Shown here piece by piece: positions 1 through 36,187 of a stretch of 36,187 nucleotides of DNA. The notes below the pieces were generated by a model. That model worked only from the letters and a program-made list of their open reading frames with translations, was not told where the DNA came from and searched no databases. The DNA is from an archaeon (GTDB taxonomy: Archaea > B1Sed10-29 > WALL01 > JAGHAM01). Numbering within the stretch: position 1 is the first letter of the stretch; each line of letters begins with the position of its first letter. The stretch covers positions 1-36,187 of the forward strand of contig JAIOSL010000007.1 in assembly GCA_021107635.1 (NCBI GenBank). Reading direction: 5' to 3'. Made by a program: the position numbers and the translations under genes.

Positions 1-1669
1 GAATGTTTGCTAGAAGAGGATAAAACAAGTAATCCACGTCAGGTATCTTCAGCCATTCATCAAACAACTCGTTCGACTTATCACTAATACCAATCACATG
101 TGCTCCCCTTGCCTTGGCTTCATGCACATTCGACAAGGTTTCGTCATAAGTACTATCTCTCGGACAGATTGCAATCACTGGTGTCCCGCTATCTATCAGT
201 GCTAGCGTGCCATGTTTTAGTTCACCGGCGGGAAGCCCCTCAGAATGCATGTAAGAAATCTCTTTCATCTTCAGCGCGCCTTCTGTGGCAACAGCAAAGT
301 TTTCTCCACGCGCGATGAAATACGCGTCATCCCAGTCTTTCATGTAGTGTGCGATTTCAATGCATTTTTCTTCGTTTATTTCAATCGTGTCCTGGATTTT
401 CTTGGGGATTTGCATGAGTTTTTCCAGGCCTTTTTCGAATTCATATCGCATTGTATACGCAAGAAGGTAAAACATTGTGACTTGTGATGTGAATGCTTTT
501 GTTGAAGCCACAGAGATTTCCGGTCCGCAGTTTAAATGTAAATTGACATCGCTTTCTCTGTCGAGTGAAGAGCCTACTACATTAACTATGGAAACAGTTT
601 TACAACCATGCTTTTTGGCTTGTTTGATTGGAACTAGCACGTCAGCTGTTTCGCCTGATTGTGAAACCGCGATTATCAAAGTGTCTTTGCCTAGTTTGTC
701 CACAAAGTATTGGAATTCAGATGCCATGTAGACCTCGCAGTAAGTTTTAGCAAGTTCTGAAATCACATATCTTCCAACTAGTGCGGCGTGTCTGGACGTA
801 CCACAAGCAACTATGCATACTCTCGGTGCTCCGTGGATCATTCGCGCGACTTTTTCGAGTTGGTCTTTGTCTTGTTTCAGCGTGTTTTTCAGGACATCGG
901 GCTGTTCGTGAATTTCTTTCAGCATGAAGTGTCTATACTCTCCTTTTTCTGCTTGTTTGATATCCCAGTCAACTTTCTGGGTTTGTTTTTCAACGGTTTT
1001 GCCGGTGGCGATTTTTTTAATTACTGGGTTACTTGATACTACTACCATTTCGCCATCATCTATGTACATCACTTCGTTAGTATGTTCGAGGAATGCGGGG
1101 ACGTCGCTTGCTAGGAAGCATTCTCCGTCGTTTATTCCAAGTACTAGCGGTGATTCGTTTCTCAGTCCTACTAATTCTTCTGAGTTTTTGTTAATAGCAA
1201 GAATTCCATAACTTCCTTTCAAGCGTTTGGCGGCTTGTCGAGCGGCTTCTGGGAAATCTCCTTCATAACAGTCTTGTATTAGGTGTGCGATGACCTCAGT
1301 ATCAGTTTCCGAGTTAAAATCATAACCTTTTTCCTGGAGTTCTTCCTTGAGTTCAGCATAATTCTCGATTATTCCGTTATGAACAATAGCAATGGTGCCA
1401 TCTTTTGATAAGTGTGGGTGTGCGTTTTCTTCGCATACTCCGCCATGTGTTGCCCAGCGGGTATGGCTTATCGCGGTGTTTGTGCCTTTGCTAGATAGTT
1501 CTTCTGGTAGCTTGCTGATTTTACCCTCTTCTTTGTAGACTTCTACTCCCTCGCTAGTATGGCATGCAATGCCCCAGGAATCATATCCTCTATATTCGAG
1601 CCTTTTAATGCCATTGTAGACTACGTCCACCGCGTTTTTGTTTCCTTTGTATCCTATTATTCCACACAT
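1..1669 (-). CDS. glmS: Glutamine--fructose-6-phosphate aminotransferase (isomerizing), C-terminus cut by window edge
   Basis: Makes glucosamine-6-phosphate from fructose-6-phosphate and glutamine, the entry step to UDP-GlcNAc and hence surface glycans. The reverse strand starts MCGIIGYKG, so Cys2 is the N-terminal nucleophile of the class II glutaminase domain (about residues 1-220). ISHTRWATHG and HNGIIENY follow as expected. Two SIS sugar-isomerase domains come next, with RVCIVACGTSRHAAL, AVSQSGETADV and STKAFTSQ. 556 codons are present of the roughly 590-610 usual, so about 40-50 residues, including the catalytic C-terminal tail, lie beyond base 1. The ORF track misses the gene because it has no stop in the window. 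A TATA-like TTTTAAATAAAA lies about 35 bases upstream. It is transcribed divergently from the HTH gene at 1821. Identification is firm. Confidence 0.96.
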   Translation of the reverse strand, partial: MCGIIGYKGNKNAVDVVYNGIKRLEYRGYDSWGIACHTSEGVEVYKEEGKISKLPEELSSKGTNTAISHTRWATHGGVCEENAHPHLSKDGTIAIVHNGIIENYAELKEELQEKGYDFNSETDTEVIAHLIQDCYEGDFPEAARQAAKRLKGSYGILAINKNSEELVGLRNESPLVLGINDGECFLASDVPAFLEHTNEVMYIDDGEMVVVSSNPVIKKIATGKTVEKQTQKVDWDIKQAEKGEYRHFMLKEIHEQPDVLKNTLKQDKDQLEKVARMIHGAPRVCIVACGTSRHAALVGRYVISELAKTYCEVYMASEFQYFVDKLGKDTLIIAVSQSGETADVLVPIKQAKKHGCKTVSIVNVVGSSLDRESDVNLHLNCGPEISVASTKAFTSQVTMFYLLAYTMRYEFEKGLEKLMQIPKKIQDTIEINEEKCIEIAHYMKDWDDAYFIARGENFAVATEGALKMKEISYMHSEGLPAGELKHGTLALIDSGTPVIAICPRDSTYDETLSNVHEAKARGAHVIGISDKSNELFDEWLKIPDVDYLFYPLLANI

Positions 1670-1778
1670 TGTATATCACTGAACGTCTCAATTGACTATG
1701 TTTTATTTAAAAGAATTTACTCAAATATACATCTTACTATTATAACTCTTTTTTGTTATTTATATATAAAGGCATAAT

Positions 1779-1813
1779 TTTAAATACCCATTACTACAAA
1801 ATATATTGTAGTA
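1779..1813 (+). promoter_or_regulatory. TATA box plus perfect inverted repeat, likely operator of the HTH gene
   Basis: A TATA-like tttaaata at 1779-1786 is followed by TACTACAA-aatata-TTGTAGTA at 1792-1813: 8-base arms with no mismatch and a 6-base spacer. The predicted transcription start (about 1808) falls inside the repeat, and the gene start follows within 8-17 bases. A dimeric HTH protein bound here would block transcription initiation, so autoregulation by the product of 1821-2711 is the simplest reading. The repeat is seen directly; the binding is inferred. Confidence 0.6.
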
Positions 1814-1820
1814 GTGGTCT

Positions 1821-2711
1821 GTGATTGCAATGAAGCTTGTAAGTGAAAATAAAGAGATTTCCGTTAAGTTGCTGCCTCCAGAACAGTTACGTTCTGTTCT
1901 CCAACCAACACGTTGGAAGATTCTTCTTGAACTTGCTAAAAATCCAAGCTATCCTGGTGAAATAGCACGTAAGTTTTCGTTGGATCAGCAAAAGGTGTAC
2001 TATCATTTTAATGAGTTACAGAAGAATGGGGTCATAACAGAGGTCAAACAAGAACGCAAAAGAGGTGCGATAGCTCGTTATGTCAAGCCAAGCCATAAAG
2101 GTTATGCAGTAGTTATTGATGAATGGAATCCTAGGAAAAGCCAGCAAGGTGAAATTCCTGCTTTTTTAGAAGACTTTTACAGTAATGGTATGTTTGATGC
2201 TCTTGTTGTAACAGGCAGTTCGGATCCTCATGGTCCACATGAGGCAAGAGCGCGTGATATTCATTACATAGGTGATTTATGTTTGCTTTTAGGTAGTTTT
2301 TCTTCTGGAGTCCGTCCTTGTATACGAACAGATACAGATATCAAAGAAAAAGAACTTGAAGACAACAATCTCATATTGTTAGGTGGTCCTGTAATCAACA
2401 TGATAACTGCTAGAATAAACGATGAGTTGCCGGTGCGGATGAAGATTGGGGAACGTTGGGGTATTTATTCTAAGGCAAGTGGAGAAACTTACTATGACAA
2501 TGCCGGGTTAATCGTTAAAGCAGACAGTGCGTTCGGAAAAGGAAAGAAAGTTCTTGTGATAGCCGGGACGTCTCGTGGGGGCACCAAAGCAGCTATGCTC
2601 GCGCTCTTAAACAAGACTAAGAAAATAGGGGAAGAACCTGTATGCCGAGTGGTAAAAGGTTTAGATAAGGATGGCGATGGAGTTATCGATTCGGTTAAAA
2701 TTTTGGAATAA
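1821..2711 (+). CDS. ArsR-like HTH regulator fused to an S-layer C-terminal-like domain
   Basis: Residues about 20-95 form a winged HTH (LQPTRWKILLELAKNPSYPGEIARKF, then a KVYYHFNELQKNGVI recognition helix), as in archaeal ArsR/MarR-type regulators. From about residue 120 the chain resembles the C-terminal domain of methanococcal-type S-layer proteins: DALVVTGSSDPHG, NLILLGGPVINMITARIN and GKKVLVIAGTSRGGTKAAMLALL. No signal peptide or membrane segment is visible, so the S-layer-like part is probably cytoplasmic and may act as a sensor or oligomerisation domain; that is inference. The tracked start is GTG at 1821. ATG at 1830 (MKLVSENKE) is equally possible, and neither has a strong ribosome site. 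A perfect inverted repeat sits at its promoter. Confidence 0.75.
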   Translation: MIAMKLVSENKEISVKLLPPEQLRSVLQPTRWKILLELAKNPSYPGEIARKFSLDQQKVYYHFNELQKNGVITEVKQERKRGAIARYVKPSHKGYAVVIDEWNPRKSQQGEIPAFLEDFYSNGMFDALVVTGSSDPHGPHEARARDIHYIGDLCLLLGSFSSGVRPCIRTDTDIKEKELEDNNLILLGGPVINMITARINDELPVRMKIGERWGIYSKASGETYYDNAGLIVKADSAFGKGKKVLVIAGTSRGGTKAAMLALLNKTKKIGEEPVCRVVKGLDKDGDGVIDSVKILE

Positions 2712-2712
2712 C

Positions 2713-2937
2713 TCATTTTTTGGTTAAACTAAAAAAAGAATCTTTTACTAGTTTAATAATTACGATTCCACCGAATGCCCAGATTGGATACCAAAAGACT
2801 TCTGTGCCTGCATTTTCTACTCCATAAAATTGTCCTGCCATAAACACTATCAGCACAATCGCAAGAAGAGCAATGAACAAATCTTCTATGGTTTCCGTTA
2901 TGTCTGTTAATATCTTCTTGAATAAAGAATCGCTCAT
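2713..2937 (-). CDS. Small two-helix membrane protein, unknown function
   Basis: 74 residues. A polar N-terminal helix (SLFKKILTDITETIEDLF) leads into a first membrane helix (IALLAIVLIVFMAGQFYG). After a short loop, a second (VFWYPIWAFGGIVIIKLV) ends in a basic tail (KDSFFSLTKK). I recognise no family. It converges on the HTH gene with its stop 2 bases away. A TATA-like atttttaaag about 25-30 bases upstream of the ATG suggests leaderless transcription and supports it as a real gene. Confidence 0.65.
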   Translation of the reverse strand: MSDSLFKKILTDITETIEDLFIALLAIVLIVFMAGQFYGVENAGTEVFWYPIWAFGGIVIIKLVKDSFFSLTKK

Positions 2938-2977
2938 GACAATAATTTTTGCACGCCATTCTTTAAAAATATTTGCG

Positions 2978-3085
2978 TTATGCTACGCATGATTCACAGG
3001 GAGTTATAAATCTGCTTAAAATAAAGAGCATTCCGATTGTCAAAAGAATTATAATAATTATGATTGTTTCATCTTTTTTGTTCAT
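2978..3085 (-). CDS. Very small single-span membrane peptide (35 aa), not in ORF track
   Basis: Reads MNKKDETIIIIIILLTIGMLF and ends FITPCESCVA. It has a short charged N-terminus, one strongly hydrophobic Ile-rich helix and a CxxC pair near the C-terminus. It is too short for the ORF track. Support comes from its promoter: the palindromic TTTAAA centred at 3111-3112 lies about 27 bases from this ATG and about 28 bases from the ATG of the divergent permease, the spacing expected for two leaderless transcripts. It sits upstream of the other small membrane protein on the same strand. No family recognised. Confidence 0.5.
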   Translation of the reverse strand: MNKKDETIIIIIILLTIGMLFILSRFITPCESCVA

Positions 3086-3107
3086 AATTTACTCTTTTCA
3101 TACTAAT

Positions 3108-3117
3108 CTTTAAATAC
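3108..3117. promoter_or_regulatory. Shared divergent TATA box (leaderless both ways)
   Basis: ctttaaatac contains a self-complementary TTTAAA whose centre is about 27 bases from the ATG on the left (3085, minus) and about 28 bases from the ATG on the right (3140, plus). Archaeal start sites lie roughly 25-27 bases from the TATA box, so both messages are predicted to begin at or within a few bases of their start codons. Confidence 0.55.
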
Positions 3118-3139
3118 CTCGCCCTCGTTTTTTCAAACA

Positions 3140-4138
3140 ATGAAAAGAGAGGAAAAAGCGTGTTTCATACTTTTGATGATTGCTTTTGTTGGAGCGATTT
3201 ATGTTGGTTTGCCATTAATTGAAGCAATAGCTTTTGGAATTGCTTTAGCTTATGTGGTCAGGCCTGTAGCATATAAGATACGACCTTCTTTAGGTCCTAC
3301 TTTTTCATCATTTTTATCTTTGGGAGTGGCGTTGTTCGTGCTTTTTGTTTTCACTGTGTATTCTTTTGGTTCACTTTTAATTGAGGCTAACAGTTTTGTG
3401 AATAATAATCAGCATGAAGCGGTTTTAGCTCCAATAAATCATTACTTGCAAGAGAATCCACAAGCTAAAGAATATCTTGAAGTTGGAATGCAGTCTGCTA
3501 TTACTTATCTTTCAAGTCAACTAGAAGATATCGGACCAGTAATAAGTAACATGCTTGGAGTATTAAATTTTGTTGTAACAATCTTTATGTCTCTTATCAT
3601 CGCATTTTATTTGCTCAAAGATGGTCCAAACTTGAAGAAAGCAGTGTTTGAGTTGGTTCCTCCTAGGTATAATCGTTTAATTGATTTAACATTTGAGAGA
3701 ATAGACAAAGATTTGCAAACAATGTTTGTTGGTTCTTTGTTCACAGCAATATTTGTGTGGATTGTTACTTCATTATTGTTAATCATCCTGGGTGTTCCTT
3801 ATGCCATGTTGCTTGGTATGCTCTCTGGATTTTTGCAGCTTGTGCCAATGGTAGGTCCTCAAATAGTGTTAATTCCTTTAGGTTTAATCTTAATAGCATC
3901 TGGTAGTATAATTCAAGGAATAATCGTGCTAATTCTTTCTGGATTTTTCTTCTTCCTTTCAGATCTTGTAGTGCGTTCAGTCTTAAGTAAAAACACGAAA
4001 ACAGTCCATCCTTTGATTGTGTTAATAGCTTTCATTGGTGGGGTTCTTGCTTTTGGTTTGAAAGGTGTTGTTCTAGGTCCAATCATATTTGCTTCTCTTG
4101 ATGGCTTGATGAAAGCTCATAGAGAGTTGAGTTCATGA
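3140..4138 (+). CDS. AI-2E family (UPF0118) transporter/permease
   Basis: 332 residues, about seven or eight hydrophobic segments, usual length for the family. The N-terminus has two closely spaced helices (ACFILLMIAFVGAIYVGLPLIEAIAFGIALAYVVRPV), then a third hydrophobic stretch. A long extracytoplasmic region (about residues 85-130) precedes a second membrane block. The C-terminal block shows the family pattern IILGVPYAMLLGMLSGFLQLVPMVGPQIVLIPLGLIL and HPLIVLIAFIGGVLAFGLKGVVLGPII. Substrates across this family vary (export of small molecules or ion antiport), so no substrate is assigned. Its stop overlaps the next start by four bases (ATGA), implying translational coupling with the kinase-like gene. 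Confidence 0.88.
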   Translation: MKREEKACFILLMIAFVGAIYVGLPLIEAIAFGIALAYVVRPVAYKIRPSLGPTFSSFLSLGVALFVLFVFTVYSFGSLLIEANSFVNNNQHEAVLAPINHYLQENPQAKEYLEVGMQSAITYLSSQLEDIGPVISNMLGVLNFVVTIFMSLIIAFYLLKDGPNLKKAVFELVPPRYNRLIDLTFERIDKDLQTMFVGSLFTAIFVWIVTSLLLIILGVPYAMLLGMLSGFLQLVPMVGPQIVLIPLGLILIASGSIIQGIIVLILSGFFFFLSDLVVRSVLSKNTKTVHPLIVLIAFIGGVLAFGLKGVVLGPIIFASLDGLMKAHRELSS

Positions 4139-4632
4139 TAGTCATCACTGGAACACCCGGTACAGGCAAAACATCATTAGCTAAAGCCTTGGGTAAAGCG
4201 TTTGACATGCCAGTTTTGCATGTGAATGATCTAGTAAAAAAGAAAAAGAAGCTCCAAGCAGGAAAAGAGGGTTCAAGTATTCTAGTCAAACTAGATGAAC
4301 TCAAAAAAGAGTTGAAAGGCTTTGATGGCATTGTTGAAGGTCATGTTTTATGTGAAATAGCTCTTCCAGCAAAAGTGATAGTGCTTCGTACGAAACCAGA
4401 AGAACTTAAAACGCGTTTGGATAAAAGGCGTTATAGCAAAAAGAAGATTCAAGAGAACGTTGAGGCAGAAGCGCTGGATTATTGTTTGATAAAGACTAAA
4501 GAGAATTATAAAAAGTTTATTCAGCTTGACACGAGCGGATTAAGCTTGGATGCTTCTCTTGGCCGGCTTTTATTCATGCTTGAGGATATGCAGGGCGATA
4601 GCGTGGATTGGAGCGACTATTTCATGAAATAG
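4135..4632 (+). CDS. Fap7/AK6-type adenylate kinase-like NTPase
   Basis: 165 residues. The N-terminus MIVITGTPGTGKTSLAKAL is a P-loop, followed by the NMP-binding region and IVEGH, the Walker B-like position of the Fap7/AK6 (hCINAP) family. VIVLRTKPEELKTRLDKRRYSKKKIQENVEAEALDYCL is the typical RxxxR...NVEAE lid region. The family has adenylate kinase/ATPase activity and in eukaryotes and some archaea helps in late small-subunit rRNA maturation with uS11. Compared with the family, a Lys-rich insert (VKKKKKLQAGKEG) follows the second helix. The ATGA overlap couples it to the upstream permease. The family call is firm; the ribosome role is inferred. Confidence 0.85.
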   Translation: MIVITGTPGTGKTSLAKALGKAFDMPVLHVNDLVKKKKKLQAGKEGSSILVKLDELKKELKGFDGIVEGHVLCEIALPAKVIVLRTKPEELKTRLDKRRYSKKKIQENVEAEALDYCLIKTKENYKKFIQLDTSGLSLDASLGRLLFMLEDMQGDSVDWSDYFMK

Positions 4633-4643
4633 GTTTTTTTCAA

Positions 4644-7475
4644 TTAGCGTTTTTTTATCAATTCAAGGGCTTTTCCGACTCTTGTTTTTTTAACACCTTT
4701 TTTTCTATAGTAGTATGCTAGCGCTATTACCACAACTGCCAATCCAACTAGTGGTAAGGCGTTCATTGAAACTAGTCCAGTTTCGGGTTGTTTTGGTTTG
4801 AGTATTGTTCTGGACTTAGCGTAGTGTGCGTAAATGTATGCTTTGTTGAAGTGTTTTGCGTTGTATTCTTGTTGTGCTTTGTCAAGCCATTCAATCTGAT
4901 TGTAGTCTTCTTTTTCTTGCATTAATGCTTGTGTGGTTTCTATTTCATTTTTGGATTTGTGCATGAGTGTGATCCAAACCGTTTTTAGTTCTAGTTCTAT
5001 TGAGTTTATTTCTTCTTGCGTCTTGGCTTTTTCCAGGACTTTTTCATAATCTTTTAAGTCTTTTTCATCGAATTCTACTGGAATTGTCACGTTTAGTTCG
5101 ACTTGCGTGTCACATGCTTCTTCAAGTTCTTCTAAAATTTTTTCTGCTTGAGTACGGTCAAGTTCTCTTAGTTGTTCTTCCGGTTGTTCAATTTCTTTTT
5201 TGTTTCTAGGTTCTTCATTTATTTCTATTTCTTCTTCAATAGTCTGATTTTTTTCTTCTAGTTGGACTTCTGTTAGAAAAGTTGCTGCGAGGTAATGCTC
5301 CCCTCTCTCTAAGTAAGTTAATTTAACTGTAGTTCCGTTTACTGTACCTTCTTCTGCTTCTAGCAAGGTTTCTTCAAAGTCTATTATTGCTTCTGGAAGT
5401 CCTGTTAACGCATTTATTTTCATGGTTTTTTCGTATATCCAATATTTTCCAATTTTTTCTTTTAATTTTTGGCTTTGGTCTTCACACTCAAGCGGTTTTG
5501 TTTTACCTTTCAAAACATGGTATGTGATGTTTTTTGCTGCTATTGGAGGGACTTTTAACGTTATTGAATTGTTTTCATAGTATGCTGAAAGAACGTTTAG
5601 TTCTAGTTCTGCAGGAATTGAGTCTAGTGTTATTTCTGTTTCTTGTGTTTTAGTGTCGAATGGATTTTCTATCTGTATCACAAATTCAGTTTCTGTCCAT
5701 TGGTTACAACGAGGTGTTTCTGGAAATTCATATCTCATTTTGGTTTTTGCGTGAGGCAAAGAGGTTATTTGTTGTTCATAATATTTTTTCATTTGTGCTA
5801 AGTTGCCTAAATCTCGTTCTATGTTTAGTAGTGGATATTTGTCTTCGCTTATTTCTCGAGCATTTTCTTGTAATTCATCAAGGTTTGAATATTCTATTCT
5901 CGCTTTGCGTAGTATCTCTTCTTTGAGACTTTCTGCTTTTTCATTTATGTCAACTAGCTCATACAGAGCGTCTTCCGGTTCTAAATATTGTGCGTTTTCA
6001 AATCGTTCTATCAGGTTATCATAAAAAAAGTGTTCTGTTGAAACATCAAAATCTTTTTCAGCTTTTTCTAGGAGTTCTTCAAGAGTTTCAAGTGTTTCTC
6101 GTGTGTCTTCTATTGGATTTCCATTTGCGAGGTTGTATGCTTTAACGCCTTTTGCATATGATTTAATTGCTTCTACCATGGTTTCTGCTGAATCTCCTTC
6201 GTCACAATATTCTCTTATTTTAGTGTTGATCAGCAATTCAGCCCAGTTTTTCCCTTCTAATCTTGAGTTCCAGCAGTCATTTTGAGCTTTTAATCTCATA
6301 ATTTCTAGTTCTGTTAGCACGCTTTTCAATTCAATTTCTGCTCTTAAGGCTTTTGAGTGAGCATTTTGCAGTTCTCTGGTTGATAGTGCTAGGTAGTCTT
6401 TGCGATGTTTGTCTTGTTTTAGCCATGTTGCATTTTCTTCTTGTTTCATTGCGTTGTACAATTCTTCTCTTGCCCAATTATGCTTTTCAATTAAGTTTTT
6501 TTCTGTGAACAGGTGTAGCTCTTCTTTCCCTAAAAATAAGATTCCTTGAGCGTTAAGTTCAAGCAAGTATTCTTTGCTGATGTCTTTTTTTGTGTTAAGT
6601 TTTGATTTCCATTCTTGGTAGTATGTTTCCATTGAGTTTATTGCGTTAACGAGTTTTTGTTTGAATGCAATCATTTTTTTGATTCCGGTGGCTCCTTGAT
6701 AACGTATTAATTGGTTGTATGGAATGTGAAAACTTATGGGAGCAGTCAAAGTTGTTTCAATGTGTATTCCCAGGATACTCTCTAGTTCTGTTGAAGCTTT
6801 TGGTTTGACTAAAAAAACGTTTGCTTTTCCTTTTAACAGTTCTTCATTTAGTGATTGATATGTAATCATTGCTTCAAAAAATTCATTTAGTTCTTTTCTT
6901 TCTTTGAATTCTTTTGTTGCATTGTAATACGTTTGGTATGCTGGTCCATGATAATAAAATTTGTTCGCACCTGCATGTTCTAATGTTTTAATGTCTTGTT
7001 CAACCAGTTCAAACAAAGATCTTCCTGCACTTGCTGCTTCTTTGTTTGCGCGAATAACATTTTTTATCATTTTGTCTACTAGAACTATACATACAGGATA
7101 ACCTTCAAGTAATTGACATTCTTTGTCTGCAAGACTTTTAGCTTCTTTGGCTATCCTAATGTGTTGCCATGCATTTAGAACATCTTCTTCTACTTCAGGC
7201 AGTTCATGACCAGAAAAGTATTCTGTTAAGTGGCTTTCAGGATTGGCAGGTTCTTCATATTTTTCTAATTGATAAGAATTTTTTAACACTCTTGCTCCAA
7301 TTGCATCATCCACTAGTACTATTCCATGAATTATGTTTTGAACCACATTGAAAACATTGTGTCCTTCTCTAACTATTGTTCGTAATTCGTCCATTTGGTC
7401 TTTAATCTCTATTCCATTAGCAGCAAACGCGCTGCTAGCTAGTAATAGTATTATTACTATAGTCATTCTCCCCAT
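4644..7475 (-). CDS. Large secreted, C-terminally anchored coiled-coil surface protein
   Basis: 943 residues with an N-terminal signal peptide (MTIVIILLLASSAFAANG). A very long helical, Glu/Lys-rich region follows (about residues 25-620), and then a beta-rich Ig-like stretch (about 625-730; QTETEIT-like strands, AKNITYHVLKG). A second charged coiled coil (about 770-900) leads to a single C-terminal membrane helix (NALPLVGLAVVVIALAYYY) and a basic tail KKGVKKTRVGKALELIKKR. The predicted topology is outside with a cytoplasmic tail. It carries several N-x-S/T sequons and few cysteines. A strong ribosome site (GGGGGAG) lies six bases before the chosen ATG. I recognise no named family; a cell-envelope stalk or adhesion role is only a guess. 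Confidence 0.8.
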   Translation of the reverse strand: MGRMTIVIILLLASSAFAANGIEIKDQMDELRTIVREGHNVFNVVQNIIHGIVLVDDAIGARVLKNSYQLEKYEEPANPESHLTEYFSGHELPEVEEDVLNAWQHIRIAKEAKSLADKECQLLEGYPVCIVLVDKMIKNVIRANKEAASAGRSLFELVEQDIKTLEHAGANKFYYHGPAYQTYYNATKEFKERKELNEFFEAMITYQSLNEELLKGKANVFLVKPKASTELESILGIHIETTLTAPISFHIPYNQLIRYQGATGIKKMIAFKQKLVNAINSMETYYQEWKSKLNTKKDISKEYLLELNAQGILFLGKEELHLFTEKNLIEKHNWAREELYNAMKQEENATWLKQDKHRKDYLALSTRELQNAHSKALRAEIELKSVLTELEIMRLKAQNDCWNSRLEGKNWAELLINTKIREYCDEGDSAETMVEAIKSYAKGVKAYNLANGNPIEDTRETLETLEELLEKAEKDFDVSTEHFFYDNLIERFENAQYLEPEDALYELVDINEKAESLKEEILRKARIEYSNLDELQENAREISEDKYPLLNIERDLGNLAQMKKYYEQQITSLPHAKTKMRYEFPETPRCNQWTETEFVIQIENPFDTKTQETEITLDSIPAELELNVLSAYYENNSITLKVPPIAAKNITYHVLKGKTKPLECEDQSQKLKEKIGKYWIYEKTMKINALTGLPEAIIDFEETLLEAEEGTVNGTTVKLTYLERGEHYLAATFLTEVQLEEKNQTIEEEIEINEEPRNKKEIEQPEEQLRELDRTQAEKILEELEEACDTQVELNVTIPVEFDEKDLKDYEKVLEKAKTQEEINSIELELKTVWITLMHKSKNEIETTQALMQEKEDYNQIEWLDKAQQEYNAKHFNKAYIYAHYAKSRTILKPKQPETGLVSMNALPLVGLAVVVIALAYYYRKKGVKKTRVGKALELIKKR

Positions 7476-7610
7476 ATTTTGCTCCCCCTTTACTATTACT
7501 CAATTGAGATTTTTATTTCTTGCGGTAAAACTATGTTTTTATTATCTTTTCCTTGTCAGCTGAAACAATTAAATAAGCTCGTGCAGTTAACTAGCCTAAG
7601 GGGGTCAATC

Positions 7611-8510
7611 ATGAAACTAGTAATGTGTGTGCCCAATTTCAGTGAAGGAAAAGACCAAAAGAAAATCGACGCAATACGCGCGGAGATAGAAAACGTAGAA
7701 GGTACTAAAATTCTCTTTTGTGAAGCTGATGCAGACCATAACCGTTTGGATGTGACTTTCGTAGCGCCCATAGACGCTGCCAAGCAAGCAGCATTCAATG
7801 CCACGAAAAAAGCGGCAGAGCTAATTGACATGGATCAGCACAAAGGCGAGCATCCTCGGATGGGTGCTACAGACGTAGTCCCCTTCGTACCAATTACTGA
7901 TACTACACTGGAAGAGTGCGTTAAAATTGCCAAAGAAGTAGGCAAAAAAATGGGAGAAGAACTTGATATTCCTGTTTATCTTTACGAAGCAGCAGCTGCA
8001 ATTCCTTCACGCAAAAATCTCGCGAAAATCCGCAAAGGTGAATACGAAGGCATTAAGGCAGAAATGGGAAAAGAACCTTCGCGCAAACCAGACTTCGGTC
8101 CTGACAGAATGGGCAAAGCAGGAGCAACTGCCGTCGGCGCGCGCATGCCGTTAGTAGCTTTTAACGTTAATCTTGGCACAAACGACCTGAAAATCGCGAA
8201 GAAAATTGCTAAATCAGTCAGGCATTCTGGTGGCGGATTGCGTTACGTGAAAGCAATGGGATTCGAAATAAAAGAGCGCAATATCGTGCAAGTTTCCATG
8301 AATTTAGTGAACTATCAGAAAACGCCAATGTACCGAGTCTTTGATATGATTCGCAGAGAAGCAGCTCGTTATGGTGTGTCTGTGATTGGCAGTGAAGTCG
8401 TTGGTTTGGTACCCCTAGATGCATTAGTGGATAGCACTGACTATTATTTGCGATTAGAAGAGTTCAAGAAAAATCAAGTTATTGAGAATTGTCTGTGGGG
8501 TGGAAAATAA
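7611..8510 (+). CDS. Glutamate formiminotransferase (FTCD N-terminal type)
   Basis: Transfers the formimino group between N-formimino-glutamate and tetrahydrofolate. The protein starts MKLVMCVPNFSEGKD, the hallmark VPNFSEG, and goes on with DADHNRLDVTF, HKGEHPRMGATDVVPFVPI and RHSGGGLRYVKAMG. About 299 residues is the full formiminotransferase unit (N and C subdomains). The tracked ORF begins at 7479, but the ATG at 7611 matches the family start, lies after a G-rich leader (gggggtc) and has a TATA-like attaaataa about 35-40 bases upstream. It overlaps the cyclodeaminase gene at a TAATG junction. No histidine-degradation genes are in the window, so the physiological substrate flow is open. Confidence 0.92.
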   Translation: MKLVMCVPNFSEGKDQKKIDAIRAEIENVEGTKILFCEADADHNRLDVTFVAPIDAAKQAAFNATKKAAELIDMDQHKGEHPRMGATDVVPFVPITDTTLEECVKIAKEVGKKMGEELDIPVYLYEAAAAIPSRKNLAKIRKGEYEGIKAEMGKEPSRKPDFGPDRMGKAGATAVGARMPLVAFNVNLGTNDLKIAKKIAKSVRHSGGGLRYVKAMGFEIKERNIVQVSMNLVNYQKTPMYRVFDMIRREAARYGVSVIGSEVVGLVPLDALVDSTDYYLRLEEFKKNQVIENCLWGGK

Positions 8511-9121
8511 TGGAAATGAATGAATTCTTCGATGAACTTGCTTCATCAAGTCCTGCACCTGGAGGAGGAAGCGTTTCCGCGCTTTGTGGTTCTTTAGGAG
8601 GCGCACTTAATTCAATGGTATGCAATCTTACCATTAACAAGAAAGGATATGAGAGTGTTAGCGAAGAAATGAACGGCTTACTTGAAAAATCCGAAGTGTT
8701 GCGCAACCGGTTATATCAGCTAACAGACGAGGACGCGCAAGCATTCAACAAAGTAATGAAAGCATTCAAACTTCCAAAAGACACTGACATGGAAAAGAAA
8801 GTCCGCAAAGATGCAATCCAGGAAGCATTCAAAGGAGCAGCACATGTACCGCTTACTATAGCAGGACTCTGTGTTAAAGTCTCAGAGTTATCCAAAGAAA
8901 CTGCTTTGAAAGGCAACAAAAATTCAATTACTGATTCTGCAGTAGCAGCATTAGTAGCGCGAGCAGGCATGCAAGGAGCTTCGCTTAACGTGCGTATAAA
9001 CCTTGGGTCAATAAAAGACGAAGAATTCAATGCTAAAGCACTAGCAGAACTTAATGCTTTAGACATACAATCCAAAAAGCTTACAACAGAAGTAATCGAC
9101 ATAGTTGAAGAAAAACTTTAG
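8510..9121 (+). CDS. Formimidoyltetrahydrofolate cyclodeaminase (FchA/FTCD C-terminal type)
   Basis: Converts 5-formimino-tetrahydrofolate to 5,10-methenyl-tetrahydrofolate plus ammonia. The family signature is clear: FFDELASSSPAPGGGSVSALCGSLGGALNSMV near the N-terminus and KNSITDSAVAALVARAGMQGASLNVRINL near the C-terminus, an all-helical fold of about 200 residues. ATG at 8510 overlaps the formiminotransferase stop (TAATG), so this start is preferred over the GTG at 8489. Together the two genes split what animals carry as one bifunctional FTCD protein. Its last four bases overlap the end of the convergent nuclease gene. Confidence 0.92.
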   Translation: MEMNEFFDELASSSPAPGGGSVSALCGSLGGALNSMVCNLTINKKGYESVSEEMNGLLEKSEVLRNRLYQLTDEDAQAFNKVMKAFKLPKDTDMEKKVRKDAIQEAFKGAAHVPLTIAGLCVKVSELSKETALKGNKNSITDSAVAALVARAGMQGASLNVRINLGSIKDEEFNAKALAELNALDIQSKKLTTEVIDIVEEKL

Positions 9122-9891
9122 GAATAAAAAAAGGCTCTTTTTACCAGTTTGACATCTCTAGCCTCTAAAAACATTTCCAAGCCATCCAAATAATCAAACC
9201 AGTAGACAACCATTCCAGGACCCCACATCTCAACATACTTACTCAGCTGTTCTCGATAATCTCTCGTAATCTGCCTGGTATCACCGAAAGAACCTTTGCT
9301 TTCAATCCAATGAATCTCACGTTCTTCTTCCGGATGCGTATCATACCTAACTTTAAACGGTTTATCCAAAAGAAAATCTACAGTCTTAGGGAATTCGCCG
9401 CGCAAATCTTCTTCTGTCCTATACGTCATTTTTCGCGCGTCAAGCCAAATCTTTATGTTTTCTTCACCTTGTCTTCCACGTTCGCGCTGAAGATTAGAGC
9501 CTAATTGAGAATAAACCATATCTTCACCGATAACTTCATGCATTTCTTTGCGGATGCAAGTATCTCGGCAAGCTTCATGATCTCTGATGATTAAGGCTCG
9601 TTCTTTGCGTGGAATGTTCATTTCTTTCATCAATATTTGAGCCATCATGACTGGAGAAAAATTTTCTCTGACAGCAAGTTCGGTGAAAGTCTTGCCTTTT
9701 TTCCATTCGCGAAGCAACTGCTTGCTTTTGCCGCCTACAACATAATACTTTCTTTTCACGTCTCGAATATGTTTTTGAGTGTAGACCACAAAAAGAAATT
9801 CTTCATCCATTTTCGTGTTCTTTGTTATTCTTTTGACGTCACTGTAAGTGTTCAGTTGTTTGTAAATTCGCTTGTATTCTTTTATGTCCAT
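9118..9891 (-). CDS. CDIN1/C15orf41-like (TPD motif) PD-(D/E)xK nuclease
   Basis: 257 residues. The N-terminal half is helical with two HTH-like segments, including KGKTFTELAVRENFSPVMMAQILM, the pattern seen in human CDIN1. The C-terminal half carries the restriction-endonuclease-like core: KTVDFLLDKP (Asp172) and HWIESKGSFGDT (Glu197, Lys199), then GPGMVVYWFDYL. These align with remembered human CDIN1 KTPDFILQVP, HWIESKASFGDE and GPGLVIYWYGFI. The eponymous TPD is TVD here; the catalytic Asp is kept. The biochemical role of the archaeal family is not established to my knowledge; binding to branched DNA or RNA is plausible. It is transcribed alone and divergently from the Cys-rich gene at 9968. 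Confidence 0.85.
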   Translation of the reverse strand: MDIKEYKRIYKQLNTYSDVKRITKNTKMDEEFLFVVYTQKHIRDVKRKYYVVGGKSKQLLREWKKGKTFTELAVRENFSPVMMAQILMKEMNIPRKERALIIRDHEACRDTCIRKEMHEVIGEDMVYSQLGSNLQRERGRQGEENIKIWLDARKMTYRTEEDLRGEFPKTVDFLLDKPFKVRYDTHPEEEREIHWIESKGSFGDTRQITRDYREQLSKYVEMWGPGMVVYWFDYLDGLEMFLEARDVKLVKRAFFYS

Positions 9892-9967
9892 TAAAAATCA
9901 CTGGTTGTTAATGTTTTTTGATTATGAATGAAACTTTTATTAATTGTTTACTCTAAATAACTCAATT

Positions 9968-11215
9968 ATGAACCGTGAACAAAAAATAATGCTTTTATTC
10001 CTGATTTTATTGCTTTTAATATCCACAGCAATAATCTTCTTAATTCCGGAAAAACCAAAAAAATGCTCTCAAGCCAACCCAGAATTATGTGACAGGAGCT
10101 GCAACTCAACTGAAGAGTGTGAATTTTATTGCTCTTTAGGATGTTTAAATGACAATCAAGAACACTCTGAAATTGGTTTGCAATGCGAAAGAACGCCTTG
10201 TCATACTTGTTATTGCGAAGAAGGTACTTGCGTTAATCATGCCAAGCTTTTAGACGAAGCAATTGCTACCAAAAATGCCTCTATCTGCGAGCTCTCACCC
10301 AACCAACAATGCAAAGAAGCATGCTTAAAAGATTTGGAAGTGGAAATGCAACCTCCAGAATTAGTGCTGTCAACTAACAGCATTGAATACAATCAAAATC
10401 AAGAAATTATTTTCACAATAAACAACACTGGCCAAAACACAATAGTATTCTTCAAAGGATTCAGTGAAATTGCTCTAGCTAACGATCCTTCTTGGGAAGA
10501 AATTTTCAACATGCATTACAGTGAATTCAAGGATAACTGCGACAAAGTTCATTCTGAAGGATGCGCGCTAATCCATGTTGAACCAGGAGAAAGCTATAAC
10601 TTAAGTTTTGTCTCTCCTGATGTTGTTGGAGATTATTCTATCATGATAAAAATAAACGAACAAATGTTTCAATCAAATCCGTTTACAGTTAAACCAGATC
10701 CAAAAGTAACTCTGACCACAACTAAAGAAGTTTACGCTATCAGAGAAACCATTGAAGCAACATTTAACTCTGAAACAGAAGTAAATCTTGAAATCTACTC
10801 AAAGCCCACTCTTTTATTCCTAGATAATGATTCTTGGAAGCCTTTAGCCTATTACTGCACTTCTGCATCTCCTTGCTTTGAAAACCTTACCAGTTGTGGT
10901 CTAGTACCACCTTCTCCAAATTATGTTCCAATATGCCTTAACCAAACATATGCAAAAGAAATGCAAATGGACTGGCCTAACAAATGGAATTGGAAGCAAA
11001 CAAACTGCTCAAACAAAGAAATCACATGCATGCCAATCCCAGAAAGCGGAGAAACAGCAGAAACGATTCAATGGCAGTGCTGTGAATGTCAGGATGCTCT
11101 TCTAGGGACGTATAAAATAGTTTTCCAGTATACTCTTGATTGTCCTGGTGAAATATTTGGCAAAGGAACCGAAATTAAAACCGCAGAAACAGAATTTGAG
11201 ATAATTTCAACATAA
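9968..11215 (+). CDS. Cys-rich membrane-anchored surface protein, paralog A (domain order Cys-A-B)
   Basis: 415 residues. An N-terminal hydrophobic helix (MLLFLILLLLISTAIIFLI) is a signal anchor or signal peptide. A dense cysteine block follows (DRSCNSTEECEFYCSLGC ... PCHTCYCEEGTC), then two Ig-like beta domains. Domain A has FNMHYSEFKDNC and CALIHVEPGES; domain B has KEVYAIRETIEATF and LGTYKIVFQYTLDC. Many N-x-S/T sequons suggest an extracellular location. ATG at 9968 is chosen over 9944 because a TATA-like acttttatta lies at about 9931-9940, which leaves the 9944 start too close. It is paralogous to the next gene but with the two Ig-like domains in the opposite order. No named family recognised. 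Confidence 0.8.
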   Translation: MNREQKIMLLFLILLLLISTAIIFLIPEKPKKCSQANPELCDRSCNSTEECEFYCSLGCLNDNQEHSEIGLQCERTPCHTCYCEEGTCVNHAKLLDEAIATKNASICELSPNQQCKEACLKDLEVEMQPPELVLSTNSIEYNQNQEIIFTINNTGQNTIVFFKGFSEIALANDPSWEEIFNMHYSEFKDNCDKVHSEGCALIHVEPGESYNLSFVSPDVVGDYSIMIKINEQMFQSNPFTVKPDPKVTLTTTKEVYAIRETIEATFNSETEVNLEIYSKPTLLFLDNDSWKPLAYYCTSASPCFENLTSCGLVPPSPNYVPICLNQTYAKEMQMDWPNKWNWKQTNCSNKEITCMPIPESGETAETIQWQCCECQDALLGTYKIVFQYTLDCPGEIFGKGTEIKTAETEFEIIST

Positions 11216-11247
11216 CTTTTTTAACTCCTCTCCTGTAAATCAAATCA

Positions 11248-12597
11248 ATGCAATTGAACAAAAGCCAACAACAACTAGCAATCATACTAATTTTATTAAT
11301 ACTCTCACTAGGCTTAACTTTTTTCACACTGTCAAGCGATTGCAGACCAGATAACTGTCAGGACTGCAGTAAATCCTGTAACTCAAACAATGATTGTCAA
11401 CAATTCTGTCCCTGTGGATGCATAGCTAAAGGCCAGCAACCAAATAAAGCATGTGAAAATTCTTTACCTTGTGATATCTGCGCGTGCATCGAGGGGGAAT
11501 GTCAAAGCCAGAACGTTTTACTCTCAAAAGCTTTAGAAGCTAAAGACTTAACAAAATGTTTAGAATCAACAGATCCATTTTGCTTAGCTTATTGTCAAGA
11601 AAAAGTAGAAGCAGCAATAAATCAAGGACATGTTGTGGTTAGCACACCTAGAAAAGAATATTCTCCAAGAGAGAATATAACCTTTCTAGCAACAAATCAA
11701 TTAGAATCAATCTATTACACAACATTTTCTCTGGAATTTTATCAACAAGGACAAAAAATGCCAGTACATTTCTTAACACCCTCCTGTTCAGATTCAACAG
11801 AATGTCTTGACCCTTCTGCTCAATGTTCTCCTTTGCTTTCAGGTCAAACAATCAACTTCACTTGGAATCAATTACTCTTTGATTTTGATGAATATATCTC
11901 TCAAAAACCAGCAGGGCTTGGAACTTACAAACTAACTTTTTGCTATTCACAATCCTGTGATTCAAAAAAACAAAAATGCAGTTCCACTGAATTCAAAATA
12001 ACCCGATCGACCATTCAAGCTTCAACAACTTACATAAAAGATGAAGGAGAACCAATGATTGTAACTCTGGAAAACATTGGTTCAAAAGAACAAGCTATCC
12101 AACCTTACTTTATGAAACTTGTTTTACATGATGGGACATACACTAAAGAAGATTTCCTGAACGACTATCAAGAATTTGAGAACGCTTGTTTTGAACAAGA
12201 AAAAGATCCTTACAGACAACCTTCAAACAGTTGTACTAAAATTATTCTAGAACCTGGCCAGAAAGAAGAGATTACGTTGGATAACACTTATCCAATTGGA
12301 AAATATCGTCTTGCTACTATGGCAGAAAACCGAGTGGTATACTCAAACGACTTTAAAATTGTCGTAAACAAACAAGCATATCAAGAAAATGAAAAATACT
12401 GTGAAGAAAACACTGATTGTGCAGCATTATTGACCAAACAAACCTATTGTTGTCCTAACGTGACAGGAGAATGCTTGAACAAGATCTCTCCAAGAATTCT
12501 CGCACCGTTTGAGGACGAGGAATGCTCTTTCGTGTCCTGTCCAGAAACGCAACCCAAACAATGCAGTTGCATTAATAATCATTGCCAACAAGCATAA
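11248..12597 (+). CDS. Cys-rich membrane-anchored surface protein, paralog B (domain order Cys-B-A-Cys)
   Basis: 449 residues. It has an N-terminal membrane helix (LAIILILLILSLGLTFF) and a cysteine block matching paralog A (KSCNSNNDCQQFCPCGC ... PCDICACIEGEC). A B-type domain comes first (RKEYSPRENITFLAT ... LGTYKLTFCYSQSCD), then an A-type domain (FLNDYQEFENAC, CTKIILEPGQK, YSNDFKIVV). An extra C-terminal cysteine block (TYCCPNVTGEC ... CSCINNHC) is absent from paralog A. A 32-base spacer with a TATA-like aacttttttaac and a short pyrimidine-rich leader separates it from the upstream gene, so it may have its own promoter. An exported, disulfide-bonded surface role is inferred. Confidence 0.8.
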   Translation: MQLNKSQQQLAIILILLILSLGLTFFTLSSDCRPDNCQDCSKSCNSNNDCQQFCPCGCIAKGQQPNKACENSLPCDICACIEGECQSQNVLLSKALEAKDLTKCLESTDPFCLAYCQEKVEAAINQGHVVVSTPRKEYSPRENITFLATNQLESIYYTTFSLEFYQQGQKMPVHFLTPSCSDSTECLDPSAQCSPLLSGQTINFTWNQLLFDFDEYISQKPAGLGTYKLTFCYSQSCDSKKQKCSSTEFKITRSTIQASTTYIKDEGEPMIVTLENIGSKEQAIQPYFMKLVLHDGTYTKEDFLNDYQEFENACFEQEKDPYRQPSNSCTKIILEPGQKEEITLDNTYPIGKYRLATMAENRVVYSNDFKIVVNKQAYQENEKYCEENTDCAALLTKQTYCCPNVTGECLNKISPRILAPFEDEECSFVSCPETQPKQCSCINNHCQQA

Positions 12598-12630
12598 CTT
12601 TTATTTACTCTCCTACACAAAGCAAGAAGC

Positions 12631-13227
12631 ATGGAATTGTTGACAGATCAAGACGGCCAACTGCTTGTGCACTTAGCAAGAGAATCAATCCAAGCATATT
12701 TAACTGAAAACAGAATAGTGAAACCTCCAGAGCGGGATCAAATGCTCAAAGAAAAACGCGGCGTTTTTTGCACCCTGAAAAACTATGTGACTGGCAATCT
12801 TCGTGGCTGCATAGGCCTGCCTTATCCTGAAATGCCTTTAGGACAGGCAATCGTTGAAGCAGCAATATCCTCTGCAACCAGCGACCCACGGTTTTCTGCT
12901 ATGTCATTAGATGAATTTGAGGAAGTTGTGATAGAGGTGACTGTGCTTACTCCTCCAGAAAAGATTGAAACACTGCGTGAAAATCTACCCTCTAAAATTG
13001 AAATAGGAAAACATGGATTAATTATCAAAAAAGGTTTTAATTCTGGTTTACTTCTACCTCAGGTAGCTGAAGAACAAGAATGTAATCCAGAGCAGTTCCT
13101 AGACATGACTTGTTGTAAAGCAGGATTGTCTTCTGGATGCTGGAAACAAGAAGATTGCGAAGTGTTTTCTTTCCAAGGACAAATATTCAAAGAATTGTCT
13201 CCACATGGACAAATAATTAAAAAGTAG
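12631..13227 (+). CDS. AMMECR1 domain protein
   Basis: 198 residues, the usual length for archaeal AMMECR1 proteins. KRGVFCTLKNYVTGNLRGCIGLPYP contains the near-invariant LRGCIG. SSATSDPRFSAMSLDEFEEVVIEVTVLTPPE, the GKHGLIIKKGFNSGLLLPQVAEE segment and a C-terminal SGCWKQ...VFSFQGQIF complete the domain. Its molecular function is unknown; in many archaea it neighbours radical SAM (AmmeMemoRadiSam) and MEMO genes, which are not present here. A TATA-like aacttttatttac precedes it by about 30 bases, in the same form as before paralog B. It converges on the NrdD-like gene. Confidence 0.92.
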   Translation: MELLTDQDGQLLVHLARESIQAYLTENRIVKPPERDQMLKEKRGVFCTLKNYVTGNLRGCIGLPYPEMPLGQAIVEAAISSATSDPRFSAMSLDEFEEVVIEVTVLTPPEKIETLRENLPSKIEIGKHGLIIKKGFNSGLLLPQVAEEQECNPEQFLDMTCCKAGLSSGCWKQEDCEVFSFQGQIFKELSPHGQIIKK

Positions 13228-13287
13228 GATAAGTGGGGATGTAGGGGAGAGGAGAATACACCCCCACTGGCACCCCAAAGGAGCACC
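13219..13287 (-). ncRNA. Candidate structured small RNA (two adjacent hairpins)
   Basis: On the minus strand a GC-rich island stands out in AT-rich DNA. Hairpin 1 is GGUGCUCC-UUU-GGGGUGCC (13287-13269). One base later comes hairpin 2, GUGGGGGUGUA and UACAUCCCCAC (11 pairs) enclosing a loop UUCUCCUCUCCCC (13267-13233). A T5 run follows at 13223-13219. TTATAAAT at 13317-13310 is placed so that a start about 26 bases downstream falls at the first base of hairpin 1. The non-Watson-Crick positions are G-U pairs on the minus strand but would be A-C mismatches on the plus strand, so the structure favours minus-strand RNA. It overlaps the AMMECR1 stop by antisense. No known RNA family was recognised. 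Confidence 0.45.
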
Positions 13288-13331
13288 AAAATATCTTATC
13301 AATTTTTTTATTTATAATGCTTTTTATTGAA

Positions 13332-15305
13332 CTAAGGACCGCTCTTAGTGCCTAAAGTGAAAGATAATGTGCTCTCTTTTTTCAAGAGGTCATTAATGGT
13401 GTTTGGTAAGATTTCCCAGTCTTTCAGGAAAAGTTTTGCAGCTCCATTACAGTATTGTTGGAGTTTTATCTCAGTTTCAATCCATTTTTTGGAATCTTGA
13501 TGGTTATGACTGAAACCGTTCAATGGATACACGTCTTTTACTCCAAAACGATTCTCGTTCATTTTACTGAAACGAGCAGACGCTTTAAGTGCATCAAGTC
13601 TGCCAGAATATAAGAAAACTTCTTCGCTTTCGTTAAAGCTTTCTATCTTACGATTTATGTAGGCAAGAAGCCTATCTGCAAATATGACTCCTTCTTCGCG
13701 ATTAATTTCTTTTCCAGTGTATTCTTTCACCGCGTTATCTAAGCCTATGACATTTACTATACTAGGAGCATTTTCCAAAGAATAGTACTCTTCTGTTCCA
13801 AAGTTTTGTGTGAGGAAAGGCAAAGTTTTATCCTTGTATAACCTTCTTTCAATAATTTTTTTCTTGCTTTCATGGGTTTTTTTGGCTGCTTCTAGTGCTT
13901 TGTCTAATTGATTGAAAAATTGCGTGTCTTCTTTGCTTGTTAACGCGATTCTCGGCAAATTAATGGAAACTTCTTGTAAAATGCCTGTTCTTAGAGTATT
14001 AAACCATTTTTTGTCTTTACCTGGCAAAATATGATTTGGAAATATCATATTCAAGTTTTGTCCAAAACGCTTGTTCCTAAGATTCAAAAAAGTCAGTTCA
14101 TTTTTCTCTAAAAACTTGTTCATAGCTGTTTCTATCTGAGGAGGAAGATTTTTATCTCTTATTTTAATTACTATGCGAGGCATTTTGAATGGAGTGCCCC
14201 TCGCATCACCTTCTGCCATTGTTTCCAAGAAAATAGTAAGGAAACGCAAACTTTCGCGCTCATAATCTACGTAAGTATCTTGCCCTGTCAATCCTTTTGG
14301 CAGAATAGCTTTTTCTTTGTTAAAGAAAGGTGGAGTTTCCAACTCAAAGTTTAAAGAGGATTTTGCGAGAGACCCTCTAATAGCATAAATTTGATTAAGT
14401 TCATATAAAAAGCTTTGAATCATTTGCTTGACGTCTTCTCTGCTTTTGTTAATAGTGTATGGAGCAATGAAAGTGTTGAAGAAATCAAAGCTTTGTCCTC
14501 CAGACAAGTGTGTTTCTCCAGAAATTAAAACACGTAAAGCATGACTTATTGCTACAGAAGCATGTTTTGCAGGACCTGTAACATTAGTGAATTTACCTGT
14601 GCCATCAGTCATAACTCCATTCTTCAAGAACCATCTCAAGTCGTTCTGTAAGCTTGTTGGACGAGTTGCAAAGTAAGGCAAGTCATGAATATGAATAGCT
14701 CCAATCAAATGTTCTTTTGAAACTTCTTGTGGAAGAATACTAACTAATGCATATTCTTCTGTTATCGCATCTGCAAACTTTTTGTGAATAACCTCTGGAT
14801 TCACTGGGCTCTCCTTTATCTTACGAGTTACATCATAAATTGGAAGCCCAAGACGCGTATACTCTTTTTTTGCTTGCAGATACTTGCGCTCAAGTAGTTT
14901 AGCATTAACCATTTCTCTTATCAATGGAGCAGAAATGTAACGCAATTCTAACCTACGGATATCCGATTCCACTTCTCCAGCTATTTCCACACACACGCTT
15001 TTCGCAAGAGTTGTTTCTCTTATGAGCGATTCTACAATCCTCTCTTTGCTGAAAGAAGTTAAAATGCCTTCTGAAGTTCTAACATAAACCTTGTGATAAT
15101 TTTCGAACTTGTTTGCTGCCTCTTCATTTCTACTTCTCAATTCTTGAATTATCCTATCATTGGTTTCCTCTTCAGTCATCGCTGGTTTTATATGTTCTTG
15201 CAAACCCAAAGCGACTTCGCTAGCAAGCCAAAAGCTGACTCCTGCTTTAATACACTTTTCTTGAATAATTTTGGGATTAAACTTAGAAGAACCCCCAGAA
15301 TCCAT
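13332..15305 (-). CDS. NrdD-like (anaerobic ribonucleotide reductase family) protein lacking radical residues
   Basis: 657 residues. The N-terminal 160 residues hold ATP-cone-like sequence (KVYVRTSEGILTSFSKERIVESL ... LQAKKEYTRLG). The body follows class III reductase landmarks: IGAIHIHDLPYFATRP, LSGGQSFDFFNTFIAPY, GTPFKMPRIVIKI, EVSINLPRIAL and NVIGLDNAVKEYTG. Only three cysteines occur (about 18, 105, 619). The usual NCL position in HIHDL...RPNCL reads RPTSL, the usual CCR region before INLPRI has no cysteine, and the chain ends at STLSFTLGTKSGP, before the zinc and RVxGYxG glycyl-radical domain. Neither other minus-strand frame downstream encodes that tail. It cannot be a normal class III enzyme; a regulatory or nucleotide-binding role is a guess. 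No nrdG activase is nearby. Confidence 0.75.
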   Translation of the reverse strand: MDSGGSSKFNPKIIQEKCIKAGVSFWLASEVALGLQEHIKPAMTEEETNDRIIQELRSRNEEAANKFENYHKVYVRTSEGILTSFSKERIVESLIRETTLAKSVCVEIAGEVESDIRRLELRYISAPLIREMVNAKLLERKYLQAKKEYTRLGLPIYDVTRKIKESPVNPEVIHKKFADAITEEYALVSILPQEVSKEHLIGAIHIHDLPYFATRPTSLQNDLRWFLKNGVMTDGTGKFTNVTGPAKHASVAISHALRVLISGETHLSGGQSFDFFNTFIAPYTINKSREDVKQMIQSFLYELNQIYAIRGSLAKSSLNFELETPPFFNKEKAILPKGLTGQDTYVDYERESLRFLTIFLETMAEGDARGTPFKMPRIVIKIRDKNLPPQIETAMNKFLEKNELTFLNLRNKRFGQNLNMIFPNHILPGKDKKWFNTLRTGILQEVSINLPRIALTSKEDTQFFNQLDKALEAAKKTHESKKKIIERRLYKDKTLPFLTQNFGTEEYYSLENAPSIVNVIGLDNAVKEYTGKEINREEGVIFADRLLAYINRKIESFNESEEVFLYSGRLDALKASARFSKMNENRFGVKDVYPLNGFSHNHQDSKKWIETEIKLQQYCNGAAKLFLKDWEILPNTINDLLKKESTLSFTLGTKSGP

Positions 15306-15328
15306 AACATGATTTTTATAGATGAAAG

Positions 15329-15374
15329 TTTATAATTGTAACAGCGAACAGGCCTAAAAGTTCGGTTTTCGAAC
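15329..15374. promoter_or_regulatory. Shared nrdD-like/Lrp promoter with short inverted repeat
   Basis: tttataat at 15329-15336 reads as a TATA box both ways. It lies about 27 bases from the NrdD-like ATG (15305, predicted leaderless) and about 50 from the Lrp ATG (15387), whose start site would be near 15360. Exactly there lies GTTCG-gtttt-CGAAC (15360-15374), a 5-base inverted repeat that may be an operator for the Lrp/AsnC protein. A G-rich site (aggggga) sits before the Lrp start. The repeat arms are short, so the operator call is tentative. Confidence 0.4.
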
Positions 15375-15386
15375 CAGGGGGATTTC

Positions 15387-15818
15387 ATGGAACTAGATGC
15401 AATAGACCAAAAAATACTTGAACTTCTCTCAAAAAATTCAAGAATGTCCTATTCAGACTTAGCCAGACATTTCGGTTTTTCTGATGTAGCTATTCGCAAA
15501 AGAGTGGACAAACTGGTCGAAAACCAAATAATCACAAAATTCACAACTCTCGTCAACTACGGCAAACTAGGAAAAAATGTATCAGCATTTATATTCTTCA
15601 AAACACGCTCAGATAAAACACAAGAGATAGCCGAACAACTGCTTGCAGTAGAAGGCATACACGATGTTTACATTTCACTTGGAGTATATGACATCATCGC
15701 AAAAGCATATTGCTCAGATGTCACCGAACTCAAGCAATTAACAGAATCCAAACTAACAGATATCAACGGAATAATTGAAGTGAAACCATCAATAGTTTTC
15801 AGTGAGGTAGAATCGTAA
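15387..15818 (+). CDS. Lrp/AsnC family transcriptional regulator
   Basis: 143 residues, standard length. The N-terminal HTH is MELDAIDQKILELLSKNSRMSYSDLARHFGFSDVAIRKRVDKLVENQIITKF, classic Lrp/AsnC (ELDxxDxxIL, then DLA...VxxRVxxLxxxGII). A RAM/ligand-binding domain follows (AFIFFKTRSDKTQEIAEQLLAVEGIHDVYISLGVYDIIAKAY). Members bind amino acids or cofactors and form dimers to octamers. It heads an operon: its stop overlaps the UPF0201 start (TAATG), then ATGA into the exported-protein gene, then elp3. It is divergent from the NrdD-like gene across a shared promoter and could regulate both. Confidence 0.93.
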   Translation: MELDAIDQKILELLSKNSRMSYSDLARHFGFSDVAIRKRVDKLVENQIITKFTTLVNYGKLGKNVSAFIFFKTRSDKTQEIAEQLLAVEGIHDVYISLGVYDIIAKAYCSDVTELKQLTESKLTDINGIIEVKPSIVFSEVES

Positions 15819-16174
15819 TGAAAATCATTGTAAGTGTTGGATTGCATCCTACTGAAGACAAAACAAAAGTTATTGAAGCAGTACACAAAATTTTTCCTGG
15901 AACCCCACTTGAAGGAAAAGAATTACTGCAAGGCACAGTTACCAACTTAACCAAATTCAAAGAACTAACCCAAAAAAGCGGGTTGAACATTCATCTAGAA
16001 AAATTACTAGAAAAAAACTATTGCGCAGGAGCTACATACATTCTACTAAATAAACAAACAGCCCTACAAGGTAAAACAAGCTTATATTCAGGACAAGAAC
16101 TAGGATCAATAAAACTAGAACTACACTGTTCGAAAGAAGAAATACACCAAACAATAAACGGTGAAAATACATGA
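15818..16174 (+). CDS. UPF0201-family RNA-binding protein (predicted exosome-associated)
   Basis: 118 residues. The N-terminal IIVSVGLHPTEDKTKVIEAVHKIFPG matches the archaeal UPF0201 (PF01877 RNA-binding) start, which typically reads V-x-x-x-V-x-PTED-x-x-KV-x-x-A-x-x-x-IF. The C-terminal ATYILLNKQTALQGKTSLYSGQELGSIKLEL matches its LNKQAA-x-x-G and LG-x-I-x-V/L segments. Earlier comparative genomics tied the family to RNA processing; direct function is not settled. The start is fixed by the TAATG overlap with the Lrp gene, and the stop overlaps the next start (ATGA), so translation is probably coupled through three genes. Confidence 0.75.
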   Translation: MKIIVSVGLHPTEDKTKVIEAVHKIFPGTPLEGKELLQGTVTNLTKFKELTQKSGLNIHLEKLLEKNYCAGATYILLNKQTALQGKTSLYSGQELGSIKLELHCSKEEIHQTINGENT

Positions 16175-16953
16175 AAAAAATCCTTTTAATCTTAATGTTC
16201 ATTGCAGGAGCAAATGCTTACGTTCAAATGGTAAGTCCAGTAGACATGGAAGTACAACCATTAGACAAAGTATTGATTGATCCCGTTGGACCCGGCCAAG
16301 AAGTCGTGCTCAAATTTGAAAGAATAACCAGTAACCTCTATTCCATGGATTCAGTTCACCTAGAGAATGAAATAGACTCAGACTGGCAAACAAGAACAAG
16401 TTCTGACAGTGAATTCCTATACTTTCACATTATCGTTCCTCCAAACAAACATGCAGGAGTACATCCCTTCCTTCTAACAATCTCAAACGATGAAGGCCTA
16501 GAAAGAGTCAAAGGAGTTGAAGTAAAACTAGCAGTAACACAAGACCCAGCAGACCTAATTGATATAGCCGGTTTTGAAGAAGAACCAAACCTATACGCAG
16601 AAGAACAAGGACAAGCAATACTCATAGTAAAAAACAAAGCTAAATCCATAGCCAAATATGAAATAAAAACAACCATTCACGGACTTCCCAAACAAGATAG
16701 TTTAACCATACAACTCCAACCGCAAGAAACCAAAAGACTCTCACTGCCACTCAAACTATCAGACGAACGCGCGTACACGCTAGAAGCAAATGTCCTAAGC
16801 AAAGACAATCCTTCAGTAAATGAAACAAGTACCACTCACGTTTTTGTCAGACCAACTCTAAGCTCAAAATTCAAAAACATAGGACAAGGATTTCCACTCA
16901 TACCACTCACCATGGCTCCTTTCTATGCAGTGCTGGGACTACTAGGATTTTAA
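16171..16953 (+). CDS. Exported Ig-like protein with C-terminal membrane helix
   Basis: 260 residues. It has a short signal peptide (MKKILLILMFIAGANA). Two beta-rich Ig-like domains follow: about residues 20-125 (QEVVLKFERI, FHIIVPPNKHAGVHPFLLTI) and about 135-230 (GQAILIVKNKAKSIAKYEIKTTIHGLP, QLQPQETKRLSLPLKL, the NEW3/CARDB-like strand pattern). A hydrophobic C-terminal segment (FPLIPLTMAPFYAVLGLLGF) ends with almost no cytoplasmic tail. It overlaps the UPF0201 stop by ATGA and is followed 9 bases later by elp3. I do not recognise a named family. An envelope protein inside a regulatory/translation operon is an odd neighbour. Confidence 0.75.
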   Translation: MKKILLILMFIAGANAYVQMVSPVDMEVQPLDKVLIDPVGPGQEVVLKFERITSNLYSMDSVHLENEIDSDWQTRTSSDSEFLYFHIIVPPNKHAGVHPFLLTISNDEGLERVKGVEVKLAVTQDPADLIDIAGFEEEPNLYAEEQGQAILIVKNKAKSIAKYEIKTTIHGLPKQDSLTIQLQPQETKRLSLPLKLSDERAYTLEANVLSKDNPSVNETSTTHVFVRPTLSSKFKNIGQGFPLIPLTMAPFYAVLGLLGF

Positions 16954-16962
16954 GTGTTTAAC

Positions 16963-18489
16963 ATGAATTTTTATCAAGAACTGGCCAAAGAAATCAGAAG
17001 CGGTAAAGTAAGTAATAGAGCAGAACTGGAAAGACGAAAAAAACAGCTCTGCAAAAAGTATCGCGTTAAAGACGTTCCTGGAAACATAGAACTACTAGAA
17101 AACCTAGGACTCAAAAGAAACTTCCTACTAAAAAAACCAAGCAGAAGCATTTCAGGCGTAAGCGTAGTAGCAATAATGACCAAACCACAGCCCTGTCCAG
17201 GCAACTGCATATACTGCCCTAGAGGCAAGGCAGCACAATCCTATACAGGAGAAGAACCAGCCGCACTACGCGCAAGACAAGCAAATTTTAGTGCGTGCAA
17301 ACAAGTAGAAGCTAGACTAAACCAATTATCCGCTTCTGGACACCCAACCAGCAAAATTGAACTTATAGTCATGGGCGCGACTTTTACAGCAATGCCAAAC
17401 GACTACCAAGAATCATTCATGCTGGACACCTACAATGCATTGAATACCATGCCAAGCACATCCCTAAAAAAAGCACAAACCTTAAACGAAAAAACAAAAC
17501 ATCGATGCATCGGACTTACTTTTGAAGTAAGACCAGACTATTCAAAAGAAACACACATCCAAAGAATGCTCTCATTTGGAGCAACGCGCGTTGAATTAGG
17601 CGTACAAACCATCAATAATGAAATCTACAAGAAAGTCAAAAGAGGACACACAGTGCAAGATGTAGAAGAAGCAACTCAATTACTCAAAGACTCTTTTATC
17701 AAAGTAGGCTATCACATGATGCCCGGACTGCCCTTTTCTAACGCAAAACAAGACGTGGACATGTTCAAAACTATATTCTCTGCTGATCGATTCAAACCAG
17801 ACATGCTAAAAATTTATCCATGCCTGCTAGCAAAACGAGAATTCTATGACAACCCAGAAATCTATGACCTCTACAAACAAGGCAAGTGGGTTCCTTTAGA
17901 TGACACTCAAGCTATTGAAATCATAGCTCAAGCCAAAGCCTTTTTCCCAAAATGGGTTAGAGTAATGCGCATCCAACGCGACATCCCAAAACCATACATA
18001 GAAGCAGGAGTTACTGCAGGTAACCTAAGGGAACTAGTCAAAAAAAGAACAGAAGAACTTGACATTCACTGCAGATGCATCCGATGCAACGAAATCAGAG
18101 ACCGCAAATCAGGCAAACCCAAGCTTCTTCGCCAAGAATACAATGCATCCGGAGGAAGAGAAATATTCCTTTCATTTGAATACAAAGCCCATTTACTTGC
18201 TATGCTAAGACTCCGCAAACCAGGCAACCCTTTCAGAAAAGAAATTGATGACCACACCATGGGCATACGCGAACTGCGCGTTTATGGACCCGAAGTAGCA
18301 GTAGGGAAAGACAGCAAAGACCAACAACATCACGGCCTAGGAAAACAACTACTTGAAGAAGCAGAGCGCATAGCAAAAGAAGACTTTGATGCTAAGAAAA
18401 TGCTTGTTCTCAGTGGAGTAGGCGTGCGCGACTACTACCGCAAGAATGGCTACAGTAGCGAAGGCGTTTACATGAGTAAGCTAATTTAG
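16963..18489 (+). CDS. elp3: Elp3: tRNA U34 carboxymethyltransferase (radical SAM + acetyltransferase)
   Basis: 508 residues from the ATG at 16963; the GTG at 16954 would add MFN. It installs the carboxymethyl group at wobble uridine 34 of tRNA using acetyl-CoA and SAM. The radical SAM part has CPGNCIYCPRG (Cys78, Cys82, Cys85), then SYTGEEPAALRA, GHPTSKIELIVMGATF and GATRVELGVQT. A zinc region (HCRCIRCNEI) and the C-terminal HAT domain (QQHHGLGKQLLEEAERIAKE, VLSGVGVRDYYRKNGY) follow. The Fe-S motif is CX3CX2C; as I recall, archaeal Elp3 usually reads CPHGxCIYC (CX4CX2C), so it is one residue shorter. Single-subunit Elp3 without other Elongator parts is normal in archaea. A decayed copy of the tail lies 450 bases downstream. 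Confidence 0.94.
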   Translation: MNFYQELAKEIRSGKVSNRAELERRKKQLCKKYRVKDVPGNIELLENLGLKRNFLLKKPSRSISGVSVVAIMTKPQPCPGNCIYCPRGKAAQSYTGEEPAALRARQANFSACKQVEARLNQLSASGHPTSKIELIVMGATFTAMPNDYQESFMLDTYNALNTMPSTSLKKAQTLNEKTKHRCIGLTFEVRPDYSKETHIQRMLSFGATRVELGVQTINNEIYKKVKRGHTVQDVEEATQLLKDSFIKVGYHMMPGLPFSNAKQDVDMFKTIFSADRFKPDMLKIYPCLLAKREFYDNPEIYDLYKQGKWVPLDDTQAIEIIAQAKAFFPKWVRVMRIQRDIPKPYIEAGVTAGNLRELVKKRTEELDIHCRCIRCNEIRDRKSGKPKLLRQEYNASGGREIFLSFEYKAHLLAMLRLRKPGNPFRKEIDDHTMGIRELRVYGPEVAVGKDSKDQQHHGLGKQLLEEAERIAKEDFDAKKMLVLSGVGVRDYYRKNGYSSEGVYMSKLI

Positions 18490-18729
18490 CCCTTTTCCCA
18501 GCTCTTTTCTACTATCTCTGAAGAGAAGGAACGCACCCAACCAGGCCAACATTCCCATGACAATAAAAGCTATACCTGGAATGAACTTTTCAGAGACTAG
18601 CGGTCCTTCTACCATTAAAGCAAACATTGTGAACACAATTCCACACAATAACATTCCCAGACCCGACAATAGGATTATTATTCCCAGCCACACACGTGTC
18701 CACGATTTCATCCTTGCAGTTTCTTCCAT
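18481..18729 (-). CDS. Small two-helix membrane protein, unknown function
   Basis: 82 residues: a short charged N-terminus (MEETARMKSWTRVW), a first membrane helix (LGIIILLSGLGMLLCGIVFTMFALMV), a loop (EGPLVSEKF), a second helix (IPGIAFIVMGMLAWLGAFLLF) and a basic tail (RDSRKELGKGLN). No family recognised. It overlaps the 3' end of elp3 by 9 bases tail-to-tail. A TATA-like cttttaaac about 25 bases before the ATG supports a leaderless transcript. Confidence 0.65.
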   Translation of the reverse strand: MEETARMKSWTRVWLGIIILLSGLGMLLCGIVFTMFALMVEGPLVSEKFIPGIAFIVMGMLAWLGAFLLFRDSRKELGKGLN

Positions 18730-18818
18730 GATCTATCTACTTACCTATAGTTTAAAAGTTTGATTAGATATTCTATTGAGTCTTATCATTGCTCAGTGTA
18801 TTCAGACGTATTTGATGT

Positions 18819-18849
18819 AGACTTGGAAGAACTTTCTGAAAGTCTTTTT
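18819..18849 (+). terminator. Weak hairpin with T-run in the elp3-zinc-ribbon spacer
   Basis: AGACTT (18819-18824) can pair with AAGTCT (18840-18845), followed at once by more T residues. It lies about 330 bases after elp3 on the plus strand, in the spacer 18730-19015 that otherwise holds only the elp3 remnant. Nothing obvious upstream needs this terminator, so the call is weak. Confidence 0.2.
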
Positions 18850-18930
18850 GTATTTTTCAAGAAAAAATGTTTTAGATTAAGTTGTTTTTAACCTTACAAA
18901 TATACACATGCATCACTTTTGTAGGGTTAG

Positions 18931-19026
18931 AAGAAATCGCTTATCATAAGCGGCGTTGGAACAAAGGACTATCGCAAGAAAGGATATACTAACGAAGAGC
19001 TTTATCTGAGCAAACTTATTGGTTGA
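18931..19026 (+). pseudogene. Remnant of a second elp3-like C-terminus
   Basis: The plus strand reads KKSLIISGVGTKDYRKKGYTNEELYLSKLIG and a stop. It lines up along its whole length with the last residues of the intact Elp3 450 bases upstream (KKMLVLSGVGVRDYYRKNGYSSEGVYMSKLI), missing one Tyr codon. No start codon exists and TAG at 18928-18930 closes the frame just before, so this is a decayed gene tail. Nucleotide identity to the intact copy is only moderate, so it is an old duplicate or a relic of a different Elp3 allele rather than a recent tandem repeat. It overlaps the stop of the minus-strand zinc-ribbon gene. Confidence 0.75.
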
Positions 19027-19240
19027 GGTCTTGCTCTTCTTTTATTGCATTTTTTATTTCTTCTCTAATCTTTTCCACTTCTTCTGGTTTCACTTCTAAA
19101 AAAGCAGGAGACTTGAATCCACATGCTTGACATTTCATCCATATTGGAGCTCCAAATCTTATTGCCGCAAGATTAGAGTTATCCCTCTTTACCTCTGTTG
19201 AACCACAGTTAGGACAAAGTAAAACCCTTTTATTTTCCAT
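19016..19240 (-). CDS. Small zinc-ribbon protein
   Basis: 74 residues. CPNCGSTEVKRD and CQACGFKSPAF form two CxxC knuckles about 25 residues apart, a typical rubredoxin/TFIIS-like zinc ribbon. A charged helical tail (VKPEEVEKIREEIKNAIKEEQ) follows. The GAPIWMKCQACGF segment suggests a compact beta ribbon. Such stand-alone ribbons are common in archaea and usually bind nucleic acid or protein partners; no partner can be named here. A TATA-like cttttaaaag about 27-33 bases upstream of the ATG supports it. It is divergent from the gene at 19318. Confidence 0.75.
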   Translation of the reverse strand: MENKRVLLCPNCGSTEVKRDNSNLAAIRFGAPIWMKCQACGFKSPAFLEVKPEEVEKIREEIKNAIKEEQDLNQ

Positions 19241-19317
19241 TAAGTAGGTTTACTTCTAATCCTTTTAAAAGCTTGATGGAGCATAACCATTTAAATTTCA
19301 ACACTCCCTAATATACC

Positions 19318-19521
19318 ATGGCTCCCGACAAAGCACAACTCGATACAATCGAGCTATATCTGGGTACAATCGTTTCAAAAGACAAAACCGCACAGATGAT
19401 TGAACAGGTCAAACAAGTAGACGACCAAAAAGCCCAAGAAATAGTACTCCTTTTTGAACAACGCGCCAACCCGCGCCTAGCAGATGTCGAAAGAATACTA
19501 AAAAAGAAGCAAAAGATTTAA
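19318..19521 (+). CDS. Small helical protein, unknown function
   Basis: 67 residues with no membrane segment or cysteine: MAPDKAQLDTIELYLGTIVSKDKTAQMIEQVKQVDDQKAQEIV..., three or four predicted amphipathic helices and a basic C-terminus (ERILKKKQKI). A TATA-like catttaaattt about 25-30 bases upstream gives it a promoter. Its end overlaps the TATA-like atttaaag that precedes thrS, so the two are adjacent but separately promoted. No family recognised; its size and charge are compatible with a small RNA- or protein-binding factor. Confidence 0.6.
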   Translation: MAPDKAQLDTIELYLGTIVSKDKTAQMIEQVKQVDDQKAQEIVLLFEQRANPRLADVERILKKKQKI

Positions 19522-19548
19522 AGACTTTCCCACTCAAAATACACCTTC

Positions 19549-21420
19549 ATGAAAATACTAGCCTTGCACAGCGACTTTCTTGAAGTAGAACCCAAGAAAA
19601 AAGCAATCAAAACAGCAGAAGATATCAAAAAAGAAAAAAAGAGAATAGAAGAATGTCTAGTAGTCTTCTCATCAGTAGAAAAAAGCGATGAAGACCAACC
19701 CGACCAAATCGCTGAAAAAACAGTCCAAGAAATAAAAAACATAGCAACACAAGTCAAAACAGAAAAAATCGTTCTTTATCCTTTTGTCCACTTATCCTCA
19801 AAACCATCTTCTCCAGGCACAGCACTAAAAGTACTTAAAAAAATAGATGAGCTCCTATCAAAAAACTATCAAGTTTATCGCGCGCCATTTGGATGGTACA
19901 AATCATTTGAACTGAAATGCAAAGGTCATCCGCTATCTGAACTCTCCAGAGAAATCACAATCGGCGAAAATCAAGACACCTGCAAAGCGCTTAAAGCTGA
20001 AGAAAAAATCAAATCACAATGGTACATCATAGAACCAAACGGTGAATTGCATGAACTAAGCATTGAAAACGGAAAAGTTACCGGCTTTAACTTCAAAAAA
20101 CACAAAAACCTAGAAAAATTCGCGTTATACGAAATGGCAAAAAGTCGAGCAGCACCAAAAGCACCTCCACACGTACAAATAATGCGCAAACTAGAAATCG
20201 CAGACTACGAAGAAGGTGGAGACCCAGGCAACATGCGATTCTACCCAAAAGGTAAATTGATTAAAGGCCTCATAGAAGAACTGATTTCCACTAAATTCGC
20301 AGAATACGGAGCAATGGAAGTCGAAACACCAATAATGTATGATTACGACCACCCATGTTTCCATGGATATCTAGACAGATTCCCAGCAAGGCAATACGTA
20401 GTACACTCACCAAACAAAAAACTGTTTATGCGATTCAGCGCATGCTTCGGACAATTTTTAATCGCAAGAGACGCAACAATATCATACAAAGACCTACCAT
20501 TCAGGATGTATGAACTAGCCAAAAGCTTCCGAGCAGAAAAAAGAGGCGAGTTAACAGGCCTACGCAGACTAAGAGCATTCACAATGCCAGACTGCCATGC
20601 ATTATGCGCTAACGAACAACAAGCAAAAGAAGAAATGCTCAAAAGATTCCAAGTCTCAAAAAGTGTTGAAGAAGACATAGGACTAAACTTTCCAGAAGAC
20701 CTAGAACTAGGCGTTCGAATAGTCAAAAAATTCATGGACACAAACAAAGACTTTGTAGACGCTCTAGTCAAATCATTCAACAAACCCGCACTGCTCGAGC
20801 TTTGGGACAAACAATTTTTCTACTTTACAATGAAATACGAATGGAACTTTATTGATTGTTTGGACAAGGCATCCGCACTTGCAACAGACCAAATTGATGT
20901 AGAAAACGCAGAACGCTATGGCTTAGAATACACTGATAAAGATGGACAAAAAAAGAAACCACTCATACTACATCAATCACCAGGAGCAACAGAACGATTA
21001 ATTTATGTTCTACTGGAAAAAGCCCAAATGCAACAAAACAAAGGACTCAAACCATCACTACCACTATGGTTATCACCAACACAAGTGCGCATCTGTTCAG
21101 TCTCACAAGAATTTAACGAATCAGCTCTAAAACTAATAGAACAACTAAAGAAACAGAACATTCGAGTAGACCTAGATGATCGCGAGCTCACAGTAGGCAA
21201 AAAAATTCGGGAAGCAGAACAAGAATGGATTCCATACATCTTAGTGTACGGAGAAAAAGAACAGCAAGGTCAACTAACAGTAAGAGAAAGAAACGGAGAA
21301 CAAAAACAATTATCATTATCAGAACTATCCGATAGAATAAAACAACAAACAAAAAACAAGCCATTCAAACAACTTCCTCTACCAACCATCCTAAGCAAAA
21401 GACCCATCTTCCTTGGTTAG
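19549..21420 (+). CDS. thrS: Threonyl-tRNA synthetase, archaeal type
   Basis: 623 residues, normal for archaeal ThrRS. The N-terminal editing domain (about residues 1-145), related to D-aminoacyl-tRNA deacylase, begins ILALHSDFLEVEPKKKA. The class II catalytic core spans about 200-510: HPCFHGYLDRFPARQY, then motif 2 FRMYELAKSFRAEKRGELTGLRRLRAFTMPDCHALC. Zinc ligands are expected in FSACFGQF, CHAL and ILHQSP. The C-terminal anticodon domain (LSPTQVRICSVSQEFNESALKL, DLDDRELTVGKKIREAEQEWIPYILVYGEKE) is complete. It charges tRNA-Thr and clears seryl-tRNA-Thr. A TATA-like element overlaps the end of the upstream small gene, about 28 bases from the ATG. Confidence 0.97.
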   Translation: MKILALHSDFLEVEPKKKAIKTAEDIKKEKKRIEECLVVFSSVEKSDEDQPDQIAEKTVQEIKNIATQVKTEKIVLYPFVHLSSKPSSPGTALKVLKKIDELLSKNYQVYRAPFGWYKSFELKCKGHPLSELSREITIGENQDTCKALKAEEKIKSQWYIIEPNGELHELSIENGKVTGFNFKKHKNLEKFALYEMAKSRAAPKAPPHVQIMRKLEIADYEEGGDPGNMRFYPKGKLIKGLIEELISTKFAEYGAMEVETPIMYDYDHPCFHGYLDRFPARQYVVHSPNKKLFMRFSACFGQFLIARDATISYKDLPFRMYELAKSFRAEKRGELTGLRRLRAFTMPDCHALCANEQQAKEEMLKRFQVSKSVEEDIGLNFPEDLELGVRIVKKFMDTNKDFVDALVKSFNKPALLELWDKQFFYFTMKYEWNFIDCLDKASALATDQIDVENAERYGLEYTDKDGQKKKPLILHQSPGATERLIYVLLEKAQMQQNKGLKPSLPLWLSPTQVRICSVSQEFNESALKLIEQLKKQNIRVDLDDRELTVGKKIREAEQEWIPYILVYGEKEQQGQLTVRERNGEQKQLSLSELSDRIKQQTKNKPFKQLPLPTILSKRPIFLG

Positions 21421-21484
21421 TTCTCACACTTGAAAAACCGACAGCAATTTAAACAACCTATTCTTATTCTTAACTGGAGAAAAA

Positions 21485-23854
21485 ATGGGTTTACTAGATA
21501 AAAGTCTGGGAGGGATACTGAAAAGAAAAGATAGCAAAGAACAGCCTAGCGGAGCAATACCCCCACCACCAACAAAACTTGAACAACAAACATCTCCTCA
21601 AAACCAGCAACCACTAACACCTCCTCCACAGCAACCAGTGCAATCAACACCACCCGTGCCACCCATGCCACCACCAAAACAACTCACGCCAGCACAACCG
21701 ATAACACCACCATCCTCACTAAGTCCGACAATCACCCCGCCAGCACCCATGCCTCAACACGTACCTGAACCAGTGCCAACAAAACCAGCACCACTCCCAA
21801 CAAGCCAACCATTAACTCCACAAACAGCTCCAGAACCAGCTAAACCCCTTCCTATTTCTCAACCAGAAGGAAAAACAAGCGAAGAAGATATGACAAAAAA
21901 ACTTAGGTCCCTCCTACAAAAAAGAGACGAAGAAACAACCCCTCCACCAGGCAAAAAAGACTTCAAGCAAATGCTTCAAGATGCTGGCCTGAAAGAAACA
22001 AAACAACCAGAACAGACACCAATAACAAACAAACCACCTCAACCAGTAACAGAAAAGCCGCCTCAACCAGTAACAGAGAAACCGCCTCAGTCAATAACAG
22101 AAAAGCCACCTATCCCAAAAACTCAAGGAATTCCATTAACCTCTACAGGATCAGCTCCAGAACTAGTCAAAGACGATCCACTAACAGTAATGCTAGCAAA
22201 AGCAAAATCACCAAAACTACCAGAACCTCTTCCGACACCAGAAATCAAGCCAAAACCAGTGATTCCCCCAAAGCGCTCTCCAGTAGACAAACCACTCAAA
22301 GGAATAGTACCACTAAAATCACCAGAACAGCCAAAACCAGTAACACACGGACCCCCACCACCACCAAAAATCAATCCAGATGATATTCCTGCTGAAGTAA
22401 AAGCAGACATGAAAGATGCGCTTCCCGCGCACAGAAAACTTATTGATTCCTATGGCGTGTGTGAAATATACGAGCTACCTCACCACAAAAAACTCTATGC
22501 AATTCCCGTACCGAAACCACACGGCCCAGAAAGAGCAATAATAAATACAGTCAAAGAAGCAGCCACACGCCTAATTACCATTGCACCAGACGAAATAGCA
22601 GACGAAGACAAACGAAAAGCATTCTTCAAAAAACGAATACTAGAAATCATTGAAGCATCGCCAGAACTTGGAGTTCCAGCAGCAAAAATGGACTTCTATG
22701 CAGACACAATCATGCGAGAAATGATCGGATATGGCTCGCTTGACTTGCTGTTAATGGACGACAGACTAGAAGATATCATGGTAAACGGACCTAATACACC
22801 AGCCTACGTCTTTCACAGAAATCACGAAATGATCCCAACCAACCTGGTCTTTGGAGAAGACAAAGAAATAACTGCAATCATAGACAGGATAGCAAGAGAT
22901 ATCGGAAGAAGAATCGACATAAAGAACCCTCTCCTAGATGCAAGACTTCCCGATGGATCAAGAGTAAACGCTACAATTCCACCAATCTCACTAGAAGGAT
23001 CAACCATAACCGTCAGAAAATTCAGAGAAGATCCATTCACATTTATTGACTTAATCAGAAATGGTACAATGGACCCAGAACTAGCAGCATTTTTTTGGGT
23101 AGCAGTAGAAGGAATGCGAGCTAAACCAGCAAACATACTAGTAGCAGGAGGAACAGGATCAGGAAAAACAACCACTTTAAACACTCTAGCTTCATTCATA
23201 CCACACTCCGAAAGAATCATAACCATTGAAGACACAGCAGAAATCAAACTTCCAATGGAACACTGGATACGTTTCGAAACTAGGCCGCCTGGAATCGAAG
23301 GAAAAGGCGAAATAAATATGGACACTCTCCTAAAAAATACACTGAGAATGAGACCAGATAGAGTCATAGTAGGAGAAATTAGAGACAGAGAAGCATTCAC
23401 ACTATTCACAGCAATGAACACCGGCCATGATGGTTCATTAGGCACAGTCCACGCAAACAACGCACAAGAAACAGTAGTCAGACTCAAAAGCCCACCAATG
23501 ATGGTTCCAGAAACAATGCTTGCAGCATTAGATTTCGTTATAGTTCAAAAAAGAATACACGACCGCAGAAAAGGAACAATAAGAAGAATAGCAGAAGTTG
23601 CAGAATTATCAGGAATCCTAGAAGGAGAACCCGAGTTCAACTACGTTTTCCTCTGGGATCCAGCAACTGATTCATACAAAAGTTCATACGAAACAAGCCA
23701 ATACCTCCAAGAACTGACACGCTATACCGGCCTCTCAAATACCGCTCTACGCAAAGAAATACAAAAAAGAGAAACATGGATAAAAGATTTAGTCAAAAAA
23801 GGACATACTCCGCTTGCAGATGTATGCAGAGAAATCCAAAAGAGAGTAGGATAA
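21485..23854 (+). CDS. Type IV pilus assembly ATPase (PilB/FlaI/TadA-type) with Pro-rich arm
   Basis: 789 residues. It powers pilin insertion at the cytoplasmic face of the pilus machine. The first about 300 residues are a low-complexity Pro/Gln/Thr-rich arm. The N-terminal domain follows (IGYGSLDLLLMDDRLEDIMVNGPNTPAYVFHR, DIKNPLLDARLPDGSRVNATIPP). The RecA-like core has Walker A GGTGSGKTT at about residue 555, an Asp box ITIEDTAEIKLP, Walker B DRVIVGEIRD at about 622 and a His box TGHDGSLGTVHANN. It opens the pilus operon, with the platform gene starting 2 bases after its stop. The Pro-rich arm is unusual in length and may bridge to another component (inference). Confidence 0.93.
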   Translation: MGLLDKSLGGILKRKDSKEQPSGAIPPPPTKLEQQTSPQNQQPLTPPPQQPVQSTPPVPPMPPPKQLTPAQPITPPSSLSPTITPPAPMPQHVPEPVPTKPAPLPTSQPLTPQTAPEPAKPLPISQPEGKTSEEDMTKKLRSLLQKRDEETTPPPGKKDFKQMLQDAGLKETKQPEQTPITNKPPQPVTEKPPQPVTEKPPQSITEKPPIPKTQGIPLTSTGSAPELVKDDPLTVMLAKAKSPKLPEPLPTPEIKPKPVIPPKRSPVDKPLKGIVPLKSPEQPKPVTHGPPPPPKINPDDIPAEVKADMKDALPAHRKLIDSYGVCEIYELPHHKKLYAIPVPKPHGPERAIINTVKEAATRLITIAPDEIADEDKRKAFFKKRILEIIEASPELGVPAAKMDFYADTIMREMIGYGSLDLLLMDDRLEDIMVNGPNTPAYVFHRNHEMIPTNLVFGEDKEITAIIDRIARDIGRRIDIKNPLLDARLPDGSRVNATIPPISLEGSTITVRKFREDPFTFIDLIRNGTMDPELAAFFWVAVEGMRAKPANILVAGGTGSGKTTTLNTLASFIPHSERIITIEDTAEIKLPMEHWIRFETRPPGIEGKGEINMDTLLKNTLRMRPDRVIVGEIRDREAFTLFTAMNTGHDGSLGTVHANNAQETVVRLKSPPMMVPETMLAALDFVIVQKRIHDRRKGTIRRIAEVAELSGILEGEPEFNYVFLWDPATDSYKSSYETSQYLQELTRYTGLSNTALRKEIQKRETWIKDLVKKGHTPLADVCREIQKRVG
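22031..22102 (+). repeat. Three 24-base in-frame tandem repeats in the ATPase arm
   Basis: Three adjacent 24-base units encode KPPQPVTE, KPPQPVTE and KPPQSITE (ATPase residues 183-206), followed by a partial fourth KPPIP. Differences are mostly synonymous third-base changes, so the array is not brand new. It is coding and keeps the frame, so copy number could vary without breaking the protein. Confidence 0.85.
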
Positions 23855-23855
23855 A

Positions 23856-25094
23856 ATGCCAGAAAAAGAGAAAAAGGACAAAAAGCTTATAGACCTCATA
23901 GCAGGAGACAAGAAAAGACGCGAAGATGCAACGCCCGGAGACCAAGTAAACGAACCGGACTACAAAGAAACAAGCGTTGAAGAAATAGTCCGAAGAATGG
24001 AAAAAAAATACAAAGATAGGGGCATCCTTGAAGAAGATGGAATCAAAGTAACACGCGGAGAAAAACTAAAAGAAATGGTAGTTGGTGTTAAACCAATACA
24101 CCTAGACAGAAGAACACCTGAAGACCTAGTCCACAAACAAAATTACTTCCTGCGCTTCGTAGGCGGAATATACTCAGTATTTTCATTCCTCACAAAAATA
24201 ACTGACAGAATCGGAATGTGGAACAGCAACCAAGCACTCCCAATCGAACTTAACAAAGCACACATGGACTACAGCGTAAGACAATACGTCTCAATAGCAG
24301 TAATCTTCAGCCTGATCATGACAGGATTCTTCTTTCTTGTTTACCTATTACTCTCACTCACCCTTCTAGGCTTTGTAATAGACGAAATGTATTTTCCAAT
24401 TCCACCAGACACACTAGAAATAGCTGACATACTTATACTATTCATAATAAAATCGATGCTATCTGCAATACTCGCAGGTTTCAGTGGATTCTTCATGCTA
24501 TTCATGGCGCTAAAATATCCTATCATAGCAGCACGCAAAAGAGGAATAGAAATAGACCGAGAACTCCCATTCGCACTAAGACAAATGGCCACCGAAATAC
24601 GAGCAGGAATAGGAATACACGGCAGTCTTCGCTCACTAGTAAAATCAGATTATGGTACTCTATCAGATGAATTCGCAAGAGTACTAAGAGACATAGAAAA
24701 AGGCAAATCAACAGAAGACGCGCTCGATGAAATGGTAATGCGCTCACCATCAGAAAGCCTTGCCACAGCAGGAGTACACATGATAAGAGCTATTCGAACA
24801 GGAGGCAACCTCTCCGACATAATATCCCAAATAGCAGACGAAGTCTCATTCAAACTAAGAATGAAAATGAAATCATTCGTAGCATCACTCAACCTAGTCG
24901 GCTTAATGTACATGATGATAGGAGTAATCGCGCCAGTGTTAGTAGCAGTGCTTGCATCAGTGTTCACTGCAGTACCCATGCTTGGACTAGCAGGAATACT
25001 AAGTCCAGAATCAATGTTTGTGTTTTACTTTGTGATTATTCCAGGCATACTAGGAACAGCACTATACTTCATAAAATTATTCCAGCCAATGTGA
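23856..25094 (+). CDS. Pilus platform protein, TadC/GspF (T2SSF) type, first
   Basis: 412 residues. A charged cytoplasmic N-terminus (about 1-110; EKEKKDKKLIDLIAGDKKRRED) precedes membrane helices (YVSIAVIFSLIMTGFFFLVYLLLSL). A single T2SSF domain follows: ELPFALRQMATEIRAGIGIHGSLRSL, VLRDIEKGKSTEDALDEM and HMIRAIRTGGNLSDIISQIADE. C-terminal helices complete it (LVGLMYMMIGVIAPVLVAVLA, FVFYFVIIPGILGTALYF). The T2SSF protein anchors the ATPase under the pilus. A classical archaeal FlaJ-like protein carries two such domains in one chain; here they are split over two genes. Starts 2 bases after the ATPase stop. Confidence 0.88.
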   Translation: MPEKEKKDKKLIDLIAGDKKRREDATPGDQVNEPDYKETSVEEIVRRMEKKYKDRGILEEDGIKVTRGEKLKEMVVGVKPIHLDRRTPEDLVHKQNYFLRFVGGIYSVFSFLTKITDRIGMWNSNQALPIELNKAHMDYSVRQYVSIAVIFSLIMTGFFFLVYLLLSLTLLGFVIDEMYFPIPPDTLEIADILILFIIKSMLSAILAGFSGFFMLFMALKYPIIAARKRGIEIDRELPFALRQMATEIRAGIGIHGSLRSLVKSDYGTLSDEFARVLRDIEKGKSTEDALDEMVMRSPSESLATAGVHMIRAIRTGGNLSDIISQIADEVSFKLRMKMKSFVASLNLVGLMYMMIGVIAPVLVAVLASVFTAVPMLGLAGILSPESMFVFYFVIIPGILGTALYFIKLFQPM

Positions 25095-25098
25095 TAAA

Positions 25099-25962
25099 AT
25101 GAAATTATACGACTCATATGTCAAGTCAGTCAAATTTGCCTTCGGCACTAAAGTAGAACCAGACTATCTCATACTTGGCTCTCTGTTCGGCTCAGCAGTA
25201 GCACTTACATACATTGGACTGTTCGTAGATTTAATATTTGGTGGACTAATCGCAGTATTCTTCTTTGATTTAGCTGTAGGACTTCCAATGTACAAACGCT
25301 CTACTCGCATATCTGCAATGGAAAAAGTGGTTCCTGACGTTCTTAGTGGAATGGCAGCGACACTTCAAGCAGGAGGAACAATAGAAAGTTCTCTAAAAGA
25401 CGCAAGCAGAGGAAGATATGGACCAGTAAGCGTTGAACTAAGAAGGATGCTTCGAGAAGTAAAACGAGGAAAAACATTTGAAGCAGCATTCTCAGACTTC
25501 GCAAAAAGAACAGAATCTGTAAACATACAAAGAAGCGTTGACGTTATCATTTCTGCCAAACGCACTGGAGGCGGACTAGTACAAGCACTGAGAAGCATAT
25601 CAGGAGACTTGAAAAAAAACTTCCGCTTGGTGGAAGAAAGAAAATCCACTACAATGCTACAAATCATGTTCATAATAATTGCTGCAGATCTAATTGGACC
25701 AGCAATCCTTGGATTAATCTCTGGGATCACTCTTTTCCTTGCTACAATAGGAGGAGAAGAAGCATCACCACTGCTAGTAACAATAATCTTCTATCTCAAA
25801 GGATACATAGTTGTTTCAGCAGTATTCTCCGCACTGGCCGCAGCATTAATAAGGGATGGAGACATAACAAAAGCAGTGTTATATTTACCCATACTATTAA
25901 CAATCGCTTACACTACATTCGTTGGAGTTGGTTTCGTTGCAAAAATGTTGTTTGGTTTCTGA
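25099..25962 (+). CDS. Pilus platform protein, TadC/GspF (T2SSF) type, second
   Basis: 287 residues and no long cytoplasmic extension: KLYDSYVKSVKFAFGTKVEPDYL, two N-terminal helices (LILGSLFGSAVALTYIGLFVDLIFGGLIAVFFF), then one T2SSF domain. The domain has VVPDVLSGMAATLQAGGTIESSLKDA, LREVKRGKTFEAAFSDFA and DVIISAKRTGGGLVQALRSISGDL. C-terminal helices follow. It pairs with the 412-residue protein to give a TadB/TadC-like two-protein platform. It starts four bases after the preceding stop, and its 3' end overlaps the first pilin-like gene by 11 bases, so both are probably translated from one message. Confidence 0.88.
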   Translation: MKLYDSYVKSVKFAFGTKVEPDYLILGSLFGSAVALTYIGLFVDLIFGGLIAVFFFDLAVGLPMYKRSTRISAMEKVVPDVLSGMAATLQAGGTIESSLKDASRGRYGPVSVELRRMLREVKRGKTFEAAFSDFAKRTESVNIQRSVDVIISAKRTGGGLVQALRSISGDLKKNFRLVEERKSTTMLQIMFIIIAADLIGPAILGLISGITLFLATIGGEEASPLLVTIIFYLKGYIVVSAVFSALAAALIRDGDITKAVLYLPILLTIAYTTFVGVGFVAKMLFGF

Positions 25963-26119
25963 AGAAAAAGCACAGATTTCACTAGAATATCTGCTAATAA
26001 TAGCGGCAGTAATAACCCTGATAGTTGTAGTAAGTCTTTTCATAAAAGGCTCATTACTCAGACAATGGATTGGGTTAGGAAGAGAATCAACCGGAGCAGG
26101 ATTGAACACTACAGCATGA
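25952..26119 (+). CDS. Short pilin-like protein with class III signal peptide
   Basis: From TTG at 25952 the protein reads MVSEEKAQISLEYLLIIAAVITLIVVVSLFIKG and ends STGAGLNTTA, 55 residues. SEEKA before QISLEY is the class III prepilin cleavage region (cut before Gln, Ser at +3, Glu at +5), followed by one hydrophobic helix. The tracked TTG at 25922 would add ten residues of platform-gene overlap, so 25952 is preferred; it overlaps the platform gene by 11 bases. The mature product has almost no head domain, as in very small core or adaptor pilins. Role otherwise unknown. Confidence 0.75.
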   Translation: MVSEEKAQISLEYLLIIAAVITLIVVVSLFIKGSLLRQWIGLGRESTGAGLNTTA

Positions 26120-26177
26120 ACTCAGGCCCTGTTACCTTGTCTTATCTCATAATAAGCAAACGGTGTCAAACAGCAAG

Positions 26178-26228
26178 TTTTATAAAGGAGTAGTCCATAG
26201 TGTTTAACAGTAAAAACCTATGTAGGTG
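26178..26228 (+). promoter_or_regulatory. Promoter and Shine-Dalgarno of pilin 1
   Basis: tttataaag at 26178-26186 is a TATA box with a predicted start near 26208, leaving a leader of about 28 bases. taggtg at 26223-26228 is a Shine-Dalgarno-like site 8 bases before the ATG at 26237. Most window genes look leaderless or translationally coupled, so a true leader with a ribosome site suggests high, separate expression of this pilin. Confidence 0.6.
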
Positions 26229-26236
26229 TTGTAAAA

Positions 26237-26626
26237 ATGAAATTTAATAGAAAAGGACAAGGTTCAATCGAATACTTAATGATTCTTGCTGCGGTTCTCG
26301 CTATCGCGGTAGTAGTTGTTGTACTTGCTACAACCTTCTTTACTAGATATAGAGAACCAGCAGAACTCGCTCAGGACAAGAGTGTCTGTGCTGCCAGTGG
26401 CATCCAGCTCCTAAATTATATTGAGCGTTATGAAGATTCATCAACTGCTGCAACTGGTCTTAATGTGAGTTATGCTGGCAAAGAACTAAATTGCGAGGAA
26501 AATACTTCCGATAACCCGTCAGGAGAATCTGTGTGTAAAATAGGCACAACTACAAATAATGAGTGCCTTAGGGTATATGCAGATAGAGATGGGTGTACTA
26601 TCTCAACTGTTGTAGTTGGGTGTTAA
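26237..26626 (+). CDS. Type IV pilin 1 (class III signal peptide, Cys-patterned)
   Basis: 129 residues. MKFNRKG before QGSIEYLMILAAVLAIAVVVVVLATTFF is a textbook archaeal class III prepilin leader: cut after Gly, Gln+1, Ser+3, Glu+5, then the polymerising helix. The head domain shows a cysteine pattern shared with the next two genes: QDKSVCAASGIQLLNY, YAGKELNC, ESVCKIG, NECLRVYADRDGC and a C-terminal Cys. This implies disulfide-stabilised heads, and an N-x-S/T sequon (NVSY) is present. It has its own promoter and ribosome site and a strong hairpin just after the stop, so it is a likely major pilin. Confidence 0.9.
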   Translation: MKFNRKGQGSIEYLMILAAVLAIAVVVVVLATTFFTRYREPAELAQDKSVCAASGIQLLNYIERYEDSSTAATGLNVSYAGKELNCEENTSDNPSGESVCKIGTTTNNECLRVYADRDGCTISTVVVGC

Positions 26627-26638
26627 AAAACTCTGGAA

Positions 26639-26670
26639 ACAAGCGCCAATCCTTTTGGATTAGCGCTTGT
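26639..26670. terminator. Strong 14-base hairpin after pilin 1
   Basis: ACAAGCGCCAATCC-TTTT-GGATTAGCGCTTGT begins 12 bases after the pilin 1 stop. All 14 positions pair except one C-A, which would be a G-U on the other strand. No clear T-run follows on the plus strand, so it may be a 3'-end processing or stabilising structure rather than a plain terminator. The rest of the 26671-26823 spacer shows no supported gene. Confidence 0.55.
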
Positions 26671-26823
26671 GGTGAGTAATCTTGCTTTGTTGGTATCTAT
26701 AAACACATGGATAGTAACTATTGAATTAATGGTTCTTTCCCTACCTCTTTTCTTATTTTTTATTGATGCTGAGTGAAAACTTTTTCCAAGACAGGTCAAT
26801 GCCTTTGCCGCTATAGCATACAC

Positions 26824-26832
26824 ATTTATAAC
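26824..26832 (+). promoter_or_regulatory. TATA box of pilin 2
   Basis: atttataac lies about 44 bases upstream of the preferred ATG at 26872, giving a predicted start near 26852 and a leader of about 20 bases with only a weak ribosome-site match (ggatga). Confidence 0.5.
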
Positions 26833-26871
26833 TGTGGTTTGTAATCTTTACTGCTGTTGGATGAATTTGTT

Positions 26872-27264
26872 ATGTGTTTCGATAAACGAGGGCAAGGAAC
26901 AATAGAATACTTGATGATTCAAGCAGCAGTGTTGGCTGTTGGCGTGGTTGCTATCGTATTATGCTATTTTCTTTTCTCAAATCTTAGTGACCCGTCTAAA
27001 GTAGCTCAAGATAAAAGTTCTTGCATTACAACCGGAATCGAACTCAAAAATTATGGTGTTCCATTCGATTCTATCACAGGTGAAGCAAATTCTGCTGATG
27101 GGTTTCTCTCAGTCAAATACCTTGGCAAAAGCTTGAATTGTACTGCCACTTCCAGTCCAAGAGGAGATGCGATGTGTAAGGTAACTCTATCAGATAGTTC
27201 TTGCATGAAAGTATACGCAAATTCGACACACTGTACCCTATTGTCAAACTCAGTTCCTTGCTAA
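26872..27264 (+). CDS. Type IV pilin 2 (class III signal peptide, Cys-patterned)
   Basis: 130 residues from ATG 26872 (MCFDKRGQGTIEYLMIQAAVLAVGVVAIVLCYFLF); the tracked TTG at 26857 would add five residues and is less likely. KRG before QGTIEY has Thr instead of Ser at +3. The head copies pilin 1: AQDKSSCITTGIELKNYG, FLSVKYLGKSLNC, DAMCKVT, SSCMKVYANSTHC and a terminal PC. The two helix cysteine-containing stretches differ: a Cys lies inside the membrane helix here. It is paralogous to pilin 1 and has its own promoter. It may be a second structural pilin or a phase/condition variant (inference). Confidence 0.88.
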   Translation: MCFDKRGQGTIEYLMIQAAVLAVGVVAIVLCYFLFSNLSDPSKVAQDKSSCITTGIELKNYGVPFDSITGEANSADGFLSVKYLGKSLNCTATSSPRGDAMCKVTLSDSSCMKVYANSTHCTLLSNSVPC

Positions 27265-27322
27265 CATCCTTCTGGAGTGGGGTATGCATTCTATTTCTGT
27301 AATGATTTCAATAAACACAAAT

Positions 27323-27368
27323 GTTTATAAATGTAACTTGCTTTTCTCTTCTTACACCATTGGAGGTG
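27323..27368 (+). promoter_or_regulatory. Promoter and strong Shine-Dalgarno of pilin 3
   Basis: gtttataaat at 27323-27332 is a TATA box with a predicted start near 27352. GGAGGTG at 27362-27368 is a full Shine-Dalgarno complement, 7 bases before the ATG at 27376, the best ribosome site in the window. Confidence 0.7.
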
Positions 27369-27375
27369 TTTTTAT

Positions 27376-27753
27376 ATGTTTAACAAAAAAGGACAAGGTT
27401 CACTAGAATATTTAATAATACTTGCAGCAGTCATTGCTGTTGCAGCTGTAGTCGTTGCTTTCCTGTTAGGTTGGATGGGAACACCAATCGAGGAAACATC
27501 CAGAAATAATCAGAAAGCAATCTGTTCAGGTCAAGGTATTGGTTTACCTATCTACACTGGTAGATATCCAGTAAATGCTACTGATGCAGCAAACTGGCTT
27601 GTTGTTAATTATGGCGGAGAACAACTGCCAACATGCAGTGTAGATTCAGCAAATCTTGATAATGTTAAGGCTTCTTGTGAGATAGGAGATCCAGATTTGC
27701 CTAAAATAAAACTTCAAGTGAACAGAACAAGCTGTAGATTCATAAGTTCTTAA
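27376..27753 (+). CDS. Type IV pilin 3 (class III signal peptide, Cys-patterned)
   Basis: 125 residues. MFNKKG before QGSLEYLIILAAVIAVAAVVVAFLLGW is a perfect class III leader (Gln+1, Ser+3, Glu+5). The head keeps the pilin 1/2 landmarks in divergent form: AICSGQGIGLPIYTGRYPVN, WLVVNYGGEQLPTC, ASCEIGDPDLPKIKLQVNRTSC. N-x-S/T sequons (NATD, NRTS) are present. It has the strongest ribosome site seen here and a GGAGGAGG/CCTCCTCC hairpin 10 bases after the stop. It is a good candidate for the most abundant pilus subunit; that rests on expression signals only. Confidence 0.9.
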   Translation: MFNKKGQGSLEYLIILAAVIAVAAVVVAFLLGWMGTPIEETSRNNQKAICSGQGIGLPIYTGRYPVNATDAANWLVVNYGGEQLPTCSVDSANLDNVKASCEIGDPDLPKIKLQVNRTSCRFISS

Positions 27754-27763
27754 GTAATCTGTT

Positions 27764-27796
27764 TGGAGGAGGGCAAGCATTTTTATACCTCCTCCA
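27764..27796. terminator. 9-base hairpin after pilin 3 whose loop holds the next TATA box
   Basis: TGGAGGAGG (27764-27772) pairs perfectly with CCTCCTCCA (27788-27796). The 15-base loop contains tttttata (27780-27787), placed about 27 bases before the ATG at 27811. One stretch therefore looks like the 3' end of the pilin 3 message and the promoter of the next, leaderless gene. Confidence 0.6.
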
Positions 27797-27810
27797 CTTA
27801 AGATAAAAAC

Positions 27811-27996
27811 ATGAAATCCTTACTCAAAGAAGAAAAAGCACAGACTTCTTTGGAGTATCTATACTTGACAGCTTTTGCAGTAGGTGTTGTAGCTATTATT
27901 GCCATCCTAATAAATGATGTAATGACTATTCAAGCAAGAGCTGAAAGCAAAGTTAACAACTATAAAGATGAAGTGTTCAGAATAATTGCGGTATAG
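27811..27996 (+). CDS. Short pilin-like protein with class III signal peptide
   Basis: 61 residues. MKSLLKEEKA before QTSLEYLYLTAFAVGVVAIIAILIND gives Gln+1, Ser+3, Glu+5 and a hydrophobic helix, with Ala rather than Gly before the cut, as in the short pilin at 25952. A 25-residue charged tail (ARAESKVNNYKDEVFRIIAV) replaces a globular head. It is predicted to be leaderless from the TATA box in the preceding hairpin loop, and is followed 9 bases later by the prepilin peptidase gene. Confidence 0.8.
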   Translation: MKSLLKEEKAQTSLEYLYLTAFAVGVVAIIAILINDVMTIQARAESKVNNYKDEVFRIIAV

Positions 27997-28005
27997 TCGA
28001 GTCAA

Positions 28006-29037
28006 ATGGTCTTTTCTTTTGTGTATGCGGCAGTAGCAGTACTTGTTTTAGTGATTGCTAGCTATACAGATTTAAAACAACGAATTGTTCCAAACAAATT
28101 AAATTATGCTCTCATTGTTTCTGGCTTAGTTTTACACTTGCTAGAATCAATTATGCTAAATTCCATTGAACCAATAATGCTATCTATTCTTGGTGGGTTA
28201 TCTGCATTTTTCATTGCTTTTGTTCTTTACAAGATTGGAGGGTGGGCTGGAGGAGACGTAAAACTTTTTGCTGGGCTCGGTGCGTTGTTACCTCTGCCTT
28301 TGTTTGGTTTGCCTGCTGCGCCTTTGTATGCATGGCCTTTGTTTCCTTTGATGATTTTGACTAACAGTGTTTTGATGGCTTTTCCTTTTGTCATGTTTTA
28401 TGTGTTTTTCAGGACGTTCAGAGATCCTAAATTAAAGGATGACTTCAAGCGAATGGTTTTGAGTGCAATTGTGAAAGGTGTTGTATTTGCAGGTAGTGCT
28501 TTTGGTTTGTTCGCTTTGCTTGATTCTTGGAGTTTTCTTGTTTTGCCTTTATTGATTTTAATGGCTTTTTTACCTTCTTCTGTACGGCATGGGCTTGCAG
28601 GTTTGCTTTTTGTTGCAGGTTTTGTTGTTGGTAGTTCGTTGGAATCTTTTGTTGTTTTAGCATTAATGGGTATTTTGGTTGGAAGCTTTTTTGAAGCTTT
28701 GACTCATGGCATGAAAGCATTGAGAAAAGAAGTTGTGTTGAAAGATTTGGAGGAAGGCATGATCTCCAGTGAGTTGATTTTAGATATTGACGGAAAAATT
28801 GAGAGAGTTCAGCGTTCTTTTTTCCAGAAGGCTATAACTCCTTTTCCAGCTGGCTGCATAGTTTCAGATGTTAGTGCTGCTGGACTGACTGTTAGTGAGT
28901 TAAAGGAGCTTAGGAAGCTTAAAGTGCAATCTTTGTTGGTTAAAGATTCTATTCCACTGGTACCAATACTTTTATTAGGATGTATTGCTTCATTAGTGTT
29001 TGGTGACTTAGCTTGGCTCATAATAAGCATTTTTTGA
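28006..29037 (+). CDS. Prepilin peptidase, archaeal A24 family (EppA/PibD-like)
   Basis: 343 residues, many membrane helices. The two catalytic aspartates of A24 peptidases are visible: Asp22 in SYTDLKQRIVPN and Asp84 in WAGGDVKLFAGLGALLP (GxGD-type loop). An extended C-terminal region after the core (GMKALRKEVVLKDLEEGMISSELILDIDGK ... AAGLTVSELKELRKL ... DSIPLVPILLLGC) resembles the archaeal A24 C-terminal extension (Arc_PepC-type). In Methanococcus, EppA cuts class III leaders of exactly the kind found in the neighbouring pilins, so processing of those pilins is the expected job. It overlaps the next pilin-like gene by four bases (TTGA). Confidence 0.92.
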   Translation: MVFSFVYAAVAVLVLVIASYTDLKQRIVPNKLNYALIVSGLVLHLLESIMLNSIEPIMLSILGGLSAFFIAFVLYKIGGWAGGDVKLFAGLGALLPLPLFGLPAAPLYAWPLFPLMILTNSVLMAFPFVMFYVFFRTFRDPKLKDDFKRMVLSAIVKGVVFAGSAFGLFALLDSWSFLVLPLLILMAFLPSSVRHGLAGLLFVAGFVVGSSLESFVVLALMGILVGSFFEALTHGMKALRKEVVLKDLEEGMISSELILDIDGKIERVQRSFFQKAITPFPAGCIVSDVSAAGLTVSELKELRKLKVQSLLVKDSIPLVPILLLGCIASLVFGDLAWLIISIF

Positions 29038-29549
29038 AAGGGCAGATATCCATAGAGTTTATTTTAATTTTAGTGATAATGCTTGCGGTGCTTGGTTCAG
29101 TTACTTTTCCAAAAGTTAATAGTATGACTGATTTTGCTGGTGATGCTTCCATGGCAGTTTCTTTGGCTGCTGGTCAAAGAAGAATCATAAATACTGCTGA
29201 AGAAGTTTCTTTAGGTGGTTGTGGTTCTTTTAAGACGATTGGGGTGTATATGCCTATTTCGTTAATAGCTTATCCTAATCTCTTGTGGAATGAAACTCAT
29301 GTTTGGGGTAATTTTACTGATTCAAATCATACTGTTATATACATGAAACCTTTAGTATATCCATCTTACATAAAGATAACTGGAGGCACGTGTAATACGC
29401 CGCCGCCGCCCTCTTCGCCAGGGGCTTGTACAATAGAAGAGAACGTTTATTCCATAAAGATAGAGAAAGACTGTTCGTTGTTGCATCCAACTGTTGATTT
29501 ATGTCTGAATGGAGACACTCAAAGTGGTATAGGATTAGTGGTTTGTTAA
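29034..29549 (+). CDS. Pilin-like protein with class III signal peptide
   Basis: 171 residues from TTG 29034 (MKGQISIEFILILVIMLAVLGSVTF), whose TTGA overlaps the peptidase stop; the tracked TTG at 29013 adds seven residues. Gln+1, Ser+3, Glu+5 are present. The head has several sequons (NETH, NFTD, NHTV) and a proline run flanked by cysteines (GTCNTPPPPSSPGACTIEENV), encoded by a short CCG-rich tract unusual for this region. Its stop overlaps the next start as TAATG. Likely a minor pilin. Confidence 0.82.
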   Translation: MKGQISIEFILILVIMLAVLGSVTFPKVNSMTDFAGDASMAVSLAAGQRRIINTAEEVSLGGCGSFKTIGVYMPISLIAYPNLLWNETHVWGNFTDSNHTVIYMKPLVYPSYIKITGGTCNTPPPPSSPGACTIEENVYSIKIEKDCSLLHPTVDLCLNGDTQSGIGLVVC

Positions 29550-29971
29550 TGAAACGTGGTCAGTTATCTGCAGAGTTCATTCTTGCGTCTATGCTGATTT
29601 TATTTGCTTCTTTTGTTGCATTTCAAATGTATCAGTCTACTGCTTTTCAAATGATTGCAGAGTCATCAATGGTTACTTCTGTTAATTGGGAGGTAGCAAA
29701 AGCACCTCTTGATCATCCTGCTTGCGGTCATGCTTATCTTGGTTATCCAAGTTTTCACAGAAATGTGACTCATAATGAGACTCTTGCTTCGGATACTGTT
29801 AAACGGCTTGTTTCTAATTATTCTGTTAACATGACTGATGATCTTTGTGTTCCAATCCTTTTTGATTCTGCTGCTCAAAATCTTACTAATGGATTAATCT
29901 CTGTTTCTTTAGGTTGTAGGTATGAAGATCAAGGGTATTGCAAAGGCTTTATTTATCATGTGCATGATTAA
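29549..29971 (+). CDS. Pilin-like protein with class III signal peptide
   Basis: 140 residues from ATG 29549 (MKRGQLSAEFILASMLILFASFVAFQMYQ), fixed by the TAATG overlap with the upstream gene; the tracked ATG at 29501 is an in-gene extension. Gln+1, Ser+3, Glu+5 are canonical. The head carries sequons (NVTH, NETL, NYSV, NMTD, NLTN) and four cysteines. Heavy potential N-glycosylation fits an exposed subunit. Next gene starts after 27 bases. Confidence 0.82.
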   Translation: MKRGQLSAEFILASMLILFASFVAFQMYQSTAFQMIAESSMVTSVNWEVAKAPLDHPACGHAYLGYPSFHRNVTHNETLASDTVKRLVSNYSVNMTDDLCVPILFDSAAQNLTNGLISVSLGCRYEDQGYCKGFIYHVHD

Positions 29972-29998
29972 TATTGTTTTTTGTGTATAATCTATCCA

Positions 29999-30571
29999 AT
30001 GAAGGTTCCAGGTTTTCTGAGGGAACGGTTTGAGCGTTCTGGGGGAAGTTTTAACGAGTATGTTATTTTTAGGGTTCAAATTGGAACAATATTACTCTTT
30101 GTGTTTTCATTGTTATGGTTTTTCGGTTTTTCTTGGATTGCTTTGGTTGGAGCCGGTTTTTTCTTTTTGCTTAACTTTTATTCTGTTTTTTTCCAGTTGA
30201 AGAACGTGCGTAATCATTTTGCTTACAAGTATTTTTTCGGTGGGTTGAATTTATTTGGGTTGGTTTTAGCTGTAGCAAACTTTTTTTTGAACGGTTTTGA
30301 CTTAAATTTTTCTTTGTTGTATTTGTTTGCTCTTGGCTTTTTTTTGGTAGTGTTTCAGTTCAAAGTTAAGAAAAATTATGTTTTTGGAGAGGTTTTGGCC
30401 AGTAATTCTGATTGGGCGGCTGTACAGATACCTTTTGATTTGTGTTCAGGAATTAAGAATGGTTTTTATGCTGTTAAAAGCATGAGTGGAGTTAAAAAGG
30501 GCGACCAAGTGAAAATAGCGGTTGCTCATGGTCTTGGGGAGAGGAGAAGACCTTGGAGAATAATCAAGTAA
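29999..30571 (+). CDS. DUF2101-like archaeal membrane protein
   Basis: 190 residues from ATG 29999 (MKVPGFLRERFERSGGSFNEYV); the tracked start at 29981 only adds six residues. Four or so membrane helices in the middle (IGTILLFVFSLLWFFGFSW, GAGFFFLLNFYSVFFQL, FGGLNLFGLVLAVANFFL, YLFALGFFLVVFQF) are followed by a soluble C-terminus: FGEVLASNSDWAAVQIPFDLCSGIKNGFYAVKSMSGVKKGDQVKIAVAHG. That C-terminal pattern resembles DUF2101 proteins as I recall them. Function unknown. Its end overlaps the OB-fold gene by 19 bases, so the two are probably made together. Confidence 0.6.
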   Translation: MKVPGFLRERFERSGGSFNEYVIFRVQIGTILLFVFSLLWFFGFSWIALVGAGFFFLLNFYSVFFQLKNVRNHFAYKYFFGGLNLFGLVLAVANFFLNGFDLNFSLLYLFALGFFLVVFQFKVKKNYVFGEVLASNSDWAAVQIPFDLCSGIKNGFYAVKSMSGVKKGDQVKIAVAHGLGERRRPWRIIK

Positions 30572-30894
30572 TTATTTTTGTTTGTGCAGTGATTGCTGTT
30601 GTAGGCTTGCTGGTCCAAGTTTTTTCTAGTGAATCGCTTGTTACTGTGGATAGGCTTTCTCCTGATCTGCTTGGTAAAGAAATTTTGTTAAAAGGAGAAA
30701 TCACTTCTAAACGTGTTAATGATGGACATGTATTCCTATCGGTTAATGGTTTTAGCGCTGTGATTTTTGAGCGGGACGCTAAACGAATTAGAACTCCCTA
30801 TTTCTTTTTGGTTGGAGATCATGTTGTGTTAAGGGGTAAGATTGTTGATTATGACGGTGAGCTTGAGCTTGTGGCTTGGGAGGCGTGGGTTTGA
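30553..30894 (+). CDS. Membrane-anchored OB-fold protein
   Basis: 113 residues. An N-terminal membrane helix (QVIIFVCAVIAVVGLLVQVF) leads to an OB-fold: KEILLKGEITSKRVNDGHVFLSVNGFSAVIFERDAKRI ... GDHVVLRGKIVDYDGELELVAWEAW, the tRNA_anti-like five-strand pattern. It could bind nucleic acid, glycan or protein; the sequence alone does not decide. TTG at 30553 is the only reasonable start before the helix and overlaps DUF2101. Its stop overlaps a TTG (TTGA) that may start the TctA-like gene. OB-fold plus DUF2101 plus TctA-like in one run inside a pilus locus is notable. Confidence 0.65.
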   Translation: MENNQVIIFVCAVIAVVGLLVQVFSSESLVTVDRLSPDLLGKEILLKGEITSKRVNDGHVFLSVNGFSAVIFERDAKRIRTPYFFLVGDHVVLRGKIVDYDGELELVAWEAWV

Positions 30895-31982
30895 TTTATA
30901 CTATTTTAGGTGTGTTTTGTGGTATTGTGACTGGTTTGATTCCAGGACTTCATATTAATACGTTCATTCCTTTTTTGTCTGAAACTAATTTAACTGGTTT
31001 TGTTGTTGGTGTTGTTATTGCGCATTCTTTTTTTGACTTTTTTCCCGCAGTGTTTTTAGGCATTCCTGATGATGGTACTGCTCTTTCTTTGTTACCTGCT
31101 CACAAAATGGTCTTGAAAGGTAAAGCTTTATTTGCTTTTCATTTATCTGTTTTTGGCGGTCTTTTCTGTTCTTTGATAGCTTTAGTCTTTTTACCCTTTT
31201 TGTTTTTCTTGTCTTTTTTTGATTTGCGCGGATTTGTTTTGGTTGTTTTGCTGTTAACTATCAGTTTGCTCTTGTTTACTGCTAAAAACAAGCTTTTGAC
31301 TGTTGCTGTTTTCTTGTTTTCTGGGATGATTGGTTTTGCTTTTATTGGTAATCCTAATTCTTTACTTGCTTTGTTTTCTGGTTTTTTTGGTGCTAGTACA
31401 ATGATTTTTTCTTTGTTGAAAAAGACAGTCATTCCTCCACAAGAACATACTTCTGTTCCCTTTCCTGGAAGCAAGCCGTTATTTTTTGGGAGTTTGGCTG
31501 GACTTTTCTCTGGTTTGTTTCCTGGAGTAAGTTCTTCTGTTTCTGGTTTAGTGGTTGAAAAGATTGGTAGAATCAATGAAGAGGATTTTCTTGTTGTACT
31601 TGGCGGAGCTAATACAGTGTATGCTTTCACCGCAATATTTGCCGTGTACATTGTTGGAAGTCCGCGCAGTGGAGCTGGTTTGCTTATTGGTGAAGTGAAT
31701 CCTTTGTTGTTATTGGCTAATGTTTTAGTGGCTTTAGCGTTGAGTGCTTTTTTGGCGTTTTTTCTTGGAAAAAGGGTAATCTCTTTGTTTAACAGATTGC
31801 CCTTGAGGTTGTTGAATGTTGTTTCGCTTGTTTTTCTTGTTTTGATGAACTTATTTTTTGGTGTTTTTTTCTTGTTTGTTATCAGTACTTGTGTTGGTTT
31901 AGTCTGTGTTTTTTCTGGGGTACGAAGAAGTACCTGTATGGGAAGTCTTTTATTGCCGGCAATATTATACTATTTGGCATGA
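30891..31982 (+). CDS. TctA-like (DUF112) membrane permease
   Basis: About 363 residues from TTG 30891; the tracked TTG at 30876 or the GTG at 30885 would add a few residues. About ten membrane helices. The family motif GIVTGLIPGLHINTF occurs near the N-terminus, and its internal-repeat partner GLFSGLFPGVSSSVSGLVVEK occurs near residue 210, as in archaeal TctA homologs. FLGIPDDGTALSLLPAHKM is also typical. In bacteria TctA pairs with TctB and the periplasmic TctC for tricarboxylates; neither is seen here, so no substrate is assigned. It overlaps the JAMM gene by four bases (ATGA). Confidence 0.8.
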   Translation: MIYTILGVFCGIVTGLIPGLHINTFIPFLSETNLTGFVVGVVIAHSFFDFFPAVFLGIPDDGTALSLLPAHKMVLKGKALFAFHLSVFGGLFCSLIALVFLPFLFFLSFFDLRGFVLVVLLLTISLLLFTAKNKLLTVAVFLFSGMIGFAFIGNPNSLLALFSGFFGASTMIFSLLKKTVIPPQEHTSVPFPGSKPLFFGSLAGLFSGLFPGVSSSVSGLVVEKIGRINEEDFLVVLGGANTVYAFTAIFAVYIVGSPRSGAGLLIGEVNPLLLLANVLVALALSAFLAFFLGKRVISLFNRLPLRLLNVVSLVFLVLMNLFFGVFFLFVISTCVGLVCVFSGVRRSTCMGSLLLPAILYYLA

Positions 31983-32338
31983 AAGTCAGGATTAAAGAGC
32001 AAGTTTTGGAGGCTATTCTAGAAGCGGCTAGAATCGCTTATGGTAATAATCGAGAATTCATGGGTTTTTTGAGAGCAGAGAATGATGTTATAACTGAGAT
32101 AGTTTTACCTCCTAATCCTCAATTTAATCCTACTAGTGCTTCTACTCGTTTAGATATGAAACCTTTGGATCCTTCCATTATCGGTTCTGTTCATTCTCAT
32201 CCTGGAATTGCTAGACCTTCACAAGCTGATCTAGTTTTTTTCTCTAAGTTTGGACGCGTACATATGATTATTGGGTATCCTTTCAGAGTGCAGGACGTGT
32301 GGATTTTTGGTGGCGGAGAACTGGAAATAGTTAAATAG
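31979..32338 (+). CDS. JAMM/MPN+ metalloprotease
   Basis: 119 residues from ATG 31979 (ATGA overlap with the permease); the tracked 31889 start is an out-of-gene extension. The zinc site is complete: Glu26 (REFMGFL), His72 and His74 (VHSHPGIARPSQADL), Ser81, Asp84. Canonical JAMM spacing is HxH-x7-S-xx-D; here it is HxH-x6-S-xx-D, one residue shorter. The family cleaves isopeptide bonds to ubiquitin-like proteins or trims C-termini. In archaea it acts on SAMPs, none of which are seen here. Its place inside a pilus operon suggests a substrate in the envelope or pilus system (inference). Confidence 0.85.
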   Translation: MKVRIKEQVLEAILEAARIAYGNNREFMGFLRAENDVITEIVLPPNPQFNPTSASTRLDMKPLDPSIIGSVHSHPGIARPSQADLVFFSKFGRVHMIIGYPFRVQDVWIFGGGELEIVK

Positions 32339-32360
32339 TAGGTCGGTTTAAGAGTATCTG

Positions 32361-32876
32361 ATGGAAAGGGCTATGATCTCGATGGACTTACTGATTAGTG
32401 TTCTTGTGCTAATCCTTGTTGGTACTTCGATGGTATCTTTTGGTTTTACTCAAGCAGAGAGTGCTGCTGCTCAAAACTTAAAGTTGAAATCAGAAGCATA
32501 TGCTATGACTGTAGGTTCTGCTATCAATCATTTTTCTGCTATTAATCCTGAAGATGGTTCTATTCTTGTGCTTAACTTGTCTAATCCTGAACCTATTGGC
32601 AATCATACTTTAACTGGTGGTTGGCCTCCAGTTGGTAGGACACAATTTATTTCTTGTGAAATGAAGCTTTCTAGTAATGCGGTTGGAGCAAAATATTTGA
32701 TTGTTAATTATACTTTTGATCGTTGGGATTCTGCTTTTGAGCAGTCTGTAGTGGCTCATTATCCATTGGTATCGAATGTTACCGCAAGCCAAGTTTATAT
32801 GAATTGCAGTGGGACTATAACAGCTACTGCTATTTTAGGAGATTCAATCACTCTTACTTATACGGAGGATAATTAA
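32361..32876 (+). CDS. Pilin-like protein (atypical leader), probable minor pilin
   Basis: 171 residues. MERAMISMDLLISVLVLILVGTSMVSF has the layout of a prepilin, but the residue before the hydrophobic helix is Asp (ISMD) instead of Glu, and Gln+1 is absent. A cut after Ala4 would give Ser+3 and Asp+5. The head has many sequons (NLSN, NHTL, NYTF, NVTA, NCSG) and an SCEMKL and MNCSG cysteine pair. Its stop overlaps the next start (TAATG). First of four consecutive small pilin-like genes. Confidence 0.7.
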   Translation: MERAMISMDLLISVLVLILVGTSMVSFGFTQAESAAAQNLKLKSEAYAMTVGSAINHFSAINPEDGSILVLNLSNPEPIGNHTLTGGWPPVGRTQFISCEMKLSSNAVGAKYLIVNYTFDRWDSAFEQSVVAHYPLVSNVTASQVYMNCSGTITATAILGDSITLTYTEDN

Positions 32877-33220
32877 TGAAAAAGGGTCAGGTTTTGTCAA
32901 CGGATATGCTTGTTTCTTTGATGCTGGTAGCAGTTTCTGTAGGCATGATTATTAATGCTTTATCTGTTCAGCAACAACAAATGGTTTCTACTGTAGAAAG
33001 TTCTAAAATGCATCAGATTGCATTGGATGCTGCTGCTGTAAGATATTATGATAGTGTTGATTGTCCTACGTGTGGTGTTAATTATGATGGTCTTGATGGT
33101 TCTGCAGGTCTTTTGGGTTGTTCTATTGGCGCAGTTGCTAACCCTGGTCCAGATGCTTGTATTGTAAGTACTCGTGGGACTCAGAGCAATCCAATTAATG
33201 TTTTTGTGTGTAGGGGTTAA
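32876..33220 (+). CDS. Pilin-like protein (atypical leader), probable minor pilin
   Basis: 114 residues. MKKGQVLSTDMLVSLMLVAVSVGMIINAL: KKG and a Gln are present, but the acidic residue is Asp and sits six positions after Gly, not five. A cut after the Gln would restore Ser+3 and Asp+5. The head has a CPTCG pair and a second Cys pair (LLGCSIG, PDACIVS) plus a terminal VCRG. Start fixed by TAATG overlap; the next gene begins two bases after its stop. Confidence 0.68.
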   Translation: MKKGQVLSTDMLVSLMLVAVSVGMIINALSVQQQQMVSTVESSKMHQIALDAAAVRYYDSVDCPTCGVNYDGLDGSAGLLGCSIGAVANPGPDACIVSTRGTQSNPINVFVCRG

Positions 33221-33222
33221 TT

Positions 33223-33516
33223 ATGAAAAAAGGAGTATTTTTTTCAATAGAGACAATGTATCTGCTGGTAGCAGTTTTTGTTGTTTTAATTGGAATGATT
33301 CACTTTTTGCCTACCATGACAAATCCAAACTATGATTTAATCTCTACTCTTAAAGTGGCTCATGATATGGGCCAGGAAAATACTGATTTACCTCCTGAAG
33401 ATGGTTTTGGGAATTCAAAGTTTCGTGTTGGAACTGTTTGTGAAGAGAATACTACTGTAGAAATATCCTATTATGATTATGATGGAGCAGTGGATAAACG
33501 GGTGTGTGCCTTATGA
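33223..33516 (+). CDS. Pilin-like protein (atypical leader), probable minor pilin
   Basis: 97 residues. MKKGVFFSIETMYLLVAVFVVLIGMIHF: KKG is followed by Val, and Glu is six residues after Gly (Ser and Glu both shifted by one compared with QxSxE). Mature region is about 65 residues (YDLISTLKVAHDMGQENTDLPP..., EENTTVEISYYDYDG) with two cysteines. Its stop overlaps the next ATG (ATGA). The leader resembles the previous gene's in register, supporting a shared variant cleavage rule. Confidence 0.66.
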   Translation: MKKGVFFSIETMYLLVAVFVVLIGMIHFLPTMTNPNYDLISTLKVAHDMGQENTDLPPEDGFGNSKFRVGTVCEENTTVEISYYDYDGAVDKRVCAL

Positions 33517-34241
33517 AGCGCGGTTTTACTGTTTCCAGTGTTTTGATGGTTTTTGCTTTTGCAGTTATAGTTGCAATGTTCATGTTTGTTCTGATTGAGA
33601 ATGATTTGCATAATAGTGCAGTTTCTGGTTTGATAGTCGAGCGGGCTCGTTGGGCTGTTGATGCTGAGGATTATGCTTGTGCTAGTTTTGTTGATGGTGT
33701 TGTTCCTTGGTCTGAGGGAGCAGTTAATACTGCTATTGGTGAGAGCAGAGATAATTTTATTGATGAATTAAATGTTTCAGGGAATACTTACAAGCGAAAT
33801 GATTTACCTTGGGTTCGTTTTTCCAATATCTTTCCTATAAGTTCTCTTGATTTTTTCGAAAAATACCGAGGGTTTAACATTTCTTATAAGTATAATGTTG
33901 CTCCAAGCATTCGTCTTTCTGTTCCAGCGTCTGGCAGTTCTCCTGTAATACCTGGTGATGGACTTTTTGATTTTACTATTCGTTTTTGTGATCCAGATAA
34001 TAGTTCAAGTGATATGCGCTTCTGGTTGTATTCTGGTCCTATTGGTTGTGCGGGTCCTTGGACTGCTCTTGAAGATGTTTCTGGAAATGATTTAACAGAT
34101 GTTGCTATGTCTTCTCCTCCATTCTTAGAAGCAAACTTAACTAACAATCCCGGTCTTGGACCTTTTTGTTTTAAAGCTGTAGCCAGCGACCAGGGAAAAA
34201 ACAGTACTGAAAGCTTTTCTGACATTGTGAATTTAGCTTAA
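33513..34241 (+). CDS. Pilin-like protein with large head, possible tip or minor pilin
   Basis: 242 residues from ATG 33513 (MKRGFTVSSVLMVFAFAVIVAMFMFVLIEND); the tracked GTG at 33504 is less likely. KRG and a hydrophobic helix are kept but there is no acidic residue at +5 or +6. In type IV pili and type 2 secretion, the pseudopilin lacking Glu5 (GspK-type) sits at the tip and has a large head, which matches; this is analogy, not proof. The head ends in an Ig-like region (IRLSVPASGSSPVIPGDGLFDFTIRFCDPDN ... GPFCFKAVASDQGKNSTESFSD). Its end overlaps the convergent tail of the asparagine-synthase-like gene. Confidence 0.7.
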   Translation: MKRGFTVSSVLMVFAFAVIVAMFMFVLIENDLHNSAVSGLIVERARWAVDAEDYACASFVDGVVPWSEGAVNTAIGESRDNFIDELNVSGNTYKRNDLPWVRFSNIFPISSLDFFEKYRGFNISYKYNVAPSIRLSVPASGSSPVIPGDGLFDFTIRFCDPDNSSSDMRFWLYSGPIGCAGPWTALEDVSGNDLTDVAMSSPPFLEANLTNNPGLGPFCFKAVASDQGKNSTESFSDIVNLA

Positions 34242-34316
34242 TTTCTTTAAGTATTCATTTTCTCTTAAGCCTTGTTTTTTAGCGAGTTTAATCAACTGTT
34301 TTTCCACGCCCGAACC
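34233..34316 (-). pseudogene. Conserved C-terminal tail of the asparagine-synthase-like gene, past an in-frame TAA
   Basis: Immediately after the TAA at 34319-34317 the same minus-strand frame stays open for 27 codons: GSGVEKQLIKLAKKQGLRENEYLKKLS and a TAA. Asparagine-synthase-like archaeal proteins typically end ...RPKKAAQYGSGVxxALxxLAKK, and here the sequence is RPKKAPQ-stop-GSGVEKQLIKLAKK. The stop sits exactly where the Tyr codon is expected (TAT or TAC to TAA is one base). The tail is otherwise well conserved, so the change is recent, an assembly error, or a site of readthrough. Confidence 0.7.
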
Positions 34317-35060
34317 TTATTGCGGGGCTTTTTTAGGCCTTAGTGGGGAATCGCTCGGAACGCCAAGCCCAAGAGCTATTTCTCTAAGAACCTGCTTTTT
34401 GAGTGTTCCTTTTTTCATTTCTTGAGCTGGTATACCTAACGAACGCGCGACCACTTTCTGGTCTAGGAACGGTGTTTTAAGTTCTTTGTTGAATGCTTTT
34501 GCAATGGCTTGGTCTCGTGTGAGGTCGCGTTCCCACATGGTTTTCAGACCAGCAATGCGTTCTTGTTCGACTCCTGGCCAGCCGGTTTCCTCAAAGTTTT
34601 TCCAGTGTCTTGCATAGCCTGCATACAGTTCTTCTGTGCCGAGTCCAGAAAAAAAGGTTTTTTCTTTTGCGTTGCGCATGCAGAAGTAGAATGGTGTTGC
34701 TACTCCTACTTTCATTTTGTTTTGTCCTACTAATGCGATTATGGCAGGCAGTTCTTGTTCTAGTTGTTCGGGAGTTATCTGGATTGTTTTTAGTGGAATG
34801 TCTAGTTGTTCTGCTATTTTTGGAGCGATTTGCATGTCTGCGCTGCCTTCCAGGCCTGCACAGTAACATTGAGTTTTTACTTGTTTTTTTAGGAGTACTG
34901 CTAACAGTGTTGAATCTACTCCTCCTGAGAATAATAGGCCAGCGCGTGTTAGGTCTTGGCAATCTTTTTGTACTGCGTTGATTATTGCGTTTGTGAGTTG
35001 TTCTTTACTACTTTTGATTGGTTTTGGAGTTTCTTTGAATGGGTCTGAATAAAAGCTCAT
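34317..35060 (-). CDS. Asparagine synthase-like PP-loop ATPase (no glutaminase domain), interrupted at its C-terminus
   Basis: 247 residues up to the TAA, about 275 with the tail beyond it. It begins MSFYSDPFKETPKPIKSSKEQ and has the PP-loop LLFSGGVDSTLLAVLLKK. FFSGLGTEELYAGYARH follows, the SGxGxDExxxGY signature of the asparagine synthase synthetase domain, then AFNKELKTPFLDQKVVARSLGIP and RPKKAPQ. The N-terminal class II glutaminase domain is absent, so it would need ammonia or a partner amidotransferase. Substrate is not certain. ATGA overlap with the upstream PRC-barrel gene implies coupled translation. Confidence 0.82.
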   Translation of the reverse strand: MSFYSDPFKETPKPIKSSKEQLTNAIINAVQKDCQDLTRAGLLFSGGVDSTLLAVLLKKQVKTQCYCAGLEGSADMQIAPKIAEQLDIPLKTIQITPEQLEQELPAIIALVGQNKMKVGVATPFYFCMRNAKEKTFFSGLGTEELYAGYARHWKNFEETGWPGVEQERIAGLKTMWERDLTRDQAIAKAFNKELKTPFLDQKVVARSLGIPAQEMKKGTLKKQVLREIALGLGVPSDSPLRPKKAPQ

Positions 35061-35428
35061 TTCTTTCTCTTCTTTTTTACAATTCTTTTTTTGATTGGTG
35101 TTTTCTTTGCTGGTTTTTTGTGTTTTTTGATGAAGTGTAGTTTCCTAGAATTTTCTGATTCAAATGTTTGTTCACAAGCTTTACATTTGAATATGCCTTT
35201 CAGTTCTTCTTCAGTCTTGTTAAGCATTATCAAGTGTGATACAGTTTCAACATCTTCTATTCCAATATTAAGTCTTTTCCTAGTTATTTTGTTAACAATC
35301 CCTTTAGGTAAAGCAATAATCCTGGTGACTCTTCCGCTTTCTGAAATATCTAAGTCTTCTACCAGTCCAATAGTGTTACCTTCTCTGTCGATTACTTCTT
35401 TTCCGCGCAGTTCTTTCATGAATTGCAT
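35057..35428 (-). CDS. PRC-barrel protein with C2H2 zinc finger and basic tail
   Basis: 123 residues. The N-terminal part is a PRC-barrel-like domain: KELRGKEVIDREGNTIGLVEDLDISESGRVTRIIALPKGI. A classical C2H2 zinc finger follows (FKCKACEQTFESENSRKLHFIKKH, Cys-x2-Cys-x12-His-x4-His). A strongly basic tail (KKPAKKTPIKKRIVKKKRKK) ends the chain. PRC-barrels in archaea are linked to RNA processing and cell division; the finger and tail suggest nucleic acid binding. Two ATGs (35428 and 35419) are possible; a TATA-like ctttttata about 25 bases upstream favours the first. It is translationally coupled to the asparagine-synthase-like gene. Confidence 0.75.
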   Translation of the reverse strand: MQFMKELRGKEVIDREGNTIGLVEDLDISESGRVTRIIALPKGIVNKITRKRLNIGIEDVETVSHLIMLNKTEEELKGIFKCKACEQTFESENSRKLHFIKKHKKPAKKTPIKKRIVKKKRKK

Positions 35429-35462
35429 GAGTATATTCTGTTATAATGCATATAAAAAGCAT

Positions 35463-36187
35463 TTAGCCTGTATAGTAATATTCGCCTTTCTTTTTCTGTT
35501 CTAGGTCGCGCTGACTGTTTAGTTTATTGACGCGCGGTCTTCCTGATTCAGGGTCTCTGCGATAAGTGATTTGCATGTCTTTCAGGAAACTGTTCATGCC
35601 AGTGTGCATGGATTCTGGAATGTGAGCATGTCCTGTTTTGCCTGGTTCACCATCAAAAACCATCATCCTGTTTGAAACATAATCTTGGAATACAATATCG
35701 TGATCTATTACTAGCGTGACACACCTGCGTTTTTCAGTTACTTTTTTAATTATTTCAGCTAGCCTTATTCGCTGTTCAACATCAAGAAACGCGCTTGGTT
35801 CGTCTAGAAGGTATACGTCTGCTTCTCTGGAGAGTGCTAAAGCAATGCTTACTCGTTGTAGTTCGCCTCCGCTTAGTTTTTGTACTGGTTTTTCGTAGAG
35901 GTCTTCTACTTCTTTTTTGAAGAATTGTTCGTAGATTTCTTTGTCACGTTTAGTTTCTGCTAACAGTTCGGCAACGTTGCCTTCAAAGTCTGAGTGTGTG
36001 TATTGTGGTTTATAAGATATTTTGTCTGGTTCGACTTTGCCTGTGGTAGGTTTTTCCAGGCCTGCATGAATCTTCATGTATGTGCTTTTTCCAATGCCGT
36101 TAGGTCCTACTATTCCTATGACTTCTCCTTGCTGTAGTTTACTTGGTTCGACTTGCAGTTCAAATCGATCATATTTTTTAGTGAATT
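35463..36187 (-). CDS. ABCE1/RLI ribosome-recycling ATPase, C-terminal half (N-terminus beyond window)
   Basis: The minus strand enters from the right edge as FTKKYDRFELQVEPSKLQQGEVIGIVGPNGIGKSTYMKIHAG, the Walker A of the second ABC domain. VQKLSGGELQRVSIALALSREADVYLLDEPSAFLDVEQR (signature and Walker B) and CVTLVIDHDI follow, then the hinge-like end SMHTGMNSFLKDMQITYRRDPESGRPRVNK. It is 241 codons of a protein usually about 590 residues; the N-terminal Fe-S domains and first ABC domain lie outside. It splits 70S ribosomes after termination. The ORF-track Met at 36077 is internal. A TATA box for the downstream PRC gene overlaps its end. Confidence 0.95.
   Translation of the reverse strand, partial: FTKKYDRFELQVEPSKLQQGEVIGIVGPNGIGKSTYMKIHAGLEKPTTGKVEPDKISYKPQYTHSDFEGNVAELLAETKRDKEIYEQFFKKEVEDLYEKPVQKLSGGELQRVSIALALSREADVYLLDEPSAFLDVEQRIRLAEIIKKVTEKRRCVTLVIDHDIVFQDYVSNRMMVFDGEPGKTGHAHIPESMHTGMNSFLKDMQITYRRDPESGRPRVNKLNSQRDLEQKKKGEYYYTG

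Follow-up and report, generated by a model that had tools for sequence, protein, structure and literature searches.

The window analysed here, 36,187 nucleotides of archaeal DNA, contains a gene derived from nrdD, which encodes the class III ribonucleotide reductase (RNR), and raises the question of what such a protein does once the parts needed for radical chemistry have been lost. The reading frame begins with ATG and stays open for only 8 codons further upstream. Pfam NRDD matched residues 168–623 (2.5e-65; profile positions 7–471 of 562) and the ATP-cone family PF03477 matched residues 74–146 (2.4e-6; 28.5 bits, above the cut-off of 25.8), and the NCBIfam NrdD equivalog gave 202 bits, below its cut-off of 326. 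Searches against the Pfam and NCBIfam families revealed no HTH domain; TIGR00244 (NrdR, a zinc ribbon plus ATP-cone) was not among the families matched by the protein, and none was found in its genome. A preliminary description, made from the sequence alone, had recognized long NrdD landmarks, and the HIHD, SGGQ and NLPR motifs and the NRDD barrel are indeed present. It had also proposed a comparison with class III enzymes: an AlphaFold2 model of the protein (pLDDT 70, pTM 0.62) had class III RNRs as its best matches, with TM-scores of 0.5–0.7 (Foldseek E 1e-19 against 9d3x), and the losses described below were seen in the alignment. The features discussed are collected in Table 1.

Table 1. 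Features of the window and, in the last two rows, of HTH-fused relatives at other loci (L numbers)
Feature	Position	Strand	Basis
nrdD-derived pseudoenzyme gene, 657 aa	13332..15305	-	ORF; Pfam NRDD and ATP-cone
NRDD barrel without C-terminal zinc and glycyl-radical domain	13437..14804	-	Pfam; fold match to class III RNRs
Former thiyl-radical (Cys290) loop, no cysteine	14016..14066	-	alignment
Glu302 codon, equivalent of the adenine-contacting specificity-site residue	14400..14402	-	alignment
Ser218 codon at T4-Cys79 position	14652..14654	-	alignment
Site of E-N-x-N substrate-binding flap deletion	14778..14831	-	alignment
Second ATP-cone, VRTS type, residues 71–158	14832..15095	-	PF03477
Truncated first ATP-cone, residues 8–70	15096..15284	-	alignment with tandem-cone enzymes L046–L048
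TATA box of dead nrdD, ~30 nt before ATG	15328..15335	-	conserved in orthologues
Palindrome GGTTCGAAAACCGAAC between lrp and dead nrdD, candidate Lrp operator	15360..15375	.	
Lrp/AsnC-family regulator, divergent neighbour	15387..15818	+	PF13404, PF01037
HTH-fused dead NrdDs	L115 5131-7455; L116 4750-6972; L117 5335-7590		
HTH-fused dead NrdDs	L124 4870-6969; L125 4673-6673; also L133–L141		

To compare the catalytic parts, 14 copies from Diapherotrites were aligned with 21 active-type NrdDs and with 13 relatives of the HTH-fused kind. The window protein has exactly three cysteines, C18, C105 and C619, and none of them, as had been claimed, lies at the equivalents of T4 Cys79 or Cys290. The cysteine of the RP-N-C-L segment, reported beforehand as replaced, aligns with Ser218 in the Cys79 column. 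Because the Thermotoga NrdD likewise has no suitably placed cysteine at this site (PMC4390871), its loss would not by itself rule out activity. The Cys290 loop reads NMIFPNHIL, and no cysteine was found there in the window protein or its order-level orthologues; the earlier account was right about the missing cysteine but did not go far enough, as the loop is also reshaped. A further loss had been overlooked: the E-N-x-N flap, which forms part of substrate binding in solved class III enzymes (PMC11226230, PMC12662201), is missing from all 14 dead proteins, whereas N-x-N is kept in all 21 active-type NrdDs aligned. The chain stops just short of the zinc site, and the NRDD profile match breaks off accordingly, which agrees with the claim that the protein ends before the zinc/glycyl-radical domain. 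No other frame restores the tail, also as described, no convincing glycyl motif being present in any frame of the window, and no separate glycyl segment was found in the genome, where PF13597 matched only the dead gene and one complete NrdD.

Other NrdD-like proteins with missing parts were seen outside this family. An NrdD of G040 (L047 3634-5916) has both flap and glycyl domain and no cysteine at the Cys79 and Cys290 positions. Two more NrdD-like proteins without a glycyl domain occur in other archaea, one of them very diverged (L030/L122, G037) and the other cut at its N-terminus by the contig end (L031/L123, G028).

All 11 genomes of the order (52–72% identity) have the truncated NrdD, as do 17 of the 19 examined for the phylum Diapherotrites; G015 has a match to an active-type NrdD only, and G016 has none. 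Among the relatives that carry a name, most are Candidatus Diapherotrites and some are labelled DPANN group archaeon, archaeon or Micrarchaeota. These relatives were recovered by a DNA scan with an alignment, the same scan with a single sequence giving none. A contig end cuts two or three of the 17 copies, so that the loss of the glycyl domain was seen directly in ~14, and wherever the C-terminus is visible no glycyl domain is present. A sequencing error or frameshift is ruled out, since the orthologues have the same end and the same losses. Intact close homologues at the locus and a separate gene for the glycyl domain were searched for, and neither was found. The suggested dN/dS test yielded a low dN (~0.2 between genera), which indicates constrained amino-acid change, but no usable ratio, because synonymous sites are saturated; the proteins of G000 and G001 are 72% identical, more than most of their neighbours. 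With orthologues in 17 of 19 genomes, no visible glycyl domain in any and a complete NrdD and NrdG elsewhere in the genome, the proposal of a catalytically dead, maintained paralogue is upheld, and we consider the gene almost certainly a maintained pseudoenzyme.

What has been conserved differs from what has been lost. The second ATP-cone, which is of the VRTS type and has no canonical VxKRDG motif, is the best conserved large domain of the dead NrdD, with a mean identity of 73% among 10 orthologues and 64% among 14. The former thiyl-loop region shows a mean identity of 46% in ten dead orthologues, and residues 380–432 around the old loop rank with the family's least conserved stretches. In six active Diapherotrites NrdDs the corresponding values are 49% for the second cone and 75% for the thiyl-loop region, a comparison that is indicative, as these six belong to another NrdD type. 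Moreover, Glu302, the equivalent of the adenine-contacting specificity-site residue Glu181 of T4 NrdD (PMC12662201), is kept in all 14 dead proteins, in which the position of T4 Gln114 is an invariant Arg258. The first cone has lost its N-terminal beta-hairpin, and its region weakly matches the N-terminus of 2-phosphoglycerate kinase. A nucleotide sensor acting through an ATP-cone-like N-terminus, as first suggested, is thus plausible: the conservation of the second cone favours it, but the missing hairpin of the first cone and the VRTS type of the second do not.

If the protein is not a reductase, it might still serve one. The host genome contains one other NRDD gene, which is complete and adjoins an NrdG2-type activase, so both genes that the preliminary description had recommended looking for were found; PF02867 (class I/II-type RNR) had no match in this genome. 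Within the order, 8 of 11 genomes encode an active NrdD as well. In three relatives, G001, G003 and G008, the dead copy is the sole NRDD match, and a PF02867 class I/II-type RNR is present instead; these genomes are 92%, 89% and 61% complete, respectively, and an active NrdD could have been missed, least likely in G001. The RNR of G001 adjoins a BtuR-like adenosyltransferase and is therefore probably class II. The protein could be a subunit without catalysis of its own that pairs with an active RNR in mixed dimers and tunes its activity or specificity by binding nucleotides; this would account for the retained barrel and Glu302 and for the frequent company of an active NrdD, whose gene lies close to the dead one in G005 and G007. 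Yeast offers a parallel in Rnr4, a dead beta subunit that supports Rnr2. However, the dead gene is usually unlinked to active nrdD, and its retention in three relatives in which no active NrdD was detected means that it cannot simply be regarded as an accessory of NrdD; we regard a subunit role as rather unlikely. The same three genomes show that a Pfam NRDD match is no proof of class III RNR activity.

The surroundings of the gene are also conserved. The divergent lrp gene lies 81 bp away; the two had been said to share a promoter, and what they have in common is the intergenic region, not one promoter. The same Lrp/AsnC gene is the divergent partner in 12 of the 16 loci where that side is visible and was not seen in the other four (G008, G011, G014 and G018). 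The TATA box recurs as TTATA[A/T]A[C/T] in 9 of 9 orthologues with much the same spacing, somewhat wider in two whose start is uncertain. Palindromes similar to the candidate Lrp operator were found in G005, G007 and G010. The window's version is the only exact copy in its genome, with two further sites at two mismatches each; a regulon read from this palindrome was dropped, as the mismatch search did no better than the control. On its other side, the dead gene is convergent with an AMMECR1-family gene (12631-13227), next to tandem genes for paralogous cysteine-rich proteins that are probably secreted or membrane-anchored (9944-11215 and 11248-12597).

Among the orthologous loci, the dead gene lies near an nrdD operon (G005 and G007), near a class II-type RNR with BtuR (G001) and near a dCMP deaminase gene (G004 and G007). 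Several families also have recurrent neighbours encoding a LigT/ThpR-like phosphoesterase, a putative CCA transferase, Elp3, an RNA-binding protein and a CYTH protein. These neighbours could mean that the protein has been put to new use in RNA processing or translation, its NrdD ancestry being incidental. Streamlined archaeal genomes, however, can keep gene order without a common function, and the HTH-fused relatives described below point to RNR genes, which makes such a role improbable in our view.

Furthermore, an NrdG2 (TIGR02495) radical-SAM gene lies downstream of dead nrdD, intact in four loci and abutting in two; none was seen beside the gene in G000 and G001. The NrdG2-like proteins of G005 and G007 (L054 14317-14877 and L056 15167-15757) lack the CxxxCxxC cluster motif, and each forms a second pseudoenzyme beside the dead NrdD. 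We infer that an ancestral nrdD–nrdG pair stood here, whose reductase gave up its chemistry first and whose activase is now disappearing as well. The intact neighbours might suggest a glycyl-radical enzyme that takes its glycyl peptide from another gene and is activated by the adjoining NrdG2-like protein, and several relatives do have active NrdDs with the glycyl domain on a separate ORF. With both catalytic cysteines gone, the flap deleted, a separate glycyl segment missing from the window's genome, and NrdG2 absent beside the window gene and degenerate in G005/G007, this is very improbable. Loss of the catalytic parts would also be expected of a decaying pseudogene or an assembly error, a view that the orthologues already contradict and that reading frames still open in 17 Diapherotrites genomes, a conserved promoter and constrained amino-acid change leave with next to no likelihood.

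The split active NrdDs were found in several related Diapherotrites, with the glycyl-radical peptide as a short ORF directly downstream (L054 11212-13327, L056 11695-13815, L082 749-3002, and also L083, L084, L085 and L088). In G005 and G007 the glycyl ORF starts with MC[ND]E, and the large ORF before it ends inside the zinc loop; in G009 and G010 the glycyl ORF has an extra cysteine-rich stretch.

A parallel family was identified in other archaea, in which an ArsR-like HTH precedes a VRTS-type cone and an NRDD core. In the phylum of G021, which appears to be Thermoproteota with Thaumarchaeota, 85 of the 121 genomes gave matches to this type, part of them to ordinary NrdDs. All 13 full HTH-fused proteins aligned lack Cys79, Cys290 and the flap. 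An RNR catalytic gene lies directly downstream on the same strand in 16 of 34 HTH-fused loci, class III in five and class I/II-type in eleven; one of the latter, which served as query, was verified as PF02867 with Pfam. In the best tree the HTH-fused proteins form one clade and the Diapherotrites proteins another, and a single dead clade is not rejected (p-AU 0.47). Gutted NrdDs may have arisen more than once. None of the 19 Diapherotrites genomes has NrdR (TIGR00244); in the phylum of G021 it exceeds its cut-off in 5 of 121. We found no paper on dead or HTH-fused NrdDs in the open literature, most subscription journals lying outside it.

Taken together, the dead NrdD is gutted yet conserved, keeps its promoter and its usual Lrp neighbour, and has been retained through a change of RNR type. 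The best explanation, to which we give an even chance, is that it is an RNR-derived pseudoenzyme acting as a nucleotide-sensing regulator of dNTP supply, because this reading best links the well-kept cone and the independence from active NrdD with the Lrp neighbour and with HTH-fused relatives next to RNR genes. Its origin would be the duplication of an archaeal NrdD that had two ATP-cones in tandem, the second being of VRTS type. One duplicate would then have lost both catalytic cysteines, the substrate flap and the zinc/glycyl domain but kept the barrel, the VRTS-type cone and the glutamate of the specificity site. This protein would bind nucleotides and sense their pool, and a shift in its shape or oligomeric state would control dNTP supply through target genes. 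Its DNA-binding partner would probably be a separate protein, with the divergent Lrp protein as the first candidate; gutted NrdDs of this kind in other archaea have a DNA-binding domain of their own. The strongest regulatory support comes from outside the locus, where the position of HTH-fused dead NrdDs upstream of RNR genes suggests control of those genes. Against a regulator stand the states of the two cones already noted, the absence of a DNA-binding domain in the protein itself, the 4 of 16 loci without Lrp, the palindrome's performance at control level, the best tree's placement of the HTH-fused family in a separate clade (with one clade not rejected) and the RNA-processing genes as other stable neighbours.

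To our knowledge, little is known about how dNTP synthesis is controlled in archaea without NrdR. An RNR-derived pseudoenzyme in nearly all sampled Diapherotrites, with an HTH-fused form elsewhere, is a concrete candidate for this control and a case of an essential enzyme apparently reused as a sensor. More tentatively, and at somewhat less than an even chance, NrdR-less archaea may have made RNR its own regulator, with gutted NrdDs, HTH-fused or paired with Lrp, reading (d)NTPs and setting RNR transcription whichever RNR type is present.

In comparison with known systems, the dead protein resembles class III NrdD (PF13597; 9d3x, 8p23, 1h78) in its ATP-cone, its ten-stranded barrel, its HIHD, SGGQ and NLPR motifs and its specificity-site Glu, and differs in having no Cys79, Cys290, NxN flap, zinc domain or glycyl domain. 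With NrdR, the ATP-cone repressor of RNR genes (TIGR00244), it would share the use of an ATP-cone as nucleotide sensor in dNTP control; unlike NrdR, it has no NrdR zinc ribbon, is far larger and is made from a whole NrdD. The HTH-fused dead NrdDs are alike in their VRTS-type cone and in an NRDD core without both cysteines and the flap, whereas, unlike the Diapherotrites protein, they carry an N-terminal ArsR-like HTH, in many cases retain zinc-ribbon remnants and frequently have an RNR gene immediately downstream.
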